Source of the DNA: Neoarius graeffei
Taxonomy: Eukaryota > Chordata > Actinopteri > Siluriformes > Ariidae
Length of the DNA: 64,000 nt
NCBI RefSeq assembly: GCF_027579695.1
Contig: NC_083596.1
Location: 10,887,798 to 10,951,797, forward strand
Reading direction: 5' to 3'
The translations under genes and the position numbers were made by a program. Below the pieces are notes generated by a model. That model was given only the letters and a program-made list of their open reading frames with translations. It was not told the origin of the DNA and searched no databases. Positions 1 to 64,000 of the stretch are shown piece after piece (the first letter of the stretch is position 1; each line of letters opens with the position of its first letter).

Positions 1-149
1 ATAGAAAATCAATGACTTCCGACCAATCAGATTTGTGAATTTGACAGCATTGTGGTGTAACAAATAATTTTGACTTAGTTAAAAGAGAATACTAAAATGT
101 AGGCTTTACAGTATTTGTTTATGGCAGGCGGTAAATAAAATCTCCTTAG

Positions 150-590
<441 letters not shown>

Positions 591-642
591 AAATGTATTA
601 TTTAAAGATGTATGTTTTTGTTTTTTTTTCCTTTTCCCTGTA

Positions 643-648
643 AATAAA
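643..648 (+). terminator. slc30a5: slc30a5 poly(A) signal
   Basis: AATAAA lies 53 bases past the slc30a5 stop codon and follows a T-rich run. It is the only canonical hexamer before repeats begin, so the 3' UTR is probably under 100 bases. Confidence 0.8.
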
Positions 649-1157
649 ACTTTTAAGAAATAGTTCAGAGTCGTTCATTTCAGAAAATCACCTGATGGTC
701 TTGTGATGACTCATTTATATCTCAGAAAACATGATAAAATTTGAGTTATTACCAGAGGTGGACAAAGTACCCAACTTCATTACTTAAGCCAGAATTCAGA
801 TCCCACTGGTCAAATGTTACTCCAATACAAGTGAAAGTTGTCCAGTCAAATTTTTTACTCAAGTACTTGCTTTTAAAAATACTTAAGGTTCTGTCAACGC
901 ATGGTTATATTCTTCCCAGAGCACTTACAAAACCTAACGCTGTTACCAAAGACAGAAATGTGAATTCACAAAATGAACGCATACTGTGCAATCATGGTGG
1001 TTTAATGTTAAGCTAGCTAGTCAGTGAAACTCCACCTGACATGCTAGCAAACTCTTTTCAAACTCGAAATCGTATTGGGTAGCTAACGCTACTAGAAAAG
1101 AAAGATTTCTACGTTCTGTTTATTTGGCAAGATTATGCTAAATGTATTTCTGAACGG

Positions 1158-1425
1158 GCAGCACGGTGGTGTAGTGGTTAGCGCTGTCGCCTCACAGCAA
1201 GAAGGTCCGGGTTCGAGCCCCGTGGCCAGCGAGGGCCTTTCTGTGCGGAGTTTGCATGTGAATGTGAGTGTGAATGGTTGTCTGTGTCTATGTGTCAGCC
1301 CTGTGATGACCTGGCGACTTGTCCAGGGTGTACCCCGCCTTTCGCCCGTAGTCAGCTGGGATAGGCTCCAGCTTGCCTGCAACCCTGTAGAACAGGATAA
1401 AGCGGCTAGAGATAATGAGATGAGA
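1158..1425 (+). mobile_element. tRNA-headed SINE (main family), internally deleted
   Basis: This is the first of about twenty copies of one family. The ~375-bp consensus starts GGCGGCACGGTGGTGTAGTG, has an A box (TGTAGTGGTTAGCGC) and a B box (GGTTCGAGCCC), and ends in GATGA/GATAATGAG repeats. The head closely resembles a tRNA-Val gene, including CTCAC where its anticodon loop lies. This copy lacks the part after the CATG of TTTGCATG up to the GTGAATGTGAG block. A 13-bp duplication, TATTTCTGAACGG, flanks it at 1145-1157 and 1426-1438. Confidence 0.92.
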
Positions 1426-1450
1426 TATTTCTGAACGGACTTCAGATAAG

Positions 1451-1802
1451 GGTGGCACGGTGGTGTAGTGGTTAGCACTGTCGCCTCACAGCAAGAAGGT
1501 CCAGGTTCGAGCCCCGTGGTCGGCGTGGGCCTTTCTGTGCGGAGTTTGCATGTTCTCCACCTGGGTTTCCTCCGGGTGCTCCGGTTTCCCCCACAGTCCA
1601 AAGGCATGTAGGTTAGTTTAACTGGTGACTCTAAATTTACCATAGGTGTTAATGGTTGTCTGTGTCTAAGTGTCAGCCCTGTGATGACCTGGCGACTTGT
1701 CCAGGGTGTACCCCGCCTTTCGCCTGTAGTCAGCTGGGATATGTTCCAGCTTGCCTGCGACCCTGTAGAGCAGGATAAAGCGGCTAGAGATAATGAGATG
1801 AG
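1451..1802 (+). mobile_element. tRNA-headed SINE (main family)
   Basis: Near full-length copy 12 bases after the previous SINE's duplication. Its own duplication ACTTCAGATAAG lies at 1439-1450 and 1803-1814. The two SINEs are therefore separate insertions into the hAT relic, not a tandem duplication. Confidence 0.92.
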
Positions 1803-2008
1803 ACTTCAGATAAGTTAACATTATTCGTGTTAGCGTAACTCCATTTTTACATGCTAACTAACAGTGTCCAAGTTAACTAGCTATGTGTTAATGTTAGCTG
1901 TGGACAAGGCTACGGCAACTTGGCGGGAAAATCCACAGAAAGTCATTTGACTAATCAGACTGCATAGCTATTGCAACATTATCGCTAGCTCTAAAAGCAC
2001 AGACAACT

Positions 2009-2227
2009 TCATTGTAAGCTTTCTCTTGGAACAAAACATTTACAGACCTCAAGATGCTTCTGTAGGTTGGACGGCGAGTTTTTGTAGGCCGTGATGTGGT
2101 TTGTTTTCGACAAACAAAGCAAACATTTAAAATGAAACGAATCTTTAATCCTTTCAGAAAACTGAAACATGGGTTCTAGGTAAAGCCATGAGTGCGTGCA
2201 TTCTCCAGAAGAACCGCCTCCTTCCAT
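2009..2227 (-). pseudogene. BED zinc-finger part of a hAT transposase (copy 1)
   Basis: The 72-residue frame holds FKCLLCLSKTNHITAY then NLQKHLEVCKC: Cys-x2-Cys followed by His-x4-Cys, the BED finger found at the N terminus of many hAT transposases. The same frame occurs at 40131-40346 with a few changes. No downstream catalytic domain follows, so it is an orphaned N terminus of a deleted element and not a host gene. Confidence 0.72.
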
Positions 2228-2384
2228 TCTGCCATCAACTGATAGTGTTCAAATAACGCTGCTGAGAAATCATTGAACGTGATTTTATACAGTCTATGGA
2301 CGAGACGTGACCCTAGTGATTACTGATAGGCTGTCTCAGTGTCACCTGCGGAAAAACCATCACATTTTAGAAAAAAAACATCCA

Positions 2385-2815
2385 TCAACCAGCATGTCTA
2401 TCAAGAGATCCTGCGGCGTTTGCTTCATTCAGTGCACGAGAAGTGGCGAGAGTTGTGGCAGGACAACGCGCTGGCTCACAACGCCCTGAGCATCCAGCAG
2501 TTCCTTGCCGAGAAGAACATTGCCGTGTTGGAGCAACCTCTCTACTCACCCGACCTGGCTCCATGTGATTTTTTTCCTTTTCCCCAAGAGCAAGGGGGAC
2601 CCGTTTTCCCAATGTAGAAGCCATCAAGAGGACCACGACTATGTTGCTGCAGAGAATCCTGGGAGAATCCTTCCAGGAGCGCGTGGAGGCATGGCGGAAA
2701 AGTATGGGGAAAGTGCGTTAGACTCGAGGGGGATTATTTCAATGGGGAAAACTTGTAGTTTGGATTTGACATAATTTTTTGTGACCCCAGTCCTGTTTCT
2801 TTTGTGACACACCTT
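2385..2815 (+). pseudogene. Mariner-type transposase fragment
   Basis: Peptide pieces in two frames read as the C-terminal part of a mariner transposase: VYQEILRRLLHSVHEKWREL, WQDNALAHNALSIQQFLAEK, then LYSPDLAPCDF. The second and third catalytic Asp lie 34 residues apart (DD34D), which marks mariner rather than Tc1. One frameshift near 2580 splits the reading frame. The 5' half is missing and the fragment abuts the hAT relic directly. Sequence to about 2815 resembles a mariner 3' end. Confidence 0.8.
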
Positions 2816-2939
2816 GTACAAAAAGTCCAGTAATAAAAGCCAGATGGGACACAGTGGGACAGTAAACAAACAGTGGTGGGTTTCTGAAAAGCCTCTTAAC
2901 GCTAAGAGCCTCTTAACTAGGAGAGAAAGTCTTCATTGT

Positions 2940-3913
2940 GGTGTCTCCTATAACCCGGTATGGAAAGTATGAACCAGAACGGGACGGTACATTACAATAA
3001 AGTCACGTTTTCTAAATATTCAGGGGTTTCATACTTAACATCTTGTACTCACACGTATCACTGTCATGTATTCTTTGATTATCCAGTATCATTATATCCC
3101 GTCACGTCGTATTAACATTATATTCACTATATTTTCAATCGAAATTGATCTAAAAGCCCGGAACTCTAAAAGCTTGGAACTCCAATTACGGAATATACCT
3201 CGGTGTGACCTCACAAAGGAATCCCGTGTGGCGGAAAGAGCGCCATCCTGTTGGGATGGGTTCTCACTGGATATTTGTCTCCACTTTTAACTGTCATGAT
3301 GGAGATGTTGATGTGTTATACAGTGGAGGAGGCAACTATCTCAGATTAACACGTTTAAGAAGTGTGGCTCGGTTTGCAAGACCAGTGTCATCAATGTCAC
3401 TGGTTTTCACCTTTGTAGATGTTCAGTCCCAACCTGATACTAATTCCTGTGGTGTATTTGCCATAGCAAACTGTGTCATTATTTTACATGGCATTGACCC
3501 ATGTCCTGTCAAGTACGGTATGATGTTCGGGTCACGAGAGAGCACTTACATACTTGTATGCAAAACAAACTCTTTACCATGTTCCCACATAAAATTGTTG
3601 AGAAAACTGATAGATATAGAACCATTCATGATGTAGAACGGCTTTACTGTGGTTGTAAGTTACCAGAAGATTCAGATTTGTATTTTATGTGCAATGAATG
3701 TAAAATGTGGTTTCACACTGATTGTGAAAACGTGGGTCATAAAACAGAAGCACAGATCAAAAAAGACAAGAACTTGAAATGTATACAATGTCAGCTGAAG
3801 AAACGAAAAGGTAGAAGTAGGGGAAGAGGCAAGAAATAGCATGCAAAAACCTGGAAGGCAAATATAAAAAAATACATGATGGTACTGTTCCGTACCGAGT
3901 TATGGGAGATGCG
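2940..3913 (+). mobile_element. DNA element with Ulp1-like and PHD coding sequence
   Basis: The ends are imperfect inverted repeats: TCTCCTATAACCCGGTATGG at the left and, reverse-complemented, TCTCCCATAACTCGGTACGG at the right. The host MITE's TTCATTGTG is repeated at 2932-2940 and 3914-3922, giving an 8-9 bp target duplication. The coding remnant is described separately. An 8-bp duplication plus an Ulp1 peptidase fits Zisupton-like elements and also some Mutator-like ones. The superfamily is not settled by what is visible. Confidence 0.75.
3205..3839 (+). pseudogene. Ulp1/SENP-like peptidase C terminus plus PHD finger
   Basis: The first frame (to 3636) contains SQPDTNSCGVFAIANC, the Gln-x-Asn/Asp-x2-Cys-Gly active-site block of Ulp1/SENP (C48) cysteine peptidases. 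The second frame (to 3839) contains LYCGCKLPEDSDLYFMCNEC, then KMWFHTDCENVG and CIQC, a Cys4-His-Cys3 PHD finger, and ends in a basic GRSRGRGKK tail. One frameshift near 3500-3525 separates them. The N-terminal part of the peptidase, including its catalytic His and Asp, is not recognisable, and no transposase core is present. It is best read as the 3' coding end of a larger autonomous transposon. Confidence 0.72.
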
Positions 3914-4056
3914 TTCATTGTGCTGCTCACTCTACCATTTAACGATGATCTTTGTGCTACGATGCTTTTGGGAAACCCACCCCAGAACATTTGGGGGGGG
4001 GGGGTTTCCTTAGTTTTCAGTGTGGATATTATTAGCATCATTTCCATTCAAAAGTC

Positions 4057-4399
4057 ATCTCATCTCATTATCTCTAGCCGCTTTATCCTGTTCTACAGGG
4101 TCGCAGGCAAGCTGGAGCCTATCCCAGCTGACTACGGGTGAAAGGCGGGGTACACCCTGGACAAGTCGCCAGGTCATCACAGGGCTGACACATAGACACA
4201 GACAACCATTCACACTCACACCTACAGTCAATTTAGAGTCACCAGTTAACCTAACCTGCATGTCTTTGGACTGTGGGGGAAACCCACGCGGACAACATGC
4301 AAACTCCGCACAGAAAGGCCCTCGCCGGCCACGGGGCTCGAACCCGGACCTTCTTATTGTGAGGTGACAGCGCTAACCACTACACCACCGTGCCGCCCC
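4057..4399 (-). mobile_element. tRNA-headed SINE (main family)
   Basis: Inserted in U1 with the duplication CATTCAAAAGTCAT (4045-4058 and 4400-4413). U2 has the same site empty at about 6293-6305, which confirms the insertion. Confidence 0.93.
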
Positions 4400-5680
4400 C
4401 ATTCAAAAGTCATTTTTTGTAAATTTCCTATGACTTTGAATGTAGTTTCATATCATGACTTTCCAAGACAATATTTTTATTTCACACCCTGAGTCGTTTT
4501 ATTACTTTTATTATTATTCTTCATCAGTTCATATACTCCGATGCTATGTTGTTCGTCCTTCAGTGTCAAAGATGACCATGACTTCAGTTGACGGGCGTTG
4601 GATTGTCTTTGTGTCCCTGGAGGTGATTGATGAGTCTGATCCGGGCCATGAAACTACGTCCACAAGTGGGACACAAGATGGTGGGTGCTGGATTTTCAGT
4701 GAATGTGACTCGAGCCTTGCGTGCTGTGCGTTTTCTCTTGGCCTCTTCAGTGCGTCTGGTCTCTGATACTTGGGCTCCGCTATGAAGTTTGCCTCGCCAG
4801 GTAGAGTGGTCCTGAGCCAGGGACTCCCAGGTGGTTGATGTCCATGTTTTTGAGGGACACTTTGAGGCAGTCTTTAAAGCACTTCTTCTGTCCTCCAACT
4901 GTGCGCCTACCTTAGCTCAGTTGTCCATACATGAGCTGTTTTGGTAACCATCTATCAGAAATTCTAATGACATGGCCAGCCCACCTGACTTGGGCTTTTT
5001 GAAGGAGAGTATGGACACTAGGGATGCTGGCCTGTTCCAGGACCTCAGTGTTTGGAACTTTATCCTGCCACTTGATGTTAAGGAGTCTGCGGAGACAGTT
5101 TGTGTGGAAATGGTTTAGCTGTTTGGCGTGTCTACTGTAGACAGTCCAGGTCTCACAAGCATATAGCAGTGTAGTGAGTACCACTGCACGGTAGACCTTT
5201 AGTTTGGTGGTGACCTTAAGCCCTCTTCGATCCCAAACATTCTCGCAGAGTCTACCGAAAGCGGCACTTGCTTTGGCAGTCCTATTGCTGATCTCAACAT
5301 TGCTGTTCACCGCTCTTGAGTGTGTGCTACCCAGGTAAGTGAAGCTTTCCACTGCCTGAAGGTTCTGGCCCTTAACTTGGATGCGAGGTTTCTGATAGGG
5401 CTTTCCTGGCACAGGCTGGTACATAACTTCAGACTTTTTGGTGCTGATGGTAAGTCCAAAGTTGTCACATGCCTGTGAGAAACAGTCCATTTCATGTTGC
5501 ATCATCTGTTCCGAGTTCGCATTGAAGGCACAGTAGTCAGCGAACAGAAGGTCTCTGACAACAGTCTCTGTTACCTTGGTGGCAGCCTATAGGCATCTGA
5601 GGTTGAACAGTTCGCCATCAGTCCTGTATCTGATCTGTATGCCATCCTGGCAATCACGGAAGGTGTCAGTAAGCATCCAT

Positions 5681-6046
5681 CCATCCATTATCTGTAGTCA
5701 CTTATCCTGTTCTACAGGGTCGCAGGCAAGCTGGAGCCTATCCCAGCTGACTATGGGCGAGAGGTGGGGTACACCCTGGACAAGTCACCAGGTCATCGCA
5801 GGGCTGACACAGAGACAAACAACCATTCACACTCACATTCACACCTACGGTCAATTTAGAGCCACCAATTAGCCTAACCTGCATGTCTTTGGACTGTGGG
5901 GGAAAACGGAGCACCTGGAGGAAATCCACATGGACACGGGGAGAACATGCAAACTCCACACAGAAAGGCCCTCGTCGGCCATTGGGCTAAAACCCAGAAC
6001 CTTCTTGCTGTGAGGTGACAGTGCTAACCACTACACCACCATGCCA
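5681..6046 (-). mobile_element. tRNA-headed SINE, left boundary of the composite
   Basis: Diverged main-family copy ending in CATCCATCC rather than the GATGA tail. It shares its left flank duplication with the right end of the second SINE, not with its own right end. Confidence 0.85.
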
Positions 6047-6109
6047 CCCCCATACAAAAAGTCCAGTAATAAAAGCCAGACGGGACACAGTGGTACAGTA
6101 AACAAGCAG

Positions 6110-6230
6110 TGGTGGGTTTCCCAAAAGCCTCTTAATGCTAAAAGCCTCTTAACTAGGAGAGAAGGTATTCATTGTCCTGCTCGCTCTACCATTTAACAAT
6201 GATCTTTGTGGGCTTTTGGGAAACCCACCC
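6110..6230. mobile_element. Short-ended MITE, uninterrupted copy
   Basis: 121 bp with ends TGGTGGGTTTCCCAAAAGC and GCTTTTGGGAAACCCACCC, flanked by CAG on both sides. It is the same insertion as 2874-3982, carried in the duplicated unit. Confidence 0.78.
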
Positions 6231-6391
6231 CAGAACATTTGTAGGGGTTTTTTTCCCTTAGTTTTCAGTGTGGATATTATAAGCGTCATTTCCATTCAAA
6301 AGTCTTTTCTTTTGTAAATTTCCTATGACTTTGAATGTAGTTTCATATCATAACTTTGCAAGACAATATTTTTATTTCACATCCTGAGTGG

Positions 6392-6734
6392 TTTTATCCA
6401 TCCATCCATTATCTCTAGCCGCTTTATCCTGTTCTACAGGGTCACAGGCAAGCTGGAGCCTATCCCAGCTGACTACAGGCAAAAGGCGGGGTACACCCTG
6501 GACAAGTCGCCAGGTCATCGCAGGACTGACACAGAGACAAACAACCTTTCACACTCTCGGTCGATTTAGAGCCATCAATTAACCTAATCTGCATGCCTTT
6601 GGACTGCGGGGGAAACCGGAGCACCCGAGGAAACCCACGTGGACACAGGGAGAACATGCAAACTCCACACAGAAAGACAATAGGCTCGAACCCGGACCTT
6701 CTTGCTGTGAGGCGACAGTGCTAACCACTACACT
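6392..6734 (-). mobile_element. tRNA-headed SINE, right boundary of the composite
   Basis: Diverged copy lacking part of the central block. Its head abuts TGTCAGTAAGCAT and LINE sequence. Confidence 0.85.
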
Positions 6735-6911
6735 ACACCCCTGTCAGTAAGCATTGCAGAGAAATACATGCTGAATAGTGTCGGGGCAAGAACACTGGGA
6801 AGACAATATTTTTTTGTTCTAGCCCCTTTTGGCAAGAATGGTTTGACCCCGTTAGTCACTGGGAAGACAACTTTCCAGGACAATATTTTTATTTCACACC
6901 CTGAGTTATTA

Positions 6912-7606
6912 CTGTGGGTGGTAAAAGAGAGCAACTGGACTTGCTTGAAGATTCTTGAAGACGTTTCACCTCTCATCCGAAAGGCTTCTTCAGTTCTGTC
7001 TGACTAATAGGGAGTATCAGGTAGTATTTATCCTCTCATGGATGAAAAGTAATCCTAAGGTGTTGTTGAGTCATCCTGTTGGTGTGGGTCACTAGGGGCT
7101 GGGTGTGAACGGCCTAGAGAGTTGTTGGGGTGATCAGTGGATTGTTGGTTCTCTCTGCCCTCCTGTGAGTCACTGAAAACAGCTGGGTTTTGGTGATCAG
7201 TGGATTGTTGGTTCTCTCTGCCCTCCTGTGAGTCATTGAAAACAGCTGGGTTTTGGTGATCAGTGGATTGTTGGTTCTCTCTGTCCTCCTTTGAGTCACT
7301 GAAAACAGCTGGGTTTTGGTGTGCATTCACCAAAACCCAGCTGTTTTCATTGACTCAGAGGAGGACAGAGAGAACCAACAATCCACTGATCACCCCAACG
7401 ACTCTCTAGGCCGTTCACACCCAGCCCCCAGTGACCCACACCAACAGAATGACTCAACAACACCTTAGGATTGCTTTTCATCCATGAGAGGATAAATACC
7501 TGATACTCCCTATTAGTCAGACAGAACTGAAGAAGCCTTTTGGATGAGAGGTGAAACGTCTTCAAGAATCTTCAAGCAAGTCCAGTTGCTCTTTTACCAC
7601 CCACAG
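6912..7606. mobile_element. Two Penelope-like 3' tails, head to head
   Basis: The block begins CTGTGGGTGGTAAAAGAG and ends with its complement CTCTTTTACCACCCACAG. Both arms share GAAGACGTTTCACCTCTCAT / ATGAGAGGTGAAACGTCTTC and DPHQQ(D/N)DSTTP coding, which I recall from the 3' region of fish Penelope-like elements. A 63-bp unit is repeated three times in the left arm (7132-7320) and present about once in the right. The arms meet near 7325. No GIY-YIG or RT domain is present. Confidence 0.7.
7132..7320 (-). repeat. 63-bp (21-codon) repeat, three units
   Basis: GATCAGTGGATTGTTGGTTC recurs at 7132, 7195 and 7258. On the minus strand each unit encodes the same 21 residues (HQNPAVFSDS... ENQQSTD) with few changes, so frame is kept through the array. 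Confidence 0.85.
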
Positions 7607-7617
7607 TTTACTATGAG

Positions 7618-7876
7618 GGCGGCACGGTGGTGTAGTGGTTAGTGCTGTCACCTCACAGCAAGAAGGTTCTGGGTTCGAGCCCCGTGGCCGGCGAGGGCCT
7701 TTCTGTGCGGAGTTTGCATGTTGTCTGCGTGGGTTTCCTCCGGGTGCTCCGGTTTCCCCCACAGTCCAAAGACATGCAGGTTAGGTTAACTGGTGACTCT
7801 AAATTGACCGTGAGTGTGAATGGTTGTCTGGGTGTCAGCCCTGTGATGAGATGAGATGAGATGAGATGAGATGAGA
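7618..7876 (+). mobile_element. tRNA-headed SINE with 3' deletion and long GATGA tail
   Basis: The body stops at CAGCCCTGTGATGA and runs straight into seven GATGA units. The missing part would have been lost by slippage between GATGA motifs. The unit sequence CTTTTATTATTCTTCATC (U3) follows. Confidence 0.85.
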
Positions 7877-8063
7877 CATACTTTTATTATTCTTCATCGG
7901 TTCTTATACTCCGGTGCTGTAGATGGCGGTACACGTCTCCTCTAACAAGTCACGCGCCTTGCTACTGATAGAAGAAAAGTTTTTTAACCAAAGAGTCTCC
8001 GCCCACTCGGAGTCACGTGTCCATGAGCCGCCGTATGAACGCATTGTTTTGAGGCGCCGCTCA

Positions 8064-8164
8064 CCAATCAGAGATGGCGGAATTTTTAGAACGCAGCGAA
8101 TCAGATTCTTAGGAGCGATAATTTAAACCAGTAGCGAGGCGGAGTGGAGCAATTTAAACCAGTT
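8064..8164 (+). promoter_or_regulatory. ccnb1: ccnb1 core promoter: CCAAT box and two CHR-like sites
   Basis: CCAAT lies at 8064-8068 and TTTAAA at 8122-8127 and 8153-8158, the last 42 bases before the ATG. Both TTTAAA lie in an exact 13-bp repeat, AATTTAAACCAGT, 31 bases apart. Mitotic genes including cyclin B use NF-Y at CCAAT boxes and MuvB complexes at CHR elements (TTTGAA/TTTAAA). No TATA box is seen, also typical. Function is inferred from motif and position. Confidence 0.6.
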
Positions 8165-8199
8165 TGTGCTGTGAATTGTGAAGAGAAGGGAGTTCAGAA

Positions 8200-8220
8200 A
8201 TGGCGTTGCGTGTCACAAGG
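8200..8220 (+). CDS. ccnb1: ccnb1 coding exon 1
   Basis: Encodes MALRVTR and ends at AGG|GTGTGT. It is only 21 coding bases, too short for an ORF scan to flag. The ATG context is AGAAATGG, a fair Kozak match. Confidence 0.9.
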
Positions 8221-11200
8221 GTGTGTGCGGTTTTAATATATATTTTAAGTTTTATTTCATTCATAGTAAAGTTTCTTTAGCGGAACTCAAACGCACGTGA
8301 GCTTTTAGTGCCTTTTTAATGGTGTATGTGTGCATGCACTCTTGTGTCTTATAGGATGGCTACTTCCGGTTTGTTTGAGGAAGAGCTTTACTCCTTTACA
8401 GTGATTTTTTTTTTTTTTTTTTTTTTTATTAACGTCTGTAATTTTGTGTCCTGGCAGAGCACTCGCTTACCCAGCAATGAGAACCCGAACCCCGTGGCTG
8501 GGAAAGCGGTGACGGTGAGCAGGCCTGTGCTGAGGCCGAGGGCCGCTCTGGGGGAAATCGGCAACGCGGTTTTGCCTCGACAGCCTTTGAGGAAAAAGGT
8601 AAAAAGTCTTTTTTTTTTTTTTTTTTTAGCACAATAACTTTGATATGAAGCATTACAATCAGGGTACGCAAGCTGAAAATCACATTTAACACTTATTATC
8701 TTCAATATCAAAAGGCTTGACTAAATAAGTTTGGTTGTTTATTGTAGCCCTGTGATAGCTCTATTTACCATGCAAAAAAAAAAAAATGTGGTGATAACGT
8801 TATTTTTGGTGACTGTATGGCAATATGTGTCATATTTAGCAAAATTACTCGTGTCATTTAGAAAGTGCTTTTTTTGACCACAGGTAGCTCCAAAAGGGAT
8901 GCACTTACATCATTCTTTATACCATAAAACACATATTTGGTTCCATATCATTGGAAACATACAGTAGTTAAGTTTTAATGTTGAATGCCAGTAAGTTTTC
9001 AGACTATTTTGATCAAATTAGTATGTAATTGTCAAAAAAAATGTCCTCTCCGAGACAGCTAATTTTTCAATATAAACTAACAACATATCTAAAATGATTA
9101 TTTTTCATCCTAAAATGTGGTTGAGATATTGGGACATAAATATTAGAGACAACTACCACAAAGGTAGGGCGGCACGGTGGTGTAGTGGTTAGCGCTGTCG
9201 CCTCACAGCAAGAAGGTCCGGGTTCGAGCCCCGTGGCCGGCGAGGGCCTTTCTGTGTGGAGTTTGCATGTTCTCCCCGTGTCTGCGTGGGTTTCCTCCGG
9301 GTGCTCCGGTTTCCCCCACAGTCCAAAGACATGCAGGTTAGGTTAACTGGTGACTCTAAATTGACCGTAGGTGTGAATGTGAGTGTGAATGGTTGTCTGT
9401 GTCAGCCCTGTGATGGCCTGGTGACTTGTCCAGGGTGTACCCCGCCTTTCGCCCGTAGTCAGCTGGGATAGGCTCCAGCTTACCTGCGACCCTGTAGAAG
9501 GATAAAGCGGCTAGAGATAATGAGATGAGAACTACCACAAAGCTTACAGCCTTATATTTAAAAGCGCTATGGAAGTAGTGGATTCTGAATTGTCAAAAAA
9601 AAAAAGTCCTCTCCGAGAATCACTTCATTTGTTTCTCCCAGCCCTGCTTAAAGCTCCACTTAATCTTCTTTATCTTATAGCAGATTACACAAAACTACCA
9701 TACACACATGTCAAAAAATTACCTGAAATCTGTTCTTTAACTCGTCCTTCACTTAAAAACTGCTACAAGAACCAGTTTGAATCAATTTGAATTTTGGACC
9801 CCTGTGACACAAACTTTGTACCCTGATTGTAAGACAACCCAAATAGTTGTGAACAAAAAAATGCCACTGTGCAAAACCACACCCTTCTTTCTGCTAGAAA
9901 ATAAAGAAAGCATCTTTATTCATCATATTTGTGAAATTCCTCTCTGCATTTAACCCATCTGAAGCAGTGAACACACACGGAGCAGTGGGCAGCCATGCTA
10001 ACAGCGCCTGGGGAGAAGTTTGGAGTTTGGTGCCTCACTGAAGGGCACCTCAGCCCAAGGCTGTCCCATATTAACCTAACCGCATGCCTTTGGACTGCGG
10101 GGGAAACCGGAGCACCTGGAGGAAACCCATGCAGAAAGGCCCCCGCCAGGCTCGAACCCAGAACCTTCTTGTTGTGAAGCGACCGTGCTGACCACTTACA
10201 CCACTGTACTGAGGGTACTAGAAGACACCGGTTTGTTTGCGTTGTGCCCTCAAACTTGTGCCTTTTTTTCCCTTTCTTGCTTGTATCTTTACCTGAAAAG
10301 GTGCAAATGTCCTTTATGGACTTCTTAAAGAAGGAAAGAAAGCACAGCTTTATTCATCACACACTTGTGAAATTCCTCTCTGCATTTAATCCATCTGAAG
10401 CAGTGAACACCCAGAGCAGTGGGCAGCCATGCTAACAGCGCCCAGGGAGCAGTTTGGAGTTCTGTGCCTCGCTCAAGGGCACCTCAGCCCAAGGCCGTCC
10501 CATATTAACCTAACCGCATGTCTTTGGACTGTAGGGGAAACCCATGCAGAAAGGCCCCTGCTGGGCTCGAACCCAGAACCACCTTGTTGTGAAGCGACTG
10601 TGCTGACCACTTACACCACCGTGCTGAAAACGGTACTGAGGGTACTAGAACGCACGTTTTGTTTGGGTTGTGCCCTCAAACTTGTGCCTTTTTCCCTTTC
10701 TTGCTTGTATCCTTACCTGAAAAGGTGCAAATGTCCTTTTATGGACCTTTTTGAAAGAAAGAAAGCACAACTTTTATGCATCACACTTGTGAAATTCCTC
10801 CCTGCATTTAATCCATCTGATGCAGTTAACACACATGCACCCAGAGCAGTGGGCAGCCATGCTAACAGCACCTGAGGAGCAGTTTGGAGTTCGGTGCCTT
10901 GCTCAAGGCCACCTCAGCCCAAGGCTGTCCCATATTAACCTAACCACGTGTCTTTGGACTGTAGGGGAAACCGGAGGAAACCCACATAGAAAGGCACCTG
11001 CTGGGCTCTAACCCAGAACTTTTCTTGTTGTGAAGCGACTGTGCTGTCCACTTGCACCACCGTGCCGAAAATGGTACTGAGCGTATAAGAACACTCTGGT
11101 TTGTTTGGGTTGTGCCCTCAAACTTGTGCCTTTTTTTCCCTTTCTTGCTTGTAGCCTTACCTGAAAAGGTGCAGATGTCCTTTTATGGACCTTTTTTTAA

Positions 11201-14200
11201 AGAAAGAAAGCAAGCGTGACTTTATTCATCATACACTTGTGAAATTCCTCTCTGCATTTAACCCATCTGAAGCAGGGAACGCACACATGCACATACATAC
11301 GCAGAGCAGTGGGCAGCCATGCTAACAGCACCTGGGGAGCAGTTGGGAATTCGGTGCCTCACTCAAGGCCGTCCCGTATTAACCTAACCACATGCCTTTG
11401 GACTGCAGGGGAAGCCGGAGCACCCGGAGGAAACCCACACACATGCGTGGAGAACATGCAAACTCTGCACAGAAAGGCCCCTGCTGGGCTTGAACCCAGG
11501 ACCTTCTTGCTGTGAGATGACCGTACTAACCACTTGCACCACTGTGCTGCCCCTTTATCCTACTCTAATGCCGCTTTTCCACTACCAACGCGGCTGAGTT
11601 GGGCTGAGCCGTGTGGTGCTGAGTAGGGCTGTTGGAGTTGCATTTCGACTACAACCGTGCTGGCTGGAAGTGGGTGGACACATTGGGTGGAGTTAGCGAA
11701 AGTGGGTGGACGTCACGTGATGTCGTTAGGCGGCGCAAACAGTGACATCAGTGACCTTTTAAGCGGTAGTCTCATGACCCGGAGAGTAAACAATAAACAT
11801 GGAGGACATGGAGTCGTTAGTGTTGCTGGTCTTGGTGCTGTAGCTTGTTGTCACCGACAACGCGGACAGATACTGGCAAGAGCGTATAGATGAGGCGAGG
11901 CGCATAAGGCTTCAGAAATTCTCGTAATTCTTCCGAGTTTACGGTGTTTACAGATCCCAGCGTGCTCGCAGGGCGTGTGTGGGCATGTGAGGACACGCCT
12001 CCTCACCAATCAGTGCACGGGGAGTGTCTCTTCACGCCCCTAGCCCCACTCGGCTCGGTTTGGCTCACTTCAGCCCCACTCCAAAACCGTGCGAGTTCTG
12101 GGTGCTGAGCAGGGCTGAAGCGAGCTGAGTCGTGCTGCTCTGAGGTAGTTGAAACGCGAGCCATGTCAGGCTGAAGTGAGCTGAAAAAGGGTAGTGGAAA
12201 AGGGCCATATGGGTACCTTGTCTGTGTTTAGAGACTCGTGTGACTCAATGCATGTTAGAAGTTCACTCGCAGGAAAATAAATCTTGTATGGGTAATTTGT
12301 CAACGGAGGCTAAAATTAAAGTTAAGCTCACCTTAACCTGTCAATTCGGTGATCTTGCTAAAATATGAAATCCAAGACAAACTGGACTGAAAACTATCAC
12401 TCCAATTATAGCAATGTCGCTTCACAGAAATCTTGGTTTGAGTCTTCAGTATAAAATGTGCAGAGGAGAGACCACTTCATAGGTAGCCAGTATGTCTGTT
12501 ACCCCTTTTCCACCAAATCAGTTCCAGGGCTGGTTCGGGGCTGGTGCTGGTTCACAACTTGTTCAACTTGCGAGCCAGCTGAGAACCAGTTTGCGTTTCC
12601 ATAGCTCGCAGTGCTAAGAGAAGCCACGTCAGATACGTCGCTACGTTTGCATAAACCTTGGTGTGAATATCGATGCGAAAACAACATGGAAGAAGCAGCA
12701 GCTACAACAATAATAATGGATGACTTCACGTTTGTACAGCTGCTGCTTCTCGTCGTCTAAAAATGGTGATCTTTCGCGGTCTTATTGTTAGTCTTAACAA
12801 CTCCGCTGCGCCGCCCCCCCCCCCGCTGACGTAAGCGGTTCTTTCCTCTGGCCCAGCAGGGAGTTGGTGCTAGCCTGGAACTGGGTTTTTTTTTTTTTTT
12901 TTTCTGGCCCCAGAGCCAGTTCTGTCAGTGGAAACAGAAAACCCTGTTCCAAACTAAGCACTGGCCCCCGAACCAGCCCTGGAACTGCTTTGGTGGAAAA
13001 GGGGCATGTGAACTTCTCCCAAAACACATCCAAATCTTTGCAGTTTGAACGTTCTTGGGCCATGAATGCAACATGAATCCAGTTTCTGTCATGTTACTGC
13101 ACTCGCCAGCAACACCTCTATGTGGCATGGCGATAAATTGGCTTAAAATGGAGGCTTGGAGTTGCAGTCAGCTCTGTTTTAGGATGGCAGAGGAGGCCGA
13201 TAGACTTCCTGTTGTGACATTACAGCTGTCAAGGTCATTCACTCGGACCGTTTCCTATATGAATCACTTTAATCGTAAAAATTACTATATTAGACTTATT
13301 CTTAACACTTAAGAATGGCACAAATAGTTGGTCTCAAGGCATTTATAAATGAAAGTGAGGCCATGGTTCTGTGTATATGCTTTAAGAACCAATACCTAGG
13401 ATGGGTGTAAACTCCTATTCTGTAACCTCAAATGAGGGGGTGGTAGTTGGATCATTGCTAAAAGGAGGATCATCTGTTGGCTTAGACAGGCCCTGCAAGC
13501 TGTATGCTAGATGTTAAATAATTCTGTACGAGTACCCAACACGAGGAAGGCTGGGGAGGATTGACGGACTAGAGGAGGGTGTCTTCCTGGACCAGGATGC
13601 ACAGCTCAGCAAATGCTCTCAACTGACAGGTGTTTAGGCCTAACTGGGGAAGATGGAAGAATTTTAAGAAATGAGGTCTTTTTCTGATGTGATTCTGTTA
13701 CTGACTTTTTTTTTTTTTTTTCCCCTCATAAGGTTACGTTGTTAAAATGGCCTTTTTTTTTCTGCTTAAGTCAAGATGCCCTTTTTTTTTTTTTAAATTT
13801 AATAGCACTATCTTGAGTACTGCAACTAAAAGGTGCCACATCTTGCTATGTGTTCAGTTGTTACTAAAGAACTACCCATATGTACACTCTATAGTGCTTT
13901 ACAATGCGAGCAATAAATGATCTAAAATTACTACAGAATAAAAAAATTCAGTGAACAAGTCAGTCTAAAACGCACAAGCTGATTTTAAATAGGAAGGTTT
14001 TCAATTGTTTGTTGAAATTGATGACACTAGGGCTGTAACGATATGCGTATCGAAATCGCGATATGCAGAGCCACGATCCGTATCGCGATACAAGAAGGCA
14101 GAATCGCGGTACACCCTTTCAAACTTCTCAGCCCAAAAACAGAGGCACTTCCAAACTTCAATTTATGAATACTTTATTTAAATTACATTTTAAACTTGCT

Positions 14201-17200
14201 TAAATTACTTTTTTTTTTTTTTATCTATTAGCAAGTCGTTTTTTCGCTGACCTGCGACAATCTTCTGCGAGTCACGCAACGTCCACACTCGCCACTGGCA
14301 GAGCATTCGTTCCTTTTAAGCGGTCGCCATTCTGGTTGCGACGCGGGGAGCGAATATGTAAACAAGCAGCTCATTGGCTGGCTAGGTGTGCCACAAGCCA
14401 ATCACAATCACTTGACCGGAAAGGCATGCAGTGTTGCCAGATTGGGCAGGTTTAGGTGCTTTTTGGCTGGTTTTGAACATATTTTGGGGTGGAAAACGTT
14501 AGCAATATCTCGCAACACTGAAGGCATGTCTGCTTGGGCGGAAGCCTTCTGCGGCAGTTACACTTTGACAGGCGAGCAATGTTTCACCATAAAAATTCCG
14601 TAATTTCCATCTGTTTTCCGCGATCACAGAAAATCATTGGCCCTATGTGAGACAGTGAGAGAGCCACCCCCCCAAAAAAAAAATCTTAACGGATTTACAC
14701 GATTTGGAAAAATGACTTTTTCAGAACCGAAAAACAGAGCTTCCGGCTCAACAGTATTTTGAGAAATAAAACAGTCTTTGGATATACATTTGTTCATTTT
14801 TGCATACATATTACTCATTCTCTGCAGTGGTCTGAATTATTTATTAAATAGTTAATGTAAGTAAGTAAATGTTTTAAGTCAAATTTACTACTTTAAAAAA
14901 ACATTAAAAAAAAATCGTGGGCGTATTGAATCGTGGGTCAAAAATCGCGATTCGAATCGCGAGTTGGGTGTATCGTTACAGCCCTAGTTGACACATGACT
15001 TAAGTTTTCTCAGCAAAGTATTCTATAACTTGGGACCTGCGTAAGCTAGCGTTCTTCCACCAAATTAACGTCTCTTTACTAGGAACCACTGTTTTTAAAA
15101 ACAGAAAAGGTATTGTTAGTGTGTTTACTATATTGTTTGCTAGTTTACAGTCCTGGTGTCTTCCTTGCTTGTAACGGACTCTGCATTAAAGTTGGGTTCA
15201 CGTCGAGTCCACTAATGTGTAGGACAAGGCGTCCTTGCTCTTGCTTTTTTGGGGGGGGGGGTCTGCTGCACTTCAGTGGGTTGTCCAAACCTTGCAACTA
15301 TCCAACCATCCATGGTGCACTTCAGTTTGCTTCTTACCCCAAACACTAATTTCAAGATCCTGAGGTTGAAATCCATCTCTACACGCACCCTTATTTTCTG
15401 CATTAAAGGTCCCATGGCATGGTGGTTTGTTGATGCTTTAAACGGGCTCGTGGAGGTTTCCGGATGTTATATCCGCAGCCTTTCTCGAAATGAGCCCTCG
15501 GCACGTAGATATAGCCTCCTGGGAGAAAGCCCCATTTCAGCGCTTTTCCCAGTGCGTCGTTTTGCTAATGAGAAGCAGGAGGCGGGGAAGGGTAGAGGGT
15601 GGAGGCGGGGCTTATTAATATTCATGACATGTAAACGTTACCTGATTGGCTAACAGCACTGTGATGCTACCTCCAGTGGGTCAGAACAAGCGGATGTGGG
15701 TGTCTTACTATAGCGAGAGAGAAGGAACAAACCGCGAAGGGAAAAATACTGCGTGCTGAAGTCATTAAGGTGCGATGCGAGGAAAAAATAAATTCAACAA
15801 ATGTTTGGATTTTTACTAAAACAAATAAAATGAACGAGTGACTTAAAAAGAATGTGGGTGTCTTTGTAAAAACTGTTTTGATTGGCTATTATAACAGAGC
15901 ATGCTGCATGCTTTTTGGTTTTGTAGCACAGAGTACCTGGCTAACTGTAGGAAGTGGTTAGCTGCACATTGCGAGGCTAACGTGGCACCGATTTTAAAAC
16001 ACGGCAAAACGACTTAACAGTTATACACTTACTTGTTCGGTGTTTGTGGCTGATGCGGCAGGGATGCTTGGTACGGACCCAGGCTTCAGTGACAGTTGAT
16101 GTGCAAAACCTGCCCTGTACTGTCCCAAGTTGTGGAAACATTCCTCAGGAAAATGCTTCTGACAAACATACACTGTCTTAGGTAGACTCGACGGCGTATT
16201 ATTGAAGTAAATAAAATTAAGCCACTGCGTCTTCAGGGGCTCTCCCGTCGGCAGTAAAAGCGGACTCTTTTCTGTGTTGTCACATCCATGTACAGCGCAA
16301 TTTCCATGTTTTGCTCGCTTAGGTGATGCCATGTTGTGTCCTCTATGGTCTCCTCACTACAACTGGGCGGGCAATTCATACAGTGGGTGGGAATCCAGAG
16401 GGGGGGCGTGGGGATCATCTCCCTTGCTGACGTAGTAAAGGGAAGAGTTTATCAATGCGCCGTTTTGACGCGCCATTCTCAAATGTTGGGCATAGTTTGG
16501 TTTACACATTATGAAATTTCTAGCCACTGGGGTGACTTAAGAAGGTCAGAGGAACTCATTTTAACATTAAACCTCAAAGTGAAAATTTCATGCCATGGGA
16601 CCTTTAATACATCCCTTTTCATGGCTCGGTTAATACTTGGTAAACACATGAAAGCCTCAGGAATGATTCCTCCAGAGGAAAGGGCAAGAGCTTGAGTATG
16701 ACCGCTATAGTTTAAGAGCAATGCAGGTTCAAAGATCTGCTCATGATATTGGCTGGTATGTTTGTTTTCTTCAGAAATGCAAGTCCTAACCCAGATGTAA
16801 TGCAGTTTAAAGGGGCGGGGGGGGGCTTGTCTTAGTTTCACAAGTACTCTTGAACAAAAGTACAACAATCTTAATTTTGACGAGCCTAATGTGTTAAAAC
16901 CATAGTTGAAGATCAGATCCCTTACTACATGTTCCAAATGTAACCAACAGTGGAGTTGTGCAGTCTGTCCACCAGAGGGCGTACTGTATCAGTACAGACA
17001 TGGTTGAAATCACTATTTGGGGGGCAAAAAAGTGGTAATGTGTTTTGTCTAAACTTTGCCATCTGTATGAATGTGTCTGACTTTCTGCAGCAGGATGTGA
17101 AGGCTGCATCTGTGGTGGTTGAGAAGGTCCCTGAGCCAGTTCAAGAGGCAAAAAAACAGGAGCCAAAGCAGCTGCCGAAAGTGGAAAATGAGGAGGTTCT

Positions 17201-20200
17201 GTGGCTTTAATTTGCTTTACTTCTAAATATCTTGTTTTTAGTTCAGTTTTGGTCAGAATGGTAGAACATCAACATTAGAGTTGCTAGTTTAATTAAACCT
17301 GCCTTACGGGTTTTCTTTCCTTTTTGAACACTAGATAGTTTCTGAGCCATCGTCTCCTGTGCCCATGGAAACATCTGGCTGTGCCCCAGATGATCTGTGC
17401 CAGGCTTTCTCTGATGTGCTTCTTAATATCAAAGATGTGGATGCTGATGACTATGACAATCCCATACTCTGTGGCGAATATGTGAAGGACATCTACAAAT
17501 ACCTCCGGCAACTTGAGGTCGGCCTTTCTTCTTTAAGTCGGGTCGAATTGTGTCTGGTTTTTGTGTTAACTTCCTGCTTCTGTTGCGCTTGTCTCCAAGG
17601 CTGATCAGGCTGTCAGGCCAAGGTATCTGGAAGGAAGGGAAATCACTGGGAACATGCGTGCCATCCTTATTGATTGGCTTGTCCAGGTCCAAATCAAATT
17701 TCGGTTGCTGCAGGAGACCATGTACATGACTGTTGCGATCATTGACCGCTTTCTTCAGGTAGGTAGCTTCAGCTGAATGATTAATTCAGTACAAATGGTG
17801 GTCGAGTGCTTTGTTTAAAGGTTGTCTCTGCTCGTAGGATCATCCTGTTCCAAAAAAGCAGCTCCAGCTGGTTGGTGTAACGGCTATGTTCATTGCCTCC
17901 AAATATGAGGAAATGTACCCACCTGAGATTGCAGACTTTGCCTTTGTGACAGACCGTGCCTACACCACTGCACAGATCCGGGAGATGGAGATGAACATCC
18001 TGAGAGTCCTGAATTTCAGCTTTGGCAGACCTCTGCCACTCCAGTTCCTACGCAGGGCCTCAAAAATTGGAGAGGTACAGAGTAGTGGCTAATAAGTCAG
18101 GCATTTATGTAGCTACCTAATTGACTAATTGGCTTTGGTGTGAGCCCATCCTATGGTGCTGTGGCTCATCTCACTTGTGCCCCTTTTCCACCGAAGCAGT
18201 TCCAGGGCTGGTTCAGGGTCAGTGCTTAGTTTGGAACTGGGTTTTCTGTTTCCACTGACAAAGAACTGGCTCTGGGGCCAGAAAAACCGGTTCCAGGCTA
18301 GCACCAACTCTCTGCTGGGCCAGAGGAAAGAACCACTTGCGTCAGTGGGGGGCGGAGTTGTTAAGACCAACAATAAGACCGCGAAAGATCGCCATTTTTA
18401 AGCGACGAGAAGCAGCAGCTGTACAAACGCAAAGTCATCCATTATTGTTGCTGCTGCTGCTTCTTCCGTGTTTTTGCTTCAATATTCACGCCAAGGTTTA
18501 TGCAAACATAGCGACGTAATGACGTGTCTTCTCTTAGCACCGAGCGATGGAAAAGCAAACTGGTTCTCAGCTGGCTCGCAAGTTGAACGAGTTGTGAACC
18601 AGCACTGGCCCCGAACCAGCCCTGGAACTGATTTGGTGGAAAAGGGGTCTTGGTGGACTATTGCATTGGCGAAAAAGCAAGATTGCTGTATAATGGTTTG
18701 GAATGAAACATTAATTTTGGTCACAATGTAGAGAATGTTGAGCGCAAGTGTTTAAGTTAAACCAAAGGGTGGGGTTCCCCCCCCCCCCCCCCCGAATCTT
18801 TTGTTCTGTAGGGTGTGTAATGGTGCATTTTGTTTAAAGTGCTAGTCTTATGAAAATGACGTCACCCCTGGAAATTATACCAGGAACGCATTCATGTAAT
18901 GGCAGACTCCAAGAGCCAAACTTTACCAGCTAAATAGAACATGTTCCTGGTCTCATTAAAATACAATTTAGACAGTAAACTATTTAACATGCCTAGTTTT
19001 AACTAGGCATGTTAAATAGTTTACTGTCTAAATTGTATTTTAATGAGACCAGGAACATGTTCTATTTAGCTGGTAAAGTTTGGCTCTTGGAGTCTGCCAT
19101 TACATGAATGCGTTCCTGGTAAGTTGTTAATTCAAAGGAAGTGATGTCATGCATGCAATGCTTGAAAGTTCCCCAGCGTTTCTGACTTGCAAAATGTAGC
19201 GTGCTTTTTTTTTTTTTTTTTAATTATTCCAAAATTAAAACCAAAGCATGCCTTCTATGAGGTGGTGTTCAAAGTCCTTTCCATGCCATGTGGCGCATAG
19301 GGTGGCGCTGATCTGTTTCCATAGCCCTCGACCTCTCACTTATGTAGCTAGGGTTACAGTGGGGGGTGCCTAGTCTTCTGGTAACAGTGAGTTTGACACC
19401 CCACTTGCATCTGTATTGATGTGCCTTGCCAGACGGCAGTAGGTACCTTTTTTTTAAATGGTCTTTGGTATGACCTGACTGTGAGTAGAACTTGCGACCT
19501 CCCAATTGAGAGGTGGCCACACTAACCACTATGCCATTTGTGGTTTGAGGTGGTGTTCAAGTGTAATCAACTTCATTTAAAAAAAAAAAAAAGCAGAATT
19601 TCAATCCATTATAGCCCGAAGTCAGCAGGACACTTGCAGAATGAGTGGGGTCGATTCCTATGGACAGAGGGGTCACTTCAAACTGACAGGATGGTTTGGT
19701 GTCTGCTCCGTACACTTTGGAAAAATTAATTTGCAAGGTAAATTCACATTGGAAGGATTTGAGTGACGTCTAGTACACGAAGCCGTTCCTACAATATGGA
19801 AACGAGAGTCCGAAGCACCATCCCAGAGAGCGCACTGCTGCACAGGAAGGGTCAAGCCTGTGTTTAGTCTGTTGCTTAGTTGGATCAATAATGTTCTAAG
19901 GTAGCTCGTGGCCAAATAGACAACTACTGCTGTCAAAGCAAACCAAATCATGTTTACGCAGTCACTTCTTCGTCCTTGTTGTCAAAGGTGTGTAGAGCTT
20001 TACAAAAGAAGGCAGTTGCACATATGATGTTGGCTGCTGACCAATAAATTGCTGCGATCTAATGGTAGACAGGCTCTTCTGTTCCAAAAATCACTAATTC
20101 AGATGCGAAGGTTTTTTTTTAACTAATTTCAGTGGACTTTACAACCTGTTTGAGCACAGCATATAAAAATCCCAGCTTTTGTGTGATGCCATTTTCATAA

Positions 20201-21681
20201 GACTAGCACTTTAAAGGAACAGTCCACCGTACTTCCATAATGAAATATGCTCTTATCTGAATTGAGAAGCTGCTCTGTACCTCTCCGAGCTTTGCGTGAC
20301 CTCCCAGTCAGTCAGATGCGCTGTCACTCCTGTTAGCAATGTAGCTAGGCTCAGTATGGCCAATGGTATTTTTTGGGGCTGTAGTTAGATGCGACCAAAC
20401 TCTTCCGCGTTTTTCCTGTTTGCATAGGTTTATATGACCAGTGACATGAAACAAGTCCAGTTACACAAATTGAAACGTAGCGATTTTCTATGCTATGGAA
20501 AGTCCGCACTATGACAGGCGTACTAACACCTTCTGCGCGCTTCGGCAGCGCGTTGATATGAGCTCCGTATCAATGCGCTGCCGAAGCGCGCAGAAGGTGT
20601 TAGTACGCCTGTCATTATAGCGTGGACTTTCCATAGCATAGAAATTTGCTACGTTTCAATTTGTGTAACTGGACTTGTTTCATATCACTGGTCATGTAAA
20701 CAGGAAAAACGCGGAAGAGTTTGGTCGCATCTAACTACAGCCCCAAAAAATACCATTGGCCATACTGAGCTTGGCTACATTGCTAACAGGAGTGACAGCG
20801 CGTCTGACTGCGTCTGACTGACTGGGAGGTCGCGCAAAGCTCGGAGAGGTACGGAACAGCTCGTCTCAATTCAGATAAGAGCATATTTCATTATGGAAGT
20901 ACGGTGGACTGTTCCTTTAATGCTGTTAAATCCATGTAGTGAATTGGCCTAACCTTGAAGTTGGTGGTTATGGGTACTGCAGGAGCATGCGTGTATGAAT
21001 TTCTCAGGGTGGGTTTTTAAAACTCTGGATAAATTGAAATCTAGGACTTTCCCCTCCCTGCAGTACGGTGTCATGTTGACCTTGCGGTAATGTGTGGGTT
21101 GTTGGTCTGTTTTTGTAAAAATACTTTCAAATGTCTTTATAGGTTACAGCAGAGCAGCACACTTTGGTTAAGTACTTTGTGGAGCTTACCATGGTGGACT
21201 ATGACATGGTGCATTTTGCTCCCTCTCTCGTTGCCAGTGCTGCTTTTGCCCTCATGTTGAAAGTCTTCAACTGTGGTGAATGGGTAAGTTTCCCTTTAAT
21301 CTCACTTTGTAAGAACCGACTCTTTTTTTGTGGCTTTGGGTTTCCCAACCCTGTTACTTGTCTCTCCACAGACCCCCACACTGCAATACTACATGGGCTA
21401 CACGGAGGACAGCTTGATCCCGGTCATGCAGCACATTGCCAAGAATGTGGTCAGAGTCAATGAAGGACTCGCCAAGCACCTGGTGAGTGAGGTTTGGATA
21501 ACATCTAAAGAAACTTCTTCAAGCAGCTCTTCAGTTTGTTGCAGAATGATTGATTTTTTTTAATGTCTCTTGGTAGGCGGTTAAGAACAAATACTCCAGT
21601 CAGAAGCAAATGAGGATTGCATCCATGTCTCAACTTAAATCATCAATGGTCAAGGACCTCGCCAAGCAAGTCTCCCAATGA
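8200..21681 (+). CDS. ccnb1: G2/mitotic-specific cyclin B1, complete, nine coding exons
   Basis: Exons: 8200-8220, 8458-8598, 17091-17195, 17335-17517, 17600-17758, 17838-18074, 21143-21283, 21372-21482, 21577-21681; together 400 codons plus TGA. All have AG/GT borders and all introns are phase 0. Cyclin B1 activates Cdk1 for mitotic entry and is destroyed through the APC/C. Visible motifs: N-terminal MALRVTR; destruction box RAALGEIGN (R35 to N43); [11 protein letters not shown] and [13 protein letters not shown] (cytoplasmic-retention/export region, residues ~99-123); cyclin-box docking motif MRAIL (169-173); [15 protein letters not shown]-terminal cyclin fold with [17 protein letters not shown]. 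The length agrees with fish cyclin B1 (about 400). The start is chosen because MALRVTR opens the protein in zebrafish as I recall it. Exon 3 could start at 17094 (CAGCAG acceptor), giving 399 residues. Confidence 0.96.
8458..8598 (+). CDS. ccnb1: ccnb1 coding exon 2 (destruction box)
   Basis: 47 codons after TGGCAG. Carries [11 protein letters not shown], the RxxLxxIxN APC/C degron. Poly-T runs lie just outside both ends, and the donor is AAG|GTAAAA. Confidence 0.93.
9164..9529 (+). mobile_element. tRNA-headed SINE in ccnb1 intron 2
   Basis: Near full-length, with duplication AACTACCACAAAG at 9151-9163 and 9530-9542. Confidence 0.94.
9890..11556 (-). repeat. Tandem array of a ~430-bp SINE-containing unit, four units
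   Basis: The landmark TCTCTGCATTTAA recurs near 9941, 10377, 10799 and 11249, spacings of 436, 422 and 450. Each unit holds, on the minus strand, a diverged tRNA-type SINE head (GTGGTGCAAGTGG..., TCGAACCCAG complement) and a body with GGGCAGCCATGCTAACAGC. A joining part reads CTTGTGCCTTTTTTTCCC. The units differ by many substitutions and small indels, so the array is not recent. The last unit lacks the joining part. Confidence 0.85.
11569..12207. mobile_element. Harbinger-like non-autonomous element
   Basis: The ends are TGCCGCTTTTCCACTACC and GGTAGTGGAAAAGGGCCA, with TAA/TAT flanks. A short degraded frame from ATGGAGGACATGGAG (about 11800) carries [16 protein letters not shown]. The 3-bp flank and the end type suggest PIF/Harbinger; assignment is moderate. 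Confidence 0.65.
12500..13006 (+). mobile_element. Harbinger-like MITE, copy in ccnb1 intron 2
   Basis: Terminal repeats of about 38 bp begin TACCCCTTTTCCACC and end GGTGGAAAAGGGGCA, with a TGT duplication at 12497-12499 and 13007-13009. Inside, ATGGAAGAAGCAGCAGC and a polyC tract are seen. A second copy in opposite orientation lies at 18178-18649. Confidence 0.8.
13010..14027. other. ccnb1: Intronic stretch of ccnb1 intron 2
   Basis: Contains T-rich runs at 13707-13721 and 13784-13794. No splice-bounded cyclin B1 coding sequence and no further element with clear ends is seen. Confidence 0.6.
14028..14986. mobile_element. hAT-type non-autonomous element
   Basis: The ends are TAGGGCTGTAACGATA and TATCGTTACAGCCCTA. 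The 8-bp flanks GATGACAC (14020-14027) and GTTGACAC (14987-14994) differ at one base. The subterminal parts are rich in ATCGCGAT motifs on both sides. No transposase is visible. Confidence 0.8.
15407..16603 (-). mobile_element. Kolobok-like TTAA element with a THAP frame
   Basis: The ends are AGGTCCCATGGCATG and CATGCCATGGGACCT, with TTAA at 15403-15406 and 16604-16607. A THAP zinc-finger frame lies on the minus strand. TTAA duplication plus THAP is the Kolobok signature. At 1197 bp it lacks the rest of the transposase. Confidence 0.8.
16021..16332 (-). pseudogene. THAP-domain N terminus of a Kolobok-like transposase
   Basis: 103 residues. CAVHGC opens the finger; [10 protein letters not shown], then [13 protein letters not shown], closes it. 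Together these give the Cys-x4-Cys ... Cys-x2-His THAP layout ending in HF. The catalytic part is missing. It lies inside ccnb1 intron 2, antisense to the gene, so it is not a ccnb1 exon. Confidence 0.72.
17091..17195 (+). CDS. ccnb1: ccnb1 coding exon 3
   Basis: 35 codons, Lys/Glu/Pro/Val-rich ([20 protein letters not shown]), the poorly conserved linker between destruction box and export region. The acceptor is CAGCAG, leaving one codon uncertain. The donor is GAG|GTTCTG, a weak match. Confidence 0.8.
17335..17517 (+). CDS. ccnb1: ccnb1 coding exon 4 (export/retention region)
   Basis: 61 codons, including [11 protein letters not shown] and [13 protein letters not shown], ending KYLRQLE, all close to human cyclin B1 as remembered. 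Confidence 0.95.
17600..17758 (+). CDS. ccnb1: ccnb1 coding exon 5 (start of cyclin box)
   Basis: 53 codons with [14 protein letters not shown] and [18 protein letters not shown], the Cdk1-contacting first helices and the MRAIL patch. Confidence 0.96.
17838..18074 (+). CDS. ccnb1: ccnb1 coding exon 6
   Basis: 79 codons with [20 protein letters not shown] and [16 protein letters not shown], the rest of the N-terminal cyclin fold. Donor GAG|GTACAG. Confidence 0.96.
18178..18649 (-). mobile_element. Harbinger-like MITE, inverted copy in ccnb1 intron 6
   Basis: Same family as 12500-13006 but in opposite orientation. Ends TGCCCCTTTTCCACC and GGTGGAAAAGGGGTC, with TTG at 18175-18177 and 18650-18652. 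It begins only 104 bases after exon 6. Confidence 0.8.
18879..19120. repeat. 242-bp palindrome inside element A
   Basis: Arms of about 118 bases from ACCAGGAACGCATTC to GAATGCGTTCCTGGT meet at GCCTAGTTTTAACTAGGC (18991-19008). I found no mismatch between the arms by eye. Confidence 0.92.
19273..19545 (-). mobile_element. tRNA-type SINE of a second family
   Basis: Minus-strand head GGCATAGTGGTTAGTGTGGC with a B-box-like GGTCGCAAGTTC; the body is unlike the main family. The duplication TGAGGTGGTGTTCAA (15 bp) lies at 19258-19272 and 19546-19560. Confidence 0.85.
20215..20916. mobile_element. TTAA-flanked foldback element B, palindromic end to end
   Basis: 702 bp from AGGAACAGTCCACCGTAC to GTACGGTGGACTGTTCCT. 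The whole element is one inverted repeat with arms of about 345 bases and a centre near GATATGAGCTCCGTATC (about 20565). TTAA lies at 20211-20214, shared with element A, and at 20917-20920. Arms differ at scattered bases and by a small CTGACTGCGT repeat. No coding frame. Confidence 0.88.
21143..21283 (+). CDS. ccnb1: ccnb1 coding exon 7
   Basis: 47 codons, [20 protein letters not shown] onward, the start of the C-terminal cyclin fold, after the repeat-filled 3.1-kb intron 6. Confidence 0.95.
21372..21482 (+). CDS. ccnb1: ccnb1 coding exon 8
   Basis: 37 codons, [20 protein letters not shown] then [17 protein letters not shown]. Confidence 0.95.
21577..21681 (+). CDS. ccnb1: ccnb1 coding exon 9 and stop
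   Basis: 34 codons and [18 protein letters not shown] to LAKQVSQ, matching the tail of vertebrate cyclin B1. Confidence 0.95.
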   Translation, partial: AVKNKYSSQKQMRIASMSQLKSSMVKDLAKQVSQ

Positions 21682-21904
21682 GACTGGAACAAACTCCAGC
21701 ACTATGTGCTGATTTGTAAAAATTGTAACTTAACTGCATGCTTTTACCTGACCTCTTAATTTTTAAAATTTTTTTTTTTTGGGTGTATGGAATGGTTTAA
21801 AGTTGTGCATTTTACCAGGATGCTTTACTCTACACTGCCAATGTCTTGGTAAATTTAACCTGTTCATGTTTGAAGCAATCTTGTACTTTCTTAATGCATT
21901 TTAA

Positions 21905-21910
21905 AATAAA
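21905..21910 (+). terminator. ccnb1: ccnb1 poly(A) signal
   Basis: AATAAA 223 bases after the stop, followed by T/GT-rich sequence. Confidence 0.8.
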
Positions 21911-22758
21911 CATTTTAAGTGTTGCGACAACTGATTTGGGTTTTGTTTTTTGTTTTTTTCTCTCCTCCTGTAACCTGACACCAATACTGATGGAGTGAAA
22001 CCCAACAGGGTTTGGTGGAGGAAAATCAAGGCTTGTGTGACTTCAGGTTTTTAGCTCCTCTGGCTGCAGACCAGGCTGGACGAGTTTATGCGATCACCAG
22101 TCATCCATAACTTACAAAAATTGCTCCTCCTACAGGATTGATCAGATTTCGTATGTTTTCCAGGTGGGTGTGCATAAGTTGCCAAGATGGTTGTGCCACC
22201 TGTCATTTACAATCTTATGGGTGTTTGAAATTTTTGGGTGACTCGTCACATTTAAACACTACAGTTTGCGAACTGCTGATGTTTTTGCTGAAACTCAGAC
22301 TCTAGACGTATTCCAGCAAGAATTGTTCACCAGGTGGTGCCACCTAGCATGGGTGAGACTACACGGGTGTCGTGCAGTTTTACAAAAAATCACCACTACT
22401 TCCACAGGATTGATTTGGATTTCAAACTCTCAACAGTATGAGCTACAGCCTCTTTGAAGCTTAATGATATATTTCTTGACTTTGTGAACCAAATAAAGAG
22501 GTTCCTGTTACTTCTAGTATGGGATGAGGAGTGGCTAGGTCAAGTTCATGACCTGCAGAGCTGTTGTGGATTATTTGGCATCAAGACCTAAATTGTAGGG
22601 GTTGACTTGCCATTTTTCCAAAATCCAGCTTGTTTTTGGTCCTGTGACCACTATTCTGCTAGACTACTTTGCAGCGGAACTTGCAAAGTCACTGATCCCT
22701 TTTGAAATCAATCTTAAACTTCAGCTAGGCGTCCTGCATGGAGGTTTTTGAACAGAAT
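21911..22758. other. Intergenic stretch after ccnb1
   Basis: No coding region or element with clear ends seen. AT-rich unique-looking sequence. Confidence 0.5.
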
Positions 22759-22816
22759 AGAGGTTTTTCACCCACGTGACCAAGTCATGTAAGGCTGCCA
22801 TTTTGGAGGTCACGGC

Positions 22817-23149
22817 TTGAATCGGTTTGAATGCGAGGAAGGTGACAAAAGAAAAAGGAGCGAGATGCAGAAAACACCTTCACTATCCAGCGACGTAGGG
22901 CATTTACAGGGCGAGCAGAGGGAGAGGTATCTGCAAAAATTGAGGTTAGCAGGCTTAGAGAACGATGTTTACTTGCTTCCACCAGGATTGTTCACTGACG
23001 TACGGAAGTACACGAAGCCCTCGTCTTTACCTGACTTCGGCCCACATGATCTGTATACCTATGTCGTTAAAAACCCATCGCCATACACAGGTATTGATCT
23101 GAAAGCGTATGAGTTTGGATGCCTACAAATATTTTGTCAGGCTGGGTAA
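22817..23149 (+). pseudogene. N-terminal fragment of an ISL2EU/YqaJ-type protein
   Basis: 110 residues; YLQKLRLAGLENDVYLLPPG and LPDFGPHDLYTYVV, then GIDLKAYEFGCLQIF. The family is recalled from fish proteins often annotated as uncharacterised; the YqaJ domain itself would lie downstream and is absent. It reads as a truncated transposon frame, not a host gene. Confidence 0.55.
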
Positions 23150-23393
23150 CATGCCTACATCAGTGGGTCGTCCCTGGAGCCGGTGGTCGCCATCTTATTA
23201 CAGCTAAGGTTTGTTCACATTTTCATTTACTTTCGGTCCTCAGGATAAACAAAATGTTATTAAATGTCATTGAAATAACTTCTTAGTCTGAGACATGGCC
23301 CGTTATAAATTTGCTGTTACCAGGCAATGACCAAGAACTGTATTATTAGGGTCGGTGTAGTTGTAGCAATGTACTAGCAGCTAGCTGTTAGCA

Positions 23394-23652
23394 CTAGCTA
23401 ATGTCAACAACATAGTAGCTGGTATGTTACTGTAGCAATGTTTACATTCAGTCATTTGGATGACTGTTAAAACCTTTCAGTCTCAAGTTTTCCTTTACTG
23501 TATTTATTAGTTTACGGAGCAAGCTAGCTCCGTAAACTAGTAAATACAGTAAAGGAAAAACTTGAGACTGAAAGGTTAACAGTCATCCAAATGACTGAAT
23601 GTAAACATTGCTACAGTAACATACCAGCTACTATGTTGTTGACATTAGCTAG
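23394..23652. repeat. ~259-bp palindrome
   Basis: Arms from CTAGCTAATGTCAACAACAT to the complement ATGTTGTTGACATTAGCTAG, centred near 23523 in GGAGCAAGCTAGCTCC. The arms differ by a few bases and one-base indels. Confidence 0.88.
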
Positions 23653-23718
23653 CTTGACCTTCAAAATGGTGGACACTGGGGTGTCACGTGACCCTGTGAT
23701 GTCAAGTAAAAAACCTCT

Positions 23719-26125
23719 TATAGAGGTTTCTGCACCTCCCTGCGAGGTGGTAGATTCCAGTTGCGGTCCTTTTACAACTGAATCATACAAAAGTGGAGGG
23801 GGGGGGGAGTGTTGCCTTCAAATGGTGGTAAATCCATGGGAGTGAGAAATGGTGCGAAGACTCCTGGGAAGAGTGCACTGGTCCCTTTTTTTTTTTTCTT
23901 TTTTTTAAATTAACTTTGCATCCTGTTTTTGGTAAATGGTTTTTAAATTCTACCAAGTGAAGCATTTAGGACGTTCTTTATCTTCTAGAGTGCAGCCTAG
24001 GGGTGCTAATTGCTAAGGTTTTGTTGATGTCTCCATAATTGAACATTAATTTCAGTTTGCTGTAATGGACTGAATCTTAATGAAGTCAGATGAGACGAAT
24101 ACTCAAGTTGCTTGTAAGCTTTGGTGAACACAACTGGCACTGTGTGATTCTAGAAACCAGAGCACCAGGAGTTATCACCCAGATGTCCCTTTGGAGTCTG
24201 GGTCCTCACGGTTTGTTCCTGTTGTCTTGGTTTTTCTTGCATCACCTATCTTCAACTGGTTCTTTCGGTATAGATTTATCTGGAAATGGTTTCTGAAAGC
24301 TGCTTCGTGCCTTCAGTGCTATGGTTCAATTCATAATCTATTGCAATGCACTTGGGATTTCATGAGTGTACAGTTTGTGGGTGGGCTTTTTCTTCTCTCC
24401 CCTAACTTTAAGTGAAATTGAAGCTCAAAGTTCTAACCATTAGGCTGTGGCTTTCCCCTGTTGGGGGGTGTGTGTGTGTGTGGGGGGGGGGTTTATTTTA
24501 TTTCTTTTTATATACAGGATATCTTGCTTTTTGCTAATTCATTAGCAAGCTACTTGGGTTTTTCCCATGAAAACAACTTTTTAATACTACAGTATGTTTT
24601 GAGAGATCATTTTTCCCCTTAAGTACATTCTTTGGCTGGATGCGTCCATTTTTATTCGAACATTTTGACACTTATCTAAATTTCTCAATACTTTTCCAAG
24701 TAGTGCCAATAAGAATCAAAAATTTCTGGAAGATACATAAAGGAAATTTTAAAATCTTAGACACGCATTGTAAGCATCAAATTCTTGTAATGTCTTTCCA
24801 ATTTTTTTTTTCCTTCTCCCCGTCACAAAATCAAACAGCTGGACTTATTTCCTGTGTGATGCAAACAAGCTGGGTCAGTGGCTTTATTTCATGTATCATA
24901 GTATTGTCAGCAATTTACTGTATTTTGTATTAATCATAGATTTTCTTGAATGGCTCTGTTGGTGAATTACAAACTGGCAGTTTTGACTCATGCTGGTGGG
25001 ATGGCCGGTTACAAAAGGCTGTGTTCATTAATTTTTTTTCTTATTAATCACTAGTTTTAAATTAAACTTTTTAAGTATTTGGGAATCTGAACCTAATAAC
25101 TTCATTAGCCTGAGCATAACTGGGATTTATGATTCTTACCTAATTTGGTTCATTTCTTTGGAACATCCAAGAGAGGGTGCTCTCCTACCATTTTAATCTT
25201 TAATCTCATTCTAGTCCTTGTTCTGGGGGGAAAAAATATGTATATACCTGCCTTTCCAACTGGTTTATCAATGTCAGTCAGCTTTACTAGTATACAGACA
25301 TTAGATATTATACCCTTTTTTTTTTTTAAATGAAGACATTTCATACCAAGTCCAGCGAAAGAGTAAGATTTAAAAACCTATAAATGCAAACCTGTAATCA
25401 ATTTCCAAAATTTATTTTTAGCTCTTTATCAGTGAATGTTTTGTTTTTTCTGTATGTTACAACTTTTTCAAAACTGAATCTAAACCATATAACTTCCCGT
25501 TGTATTTAACTGGAATCTTTGGTGAACGTGATGTGCTCTGTTTGTCTCCCAGTACAGCGTGCTACATCAAGTATCACAATGTCCCATTGTTCTTAACCTT
25601 GTTGCTATGTTTATAAATGTGGCATAAACCAGGCCTCGGCTGTAACCTCTTAACCTTGATTGCAGCTATATTTATACTCCTAGGATAAAGCAGACCTTTC
25701 TAACCTTGGCTTGTAACCCACCGGTCATAGAGCACAGCCTATACGTCCCACTCATGAAAAACCAGGGGCCTCTGCTTTAGCATTCACTATTTTAAGCAGA
25801 TGGCCAGATGTACCACCGGAAAAATGTATGAACTATAAAGTTCCTGCTAGCTTTTCACACAAGTCAGGGATTGGTTTCGTATAAGCAAAGTGGGATGTGA
25901 ACTGAAATGCTTTTAAGTGGTAAAAAAAACAAGGACTTTAAAAAAAAAAAAGAAGTTTCAGTTAATGAGAAACAGTCTAAAATATTCATTATTGTGCTTA
26001 TAGGTGACTTTAATGTCTTAGCTTCAACTACTGTCACAAACATTAGTAAGAGTAGATACATTAAGGTCCAAACCAACTCTTTAATCCATGGTGTCTTTAC
26101 TTGCGGATAAACTGTAATTTAACGT

Positions 26126-26159
<34 letters not shown>

Positions 26160-27342
26160 GAAATCTAAGCTATCAATCACCTCCAAGACCCTTAGTGTTG
26201 AATCATGAGGCCTTTTTCCCATCGTAATATAAACCAGATCCTGATTCCTGTTGCTCCTTTGATTGTTTTGCAAAATCCAAGATGGCTGATTAGTGACAGA
26301 TAGCCAGCATGTGCTTCAAATTCAGCTGTCTGGGCCTTCTACACAGGAAGACCTAATAAATATGATTATTTAAACATGGACGTGTTTAGTTTATTTAAAA
26401 ACACTAGTTGTGTTAAAGTTTGCTTGTTCCAAAACCAACTATCCACACTCTGTATGCATGAGATTAAATGCTCATGTTTTGTTCAAAGTGTTTTATTTTC
26501 TGGAGATTTGGTCAACAAAGTTCAAATGAAGTACAATATGAGGCTATTTCTCAGTACGTTAATGTGAAGTTTTTTTTTAAAGGTAGGCATATGTAAGGAA
26601 TATAGAGCATATAGGTTATGGTTTGGGCACATATTTAATGATTTTGTGATGTAGTAATAAAAACATTCATCATAAAATTAATTGTTCATATTTTAGGTCT
26701 GTAAATATGTTTAGAAACTAACAAAGTTTTCTTGAAATAGTCTATTTCATGCAATAACTGGGTATGTGTGAGATAAATTAAAATTCGTAGCACTAATTCA
26801 CATTCTTAGCAGTAAAAACTTTTATAATGTATGCTTTTAAATCATTTAAGCACAGTTCAGTGAATAAATTTTGGTCCATTCACTTTTTTTTTTTTTTCCT
26901 TTTTTGTTCCCAGTATATAACATTTGTGTAGGCTTAGATGGATGGATGGATAGATGGATAAAAATAGTTTAAACAACTACCATTGTAAGACACGGATTCT
27001 ACTCCTTTCATGAATGTGTGCTTCTTGTAATAGGTGGGGCTTATCTCCATATCTCCACCCCAATAAGTGGTGATAATGAAGCTCGGTTCCTCTGAAAGAC
27101 CTGAACTGTCGAGAGTCCCTTTAATTCTTTCAGGCTGAGGTCACTGCTGGCCAGTGAGATCATCTTACACTGCCAATGCTTTCCAGAAGAGGAAGCGTAA
27201 GCTGTGAAGCTGGGTTCAGGTTTTTTAATGGACGGCTATATTGCCTGTTATAGTGGTGGTGATGGAGGTGACTAACAGACTGTAAAGTGTTTATTATAGT
27301 AGCAATATTACTAACACGCTTCTTGCCTGTAAGTGAAGTAAA
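23719..27342. other. Long gene-poor intergenic stretch
   Basis: No splice-bounded coding exon recognised. There are homopolymer and simple repeats: GT/G run at 24465-24490, poly-T at 26129-26155, GGAT repeats at 26937-26960. Bases 24163-24230 weakly match the LINE tail at 38085-38160, and 24430-24460 resembles the end of the SINE-like relic at 61618-61806. Confidence 0.5.
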
Positions 27343-28241
27343 CAGTACTGTGCAAAAGTCTGAGGCACCCTGTTGTTTTTTTTGTACAAACTTTGTTATA
27401 GATTTCGATTTTATGACTTCTACATTCATTATCGAGTCAAAACATTTTAGAGTTCCAAATGTTCGTTCGTTTTCCAGCACAAAATTAAATGTTACAGAAA
27501 AATAAGTTTGTATCTGAGCAGCATATTCCATAAGAGTGCACTTTTCAGACATAATGAAGGCTACTGGGTTTTGGTGCAAAATGAAGAAGTGAGTGTGAGA
27601 GTCAAAGTGTCCAGAAGAACTGGGGCTGGTTCTGGAAGATGCTCAGTAAACTAATCTCATTATCTGTAGCCGCTTTATCCTGTTCTACAGGGTCGCAGGC
27701 AAGCTGGAGCCGATCCCAGCTGACTACGGGCGAAAGGCGGGGTACACCCTGGACAAGTCGCCAGGTCATCACAGGGCTGACACATAGACACAGACAACCA
27801 TTCACATTCACACCTACGCTCAATTTAGAGTCACCAGTTAACCTAACCTGCATGTCTTTGGACTGTGGGGGAAACCGGAGCACCCGGAGGAAACCCACGC
27901 GGACACGGGGAGAACATGCAAACTCCGCACAGAAAGGCCCTCGCCGGCCACGGGGCTCGAACCCAGGACCTTCTTGCTGTGAGGCGACAACGCTAACCAC
28001 TACACCACCGTGCCACCCCTGCTCAGTAAACTTCCTTATAAAACTACACTCATTGTACCTGAGACGACTACTTTTTTTTAAGCAAAGGGTCGTCTCACAC
28101 CAAATATTGACTTTGTTTCATTTATTATGGCTTACTGATTATAGTATTTTTTAAGATTGAAACATTTCATTTCATTATTTTTTAAGCCATTTTGGTTGAC
28201 AGCATTTCTTTACACGTGCCTAAATCTTTTACACAGCCCTG
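27343..28241. mobile_element. Tc1-type non-autonomous element with SINE insertion
   Basis: The ends are CAGTACTGTGCAAAAGTCTG and, complemented, CAGGGCTGTGTAAAAGATTT. The core CCAGAAGAACTGGGGC...G recurs in the fragment at 55140-55480. No full transposase frame. Confidence 0.68.
27653..28019 (-). mobile_element. tRNA-headed SINE (main family)
   Basis: Duplication TGCTCAGTAAACT at 27640-27652 and 28020-28032, inside the Tc1-type element. Confidence 0.94.
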
Positions 28242-28461
28242 TACATTAAATGTTTCTTTAACAGTTCGCTATCATGATATTTTTTTCTACTTGATCAGAT
28301 TAATCCAAATCTGAATAGATTTAGTGCGCGAATTATGGGGATCTGAGAGCCCTGATAAAGACTTTATCCCATAAGTTTCAAAGAAAGTAAAGACAAAAAA
28401 ACCATTGGCGGGGTTCTTAAAAATGATGTCTGGTCAGTATAAATAGTACACAACGTTATAG

Positions 28462-28995
28462 CCCTTACAAAAATCTACCATGGTTTACTTTGGTTTTACC
28501 ATGGTTTTTATGTAGTAACCATGATTCTACCATGGTATCTCATGGTTATTCTAAGTACTAGGAACCAACCATAGTATTACTATGGTTCATCCATGGTAGT
28601 AACCATGGATCTACTATGGTATTTCATGGTGATTCTAAGTACTATGAACCAACCATAGCATTACTGTGGTTTATCCATAGTACTGCAGTAGCTGTGGTAG
28701 CATCATAGTTGTATGTGTAATAGGTCATAGTAACTACGAAATTAGTTTAAAAAGGGATAGTATGGTTTTTAAAAGGATGCACTAACTGTAGTATTACCAT
28801 GCTTTCGTCCAACAGTCAATGCTGTAGAGAAGGATCTCGATTAACAGCCCAGATACATTAACATTTACTTAGAACCTAAAAATTTAAGTGAACATTGAGG
28901 TAAAATGCACCATGGTTTTCATGGTTACCCAAAAAACCATGAAAACCATGAATAACTATAAACCATGGTAAAACCATGGTTAATTTTCGTAAGGG
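28462..28995. mobile_element. MITE rich in CCATGG repeats
   Basis: Ends CCCTTACAAAAATCTACCATGG and complement CCCTTACGAAAATTAACCATGG match at most positions. The interior repeats ACCATGGT and AACCATG many times. No target duplication could be defined, so the superfamily is open. Confidence 0.65.
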
Positions 28996-29114
28996 AGTAC
29001 GTGTGTTTCTTCAGCCTTTTTAGAAAGACAAATTCAAACTCGCGTACAACCGACCACACCATTTCTCAACACTTGAGAATTAGCTTTCTAATTTAGTGGA
29101 AATGTGTTAAATGC

Positions 29115-29540
29115 ACTATTAACACTGGATCGCTGTAAATATTAGCTGGTTAGCTGATCTTGCTAATGGCTAGCTGCTAATGTTTTACTTCAAGTGGGGT
29201 TGATCCCACTCTCATTTGTAGCTAAGTCACTCTTGTGATTATTTTTGTCAGTAATTTTTCCCCACACGCGTTTATTATTTCCGCTATCAGGAACAACTCA
29301 ACCAGTTTACTGTGTATTTGTATTAGCTGGTTAACTTATCTTGCTCCTAGATAGCTACTAGGTTGTTGGCTAGGTACCTCAAGTGTGCTTGATTTGTCGC
29401 CAAACAGCTTTTGTGTTTATTTTGTGTCCATTTGAGTAAAAGCACAACAAGTTCATTATTTATTTGAATAAGCTGGTTAACTTATCTTGCTACTAGCTAG
29501 TCACTAAGTTATTAGCTAGCTACGGTTGAGCCCTCTCTCA
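29115..29540. repeat. Three diverged ~160-180 bp tandem units
   Basis: ATTAGCTGGTTA(G/A)CT(G/T)ATCTTGCT recurs near 29145, 29323 and 29466, each followed by CTAGCTACTA-like and a Ser/Leu-rich TA-poor part. Old tandem repeat with no coding signal. Confidence 0.65.
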
Positions 29541-30534
29541 ATTGTTAGCTAAATTTGTGCTCATTCATTTATTACTATTTTATCTGTAAAACTCTTAAAC
29601 AGCAAGTAGTCTTTGCCATTCCTAAGAAATTCTAGTTTGCTAGAATTTACTATCTACAAAAAAAAAAACATTCCTGATAGCTGGTTTACATATTAAACTC
29701 CGTGACATGTAATTGTATAATTTGCACTCTGCCCATATTACTGCACTACGCATTTTTACAAGTGTACTTGTAAGCGTCGTCAAGCCACAGTTAAAGACAA
29801 GAATCTCTCCAGAACATGTGTTCCTCAGTTTGTTCAAATTGCCTTACACCAAGCTTCCACATGGTGCTAAGGAGCGAAGCTGGCAGTCGGAGAGAGCCTT
29901 CCTGCTGCCTGGAGCCCCCATGCATAAATAAACACAGAGGCCTTCGCTTTCAGGATTTATAGATTTTCAAATAAATGCGCAATGTGCTTACTGAACTTTA
30001 CAGACCTCTGCTGCTCAATGGCACATGAAGGAAAGAAAGGCCTCTATTGTGCCCCAGTGTGGCATTGAGTTTCACCAGGTGTGAACAGGACCTTCGGAGA
30101 AGTTAATCAGTTCAGGCCTGAGAGAATTAAAATCCGAGACTACCGGGATTTTAGTAAGTGGTGTAAGTTCAGGTTTTCAATTTATCTAATAACTAAACAG
30201 TTCTTCTTATTTTTTTATAATAATAAAATCACTATTAATCACACTGGATATTCTTTTATAATGTAGACACGAATGTTTTACTGGGAAATACACCACTCGT
30301 ATTTTTCATATGAGCTACATCTGGGACATGGGGAACCAAAACTGTGACACATTTTCCAGTATGTCACTTGTGAAGAAATCAATGAATTGTTTTAATAAAA
30401 TTGGGTACTTTGTTTGTGAATGTGTCTATATAATAAAAAGAAAATCAAATGTTGGATTGAAGATATGACGTTTATCTCATATTTTTCATATGAAATACAT
30501 CGCGGATCTGAGTGATATATTTAAATAGTATTGG
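29541..30534. other. Intergenic stretch
   Basis: No gene recognised. 29840-29935 looks less AT-rich but has no splice or coding support. Confidence 0.45.
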
Positions 30535-30544
30535 CTGGCATTGA

Positions 30545-30623
30545 GATATATTCCATTCAGCTAGTATGATACTGAACTCATCTTCGACTCGTTCAATATC
30601 ATGCTAGCTGAATGGAATATATC
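30545..30623. repeat. Short imperfect palindrome
   Basis: GATATATTCCATTCAGCTAG pairs with CTAGCTGAATGGAATATATC, with a loop around CATCTTCGACTCG. Likely a relic of a foldback MITE. Confidence 0.8.
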
Positions 30624-30678
30624 GGAAATACCATTAAAAAAAGCCATTATTATTATTATACATATTATACTTTTTGGG

Positions 30679-31055
30679 GGCGGCACGGTGGTGTAGTGGT
30701 TAGCGCTGTCGCCTCACAGCAAGAAGGTCCGGGTTCGAGCCCCGTGGCCGGCGAGGGCCTTTCTGTGCGGAGTTTGCATGTTCTCCCCGTGTCCGTGTGG
30801 GTTTCCTCCGGGTGCTCCGGTTTCCCCCACAGTCCAAAGACATGCAGGTTAGGTTAACTGGTGACTCTAAATTGACCGTAGGTGTGAATGTGAGTGTGAA
30901 TGGTTGTCTGTGTCTATGTGTCAGCCCTGTGATGACCTGGCGACTTGTCCAGGGTGTACCCCGCCTTTCGCCCGTAGTCAGCTGGGTAGGCTCCAGCTTG
31001 CCTGCGACCCTGTAGAAGGATAAAGCGGCTACAGATAATGAGATGAGATGAGATG
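30679..31055 (+). mobile_element. tRNA-headed SINE (main family)
   Basis: Near full-length. Duplication ATACTTTTTGGG at 30667-30678 and 31056-31067. Confidence 0.94.
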
Positions 31056-31534
31056 ATACTTTTTGGGTGTTCAACGCATCTTTCTTTTTCAAAATTCTCT
31101 CAAAAGCAAACCTGGTGGCTATGTTTGTTTACAAATTGTCACAGTCGCTCCGTATTGCGGAAGTTTTACGTCTCCGACATGTGACGTCATGTTGTCTTGA
31201 CAACCATGCAATATCGTAAACCATATTCAATGCTCATTCTCCATTGGGTAGAGTGACGTAATACACGTAAGATAAGCGATATGTTAACAATATTGCATGC
31301 TATCAAACCAAATGAATGAAACCTGCTAGAAGGGAATAGAACACGTTTTTATTCCATCGAAAAAGTGTCCTGTATGGATAATAATTCCCGATATTTCACT
31401 CCGATGATGTCACTCCAAGTGTTTTCCTGCTGACTAGATGCGCATTGTCAAATGGCGAACCGGTTCAGAATTAAAATTCTTTTGATTAATTTGTGTATTT
31501 TTGTTTGTGTGTGTGTGGATGTGTCCATATAATA

Positions 31535-31680
31535 TAAAGAACATTACACGGTGGCGTGAAGATATGAAGTTTATTTTCTCGTGTTGAAAAATGTATCACT
31601 CGTTTGCTTCGCTTACTCATAATGTATATATTGACCACTCGAAGATAAACTTAATATCTTCGTGCAACTGTGTAATATCG
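31535..31680. repeat. Foldback MITE relic
   Basis: ATTACACGGTGGCGTGAAGA faces TCTTCGTGCAACTGTGTAAT, with GAAGTTTATTTTCTCG / CGAAGATAAACTTAAT inside. The arms are well diverged. Confidence 0.65.
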
Positions 31681-31786
31681 TCAAGATATGCTACGGTTAG
31701 TGATGCATCAATACCGTATACTGAACATGAGTACAATTAAGATTTTGATACTGAAATGAGTAAACCTCTTAGTATGAGTCAATCAG

Positions 31787-31913
31787 TGGTGGGTTTCTCA
31801 AAAGCCTCTTAACACTAAGAGCAGCTTAACTAGGAGAGAGAGTGTTCATTGTGCTGCTCGCTCTACCATTTAACAATGATATTTGTGCTATGATGCTTTT
31901 GGGAAATTCAGCA
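31787..31913. mobile_element. Short-ended MITE, third copy
   Basis: Same family as 6110-6230, at an independent site. CAG lies at 31784-31786 and 31914-31916. Confidence 0.75.
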
Positions 31914-32152
31914 CAGATCAGTGAATAAGTTCAGTTTTTTTAATCTTGTATTGTTGGATGATGCTGTAGTTCCTCCTCCTTATCACAGAGCAGTTTGCAG
32001 TCTGCTTTGCTTTGATTTGATTTGTTTGCCATTATTAATTGTGAATATGTCCAAATCAATGCTGTTTTATTTTGTCTGTTCATTAGTGTGGCACTGTGGC
32101 ACTGTACACTCGGCTTACATCACATGTGATATCTGATGTTGGTATCCAAGCT

Positions 32153-32534
32153 TTTTTTCATCTCACCTCATTATCTGTAGCCGCTTTATCCTGTTCTACA
32201 GGGTCGCAGGCAAGCTGGAGCCTATCCCAGCCGACTACGGGCGAAAGGCGGGGTACACCCTGGACAAGTCGCCAGGTCATCACAGGGCTGACACATAGAC
32301 ACAGACAACCATTCACACTCACATTCACACCTACGGTCAATTTAGAGTCACCAGTTAACCTAACCTGCATGTCTTTGGACTGTGGGGGAAACCGGAGCAC
32401 CCGGAGGAAACCCACGCGGACACGGGGAGAACATGCAAACTCCGCACAGAAAGACCCTCGCCGGCCACGGGGCTCGAACCCGGACCTTCTTGCTGTGAGG
32501 CGACGGCGCTAACCACTACACCACCGTGCCGCCC
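32153..32534 (-). mobile_element. tRNA-headed SINE (main family)
   Basis: Full-length. Short duplication TCCAAGCT at 32145-32152 and 32535-32542. Confidence 0.92.
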
Positions 32535-32860
32535 TCCAAGCTGCTTTTTTTTTTTTTTTAAATGAATGAGTAAATGAGCACAGGATTAGGCCTGATATCA
32601 ATATTTATGCATCACCAGTTACAGTAATTAATGAATATATATATTTTTAGGATAGATTAACATTTAAGTGTTCACTAACCTAAACACTTGTATTTACTTG
32701 GAAAAAAAAATCAGAAATCTCTAATAAGCTTCGGAGAAATAGATTTTCTGACTGCGAGCTTGAAAGTTGTCGCAAATTAATCTGTACTCTACAGAATACA
32801 TCTTTCTTTAACCCTTTATTATGATATCAGGCTCTGATAGAAAACCGTATTATTAACATA

Positions 32861-34463
32861 CAGTGGTGCTTGAAAGTTTGTGAACCCTTTGGAATTTTCT
32901 ATATTTCTGCATAAATATGACCTAAAACATCATCAGATTTTCACACAAGTCCTAAAAGTAGATAAAGAGAACCCAGTTAAACAAATGAGACAAAAATATT
33001 ATACTTGATAATTTATTTATTGAGGAGAATGATCCAATATTACATATCTGTGAGTGGCAAAAGTATGTGAACCTCTAGGATTAGCAGTTAATTTGAAGGT
33101 GAAATTAGAGTCAGGTGTTTTCAGTCAATGGGATGACAATCAGGTGTGAGTGGGCACCCTGTTTTATTTAAAGAACAGGGATCTATCAAAGTCTGATCTT
33201 CACAACACATGTTTGTGGAAATGTATCATGGCACAAACAAAGGAGATTTCTGAGGACGTCAGAAAAAGCGTTGTTGATGCTCATCAGGCTGGAAAAGGTT
33301 ACAAAACCATCTCTAAAGAGTTTGGACTCCACCAATCCACAGTCAGACAGATTGTGTACAAATGGAGGAAATTCAAGACCATTGTTACCCTCCCCAGGAG
33401 TGGTTGACCAACAAAGATCACTCCAAGAGCAAGGCGTGTAATAGTCAGTGAGGTCACAAAGGACCCCAGGGTAACTTCTAAGCAACTGAAGGCCTCTCTC
33501 ACATTGGCTAATGTTCATGAGTCCACCATCAGGGGAACACTGAACAACAATGGTGTGCATGGCAGGGTTGCAAGGAGAAAGCCACTGCTCTCCAGAAAAA
33601 CATTGCTGCTCGTCTGCAGTTTGCTAAAGATCACGTGGACAAGCCAGAAGGCTATTGGAAAAATGTTTTGTGGATGGATGAGACCAAAATAAAACGTTTT
33701 GGTTTAAATGAGAAGCATTATGTTTGGAGAAAGGAAAACATTGCATTCCAGCATAAGAACCTTATCCCATCTGTGAAACATGGTGGTGGTAGTATCATGG
33801 TTTGGGCCTGTTTTGCTGCATCTGGGCCAGGACGGCTTGCCATCGTTGATGGAGCAATGAAGTCTGAATTATACCAGTGAATTCTAAAGGAAAATGTCAG
33901 GACATCTGTCCATGAACTGAATCTCAAGAGAAGGTGGGTCATGCAGCAAGACAACGACCCTAAGCACACAAGTCGTTCTACCAAAGAATGGTTAAAGAAG
34001 AATAAAGTGAATGTTTTGGAATGGCCAAGTCAAAGTCCTGACCTTAATCCAACCAAAATGTTGTGGAAGGACGTGAAGCGAGCAGTTCATGTGAGGAAAC
34101 CCACCAACATCCCAGAGCTGAAGCTGTTCTGTATGGAGGAACGGGCTAAAATTCCTCCAAGCCGGTGTGCAGGACTGATCAACAGTTACCGGAAACGTTT
34201 AGTTGCAGTTATTGCTGCACAAGGGGGTCACACCAGATACTGAAAGCAAAAGTTCACTTACTTTTGCCACTCACAGATATGTAATATTGGATCATTTTCC
34301 TCAATAAATAAATGACCAAGTATAATAATTTTGCCTCATTTGTTTAACTGGGTTCTCTTTATCTACTTTTAAGACGTGTGTAAAAATCTGATGATGTTTT
34401 AGGTCATATTTATGCAGAAATATAGAAAATTCTAAAGGGTTCACAAACTTTCAAGCACCACTG
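32861..34463 (+). mobile_element. Full-length Tc1-family transposon, inactive
   Basis: 1603 bp between TA dinucleotides (32859-32860, 34464-34465). The inverted repeats begin CAGTGGTGCTTGAAAGTTTG and extend about 200 bases, with an internal direct motif (TGGCAAAAGTATGTGAACC near 33056 and its complement near 34255), as in IR/DR Tc1 elements of fish. The transposase frame is broken. Confidence 0.95.
33228..34243 (+). pseudogene. Tc1 transposase, broken
   Basis: Starts MAQTKEISEDVRKSVVDAHQ and ends AQGGHTRY. Paired helix-turn-helix region KTISKEFGLHQSTVRQIV. Catalytic residues: first Asp in WMDETK and second Asp in QQDNDPKH are kept, but the Glu of the usual SPDLNPIE is Lys (SPDLNPTKMLW). The frame is interrupted after LPRSG (a stop near 33405), by a one-base shift near 33590, and by a stop at about 33880 after ELYQ. 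It cannot make its own transposase, though its ends look complete. Confidence 0.93.
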
Positions 34464-34465
34464 TA

Positions 34466-35689
34466 GGCATGAAAAGACATAAAACATGCCTGGATACAAG
34501 TTTATTCTATTTAGACTTGAAAATGATCCTGTCAAAATTTCATTCAGGTCATACTGTACTTGAAAATCGGTTTTTATTTTACTTCTAATCACTTGTCTTA
34601 AATCTAAACAGAGTCTTGTGTGTGTGTGTGTGTGTGTGTGAATGTGGACACACAGTAAATCACCTGTCAGGGTCACATTACCAGGCTTGCTCTAATCCAA
34701 GTAGTGTTCTGTTAAGTTCTGGTTTCAAAGATACGATGCCATACAATGAAATGAGAGCTGTTTTGTCCATAATGTAATAAAAAAAATCAATTTACTGTAT
34801 ACACAATAATACACAACATCTTTGTTTAATTATACCTGTCGGTTTGTGATGACGAGTGCTTCATTTACTACAGCAGGATGGCTGTTTGAATGATTGAATG
34901 ATGACACTCTATCCATTAATGACATTCAGTGCCTTCAGGAGTCAAATGACTGGGGGACATATGCCACTGATGTGATATAATTACGTAATTTATCATATCG
35001 TTGTTGTTTTCTTGCTGTATTTACATAATTTTTTTTGGGGGGGGTTAAATCTGCTTCGTACTCAACCAGGACTCCCTTGGTTCTGGCACCCTGATGATAT
35101 CAATTATGCGAAGGAACTAGATCTGGAGATGAGCACAAATCCAATTCAGATACTTCCCATTAACTCCATTTTCTACAAGGCTTCATCTCCCAAAGCCGTA
35201 CGAGCACAGAAACAGTGCGTATTGATTCGTTGGTAGTTTCCACCAAGCTTATCTTAATGCACTTATGGAGAAGGCCCCAGTCTGAACAGCTGCCCAGGTC
35301 ACAATCTACAGCATGCAAGGCTCCTAAATTATTCAGGATGTCTCCCCCACCCCCAGCCAGACCTCCATTAATGATGTCACCCAACCCCGCGGAGCCAGAC
35401 GCTTTCCCAAGGGATGGCAGGATGAAGATTGGGCGCTGCTTTACACTACAATCCACTCCATTTCTGTAGTAATTTAGAGCTGTTCTTGTTCTAAAATACA
35501 TTCATGTGGAGTAGAGCGTCCTGAAGGAGCATTTGGAAATACATAAGCTTGATAATAATGTAGTAATGGCAATACTGAGACCTAGATAGCAAATTAAAGC
35601 AAATTATATTTCTAACTGTTCCCAAGTAAATTGATTATTCATTATGTGAAGTTTTCCTGTACAGGATAATAGCATGTTATGCATTTTCG
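34466..35689. other. Intergenic stretch
   Basis: GT microsatellite at 34617-34640. Bases 35050-35470 are less AT-rich and look unique, but no splice sites or protein family could be supported on either strand. Confidence 0.5.
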
Positions 35690-35824
35690 GTAAATACCGT
35701 CATGCTTTTATCATTTTGTCACAGAGCAGCTTTACAGAGAACCCTAATGAGTAAGCCAGACATTGGCTAGTGGCAAGGAAAAACTCCCTGAGAAGACATA
35801 AGGAAGAAAGCTTTCTTTTCTGGG
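35690..35824 (-). mobile_element. LINE 3'-tail fragment
   Basis: GGAAAAACTCCCTGAGAAGA and CAGAGCAGCTTTACAGA are the complement of the tail at 38130-38260, so this is the same retrotransposon family on the other strand. It is cut off by the SINE on its right. Confidence 0.65.
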
Positions 35825-35840
35825 TGATGGATAATGGGAT

Positions 35841-36202
35841 GGTGGCATGGTGGTGTAGAGGTTAGCGCTGTCACCTCACAGCAAGAAGGTTCTGGGTTTG
35901 AGCCCAGTGGGCGACGAGGGCCTTTCTGTGTGGAGTTTGCATGTTCTCTCCGTGTCTGTGTGGGTTTCCTCTGGGTGCTCTGGTTTCCCCAACAATCCAA
36001 AGACATGCAGGTTAGACTAATTGGTGGCTCTAACTTGACTGTAGGTGTGATTGTGAGTGCGAACGGTTGTTTGTCTTTATGTGTCAGCCCTGTGATGATC
36101 TGGTGACTTGTCCAGGGTGTATCCTGCCTCTCGCCCATAGTCAGCTGGGATAGGCTCCAGCTTGCCCGCGACCCTGCGCAGGATAAGCGGCTACAGATAA
36201 CG
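35841..36202 (+). mobile_element. tRNA-headed SINE, diverged
   Basis: An older copy with many substitutions and a near-exact 15-bp duplication (GATGGATAATGGGAT left, GATGGATAGTGGGAT right). Confidence 0.88.
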
Positions 36203-36289
36203 GATGGATAGTGGGATTATAAGTCATTACGCTACAGAGGTGTAGAAGAGTAAAGACTAATATTATTAGGCATGTTGAAAGGATGTTCA

Positions 36290-36840
36290 GGATGATGGCA
36301 TGGTCCTTTTCTAGTTGTTGTAGGCAGCTCACAACTTTTTGTTTGTAACTGTTGGTGGGATCCCGCCTCAGGGTTTCGTAGGTGGTTGTGTCACTGAGGG
36401 GACTGGTCATCTTTGAGTGGTAGTCCACTGTGTTTAGCACCCCTTTGTCAGCAGGAAGGATGGTGATGTTCCAGTCTCTTTGAAGCAATGTAAGAGCCCT
36501 CCTTTCTTGGATGGTGAGGTTGGAGAGGGGTGCTTTTGCACTGGCGAGGGCGGCTGATACTTTCAGTCTAAATTGTTCCACTTCTGTGTTGGTCAAATTG
36601 TTGTTTCTGATGGCTGACTCTGTGGCTGTGATGAGATCTAACATTGATACCTGCTCTGGTGAAACTGCAAAGTTTAGTCCTTTGGATAAAACATCCTTCT
36701 CTGGTTGGGTGAGTTCCCTGTCAGATAAGTTCTTCACCCTCTTCAACTGGATGCCAGGTTGTGTTGCCTGGTCAGATTTCTTCCTCCAAGTCAGCACTTC
36801 TGTCTTGTGGGAAGAGGTGGTTTTAGATAGCAATGTTTGA
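36290..36840 (-). pseudogene. Penelope-like element, N-terminal coding fragment
   Basis: The frame includes VKNLSDRELTQPEKDVLSKG, FAVSPEQVSMLDLITATES and LTLLQRDWNITILPADKG, the region before the reverse transcriptase in fish Penelope-like elements as I recall them. It stops matching at about 36293, before the RT motifs, and no GIY-YIG domain follows. It may belong to the same family as the tails at 6912-7606. Confidence 0.75.
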
Positions 36841-37169
36841 AATTTGCATATCTGTCGTTCTTTGCCTTTGTTGTGTTGTGAGATCCGTGCCTTCTTAAAG
36901 AACTCAGACTCATTCCAACACTTCCCTGGGAAGAAGTGCTGTCAGTTCTTCAAACATCAGTTCAGTCTTGGTTTGGAGGGCATTGATGGTGAAATATACT
37001 TATCTCACTCTTTCGTTGAGAATCTGGTTCTGGGTCTTCTGGAGGATTCTTTCTATTCTGTGTCCTTTGACAGCAGAACCCAGGCCAGGAATCTGGCTGA
37101 TAGGCGATGAGCTTATGCCATCATGTGTTGTCTGTCGTTTGTCCAGCGTTGTCCACATTTCATGGAAAT

Positions 37170-37600
37170 TACTTCTCCTCTCTCAATTCTTCACCTATTT
37201 TTATTCCTTTTGGCAGGAAGGTAGGTCTGCCTGGGGTGCATATAGCTTCTACCCAAATTTGCATAATTGCAATTAATAATGAAGATATGGAGTAATTAAG
37301 CCCTAACGAGCAGTTTCCACACACATCTCTTCTTCTCCCTCAGTTCTTCATCGATTTTGATTCTTTCTGGCATGAAGGTAGGGGTACCCAGGGTGCATAT
37401 AACTTCTACCCAGATTTGCTTTATTACAATTATTAATGAAGTTATGGACTAATTGAGCCTTAATGAGCAGTTCAACAAAAATTGCTTCTTCTTGGTCAGT
37501 TCCTCGCCATTTTGGATTTTTGCAAATAGGTCGGTATTCCTAGGGTGGATATCGCTTCTATATATAGCTTGTATAGTGTATATAGCTTGCAACATTTATT
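37170..37600. repeat. Three diverged ~155-bp tandem units
   Basis: GGTGCATATAGCTTCTACCC and ATTAATGAAGATATGGA recur, as near copies, at about 37227/37273, 37391/37432 and 37540. The third unit is partial. Confidence 0.78.
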
Positions 37601-37739
37601 GCGCAATGTGGCCCACTTTAGATCGTTCCTTCTGGACTAGACGGGGCCGGAGTGAGCTACGCCGTCACTGACGGTCTCGTTTACTTATCTGTTTTTGTCG
37701 AACTTACATATTTTACTTGTTGTAGGGTTCAACTATGAA

Positions 37740-38300
37740 CCTTTAAGGCTTTAAAGATGGCTGGAGTCTCATCACATCGCTCCTGTGTCGGATGGCCCCA
37801 TATGGACAGTTGAAAGTCGCACTTGGAAGACGGCTCTGGACACTTACAGTAATACATTTATGCCTGAAGACCACAGTTGACTTGTGAACTTTAGGACTGC
37901 AATTGTCATGAACAGTTTTGCACGCAAGTTTCCATCAACGAACAGTTTATAACTTTAAAAAAGCAGGCTTCATGTTAAAACTATAATGAATTTCCTGGTT
38001 TAACAGTTATACTTTGTGACTACTGTATATAGGACACAGTTATAGAAGCAAGTTATTTATAATCACGCTATCTGTTATCACCCAGATGAGGCTGGGTTCC
38101 CTTTTGAGTCTGGTTCCTCTCGAGGCTTCTTCCTCATGTTGTCTGAGGGAGTTTTTCCTCACCATCGTCACCACAGGCTTGCTCATCGGGGATAAATTAG
38201 GCATAAAATTAGCTCATGTTTAAAGTTTTTAATTTTCTGTAAAGCTGCTTTGCGACAATGTCTGTTGTTCAAAGCGCTATACAAATAAACTTGACTTGAC
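37740..38300 (+). mobile_element. Non-LTR retrotransposon 3' UTR and tail
   Basis: TCTCGAGGCTTCTTCCTCAT, GGGAGTTTTTCCTCACC, AAAGCTGCTTTGCGACAATG and CGCTATACAAATAAA followed by CTTGACTTGACT are the widespread fish LINE tail with its short A/T repeat end. No RT coding sequence adjoins it, so it is 5'-truncated. Confidence 0.7.
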
Positions 38301-39313
38301 TGGCTTTCTAAACAGTGTCAGTCAAAGAACCCTTTAGAAGGTTTAGATTTGTGTGTACTTACCATCATTCATGACTGCACATCATTTCATTATCTGTGTA
38401 TAGAAACGGAACAGGATCCACGTAGTTGCGATACTGAAGGAGCTGTTATTTTAATCTCGGATATTCAGAAACCACAATCGCAATCAGAGCTTTAGATCTT
38501 CGTCTCCTTCACAGCGTCTCAATGTTCTGTCCTCAGACTATAACAAGAATCTGCACTATAGTATATTTTCACTTATTTTATGTGAAACATGAATCGCCGA
38601 CGTGTTCCCAGAGCAGGCCTTTTTGCCCACTGCTGTGGAAAATGAGCATACTGACACTTTTCAGAAAATTCCAAGAAAGCTGTGGTAGATCAGCCAAGTT
38701 CTCTCGCTAGCTGGAAATATATTCACCGTTTGGTTTGTTTAAATGATTGGCTTTGGGTCACACTGAGGAGCCACTTGGAAATCCTGGAAACCATCCAGGG
38801 AATTTGCTTTTATGAGTTCACCATCTCGTAGGGAGTGGATTTGGCAGGAGGGAGATGTTTGTTATGAATTCTAATAACTTCTCCGTATGGATAGTAGCAT
38901 GATTGTGGAGCTTGACGCCATATGCAAGCATGTGTTTGTTCATGATACTGGTTAATGGATCCTCAGTGACACCAGCAGTGATATTTATTATTTTAATGAT
39001 CGGATATGGTTACACACTAATTCAATACAAGGAAATGACGATTAGATTGATTTTTGACTCAAATGCACGTGAATGGTCCCGTTCAGTTGAGCAGAGAACA
39101 CAAGGGCAATCCTTCGAGTATCATATAAAATGGTGTCAAATTGTCTGTGTTACCATTTATAGATGGACTTTTTCATTCTTTCAGTGGCTCAGATTGTAGC
39201 TTTTTAAAACTAAATGGAGTGTATGCATTAATACTGCAACTGGCATTACAGTAAATATCGTGAGTATCAATATACTTTTACATAATGAAGCTCCTTGAAA
39301 AATCTATTTCTTA
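38301..39313. other. Intergenic stretch
   Basis: Nothing recognisable seen on either strand. Confidence 0.5.
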
Positions 39314-39497
39314 CACACTCACCGGCTACTTTATTAGGAACACCCATCCACCTGCTGTTCTGTTTTATGCAGTTCTCTAATCAGCCGATCCCTTGACAGC
39401 AGCACAATGCATCAAATCATGCAGATACAAATCAAGAGCTTCAGTTTATTAATGTTCACTTCAAAGATCAGAATGGGGAACAACTGTGATCTCAAAC

Positions 39498-40674
39498 CAG
39501 AGGTGGACAAAAGTACCCAACTTCATTACTTAAGTCAAAGTACGGATCCCACTGGTCAAATGTTACTCCGATACAAATGAAAGTTGTCCAGTCAAATTTC
39601 TACTTAAGTTAAAGTACTGAAGTACTTGCTTTTAAGTATTAAAAGTAAATTTTCTGTCAACGCATCGTTATATTATTGCCAGAACACTTACAAAACCTAA
39701 CGCCATTACCAAAGACAGAAATGTGAATTCACAAAATGAATGCATGCTGTGCCATCATGGTGGTTTAACATTAAGCTAGCTAGTCAGTGAAACTCCACCT
39801 GACATGCTAGCAAACTCTTTTCAAACTCGAAATCATATTAGGTAGCTAACGCTACTAGAAAAGAAAGATTTCTACATTCTGTTTATTTGGCAAGATTATG
39901 CTAAAACATATTTCTGAAAGGAATTCAGATAAGTTAACATTTATGTTAGCGTAACTCCGTTTTTACATGCTAACTAACAGCGTCCAAGTTAACTAGCTGT
40001 GTGTTAACGTTAGCCGTGGACAAGGCTACGGCAACTTGGCGGGCAAATCCACAGAAAGTCATTTGACTAACCAGACTGCATAGCTACGTTTGCAACGTTA
40101 TCGCTAGCTCTAAAAGCACAGACAACTTCATTACAAGCTTTCTCTTGGAATAAAACGTTTACATCCCTCAATATGCTTCCGCAGGTTGGACGGCGAGTTT
40201 TTGTAGGCCGTGATATGGTTCGTTTTCGGCAAACAAAGCAAACATTTAAAATGAAATGAATCTTTAATCCTTTCTGAAAACTGAAACATGGGTTCTAGGT
40301 AAAGCCATGAGTACGTGCATTCTCCAGAAGAACCGCCTCCTTCCATTCTGCCATCAACTGATCGTGTTCAAATAACGCTGAGAAATCATTGAACTTGATT
40401 TTATACAGTCTATGGACAAGACGTGACTCTAGTGATTACTGATCGGCTGTCTCAGTGTCACCTATGAAAAAAACATCCACTTTCAAAGCTGCTTCATAGT
40501 GACAAGTAACGAGGACCTTGACAGAAATGTAGTGGAGTGAAAAGTACGATATTTGCCTTTCAAATGTAGTGAATAAGTTTCCAAAAAAATAATATTCAAG
40601 TAAAGTACAGATACTCAAAAAGTGTACTTAAGTACAGCACTCAAGTAAATCTACTTTGCTACTGTCCACCTCTG
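39498..40674 (-). mobile_element. hAT transposon, copy 2, both ends present
   Basis: 1177 bp from CAGAGGTGGACA to TGTCCACCTCTG, with the exact 8-bp duplication TCTCAAAC at 39490-39497 and 40675-40682. Subterminal AAGTAC/GTACTT motifs repeat at both ends. Only the BED finger of the transposase remains. Confidence 0.92.
40131..40346 (-). pseudogene. BED zinc-finger part of a hAT transposase (copy 2)
   Basis: 71 residues; FKCLLCLPKTNHITAY and NLRKHIEGCKRF. The key Cys and His match copy 1 at 2009-2227. The frame has survived in both copies with few changes, but nothing downstream is coding. Confidence 0.72.
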
Positions 40675-40817
40675 TCTCAAACTGTGACTTTCTTTCACTG
40701 TGGTATGGGTGTTGGTTTGAGCCAGATGGACTGGTTTGAATATTTCAGAAACTGCTGATCTCCTGGGGTTTTCACACACAACCGTCTCTAGAGTTTACAC
40801 AGAATGGTACAAAAACA

Positions 40818-41198
40818 GGCGGCACGGTGGTGTAGTGGATAGCGCTGTCGCCTCACAGCAAGAAGGTCCTGGGTTCGAGCCCCGGGGCCGGCGAGGGCCT
40901 TTCTGTGTGGAGTTTGCATGTTCTCCCCGTGTCCACGTGGGTTTCCTCCGGGTGCTCCGGTTTCCCCCACAGTCCAAAGACATGCAGGTTAGGTTAACTG
41001 GTGACTCTAAATTGAGCGTAGGTGTGAATGTGAGTGTGAATGGCTGTCTGTGTCTATGTGTCAGCCCTGTGATGATCTGGCGACTTGTCCAGGGTGTACC
41101 CCGCCTTTCGCCCGTAGTCAGCTGGGATAGGCTCCAGCTTGCCTGCGACCCTGTAGAAGGATAAAGCGGCTAGAGATAATGAGATGAGATGAGATGAG
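40818..41198 (+). mobile_element. tRNA-headed SINE (main family)
   Basis: Duplication ATGGTACAAAAACA at 40804-40817 and 41199-41212, within the Tc1-type relic. Confidence 0.94.
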
Positions 41199-41616
41199 AT
41201 GGTACAAAAACATTGAGTTGAGTGAGTGACAGTTCTGTGGGTGGAAAAAAACGCCTTGCTGATAAGAGAGATCAGAGGAAAATGGCCAGATTCGAAGGAT
41301 ATAGCAACTCATATAATCACTCTTTACAACGGTGGTGAGCAGAAAAGCATCTCAGCATACAACAGCAGAAGAGCACATTGGGTTCCACTCCTGCAGCCAA
41401 GAACAGGAATCTGAGAATCAAGAACAAGTTCCTATTAAAGTGGCGGGTGAGTGTACATAAAGCAATTTCTCTTGTGAGCTGCACATTACATTTACGAACA
41501 ACGAACAAAATTGTATCAATATTTCTCATGTCCTTGTTTCATCATTAAAAAAAACCCCAAGATAACATAACATTTAGCTCAAATCTAAGCTCACTAACTA
41601 GTTAGCAAAGTATACT

Positions 41617-42151
41617 TAACAGTTATTCCGTGAAATCGAGTCGTACATGAGCTGATAGCTGACGAGGCGCGTAGCACTGAGTCGGCTATAATCCATGTAC
41701 GACGAGATTGAGTGGAATAACTGTTTTATTCTATCCACAGTCACTGGATTTTGAGAAAAGGAACATATTTATTTTATTTTTTGCAAATTCGATAAATAAA
41801 AACTTTATACAAAATGTCCGACGAAATCATTTCCGCTGAGAATGTAAACGAACCGGCGAAATGACAGGAGCAATTTGTGAAAAATGCTATAATAATAATT
41901 CTTGAAAAATAAAAAAGATACGTTTTTGCCATCAAACACTTTTATTCCATATTTTGTTGCTTTTTTTGTATTTTGGGGGGGGGGTTTCTTTTTGAGTAGA
42001 ATTTTTATTTTGTCCTCGGTTGGTTCAGCAACACGCTCCGCCATTTTGTTTTTCTCAACTCACGGTATATGAGCTGATATCCTAGTAGTAGAGTAGCCAA
42101 TCAGAGCGCGCGATTGCTCATATCCAGTGAATGTGGATAGAATAATTTATA
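41617..42151. mobile_element. Foldback MITE with two hairpin parts, copy 1
   Basis: The first hairpin is GTTATTCCGTGAAATCGAGT to its complement near 41720. The second pairs TTATTCTATCCACAGTCACT (41733) with AGTGAATGTGGATAGAATAA (ending 42146). A related copy without the first loop lies at 52936-53600. Confidence 0.7.
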
Positions 42152-42736
42152 TTATACAGCATTTTATGCGCCATTTGTTTAACCAGGAATGAAATTGCAG
42201 CAGATCACAATGATTTCTGGGCAGCTCCTTCTCCTGATGTCTACAGCTACACTATTGGTTTGTTCCCTCAACCTACCAAGATGACATCTAACAAATTTTA
42301 CTTGTGCTAATAGAGTAAAGATGGCATCTGGGATTCTCCCAAGGGGAAACGAAGAGGAGAGGTTAAAGAGATTAGTGAAATGTGACATTTGGAGGAAAAC
42401 GTAACAAGCTATCTAATATTCCCATTTTAACCTGTGAAAAAAGTACTGTAATTGCTTTGTATAGCTTCTTTACCAGTGCAATTTCTATAAATCACTCTTC
42501 TAACATTTCGAACACAACCCGTTCTATGAGATTTAATGATTACAAAAGGAAAAAAAGAAAAGGCCAAGTTTTTTTCAGACCTGACTTTGTTCCGAGATGG
42601 ATTTCAGAACCACAAAAAATGTCAACAAATGCCTGAACTAAGAAAAACTATGACACGGGAATATTTTGTCTCACAGTTTTTCCATGATGTGCTAGAAATT
42701 ACGTGAGTGTTGTATGTCTATAAGCACTGAAGAGTC
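42152..42736. other. Intergenic stretch
   Basis: No gene or bounded element recognised. Confidence 0.45.
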
Positions 42737-43107
42737 TCATCTCATTATCTCTAGCTGCTTTATCTTGTTCTACAGGGTCGCAGGCAAGCTGGAGCCTATC
42801 CCAGCTGACGACGGGCGAAAGGCGGGGTACACCCTGGACAAGTCACCAGGTCATCGCAGGGCCGACACATAGACACAGACAACCATTCACACTCACATTC
42901 ACACCTACGGTCAATTTAGAGTCACCAGTTAACCTAACCTGCATGTCTTTGGACTGTGGGGGAAACCGGAGCACCCGGAGGAAACCCACGCGGACACGGG
43001 GAGAACATGCAAACTCCGCACAGAAAGGCCCTCGCCGGCCACGGGGCTCGAACCCGGACCTTCTTGCTGTGAGGCGACAGCGCTAACCACTACACCATCG
43101 TGCCGCC
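42737..43107 (-). mobile_element. tRNA-headed SINE (main family)
   Basis: Full-length. Duplication CACTGAAGAGTC at 42725-42736 and 43108-43119. Confidence 0.94.
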
Positions 43108-43119
43108 CACTGAAGAGTC

Positions 43120-43909
43120 AACACTGCAATATGGTAGCAAGACAGGAATTTCCTCAGCTACTGCAATGGGATTAAAATTACAGCCACAAATCCTCCAATT
43201 AGATCAAAATATTCAGAAAATGACTTGACAGTGTTTTGGCAGATCGACATGCAGTGTTTCTCTTTAAAAATGATATTGTGAATTTCCACTCTGATGTGAT
43301 TTGTTATTCAGCATGAAGACACCTACAATGCAAATTAAGATAGATGCGAGGAAAAAATATCTCATTTCAGTTCCACTAATGGGAGGACAGCACAAGCCGC
43401 GTCCTTGTTGTTCTCCTCTTGTGTTTCAGATCCATGAATTTTCCCGTCTCTGGCAGCTTTGTCAGCTGTGCTGATTAAGAGCATCCTGCAGATCAATAAC
43501 AAACAGAAGTGCTCAGCGCCATGACGAGCTACCTCAAAAAAAGTGCTCATATCACACTGACTTGGAGAACAGCAGCGTTCAATAAGAGCTATTTGCATTT
43601 CATAGATCTAGATGGAAATAATGATAGAACTCAGCTTTGAAATTATGTATGGCAGGCTATAGCAAAAAAAAGTCATGTCTTATGAAAGATTATGTCTTAG
43701 ATATTGTTTAATGATTACCAATATTTATCAAAGACTTTTTATGTTCATCAAATATGAGTGCTGAAAAAACTTACAGCGCCAAATCAGAAAAAGTTGGGAT
43801 GGTTTTGAAACTGAAATTGACACCAAAATCAATTATTTTTAGATAATCTTTGAGCTGTATTGCACTCAAAACAATACAACAGCATATTCAACATCAAGAG
43901 AAAGTGAAG
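43120..43909. other. Intergenic stretch upstream of the pmch repeat
   Basis: AT-rich. 43780-43900 contains AAAAAGTTGGGATGG, reminiscent of a Tc1 end, but no full element is seen. Confidence 0.45.
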
Positions 43910-44056
43910 GAATGATGTGATAAGGAGCTTTAGATTTAAACTACAGAAACCAGAATCTTCTCCTCATAGATTTTAGCTGCACAAATCTACACGAAGCAGG
44001 AATGACAGTTAATTAAATAAACATGGAAGACACAAGACAAAATACTTTTTCAATTA

Positions 44057-44062
44057 TTTAAT
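44057..44062 (-). terminator. pmch copy 1 candidate poly(A) signal
   Basis: ATTAAA on the minus strand, about 90 bases after the stop. No AATAAA is closer. Confidence 0.5.
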
Positions 44063-44148
44063 GATACAGATAAATATCATGTGCTGCACAGGATCAGAAG
44101 TTTTGATCTGGATTTCCTTGCAGTCGTCACTGGACTCCTCCACAGGAA

Positions 44149-44511
44149 CTAGATGTCCCAGCATGGTCGGTACACCCTTCCCAACATGCACAGCTTGGTG
44201 TCCCTCCTGATGATGGAGATACCTGGGCTGAGATCTGGGCTTCCATCTTTGCGTTCGGGACTCAGGATCCTCTCGGGAATTTTCCTTTCCAGAGGCTTCA
44301 GTGCTCTCAGCAGCAGGTCGGCGTCTGCCACCATGATGATTTTAGAAACGCCTGGTCCGGAACCCACTGTGTTCTCAGCCAGTCCTTCTCCAGTAGAGTC
44401 TTGGATGAGGTCTATGTCTTCAATGTTCTCCAGTGGAAGTGCCTCTGATTTTATGTTGCCATCAGACAAGAAGGCGATGGTGAAGAGTACGGAGAAGACG
44501 GTCAGCTTCAT
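44149..44511 (-). CDS. pmch: Pro-melanin-concentrating hormone, copy 1
   Basis: 120 residues, one exon. MCH is a secreted hypothalamic/pituitary neuropeptide that pales fish skin and affects feeding through G-protein-coupled receptors. The precursor opens with a signal peptide (MKLTVFSVLFTIAFLSDG). The last 17 residues, DTKLCMLGRVYRPCWDI, follow the dibasic site RR. Cys5 and Cys14 close the ring, and GRVYRPCW is invariant. Salmon MCH is DTMRCMVGRVYRPCWEV, so positions 3, 4, 7, 16 and 17 differ. Teleost MCH genes are known to lack introns in salmonids, as here. An upstream in-frame ATG (44553) is rejected as the start: it would put 14 polar residues before the signal peptide and lies about 30 bases from the TATA box, near the expected transcription start. 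Confidence 0.93.
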   Translation of the reverse strand: MKLTVFSVLFTIAFLSDGNIKSEALPLENIEDIDLIQDSTGEGLAENTVGSGPGVSKIIMVADADLLLRALKPLERKIPERILSPERKDGSPDLSPGISIIRRDTKLCMLGRVYRPCWDI

Positions 44512-44582
44512 TCTGCGTTTTGATTCTGCTGCTTTCTGTTGATTCTCCAACAAATTGCTCTGACTACGATTGCTTCCTTGAG

Positions 44583-44592
44583 TTTTTATATA
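44583..44592 (-). promoter_or_regulatory. TATA box of pmch copy 1
   Basis: TATATAAAAA on the minus strand, about 75 bases upstream of the chosen ATG. It predicts a 5' UTR of roughly 45 bases. Confidence 0.75.
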
Positions 44593-45029
44593 CCTGAAGG
44601 TGCCACGTTATCCCATGATGAAGTGATTCAGGCCTTGCTGTTTGTCGTCTTTATGGATAATGAACAAAATCTTTTTATAACATCTGATGAGACCTCAAGC
44701 AGTGTTGAAGTGGTTTGTTTGGTGGGACATTAATTAAGATTACCTGCAGTCCATCGGAAAACAGTAGGGTTGCATTATAAGGAGAGATGTAATTCAATAA
44801 TCCCTCGTCTTAGAGAAACAATATGGGGGATTATGGACCTGTTGTTGTTCCAAATGATTCTAAAAAAAAAAAAAAGGTTATCTGCCAGTTTAAAAAAAAA
44901 CTGACTGGGTAAACAAAAAAAGAAAACATCAGGTTATTGAAGACTAAATGGAAAACCGATTTTGTCACGATCATTCATTAAGACATTTCACAGCATTCAT
45001 GTGGATGTTACTTGGACCCCTACCACCTA

Positions 45030-45586
45030 CAGTACCAGTCAAAAATTTGGACACAGCTTCTAATTCAACTATTTTTCTTTATTTTTATGAATTAAAAGAC
45101 ACTTCATTGTCTTAAAGTAATGATGGATGTCGTTTCTCTTTACTTAGTTGTTTGGTTCTTGACATAATACTGTATGGATTACTACAGTTGTATTGTGGAA
45201 TAGGGCTTTTTACTGTATATTTATTATTCACTGCTTACTGTTTGATCTTAAACGCATTAAGAAGGCAAGAAACTCGTCCACTAATTAAGTTTTGACGAGG
45301 CACCTGTTAATCGAAAAGCTTTCCTGGTGACTACCTCATAAAGCTGGTTAAGATAATGACAATAGTGTGCAAAGTGTCATCAAGGTAAACGCTGGCTACT
45401 TTGAAGAATCTAAAATATCAAACGTTTTTTAACACTTTGTTGTTTACCACATAATTCCATGTATGTTCCATATGTTTTTTTCCCATAGTTTTGATGTCTT
45501 CAGTATTGTTCTATAATGTAGAAAATAGTCCAAATACAGAAAAACCTATGAATGAGTAGGGGTGTACAAACTTTTGACTGGTACTG
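45030..45586. mobile_element. Tc1/mariner MITE
   Basis: The ends are CAGTACCAGTCAAAAATTTG and complement CAGTACCAGTCAAAAGTTTG, with TA at 45028-45029 and 45587-45588. 557 bp, no transposase. Confidence 0.88.
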
Positions 45587-45599
45587 TACCTAAACATTG

Positions 45600-46300
45600 T
45601 TGCAGACCAAGTACACCGTTTCTTGATAACAGTATTCCCTAATAGCAGTGGCCTCTTTCAGCAGGATAACATGCCCTGCTGTGCTTCAAAAATTGTTCAG
45701 GAATGGTTTGAGGAAAATGACAAAGAGTTCGGGGTGTTGACTTGGCCTCCAAATTCCACAGATCTCAATCCGATCGAGTATCTGTGGGATGTTCTGGACA
45801 AACAAATCAGATCCATGAAAGCCCCACCTTGCAACTTACAGGACTTAAAATATTTATGGAAGGCAGTAGCAAAATTGGGGCGGCACGGTGGTGTAGTGGT
45901 TAGCGCTGTCGCCTCACAGCAAGAAGGTCCTGGGTTCGAGCCCCGGGGCTGGCGAGGGCCTTTCTGTGTGGAGTTTGCATGTTCTCCCCGTGTCCGCGTG
46001 GGTTTCCTCCGGGTGCTCCGGTTTCCCCCACAGTCCAAAGACATGCAGGTTAGGTTAACTGGTGACTCTAAATTGACCGTAGGTGTGAATGTGAGTGTGA
46101 ATGGTTGTCTATGTGTCAGCCCTGTGATGACCTGGCGACTTGTCCAGGGTGTACCCCGCCTTTCGCCCGTAGTCAGCTGGGATAGGCTCCAGGTTGCCTG
46201 CGACCCTGTAGAAGGATAAAGCGGCTAGAGATAATGAGATGAGTAGCAAAATTGTTCCTTTAAATTTTGCTCCACAGGGAAGTCAGAATTGTATTTTTCT
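45600..46300 (+). pseudogene. Tc1-like transposase C-terminal fragment
   Basis: GLFQQDNMPCCASKIVQEWF holds the second catalytic Asp and STDLNPIEYLWDVLDKQIRS holds the Glu. The frame runs 45623-45875, then is broken by a SINE. The N-terminal half and the element's ends are not seen. Confidence 0.82.
45878..46241 (+). mobile_element. tRNA-headed SINE (main family)
   Basis: Duplication AGTAGCAAAATTG at 45865-45877 and 46242-46254. It extends the transposase frame by chance through its own open frame. Confidence 0.94.
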
Positions 46301-47007
46301 GTTTCAGCACCAAGCTGCATTTTTTTTCTGTCTTATGACTTCAAGACAAAGTGAAGGAATGATGTTTATCACTGTTATAAGTGATAAGATGTTGATGTTT
46401 ATAGCTGATATAACTTAAAGCTAGACTGCCTTTCAGATTTTTCAAGCGTAGGTCATAAAAATAATTTTCCCCGACACCCAATTATTTTTATTTAGTGGAT
46501 TGAAAGCTACTGAATTTGAATCACAGACTTCCAATGTTATTAGTTTTTTTAAAATAGAACAATTAATGAATTTAAGGCAACGTGGCCCTAAATTCTCCGC
46601 TATTTTTTCCTGCTTCACCATGACCCAATTCAAGATACTACGTCATGCATGACGTGGCGGGCTTTCCCCGTTCGCACAAGGCATTGTGGGATACAAATTT
46701 GAAACAGGAGAGAAAAATGGAGGATGTGAGTGTGCGAATGAAACGTGAAAGACTGACTAACGGAAAGTGAGAAGAAAAGACATTATATTATATACGAAGG
46801 AAAGGAAACGCAGGACCAAACTAATAAATATCGGAGGTCAGCGAGCGCCTCGGTGTGATCAGCTGTTCGTTTAGTGACAGAATGATGGAACTGTCAGTGC
46901 ACGCTCAAAAGTAAACCTGTAGATAGCAGTAATGCAACACTGTGGATGCCAGCTGCCATAAAACCCAAAAGAAGAAGGTAAACCTGCACATGCACACACA
47001 TGCCCAA
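46255..47007. other. Intergenic stretch
   Basis: 46660-46760 contains a GGCATTGTGGGATAC motif and CG-bearing sequence, but no coding exon is supported. Confidence 0.4.
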
Positions 47008-47346
47008 TGTCCGAAATCGCTCCCTACTCACTATATAGTGAGGACGCCATTTTGTAGTGCTGTCTGAAACCTTAGTGAGGATTATTTACACCCTATATAG
47101 TGCACTCAAAGTATCCCACAATGCATCACGAAAAGTAGTGTACAACTGATGGTCACTAACCAAAGCAATATATCCCATCATGCATTGCAGTCGCGCTGAA
47201 AGAAATCAAATTAAAAGTCTCAAATCTGATTTAACAAAAGGCAGCGGCAAAGAAGAAAGTATACAGCCTTGATTTAAAAGAACTGAAAGATGCAGGTACT
47301 TTGTATTGATTAATGTTGGAAATACGCTCAGGATAATATGGATTTA

Positions 47347-47724
47347 GGGGCGGCACGGTGGTGTAGTGGTTAACGCTGTCGCCTCACAGCAAGAAGGTCC
47401 TGGGTTCGAGCCCCAGGGCCGGCGAGGGCCTTTCTGTGCGGAGTTTGCATGTTCTCCCCGTGTCCGCGTGGGTTTCCTCCGGGTGCTCCGGCTTCCCCCA
47501 CAGTCCAAAGACATGCAGGTTAGGTTAACTGGTGACTCTAAATTGACCGTAGGTGTGAATGTGAGTGTGAATGGTTGTCTGTGTCTATGTGTCAGCCCTG
47601 TGATGACCTGGTGACTTGTCCAGGGTGTACCCCGCCTTTCGCCAGTAGTCAGCTGGGATAGGCTCCAGCTTGCCTGCGACCCTGTAGAAGGATAAAGCGG
47701 CTAGAGATAATGAGATGAGAGATG
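47347..47724 (+). mobile_element. tRNA-headed SINE (main family)
   Basis: Duplication ATATGGATTTA at 47336-47346 and 47725-47735. Confidence 0.94.
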
Positions 47725-47901
47725 ATATGGATTTATCACAGAAATACACACATGTATTTATTATTTTGAAAACCAATCAGCCGACTGATCTGGCACGTTT
47801 TAATTGTGGGACAGTAATGACGTAAATACCAGCGCAACGGACTAGTGTCCGAAAGCGTTTTTTCATTCTACCAATGAGCTCACTGTATAGTCCTCTATAT
47901 A

Positions 47902-49506
47902 CAACCCCGATTCCAAAAAAGTTGGGACAAAGTACAAATTGTAAATAAAAACGGAATGCAATAATTTACAAATCTCAAAAACTGATATTGTATTCACAAT
48001 AGAACGTAGACAACATATCAAATGTCGAAAGTGAGACATTTTGAAATTTCATGCCAAATATTGGCTCATTTGAAATTTCATGACAGCAACACATCTCAAA
48101 AAAGTTGGGACAGGGGCAATAAGAGGCTGGAAAAGTTAAAGGTACAAAAAAGGAACAGCTGGAGGACCAAATTGCAACTCATTAGGTCAGTTGGCAATAG
48201 GTCATTAACATGACTGGGTATAAAAAGAGCATCTTGGAGTGGCAGCGGCTCTCAGAAGTAAAGATGGGAAGAGGATCACCAATCCCCCTAATTCTGCACC
48301 GACAAATAGTGGAGCAATATCAGAAAGGAGTTCGACAGTGTAAAATTGCAAAGAGTTTGAACATATCATCATCTACAGTGCATAATATCATCAAAAGATT
48401 CAGAGAATCTGGAAGAATCTCTGTGCGTAAGGGTCAAGGCCGGAAAACCATACTGGGTGCCCGTGATCTTCGGGCCCTTAGACGGCACTGCATCACATAC
48501 AGGCATGCTTCTGTATTGGAAATCACAAAATGGGCTCAGGAATATTTCCAGAGAACATTATCTGTGAACACAATTCACCGTGCCATCCGCCGCTGCCAGC
48601 TAAAACTCTATAGTTCAAAGAAGAAGCCGTATCTAAACACGATCCAGAAGCGCAGACGTCTTCTCTGGGCCAAGGCTCATTTAAAATGGACTGTGGCAAA
48701 GTGGAAAACTGTTCTGTGGTCAGATGAATCAAAATTTGAAGTTCTTTATGGAAATCAGGGACGCCGTGTCATTCGCACTAAAGAGGAGAAGGACGACCCA
48801 AGTTGTTATCAGCGCTCAGTTCAGAAGCCTGCATCTCTGATGGTATGGGGTTGCATTAGTGCGTGTGGCATGGGCAGCTTACACATCTGGAAAGACACCA
48901 TCAATGCTGAAAGGTATATCCAGGTTCTAGAGCAACATATGCTCCCATCCAGACGACGTTTCTTTCAGGGAAGACCTTGCATTTTCCAACATGACAATGC
49001 CAAACCACATACTGCATCAATTACAGCATCATGGCTGCGTAGAAGAAGGGTCCGGGTACTGAACTGGCCAGCCTGCAGTCCAGATCTTTCACCCATAGAA
49101 AACATTTGGTGCATCATAAAACGGAAGAGACGACAAAAAAGACCTAAGACAGTTGAGCAACTAGAATCCTACATTAGACAAGAATGGGTTAACATTCCTA
49201 TCCCTAAACTTGAGCAACTTGTCTCCTCAGTCCCCAGACGTTTACAGACTGTTGTAAAGAGAAAAGGGGATGTCTCACAGTGGTAAACATGGCCTTGTCC
49301 CAACTTTTTTGAGATGTGTTGTTGTCATGAAATTTAAAATCACCTAATTTTTCTCTTTAAATGATACATTTTCTCAGTTTAAACATTTGATATGTCATCT
49401 ATGTTCTATTCTGAATAAAATATGGAATTTTGAAACTTCCACATCATTGCATTCCGTTTTTATTTACAATTTGTACTTTGTCCCAACTTTTTTGGAATCA
49501 GGGTTG
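47902..49506 (+). mobile_element. Tc1-family transposon with uninterrupted transposase
   Basis: 1605 bp between TA dinucleotides (47900-47901, 49507-49508). The inverted repeats begin CAACCCCGATTCCAAAAAAG and its complement (one mismatch near the tip). The internal motif AAAAAAGTTGGGACA recurs near 48099 and, complemented, near 49300, the IR/DR arrangement. It is the best preserved DNA transposon in the window. Confidence 0.95.
48264..49286 (+). CDS. Tc1 transposase, open reading frame intact
   Basis: 340 residues from [10 protein letters not shown] to KGDVSQW, the standard Tc1 length. An earlier in-frame ATG at 48210 would add 18 residues; MGRG is preferred because family proteins start next to the first helix-turn-helix. 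Two helix-turn-helix parts ([33 protein letters not shown]) with a basic GRKT link bind the inverted repeats. The DDE catalytic triad is complete: [17 protein letters not shown] and [11 protein letters not shown], with 34 residues between the second Asp and the Glu. No stop or shift. Whether it is still active cannot be told from sequence. Confidence 0.94.
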
Positions 49507-49555
49507 TAGTAATTCCCTATATAGGGAGTAGTGAACGAGTGAGCGATTTCGGACA

Positions 49556-50096
49556 CAGGGACAGACTTCCTCTGTCTGCTTGACTGAGCAAAGCGAGTGA
49601 TTTCAGGCACATTATTTGGTCGAGAATCCCCTCAAATTAAATAACTTCCCAGCCACAGAATGGTCTGGGTTTTTTTTTTAAAGATATTACAGAAATAAAC
49701 ATATATCTCAATGACCAAATTTCAGAGGGAACTAAATTTCACTGATTTTATGAAATCGAAAGGCCGTCTAGATTTAAGTGATAACAGGCCCTAACTGTTT
49801 TGAGGACGTTCTACGACATTAAAATACTATATACAGACAAAAACATATGACAAGTTGTTCTTTAATGAATATAAATTTGTAATCATTGGTAAATTGCTGT
49901 GGTATAAGAACAATAAAAAAGCACTTAAAGATGTGCTGTTATTGTAAAAGAGTGGTGGTACCGGTAACTCTATCATTGACAGTCATATTTTATTCCTTAC
50001 TTATAGGAAGAAATGCCAACAACGGTTAAACTAGTTTGAATTCGTTGCACAAGAAGTGAAGGCAGATATATCATTTACTTATAGGTATAATTATTG
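49556..50096. other. Intergenic stretch between the pmch copies
   Basis: AT-rich, no gene or bounded element seen. Confidence 0.45.
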
Positions 50097-50347
50097 AAAT
50101 GATGTGATTAGAAGATTTAGAGTGAGACTATAGAAACCGAATTTTTAATCTCAGTGAGTTTAGCTGCACAAATCTACACAAAGCAGGAATGACAGTTAAT
50201 TAAATCAAAATGGAAGACACAAGACAAAATACTTTTTCAATTATTTAATTGTGGATTTAATCATACAGATAAATATCATGTGCTGCACAGGATCAGAAGT
50301 TTTGATCTGGATTTCCTTGCAGTCGTCACTGGACTCCTCCACAGGAA

Positions 50348-50710
50348 CTAGATGTCCCAGCATGGTCGGTACACCCTTCCCAACATGCACAGCTTGGTGT
50401 CCCTCCTGATGATGGAGATACCTGGGCTGAGGTCTGGGCTTCCATCTTTGCGTTCGGGACTCAGGATCCTCTCGGGAATTTTCCTTTCCAGAGGCTTCAG
50501 TGCTCTCAGCAGCAGGTCGGCGTCTGCCACCATGATGAACTTAGAAACGCCTGGTCCGGAACCCACTGTGTTCTCAGCCAGTCCTTCTCCAGTAGAGTCT
50601 TGGATGAGGTCTATGTCTTCAATGTTCTCCAGTGGAAGTGCCTCTGATTTTATGTTGCCATCAGACAAGAAGGCGATGGTGAAGAGTACGGAGAAGACGG
50701 TCAGCTTCAT
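50348..50710 (-). CDS. pmch: Pro-melanin-concentrating hormone, copy 2
   Basis: 120 residues, identical to copy 1 except Phe for Ile in VSK(F/I)IMVAD. By eye the coding sequences differ at three bases: one silent and two adjacent changes that make the Ile/Phe difference. Signal peptide, RR site and mature DTKLCMLGRVYRPCWDI are the same, so both genes should release one peptide. Same start reasoning as copy 1. It lies on the same strand, about 6.2 kb away, as a direct duplicate. Confidence 0.93.
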   Translation of the reverse strand: MKLTVFSVLFTIAFLSDGNIKSEALPLENIEDIDLIQDSTGEGLAENTVGSGPGVSKFIMVADADLLLRALKPLERKIPERILSPERKDGSPDLSPGISIIRRDTKLCMLGRVYRPCWDI

Positions 50711-50781
50711 TCTGCGTTTTGATTCTGCTGCTTTCTGTTGATTCTCCAACAAATTGCTCTGACTACGATTGCTTCCTTGAG

Positions 50782-50791
50782 TTTTTATATA
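50782..50791 (-). promoter_or_regulatory. TATA box of pmch copy 2
   Basis: TATATAAAAA on the minus strand at the same distance from the ATG as in copy 1. The flanking promoter is almost unchanged, so both copies may be transcribed alike. Confidence 0.75.
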
Positions 50792-51060
50792 CCTGAAGGT
50801 GCCACGTTATCCCACGATGAAGTGATTCAGGCCTTGCTGTTTGTGGTCTTTATGGATAATGAACAAAATCTTTTTATAACATCTGATGAGACCTCAAGCA
50901 GTGTTGAAGTGGTTTGTTTGGTGGGACATTAATTAAGATTACCTGCAGTCCATCGGAAAACAGTAGGGTTGCATTATAAGGAGAGATGTAATTCAATAAT
51001 CCCTCGTCTTAGAGAAACAATATGGGGGATTATGGACCTGTTGTTGTTGTTGTTCCAGAT

Positions 51061-51430
51061 CTCATCTCATCTCATTATCTCTAGCCGCTTTATCCTTCTA
51101 CAGGGTCGCAGGCAAGCTGGAGCCTATCCCAGCTGACTACGGGCGAAAGGCGGGGTACACCCTGGACAAGTCGCCAGGTCATCACAGGGCTGACACATAG
51201 ACACAGACAACCATTCACATTCACACCTACGGTCAATTTAGAGTCACCAGTTAACCTAACCTGCATGTCTTTGGACTGTGGGGGAAACCGGAGCACCCGG
51301 AGGAAACCCACGCGGACACGGGGAGAACATGCAAACTCCACACAGAAAGGCCCTCGCCGGCCCCGGGGCTCGAACCCAGGACCTTCTTGCTGTGAGGCGA
51401 CAGCACTAACTACTACACCACCGTGCCGCC
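51061..51430 (-). mobile_element. tRNA-headed SINE in the pmch copy 2 upstream region
   Basis: Duplication TGTTGTTCCAGAT at 51048-51060 and 51431-51443. The matching site in copy 1 (about 44840-44855) is empty. It lies about 350 bases upstream of the copy 2 ATG. Confidence 0.95.
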
Positions 51431-51582
51431 TGTTGTTCCAGATGATTCTAAAAAAAAAAAAAATTGTTATCTGCCAGTTTTAAAAAGACTGACTGGGTCA
51501 AAAAAAAAAAAAAAACCACCAGGTTATTGGAGACTAAATGGAAAACCGATTTTGTCATGACCATTCATTAGGACATTTTACA

Positions 51583-52261
51583 TCTGTCTAGCTGGTTTTA
51601 CATTACACATGGTACATGTGGTAAATTACATTTACCACATGTAATATAGAACCATCTGGACGGAGACTAAAATGGTATTGCCACAGCGTCTAGATTTCAA
51701 GGACATGGATTCGACAAACTGAATTCTCAAGCATTTTCTTTTCAACACAAATAGTCGGCTGTAAAAGTCAACTTTTCTTTCCACCAGTCAGACAGATGCA
51801 CTCAGGGTCAGACTTGAACCATTTACAGATAAAAGGAAGCATACATTCACGTCTGAAAATGACTAGAACTTTCTTTCTGATCACTGAGGTGTCCATAATG
51901 AGACTGCAGACTGATTTTTGTACCTATGAAATTACCCTGTGACACAAACTTGTTAAAGGAACATCGAGGGCAAACTTCGGTTTTACTCGAAATAAGACTC
52001 CAAGACACTGCTTCCTGAAGTGTAAGCAATTGTTTCGCACAGCTGATCTTATGAAATCAAAAACCAATCTGCATTTATGAATAAAACACAGCAATACTAA
52101 GAATAACTGGATATAAAACTCTAAATTATCAGGAACAGGAGTGCTATTCTTTTGATTATACGGTATAACAGTGACTTTAGATGTATCTGATAGTTTTTCG
52201 GAGGAGATTTAAAAAATAAAAATAAAAAAACACCCCAGAGTGGATAGTTTACATCAAGACT
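51583..52261. other. Intergenic stretch
   Basis: Contains a short palindrome at 51600-51645 (ACATGGTACATGTGGTAAAT...TTTACCACATGT). Otherwise nothing recognised. Confidence 0.45.
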
Positions 52262-52263
52262 TA

Positions 52264-52791
52264 CACTACCGTTCAAAAGTTTGGGGTCACCCAGACAATT
52301 TTGTGTTTTCCATGAAAAGTCACACTTTTATTTACCACCATAAGTTGTAAAATGAATAGAAAATATAGTCGAGACATTTTTCTGGCCATTTTGAGCATTT
52401 AATCGACCCCACAAATGTGATGCTCCAGAAACTCAATCTGCTCAAAGGAAGGTCAGTTTTATAGCTTCTCTAAAGAGCTCAACTGTTTTCAGCTGTGCTA
52501 ACATGATTGTACAAGGGTTTTCTAATCATCCATTAGCCTTCTGAGGCAATGAGCAAACACATTGTACCATTAGAACACTGGAGTGAGAGTTGCTGGAAAT
52601 GGGCCTCTATACACCTATGGAGATATTGCACCAAAAACCAGACATTTGCAGCTAGAATAGTCATTTACCACATTAGCAATGTATAGAGTGGATTTCTGAT
52701 TAGTTTAAAGTGATCTTCATTGAAAAGAACAGTGCTTTTCTTTCAAAAATAAGGACATTTCAAAGTGACCCCAAACTTTTGAACGGTAGTG
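52264..52791. mobile_element. Tc1/mariner MITE, copy 1
   Basis: 528 bp; ends CACTACCGTTCAAAAGTTTG and its complement, TA on both sides (52262-52263, 52792-52793). Confidence 0.9.
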
Positions 52792-52935
52792 TAATTTTGA
52801 GGCATAGGAACAGGACTTGAAACATATTTAATGCTTTTAACAGTCAATCTTCAGTGACACAACTTGAATAGAAACAATAGTGAACTGTGACAGGAAAAAG
52901 AAAATGAAAGGCTGAATGAATGAATGAATAATTAA

Positions 52936-53600
52936 TAATTATTCCACGAAATCAAGTCATATATGAGCTGATAGCTACATTCACTGGATTTTGAGAAACC
53001 GAGCATTTTTATTTTTATTTTTTGCAAATTCGATAAAAACTTCATACAAAACATCCAACAAAATCATTTCCGCTCAGGCGGACTGCTTAAAAACCTATCG
53101 ATAGCTGCACGAATTTGCTAATTTTTTTCTTTTTTTTTTGTAGAAAGTGCCATCTTGCTGTCATGCCAAGGTATAGAATAACTTTATGCATTTATTTAAT
53201 TCTTCCTTGGACATTTCTGTTCTGTAATTCTCAAACTTCTTTGAGCTTTTGAACCAGTCTAAAAAAATTCAACAAATTTTAATGCTTAAAGATGAAAAAT
53301 AAACAAACGGGCGAAATGACAGGAGCAATTTGTGAAAAATTATATAATAATAATTCTTGAAAAATAAAAAAGGATACATTCTTACCATCAAATACTTTCA
53401 TTCCGTATTTTGTTGCTTTTTTATTTTTTGGGCTTTTGTTTTTGAGTAGTTTTTATTTCATCCCCGGTTGGTTCAGCAACACGCTCCGCCATTTTGTTTT
53501 TCTCTACTCATGGTATATGAGCTGATATCCTCGTAGTAGAGTAGCCATTCAGAGTGCACAGTTGCTCATATCCAGTGAATGTGAATAGAATAATACTGGA
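52936..53600. mobile_element. Foldback MITE, copy 2
   Basis: Shares ATGAGCTGATAGCT, CACTGGATTTTGAGAAA, ATCATTTCCGCTCA and the right end ATATCCAGTGAATGTG with 41617-42151. About 200 bases at 53090-53300 are unique to this copy. Confidence 0.7.
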
Positions 53601-54260
53601 TGTGCAGCTCCTGTTTATTTGAATATGATGAATGTTTGTGGCACCAACAACGAACACAACACACCAACTCCTCCTCCGCAAGTTATATTACCCAAACATG
53701 AAAGAAAGCTTCTTTCCAGTACTTCACTATAAATCCAATTTTGTTTGCAATCACAGTAATCAGTAAGCAGGATCTATGCATCAGGATTCTATCTAGCGAG
53801 CTGAATTCTCATCGCCATAATTGAGATGCCTCATTTCTGCCTTTCCATGTTCACTCTTTTTGGGAGGGGGAAAAAAAAACATTGAAAGGAAAGGAAACAG
53901 AAAGACGTGAGAGACTGTGCTGTCTCTTGACTGCGAGTGGTAAAACTAATCAGGACAACAAACATCTGTGAACAAGCGGAACCAACTCGAGATGGCAGAA
54001 CGCTTACGGCATATTAAAGCTTCACCTAAATTAAATATTAAAGAAGAGAATGAGGAAAATGAAATTTGTGCTTTGAATGCAGCTTACAAAATGCAGAAAC
54101 AATGTGTTCTGTGTTTAAAAAAGCTTGTATCATAGTCTGCATATTCAAACAATGTCCAGTATAAGTAAACGCAAGCAGGATAAACAGAGTGTATTTAAAA
54201 GGAACATGTTTGGGTATTTTAGAACAGAACGTGCTGTGCTGAAAAAGAATTATATATATA
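53601..54260. other. Intergenic stretch
   Basis: No gene recognised. Short frames here lack any family signal. Confidence 0.45.
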
Positions 54261-54608
54261 CACTACCGTTCAAAAGTTTGGGGTCACCCAGACAATTTTG
54301 TGTTTTCCATGAAAAGTCACACTTTTATTGACCACCATAAGTTGTAAAATGAATAGAAAATACAGTCAAGACATTTTTCTGGCCATTTTGAGCATTTAAT
54401 CGACCCCACAAATGTGATGCTCCAGAAACACCTATGGAGATATTGCACCAAAAACCAGACATTTGCAGCTAGAATAGTCATTTACCACATTAGCAATGTA
54501 TAGAGTGGATTTCTGATTAGTTTAAAGTGATCTTCATTGAAAAGAACAGTGCTTTTCTTTCAAAAATAAGGACATTTCAAAGTGACCCCAAACTTTTGAA
54601 TGGTAGTG
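54261..54608. mobile_element. Tc1/mariner MITE, internally deleted copy
   Basis: Same family as 52264-52791, but about 180 bases missing after CTCCAGAAAC. The ends are intact and TA-flanked within TATATA runs. Confidence 0.9.
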
Positions 54609-54616
54609 TATATATA

Positions 54617-54996
54617 TCTCATTCTCATCTCATTATCTCTAGCTGCTTTATCCTGTTCTACAGGGTCACAGGCAAGCTGGAGCCTATCCCAGCTGACTAC
54701 GGGCGAAAGGCGGGGTACACCCTGGACAAGTCGCCAGGTCATCACAGGGCTGACACATAGACACAGACAACCATTCACACTCACATTCACACCTACGCTC
54801 AATTTAGAGTCACCAGTTAACCTAACCTGCATGTCTTTGGACTGTGGGGGAAACCGGAGCACCCGGAGGAAACCCACGCGGACACGGGGAGAACATGCAA
54901 ACTCCACACAGAAAGGCCCTCGCCGGCCCCAGGGCTCGAACCCAGGACCTTCTTGCTGTGAGACGACAGCGCTAACCACTACACCACCGTGCCGCC
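54617..54996 (-). mobile_element. tRNA-headed SINE (main family)
   Basis: Full-length. The target duplication is hidden in TA repeats on both sides. Confidence 0.92.
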
Positions 54997-54997
54997 A

Positions 54998-54998
<1 letters not shown>

Positions 54999-55028
<30 letters not shown>

Positions 55029-55043
55029 GTGTGTATATATATG

Positions 55044-55085
<42 letters not shown>
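54999..55085. repeat. TG/TA microsatellite
   Basis: GTGTGTGTATATAT... with short interruptions, starting exactly at the SINE head. Confidence 0.95.
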
Positions 55086-55089
<4 letters not shown>

Positions 55090-55139
55090 TTGTGACAGTA
55101 TTGGTCTGTGGTTGGATTCAACGCCTAACAGTCCCCTTT

Positions 55140-55480
55140 AAACTTAAAATCAGAGTTGCACCAGCTTTACCTCATGTTTAATAGCAGGAGAAGTTACATC
55201 AATAATGAACGGCAGTGTGGCTTTTATCTGCAGAAACGGACAAAAGCAAGTGCCAAAGTCTCCAGAAGAACTGGGGCAGGTTTCGCAAGATGCAGGAAAA
55301 ACACACCAGCTGATTTCATTATAAAACTATGCAAAAGTCGACCTGATGCACATGTGGTCGGGTCAAATGTTTATTTGGTTTTTACAGTTTTTAAAAGTGT
55401 TTTTAAATGTGAGGTGCCTTTTGGAAAATACTGTAGCTGTCTGCTAAATTGGGAGAACAGATTTGCAGATTTTCTTCGGT
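55140..55480. mobile_element. Fragment of the 27343-28241 Tc1-type family
   Basis: CCAAAGTCTCCAGAAGAACT and TATAAAACTATGCAAAAGTC match that element. Ends are missing. Confidence 0.6.
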
Positions 55481-55928
55481 GATAGATCCTTAGTCTCATA
55501 GCTCACAGAGGATTTGGTACATTTTATACACTTTTCTGGCCAGAAGCCTCAGGATCTTGAAGGTTGCAATCTGATTGGCTGTCCATACTGGCATTTCTGT
55601 ATGCCAGGTTCCAACAAGAAAACACATTTTTGAACACCGGGACACAATGAGCTTTTTCAGTTACTTTTTTTAAGAGAGCTTTGGTTGAGGTTCAGTAGTG
55701 AGTATGTATGGTTGGCGGTTTGCAGTGTGAGTCCAATAGGTTTTCTGTGAAAGGACGCAGGACTGGTTCGTGAGGCTGGTTAATCCATGGAAAAATTGAG
55801 GGTCCTTTTTAGACTTGAAACCCTACTTTTTTTTGGCTTGAGATGTTTTGGATAAGCATAATTTGTTTTTCAGTGTCCCTTCAGTGAAATTTGGATTATT
55901 GCTAGAACTAACCACTTTTTACCTGTTG
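55481..55928. other. Intergenic stretch
   Basis: Nothing recognised. Confidence 0.4.
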
Positions 55929-55946
55929 ACTTCAGCACTCATGTCA

Positions 55947-56279
55947 GGTGGCATGGTAGTGTAGTGGTTAGCACTGTTGCCCCTCAGCAAGAAGGTTCTG
56001 GGTTTGAACCCAGTGGCCAACGGGGGCCTTTTTGTGTGGAGTTTGCATGTTCTCCCCATGTTTGTGTGGGTTTCCTCCCACTGTCCAAAGATAGCTGTTA
56101 GGCTAATTGGCTACTCTAAATTGTCCGTAGGTGTGAATGGTTGTTTCCCAAGCCCAGAAATGGGAGGGTTGTGGCAGGAAGAGCATCCGGTGTAAAACTA
56201 TGCTCCAATTAATGTCAATAGGGTCCATATGGACCTTGACCTGGCAATAGTGCTGGGCAAGGAGGAAGAAGAAGAAGAA
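55947..56279 (+). mobile_element. tRNA-headed SINE with a different 3' half
   Basis: The head matches the main family, but after AGGTGTGAATGGTTG it switches to TGGCAGGAAGAGCATCCGG and ends in GAAGAAGAAGAA. That tail type occurs on other fish SINEs and LINEs. The 18-bp duplication ACTTCAGCACTCATGTCA lies at 55929-55946 and 56280-56297. Confidence 0.88.
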
Positions 56280-56756
56280 ACTTCAGCACTCATGTCAACT
56301 AGCTTGGATTGATTCAATAGTGCAGTTCTTGATATTGTTTGATGGAACTTGCAAATTTGCTGAAATGTGGCTCATTTGTGCTGATTCTCAGGGCTCCCAA
56401 CTGGCACAGCAGAAATATGTTCTGTCTGTGTTAGATCAGAAGATGGCATACTCTCTCTCCCCTGTCAATCACAGCAACACTAACCATTTGTGGATGTTTG
56501 TAAGATCAGGTATGTGGAAGAGGGCAGATAGCGCATTCCTCTGAGGGTGTGATGCAGCATGGGCAGCAGTTCAGAAAGATGACACTGGCTGGCTGCAGTC
56601 TCGAAGGAAGCCCGTGTTAACCTTCACCCTCGCTGGTTAGACAAACTTGCTTGTGGGTGGGAATTGGCTGGTGATCAAATTGTGGAGAAAAAAGGGCAAA
56701 GGTTCTGAAGAACTCAACTTTATGTAAATGACTATGAGATCCATCACATTGTGTTT

Positions 56757-57345
56757 AGCCAATCGTAGAACACTGTTGGCCATCCACTGCAGCCATCTTG
56801 ATTCTATCTTGCCCCTGGACCCAGTTAGGTCGGGATGAGAGATTGAGGCTGAAGGCTGTGCAACTCTCCTTCACTCTAATCCAAGTCACGTGTAAGTCAT
56901 GACTTCAAATTCAAGTCCTGTGGCGATGGGCAAGCGGTGAAGCAGAAGGTGCAGAAACACTGGAAGCTGTAGTTACAAACCTGCACACAGGCAGCCCAGG
57001 GCATAGGGTTGCTCTCTGCTGGAACGAAGCAGAAGCGGAGTTTGGCAGCCCCCTGGGTGTCTGAGCAGCCCTGTTTAGGATTTGTTCTGCTCACCTCCAT
57101 GGAGGAAGGGGCTAGAAAAGGTGCCCCAAACATAGCCTGCTTTATCTCACCCTGGCCAGCACACCGCGGCTGGCGGGGATCCCACTCAGCAGTCGAAATA
57201 TAACAAAAAGATAGTGAAGGTACTCAACTTTGGCACGTAGAACATCGACATACGGGTGTACCTTCAAAGCCTGGATTGGTCTCATCAGTCACCTCTGGAC
57301 CCACAACCGCCACCCACCAAATTAAAGTCATGGTCATTTTCAACC
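56757..57345 (-). repeat. LINE-related repeat, inverted partner of 59045-59665
   Basis: On the minus strand it reads APSSMEVSRTNPKQGCSDTQ and SPQDLNLKS, as its partner does on the plus strand. The right end has a CGTCCTTCTGGGTTGAAAATG complement akin to the LINE end near 4560. About 80-90% identity by eye. Confidence 0.72.
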
Positions 57346-59044
57346 CAGAAGGACGAACGTCATCAGCCAATCAAGATTGGCATCATTCTGATGTGAAGGT
57401 GAGGACTGTTTATTCATCATATTCAAATCAAGTTAAACATCACCTGAGATGAGCAGCAATACATCATGAGTGTGTCAGGGATATAAAGAATCCAGTACTG
57501 CTGTTTTGGCAGAGAGTGGACACTGGCCATGTCTGTACAGTGCTCAACAATTCTGGAAGATGTAAAAAGTAACGCATTGTAGGATTTCGTCTAAAACCAT
57601 TACATTTCTCTGAAATGTCGCCACAAAATTTATTAACTGGACAATCAATCACAAGACTATTGTACTGTGTGACAGTTCCGCTTCTGTAAAATATAGCCTG
57701 AGCAGCGCTGATGATGTGACCACAAGCTAAGCCTTATTTATTTTTCTACCTCATTTTACACACTATTTACCATTATCACTAGTGACATCACTCAACACTG
57801 TCTCTAATTCCATCCAAGTCCATCCAAGTTTATTTGCAGGTTTTATACACTGGGGTTGGAAGATATGGACTAGCGAAAGTAAAGACCTCCTTGTATGTCC
57901 AGTCTTGCTTTAGTTACAGTTGTCACAACAGCCCACTGTGTTTAGATGTGTGTGTGTGTGGCTCGTGCGTGACTGTCGGGCAGGTGTCTGCAGCCAGCAT
58001 TGAAGGTGGAGGACAGCTGTTAGCCATATGCTCATAACGGCGCTGTTTCTACAACCATAAACCGGGAATGGGACGGTAAAGGAATCTGAACCATGCTCGC
58101 TTTGTCCTGCACCTAGACTGTGTGGCGAGACGAAAGCAAAACAGGCTTTTCTGCTGAACATATTAGATTATATTACCGTATATGTTCCTGGAAGCGACCT
58201 TATTATCTGCTCATTCCTATTCCAGTTAGGTAAGATTATAAACCATTATAAATATGTCACCAATTATCAAATTTTTTTATAAAGCACTGATAATGTGTAT
58301 ATTAGTTGTGAATAGAGATCTGCTGATTACAGATGAACCAATCAGACCCTGATTCATGCTTCATCACTAAGACCATCAAAGACCTGTGGTGATGATAATA
58401 ATAATAAGTAATCATAATCAGATATATAATAAAGTGTAGCATTTCTTATTATGTAAATTTCTATTGTTGGGAGGCATGGTAAGTATTGAAGAAGAAGAAG
58501 TGGTCTCATTAAAGCTGCGGAAAGCAATTTTCCAAAAGCACACTTCAACTAAAATGTCTTTTCATACTGATAGCTATCATTAAATTGGATCCTTTGCAAA
58601 AAAGAATATTTCTCTCTGACTGTCCTGGGCTCTGCAATCAAGAACTAAAAAGTTCAGCACATTCCAGCTGTAAACACAATTCAGCAAGTGCGCAGTCTTT
58701 TCTGTTGCTTATCTGCCCATATAAGGGCAAAAAGTGAAGCTTGGCTAACGGTAGAGTTGCTGATATACCATTTTGGAAATGGAAGACAAGGCAAATGTTT
58801 CTGTTTTATGAAAATGAACAGAATAAACTTACTTGCAAACAACAACAACAAAATCTAGCATTATCATTTGCTGAAAAATCACTTATTTGCTATTGTATAT
58901 TAGCTGATTATATTTTTTGCTCACGATGGTTGTGATAATTTTGTATTTTTTTACTGGTTAGTCCCAATCGGTGATGTATGTTTTTCTTCCCTAAGAAATG
59001 AATGAATTATTATTCTGATTGAACAGATCATTCTAAGCAGATAC
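57346..59044. other. Spacer between the inverted repeats
   Basis: No gene recognised. TG run at 57950-57960. The reading frames here carry no family signal. Confidence 0.5.
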
Positions 59045-59665
59045 AAATGATGATGTTCATTCTTTGGGGTCGAAGATGACCATGACTTCAATTTGGTGGG
59101 TGGTGGTTGTGGATCTGGAGGTAACTGATGAGGCCAATCTGGGCTTTGAAGATACGCCCACATGTTGACGTTCCATGTGTCAAGGTTGAGTACCTTCACT
59201 ATCTTTTTGTTGTACTTCGACCACTGAGTGGGATCCCCGCCAGCTGCGGTGTGCTGGCCAGGGTGAGGTGAAGCAGGCTATGTTTGGGGCACCTTCCTCC
59301 ATGGAGGTGAGCAGAGTGAATCCTAAACAGGGCTGCTCAGACACCCAGGGGGCTGCCGAACTCCACTGCTGCTTCGTTCCAACAGAGAACGACCCTGTGC
59401 CCTGGGCTGCCTGTGTGCAGGTTCGTGACTACAGATTCCAGTGTTTCCACACCTGCTGCTTCGCTACTTGCCCATCACCACAGGACTTGAATTTGAAATC
59501 ATGACTTGCGCGTGACTTGGATTAGAGTGAGGAAGAGTTGCACAGCCTTCAACCTCACTCTCTCGTCTCGACCTAACTGGGTCCAGGGGCAAGACAGAAT
59601 CAAGACAGCTGGAGCTAGGTTGGGATGCAGTGGATGGCCACCAGTGTTCTACGTGTTGCACTGTG
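59045..59665 (+). repeat. LINE-related repeat, plus-strand partner
   Basis: Starts TTCATTCTTTGGGGTCGAAG, like the LINE boundary at 4556-4580, and runs through CCAGTGTTCTACGTGTTG. Frame 59268-59504 matches the minus frame at 56897-57133. Confidence 0.72.
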
Positions 59666-59832
59666 CCCTGATTGCGCTCCACGAAGGCTTTGCTGGGTCC
59701 ACCTTCCTGCCTGTTGAACCACCAGGTGGTGGTCTCCTCCGTACAGTCTGCCGACTCCAGTCTTTGGTCGTAACCCTGACCAGGGAGAGCAGGGGGTTCC
59801 TAGTGCTTGCTCAAGGCACCACCTCAGGCTAA

Positions 59833-60269
59833 TGGAAGGAAGGAGATACCTTACTACTCCATTGCATGGTGATCAAGGACGGCACATGCCCACTAACCTA
59901 ATATAGATTCGACAGAAAATAGGAGGTGCACCATTTATTTTTTGTTTGTTTTAGAAAGCTTACCAGAAACATTCAAAGAGCATCTTGTTGAGATTAGAGA
60001 TATGCATTGGGACTGCGATCCTATGAAATGCAACAAAAGTGCCATGCAAGCTGGAGGTTTTACTTTCTTTTGAGCAAGAGCAAGTTATGATATGACACTC
60101 AAATAAAGCCCATGAATGTGCACTGATCCTTAGTAATTAATTACAAGAATGGGATTAAAGAAAGAGCGTGACAGACATGATATAGCTGAGGTTGAGGAAC
60201 TGTCAGAGCTAGAATTCACAAACGTATTCCTACATTTGTATATCTGTTTTCCAATGTCTCCAGTGGCAT
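59833..60269. other. Intergenic stretch
   Basis: Nothing recognised. Confidence 0.4.
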
Positions 60270-60281
60270 GGTTAATATTCA

Positions 60282-60655
60282 TCTCATCTCATTATCTCTA
60301 GCCGCTTTATCCTGTTCTACAGGGTCGCAGGCAAGCTGGAGCCTATCCCAGCTGACTACAGGCGAAAGGCAGGGTACACCCTGGACAAGTCACCAGGTCA
60401 TCACAGGGCTGACACATAGACACAGACAACCATTCACACTCACATTCACACCTACGGTCAATTTAGAGTCACCAGTTAACCTAACCTGCATGTCTTTGGA
60501 CTGTGGGGGAAACCGGAGCACCCGGAGGAAACCCACGCGGACACGGGGAGAACATGCAAACTCCGCACAGAAAGGCCCTCGCCAGCCACGGGGCTCGAAC
60601 CCGGACCTTCTTGCTGTGAAGTGACAGCGCTAACTACTACACCACCGTGCCGCCC
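60282..60655 (-). mobile_element. tRNA-headed SINE (main family)
   Basis: Duplication GGTTAATATTCA at 60270-60281 and 60656-60667. Confidence 0.94.
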
Positions 60656-60667
60656 GGTTAATATTCA

Positions 60668-61617
60668 ATTTCAATAAACAAATAAATAAAAACTTACGCT
60701 CTAAGCCACACTCACATCGGGTTTTCAGTCCAAATGCAGATACACATACGGAAGTGATTATTTGGAGCTCTAATCAGATGCACATAGTGTCATTGTGTTA
60801 CACCACAGGGAGGTGCAAGTCTTCAGAGAGAGGGGTTCTGGAGAGAAGTTTGGATGAAAAGCATGAGATTGAGAACAAGAGAGTGGTCTGGTGGAAATGA
60901 GCAACACCTGATAACATTACTCATGTTTGAGCACTTTGTTTAACATATCAGCCTGAAATTTACAGATACCAAAAATCAGAACATATAAAAATATAGATAA
61001 ATTATTTTATATATTTGATTTGGCGTACATCACAAGTCTGTTTGTAGAGCAGCACGTTGGATGATCCTTTTATCTTTTCATGAAAGGGAAGGCTTCTTTC
61101 CCTGCTAAGTGCCAGCTACCGCTACAGCTAAAGGTGTTTGTGTGTTACAGTGAACCGCCCCATACAGCCCTTCCCTCTCTTCCCTTAGGTGAAAAAAAAA
61201 TGAACACAGTTGACTCCACTTTCCAAAACATGCAGACCAGCTGACTACGCCCCAACTGCCAAGAAAAACACAAGGCCTGGGTTTGGGGGCTCAGCGGCCT
61301 CGTCTGGAGAGGAGACAGTGGCTCTCACATAACCCGAGCCTCTGCTTGAGCTGCGGCAGCAAACCTTGTTAAAACAACACACAGAGGCAGGCCACTTGGT
61401 TCAAGCTGTCCAGCTAGATAAATACAGAAAACCCCCCATCGCCCCCTGATGAATAGCACTTATTAACCGGCACAAATTGGATTACGCTGTTAAGAAAGTA
61501 AAGTGCTCCGACATGACTCAAGTCTGTCCTGTTCCTCTTCATGATTTTCCACAGCATAAAAAGTAATGTCTTTTATATGAGAAGTATATTTAAACTCTTC
61601 CTGAATGGTCGATTACA
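60668..61617. other. Intergenic stretch with a GC-richer unique part
   Basis: 61150-61500 is less AT-rich than its surroundings, shows no repeat match within the window and no long frame. It is a possible conserved non-coding element, unproven. Confidence 0.4.
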
Positions 61618-61806
61618 TTATTGGTATTTTTAGGAGATGCTCTTATCCAGAGTGACGCACAACATTCCCAATGCAGCCTGGGGAGCAGTTAGGGGTTAGG
61701 TGCCTTGCTCAAGGGCACTTCAGCCATTCCTGGTGGTCGAGGGAATCAAACCAGCAAGCTTTTGGTCCCAAAACTGCTCTCTAACTATTAGGTCATGGCT
61801 TCCCCT
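61618..61806. mobile_element. SINE-like relic of a third type
   Basis: AGGAGATGCTCTTATCCAGAG, GGTGCCTTGCTCAAGGGCAC and CTAACTATTAGGTCATGGCT resemble the core and tRNA-like end of widespread fish SINEs (V-SINE type, tentative). Confidence 0.55.
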
Positions 61807-61878
61807 TGATTGCACTTTTATAGATTGGAGTTCTGGTATTACCACAATGCAAATTTTTATTTAAAACAAAGACGTCCT

Positions 61879-62260
61879 ATGGCGGCACGGTGGTGTAGTG
61901 GTTAGCACTGTCGCCTCACAGCAAGAAGGTCCTGGGTTCGAGCCCCGGGGCCGGCGAGGGCCTTTCTGCGTGGAGTTTGCATGTTCTCCCCGTGTCCGCG
62001 TGGGTTTCCTCCGGGTGCTCCGGTTTCCCCCACAGTCCAAAGACATGCAGGTTAGGTTAACTGGTGACTCTAAATTGACCGTAGGTGTGAATGTGAGTGT
62101 GAATGGTTGTCTGTGTCTATGTGTCAGCCCTGTGATGACCTGGCGACTTGTCCAGGGTGTACCCTGCCTTTCGCCCGTAATCAGCTGGGATAGGCTCCAG
62201 CTTGCCTGCGACCCTGTAGAAGGATAAAGCAGCTAGAGATAATGAGATGAATGAGATGAG
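61879..62260 (+). mobile_element. tRNA-headed SINE (main family)
   Basis: Full-length. Duplication ACAAAGACGTCCT at 61866-61878 and 62261-62273. Confidence 0.94.
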
Positions 62261-62273
62261 ACAAAGACGTCCT

Positions 62274-63589
62274 GATTAGTTATAGACTGAGATAAAACTG
62301 ATTAATATCAGGGTTTACCTTGAGCTTGGTTAGTGCTATAAACTTACACTTATCGTGTACAGTATAAAGTTAGATGATGCGATACCTAGATGAACTTAGC
62401 TATAATCCTGTGCCCTAAGCAGTGGTGAACCGTTACTATTAGAGCTGGGACTTGAGCTCAGCCAAAACTTAGCCAGACACACCAAAACAGCAACAGGTCA
62501 AAGGATTTTGCAAGGGATTAGCGGCAGGCTGCCAGATCGCTCTGTTGTATGTAGTTGTTGGTGTTGATTTTAAAAGTAAGTAAATTACATCGGGAAATAA
62601 ATCCTTAAGCCTGAGTGAAAAATCCTGCAGCGAGCGTGCAGCGTGGAAGAAGAGTCTGGAGACAGAAATCTTAGTTTCTTGGTTGTTAGCCTGTGCTACT
62701 TGCTCTCGATAGCACTGGCTTGACCGCTTTATTAGCGTTTGCTAATGCTACTGATGAATGCTACACCAGCTGGAAGGTGACTTCACTGCTGTGCTGACGG
62801 CGCTGACTTGCGGTTAAGCTTGTGTTGGCCTTTGAGAAGGCCGAGGGCGGTACATTTTTGGTCCCTCTGACTATAAATCAAAATCTTATTGGTTAATTCA
62901 TCTGTCACTTCCTACATAAACATACACTGCCATGGGCTTCAGTCGTGGCAATGAAGCCCTAACCAATGAGTGAGCAGCTCTACACTTTTCTCAGTCTAGA
63001 GACAACAAACAAAAAAATCTCACTGGATAACTCGATTTGAATGTTTTCAGGACAGTAACCCTTTCGTTTCTGAAGCAAATTTGATAGAAAATGAGGCCAA
63101 ATTAGAAGAGAATAAATATCATGAAATTATGAAAGAATGAAAGCAATTAAAGAATGAAAGAAATTAAATATAACACTTGAAATGCTGATATGTTTGGGCT
63201 TCTCTGAAGGCCTAGAAGGACCTGACGGTTCCCTTCTGGCCCTAAACTTAGCTAATGTTCAGCAACATGTAATTGTTAAGCTAATTATATAGTTTTTGTT
63301 ACTAGTTTTGCTACTTAGCCTTGCTACTGGTGAGATTTTTAGCAATCCATATTGTCTTGTTTGTTTGTCTAAATGACACACATTGTCTAAATGAAGTAGA
63401 AATTACCCAAAGGGACAAATGACCAGAACTGTACATTTTGTTTGCTAAGAGTAAGTGCACCTCTTTTGCCTCCCATCCCTGCTATTCAGAAGAGACACAG
63501 TATTACAGATTGAAACCCAAATGGTCCTCCCTATCTGTCTTTCAATGAGTGTGTGTTCATTATCATCGTCAATGCGGCCTCAGCTGAGC
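62274..63589. other. Intergenic stretch
   Basis: No gene or bounded element recognised on either strand. Confidence 0.45.
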
Positions 63590-64000
63590 TATATACTTGG
63601 TGGCCCAGTCATCACGATTGTTGATGCATGATGTTAGTTCAGAGGGACTCTGAGCTCCAGTGTTCCTCATTAGTGTGTCTAGAAAGGTGGCTGGAGGGCG
63701 GACCCTCCTCAGATGACTATGGCTTGGGCGCCACAGCACCAGCTGACTTGCGGGAAGGTCAGGGTGGTGATAGCAGTGACCAACAAGGCCAAGTCTCCTG
63801 TAGCCAATCTTGTCTGAGATACAGGGGATGTCCGAGCTCAGAATTGGTGTTATGGTCTCTCCAGCTGATGTTAAGTACCCTACAGAGCATGCACATGTAG
63901 GTGCCATTTAGGGATTTCTCCACTGCAGTTGTGAGGGTCCAGCCCTTGCAACCATAAAGCAAAACAGATTTGACAGTAGCTCAGAAGAAATGGAATTTTA
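63590..64000 (-). pseudogene. LINE reverse-transcriptase C-terminal fragment
   Basis: Minus-strand pieces LYGCKGWTLTTAVEKSLNGT, RVLNISWRDH, DKIGYRRLGLVGHCYHHPDL and DTLMRNTGAQSPSEL are the post-catalytic part of a non-LTR RT. One frameshift near 63830 is evident. It differs in sequence from the LINE at 4560-6840, so it is another family. It continues past the right edge of the window. Confidence 0.75.

Follow-up and report, generated by a model that had tools for sequence, protein, structure and literature searches.

The locus described here is, on the evidence of its sequence, a tandem pair of teleost pmchb genes (MCH1/pmch1, the salmon-type genes), and its two copies are probably the product of an older duplication at the DNA level that was followed by a recent gene conversion, which would have homogenised them. 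The tandem pair is real and the hormone gene a known one; what is new is the conversion-like history, together with the unusual sequence of the hormone. The pair lies within the 64-kb stretch of DNA that was analysed as a whole (the window), on the minus strand, with a distance of 6199 bp from start to start. Its coding sequences, hormones and TATA boxes are placed as follows:

44149-44511, minus strand: pmchb copy 1, coding sequence including its stop codon (120 aa), from the ORF and Pfam PF05824
50348-50710, minus strand: pmchb copy 2, coding sequence including its stop codon (120 aa; Phe58), from the ORF, Pfam and codons
44152-44202, minus strand: hormone of copy 1, DTKLCMLGRVYRPCWDI, with the RR codons at 44203-44208 before it, from the translation (coordinates from codon numbers)
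50351-50401, minus strand: hormone of copy 2, the same as that of copy 1, with the RR codons at 50402-50407 before it, from the translation (coordinates from codon numbers)
44585-44592, minus strand: TATATAAA box (TATA) of copy 1, from a pattern scan
50784-50791, minus strand: TATATAAA box (TATA) of copy 2, from a pattern scan

Both products exceed the 24-bit cut-off of the Pfam profile for Pro-MCH, PF05824, with 27.7 and 27.8 bits, in a match that covers only residues 87-120 of the 120 in each precursor. Each copy is a single uninterrupted ORF of 120 codons from the ATG through the hormone, which points to one-exon genes, and each precursor has a signal-peptide-like N-terminus (judged by eye) and a C-terminus that reads RR-DTKLCMLGRVYRPCWDI-stop. 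The single ORF, the start resembling a signal peptide and the 17-residue C-terminal hormone after RR, with cysteines at positions 5 and 14, are likenesses to teleost pmchb as described in the excerpt of PMC6901935, the difference being that the window has two copies in tandem. Three codons differ between the copies, two of them silently (K57, AAA in copy 1 and AAG in copy 2; D93, GAT and GAC, respectively) and one with an amino acid change (I58F, ATC in copy 1 and TTC in copy 2), and neither copy has a stop, a frameshift or a loss of the RR site. A first-pass annotation of this DNA had described two intronless pro-MCH genes on the minus strand, 6.2 kb apart, which encode the same 17-residue hormone, keep signal peptide, dibasic site and TATA box, and are told apart by an Ile or Phe codon; the ORFs, the translations and the identical TATA boxes agree with that description, and its direct duplication was recovered by blastn as two alike units (see below).

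Both copies look functional, and both genes would be expressed in hypothalamic neurons, and the hormone would be freed after the RR site. Its action would be the aggregation of melanosomes in the skin, perhaps with effects on feeding, and the presence of two genes may raise the hormone dose. In zebrafish, both MCH peptides lower skin pigmentation when overexpressed, and this effect requires Mchr2 (PMC7755275, in excerpt). Antisense to each gene there is, in addition, an ORF of 129 aa on the plus strand (44153-44542 and 50352-50741), which is probably a by-product. Specifically, an equal or longer antisense frame was present in 568 of 1000 synonymous-codon shuffles of the copy 1 coding sequence, so that codon use alone explains the frame, and a functional antisense gene was rejected. 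A third pmch copy was not found within the 64-kb window (tblastn, next best E 2.6).

The assignment to teleost pmchb follows from the single exon, the 17-residue hormone and the likeness of the precursor to that of salmon. The reference for the last point was a salmon MCH precursor of 132 residues, in what we take to be its sequence, and it aligns over the full length of the window protein. Once RR and hormone are left out, the two still align with a local score of 124, against 27.9 +/- 5.0 in 2000 shuffles, none of which reached 124; the motifs in common, which include SKII..AD and DLSP.ISI.RRDT, are a further likeness to teleost pmchb. In the excerpt of PMC6901935, pmchb is described as the best conserved of the teleost MCH paralogues and as a probable retrocopy that originated before the main teleost splits, and the precursor lengths given there are 124 residues in the described Otocephala, 132 in salmonids (Pmchb) and 129-136 in Neoteleosts, compared with 120 in the window. 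PMCH1 and PMCH2 have been reported from a cichlid (PMC4992253, in excerpt). The salmonid genes pmchb1 and pmchb2 resemble the present pair in being two pmchb genes with one identical hormone, but they lie on separate chromosomes as a result of whole-genome duplication (PMC6901935, in excerpt), whereas the window copies are 6.2 kb apart. With pmcha (pmch2) and mammalian PMCH the window hormone shares the ring CMLGRVYRPC with its LGRVY core (PMC11074101, in excerpt), but the pmcha gene is split into three exons and its hormone is at least 19 residues long, as opposed to one exon and 17 residues here. For the chromosomal neighbours that teleost pmchb genes share, a scan of 10 candidates among the 102 ORFs of at least 90 aa gave one THAP domain, one weak reverse-transcriptase match and no anchor gene. 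The ORF with the THAP domain (16024-16353, minus strand, 40.1 bits) may belong to a transposon or to a THAP gene. No RNA family reached its gathering score anywhere in the 64-kb window; solved structures gave three matches, none related by name and the best with E 0.23, in a collection that starts at chains of 20 residues and so excludes the hormone; and no relatives were found in viral contigs or prokaryote genome contigs, as expected of a fish gene.

The hormone was compared with DTMRCMVGRVYRPCWEV, which we take to be the sequence of teleost MCHB. Between this salmon-type MCH and the window hormone 12 of 17 residues are identical, and the differences at positions 3, 4, 7, 16 and 17 comprise one change in the ring (V7L, which yields the mammalian ring CMLGRVYRPC) and four outside it (M3K, R4L, E16D and V17I), while the LGRVY core and the cysteine ring of ten residues are retained. 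In older fish-scale assays full activity is said to lie within the Cys5-Trp15 core, and four of the five changes would therefore be tolerable. The excerpt of PMC6901935 gives Thr2, Met3, Val7 and Glu16 for teleost MCHB, which does not vary among the described Otocephala, the salmonids and tilapia, while other Neoteleosts have Asn in place of Thr2 and winter flounder has one further ring change. Measured against this described conservation five changes are unusual, and the window hormone departs from the conserved salmon-type sequence, which is a described regularity of pmchb and not its definition; the peptide may also be common to a whole group of fishes. The first-pass annotation had called the hormone atypical on account of KL at positions 3-4 and DI at the C-terminus, and was right in both; its statement that the ring is as expected does not stand in comparison with salmon, since the Val that teleost MCHB carries at position 7 (PMC6901935, in excerpt) is replaced by Leu, and with this missed change the count is 5 of 17 and not four.

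More specifically, the receptor contacts described for human MCH allow a reading by analogy. According to the excerpt of PMC11074101, human MCH has the LGRVY core, whose central arginine drives receptor activation in the human complexes; R6, the residue directly preceding the ring, contacts D179 in ECL2 of MCHR2, and at MCHR1 it is L5 and the hydrophobic portion of R6 that make contact with ECL2 and ECL3. The core receptor contact is, by this analogy, kept in the window peptide. The pre-ring Arg (R4, or R6 in mammalian numbering) is Leu and the residue before it Lys, and the change from Arg to Leu probably alters one peripheral receptor contact. Among the literature matches listed there was nothing useful on structure-activity work on fish MCH, and the titles and abstract starts among them report no tandem pmch, no such peptide and no catfish MCH; the excerpt of PMC3515998 has nothing relevant on a ligand residue, and the phrase melanin-concentrating is absent from that of PMC7067429. 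No paper was found for the strings GRVYRPCWDI and DTKLCMLG, which is a weak negative, as the salmon string CMVGRVYRPCWEV was likewise absent.

The near-identity of the two copies is confined to a block of ~830 bp, which the first-pass annotation overlooked. The block is part of a longer duplicated unit:

43911-44992, minus strand: whole duplicated unit, copy 1, from blastn
50098-51582, minus strand: whole duplicated unit, copy 2, interrupted by a SINE, from blastn
44023-44852, minus strand: block of low divergence in copy 1, interpreted as a tract of gene conversion, from a two-rate scan with 500 permutations

Within this block (promoter, gene and most of the 3′ flank adjoining the gene) 6 of 830 sites differ (0.7%), against 28 of 249 (11%) in the homologous flanks outside it. 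With the best split into two rates the gain is 27.9 log units, compared with a maximum of 14.1 in the permutations (0/500 as strong), and with fixed regions the counts are 6/827 against 28/252 (Fisher P = 2e-13). A bounded block of high identity within less similar, ~11%-different homologous flanks is what gene conversion would leave behind, and it is from this uneven divergence of the two sequences that we infer conversion after an older duplication. In this proposed history, one pmchb gene with its promoter would have been duplicated as DNA, and transposons would have entered the spacer between the copies; later, gene conversion, with its tract ending beside the SINE that inserted upstream of copy 2, would have overwritten ~830 bp of one unit (promoter, whole coding sequence and adjoining 3′ flank) with the sequence of the other, so that both genes would again encode one hormone. 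If neutral sites are taken to change at 2-4 per billion per year, the 11% would very roughly place the duplication at 14-28 million years ago and the 0.7% would, just as roughly, place the conversion at ~1-2 million years ago.

A single recent tandem duplication with no conversion, in which either the flanks mutate faster or strong selection acts on promoter and gene, is unlikely. Promoter and gene are plausible targets of selection, and the right flank contains A-rich runs and gaps, but many of its 13 differences are simple transitions. Furthermore, upstream sites (2 of 338 differ, where ~38 are predicted at the flank rate; P = 5e-15) and synonymous sites (2 of ~87, where ~10 are predicted; P = 0.0025) are far below the 11% of the flanks and as alike as the rest of the block, which selection at the protein level does not explain. 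Purifying selection on promoter and gene could nevertheless account for part of it, and it also speaks against conversion that only two sequences are compared, that the flanks are short (249 sites) with an A-rich right one, and that the 3′ boundary is vague: the left end may reach in to ~44064, and just inside the block there are a gap of 12 bp (44056) and a differing site (44063). Retroposition was considered as the source of the second copy and rejected; the sequence upstream is common to both copies (the 338 bases with 2 differences, and ~140 more that are ~9% different), which rules out a processed retrocopy. At the outer 3′ edge of the copy 1 unit, 43891-43918 matches 46338-46365 in the spacer over 28 bp (93%), which may be chance or the trace of a duplication junction.

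The two units also differ in the mobile elements that surround them:

51061-51430, minus strand: SINE-like repeat upstream of copy 2, between target duplications, from the sequence, its compared ends and its copies
51048-51060 and 51431-51443, minus strand: 13-bp target duplications TGTTGTTCCAGAT flanking the SINE, from compared ends
44843-44855, minus strand: matching site in copy 1 without a SINE, TGTTGTTCCAAAT, one base different, from compared ends
44993-45876, plus strand: remains of a Tc1-type transposase gene, interrupted by a small element, from translations and a DDE_3 match

The SINE (~370 bp) lies ~340 bp upstream of the start codon of copy 2; it is one of 17 long copies of its repeat in the window and departs from their joint consensus at 3 of 366 sites. 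The Tc1-type remnant adjoins the upstream edge of the copy 1 unit, ~480 bp upstream of the gene, and contains the small element, with inverted ends, at 45028-45588. The low-divergence block ends at most 3 bp from the SINE site, as would be expected if heterology stopped the pairing, though the counts are too low to establish that the SINE was there before the conversion.

An assembly artefact, which the first-pass annotation had named as a possible refutation, is weakened by the divergent flanks and by the presence of the SINE in one copy only, and seems improbable. It could take the form of two haplotypes placed in series, or of one consensus overwritten in polishing by reads of the other copy; the block is indeed 99% alike between the copies and polishing could mimic conversion. 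But a doubled haplotype should repeat its surroundings at similar identity, whereas the unit is only ~1.1 kb long with flanks that are 11% different, a self-comparison of 42-54 kb shows no similarity beyond the unit except repeats, the SINE has its target duplication in one copy only, and runs of N are absent from the window.

The spacer holds a Tc1-like element and two SINE copies. The former (47900-49508, between the genes) has inverted ends of 219 nt, 83% complementary, and an uninterrupted transposase ORF of 358 aa (48210-49286) with DDE_3 and Tc3-type HTH matches. The SINE-like repeat has 17 long copies in the 64 kb (e.g. 40817-41195, 47349-47731 and 61881-62257), 13 of which are less than 2.5% from their consensus, and this low divergence suggests recent activity. 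A short inverted match (36 bp, 86%) between 46405-46440 and 49753-49787 brackets most of the spacer, and perhaps represents the ends of a larger element holding SINE and Tc1.

That one copy alone works, the other being silent or decaying, is a possibility of some weight, if well short of likely, and it is compatible with duplication followed by conversion. It would fit the insertions near the genes (the SINE ~340 bp upstream of copy 2, the Tc1 remnant ~480 bp upstream of copy 1) and the Phe58 of copy 2, where copy 1 and the assumed salmon precursor have Ile; but both frames and RR sites are intact, and the copies are close to identical in the TATA box and in the 338 bases upstream. For copy-specific expression, the Ile/Phe codon offers a convenient marker.

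The weight of the tandem pair and of its hormone depends on relatives and on expression. If relatives share both pair and peptide, these would be a clade trait of moderate interest and less of a surprise. It is rather doubtful that a colour-change hormone which is elsewhere almost invariant has diverged in a fish lineage (5 of 17 residues changed, the pre-ring Arg lost) and been kept identical in two tandem genes by repeated gene conversion, as a case of concerted evolution in a neuropeptide pair that perhaps matches a change in the skin receptor. A version of the most conserved teleost MCH paralogue with five changes lends itself, in any case, to finding out which residues its receptors require, and a conversion tract over promoter and coding sequence would, if true, show how duplicate hormone genes stay alike long after their duplication.
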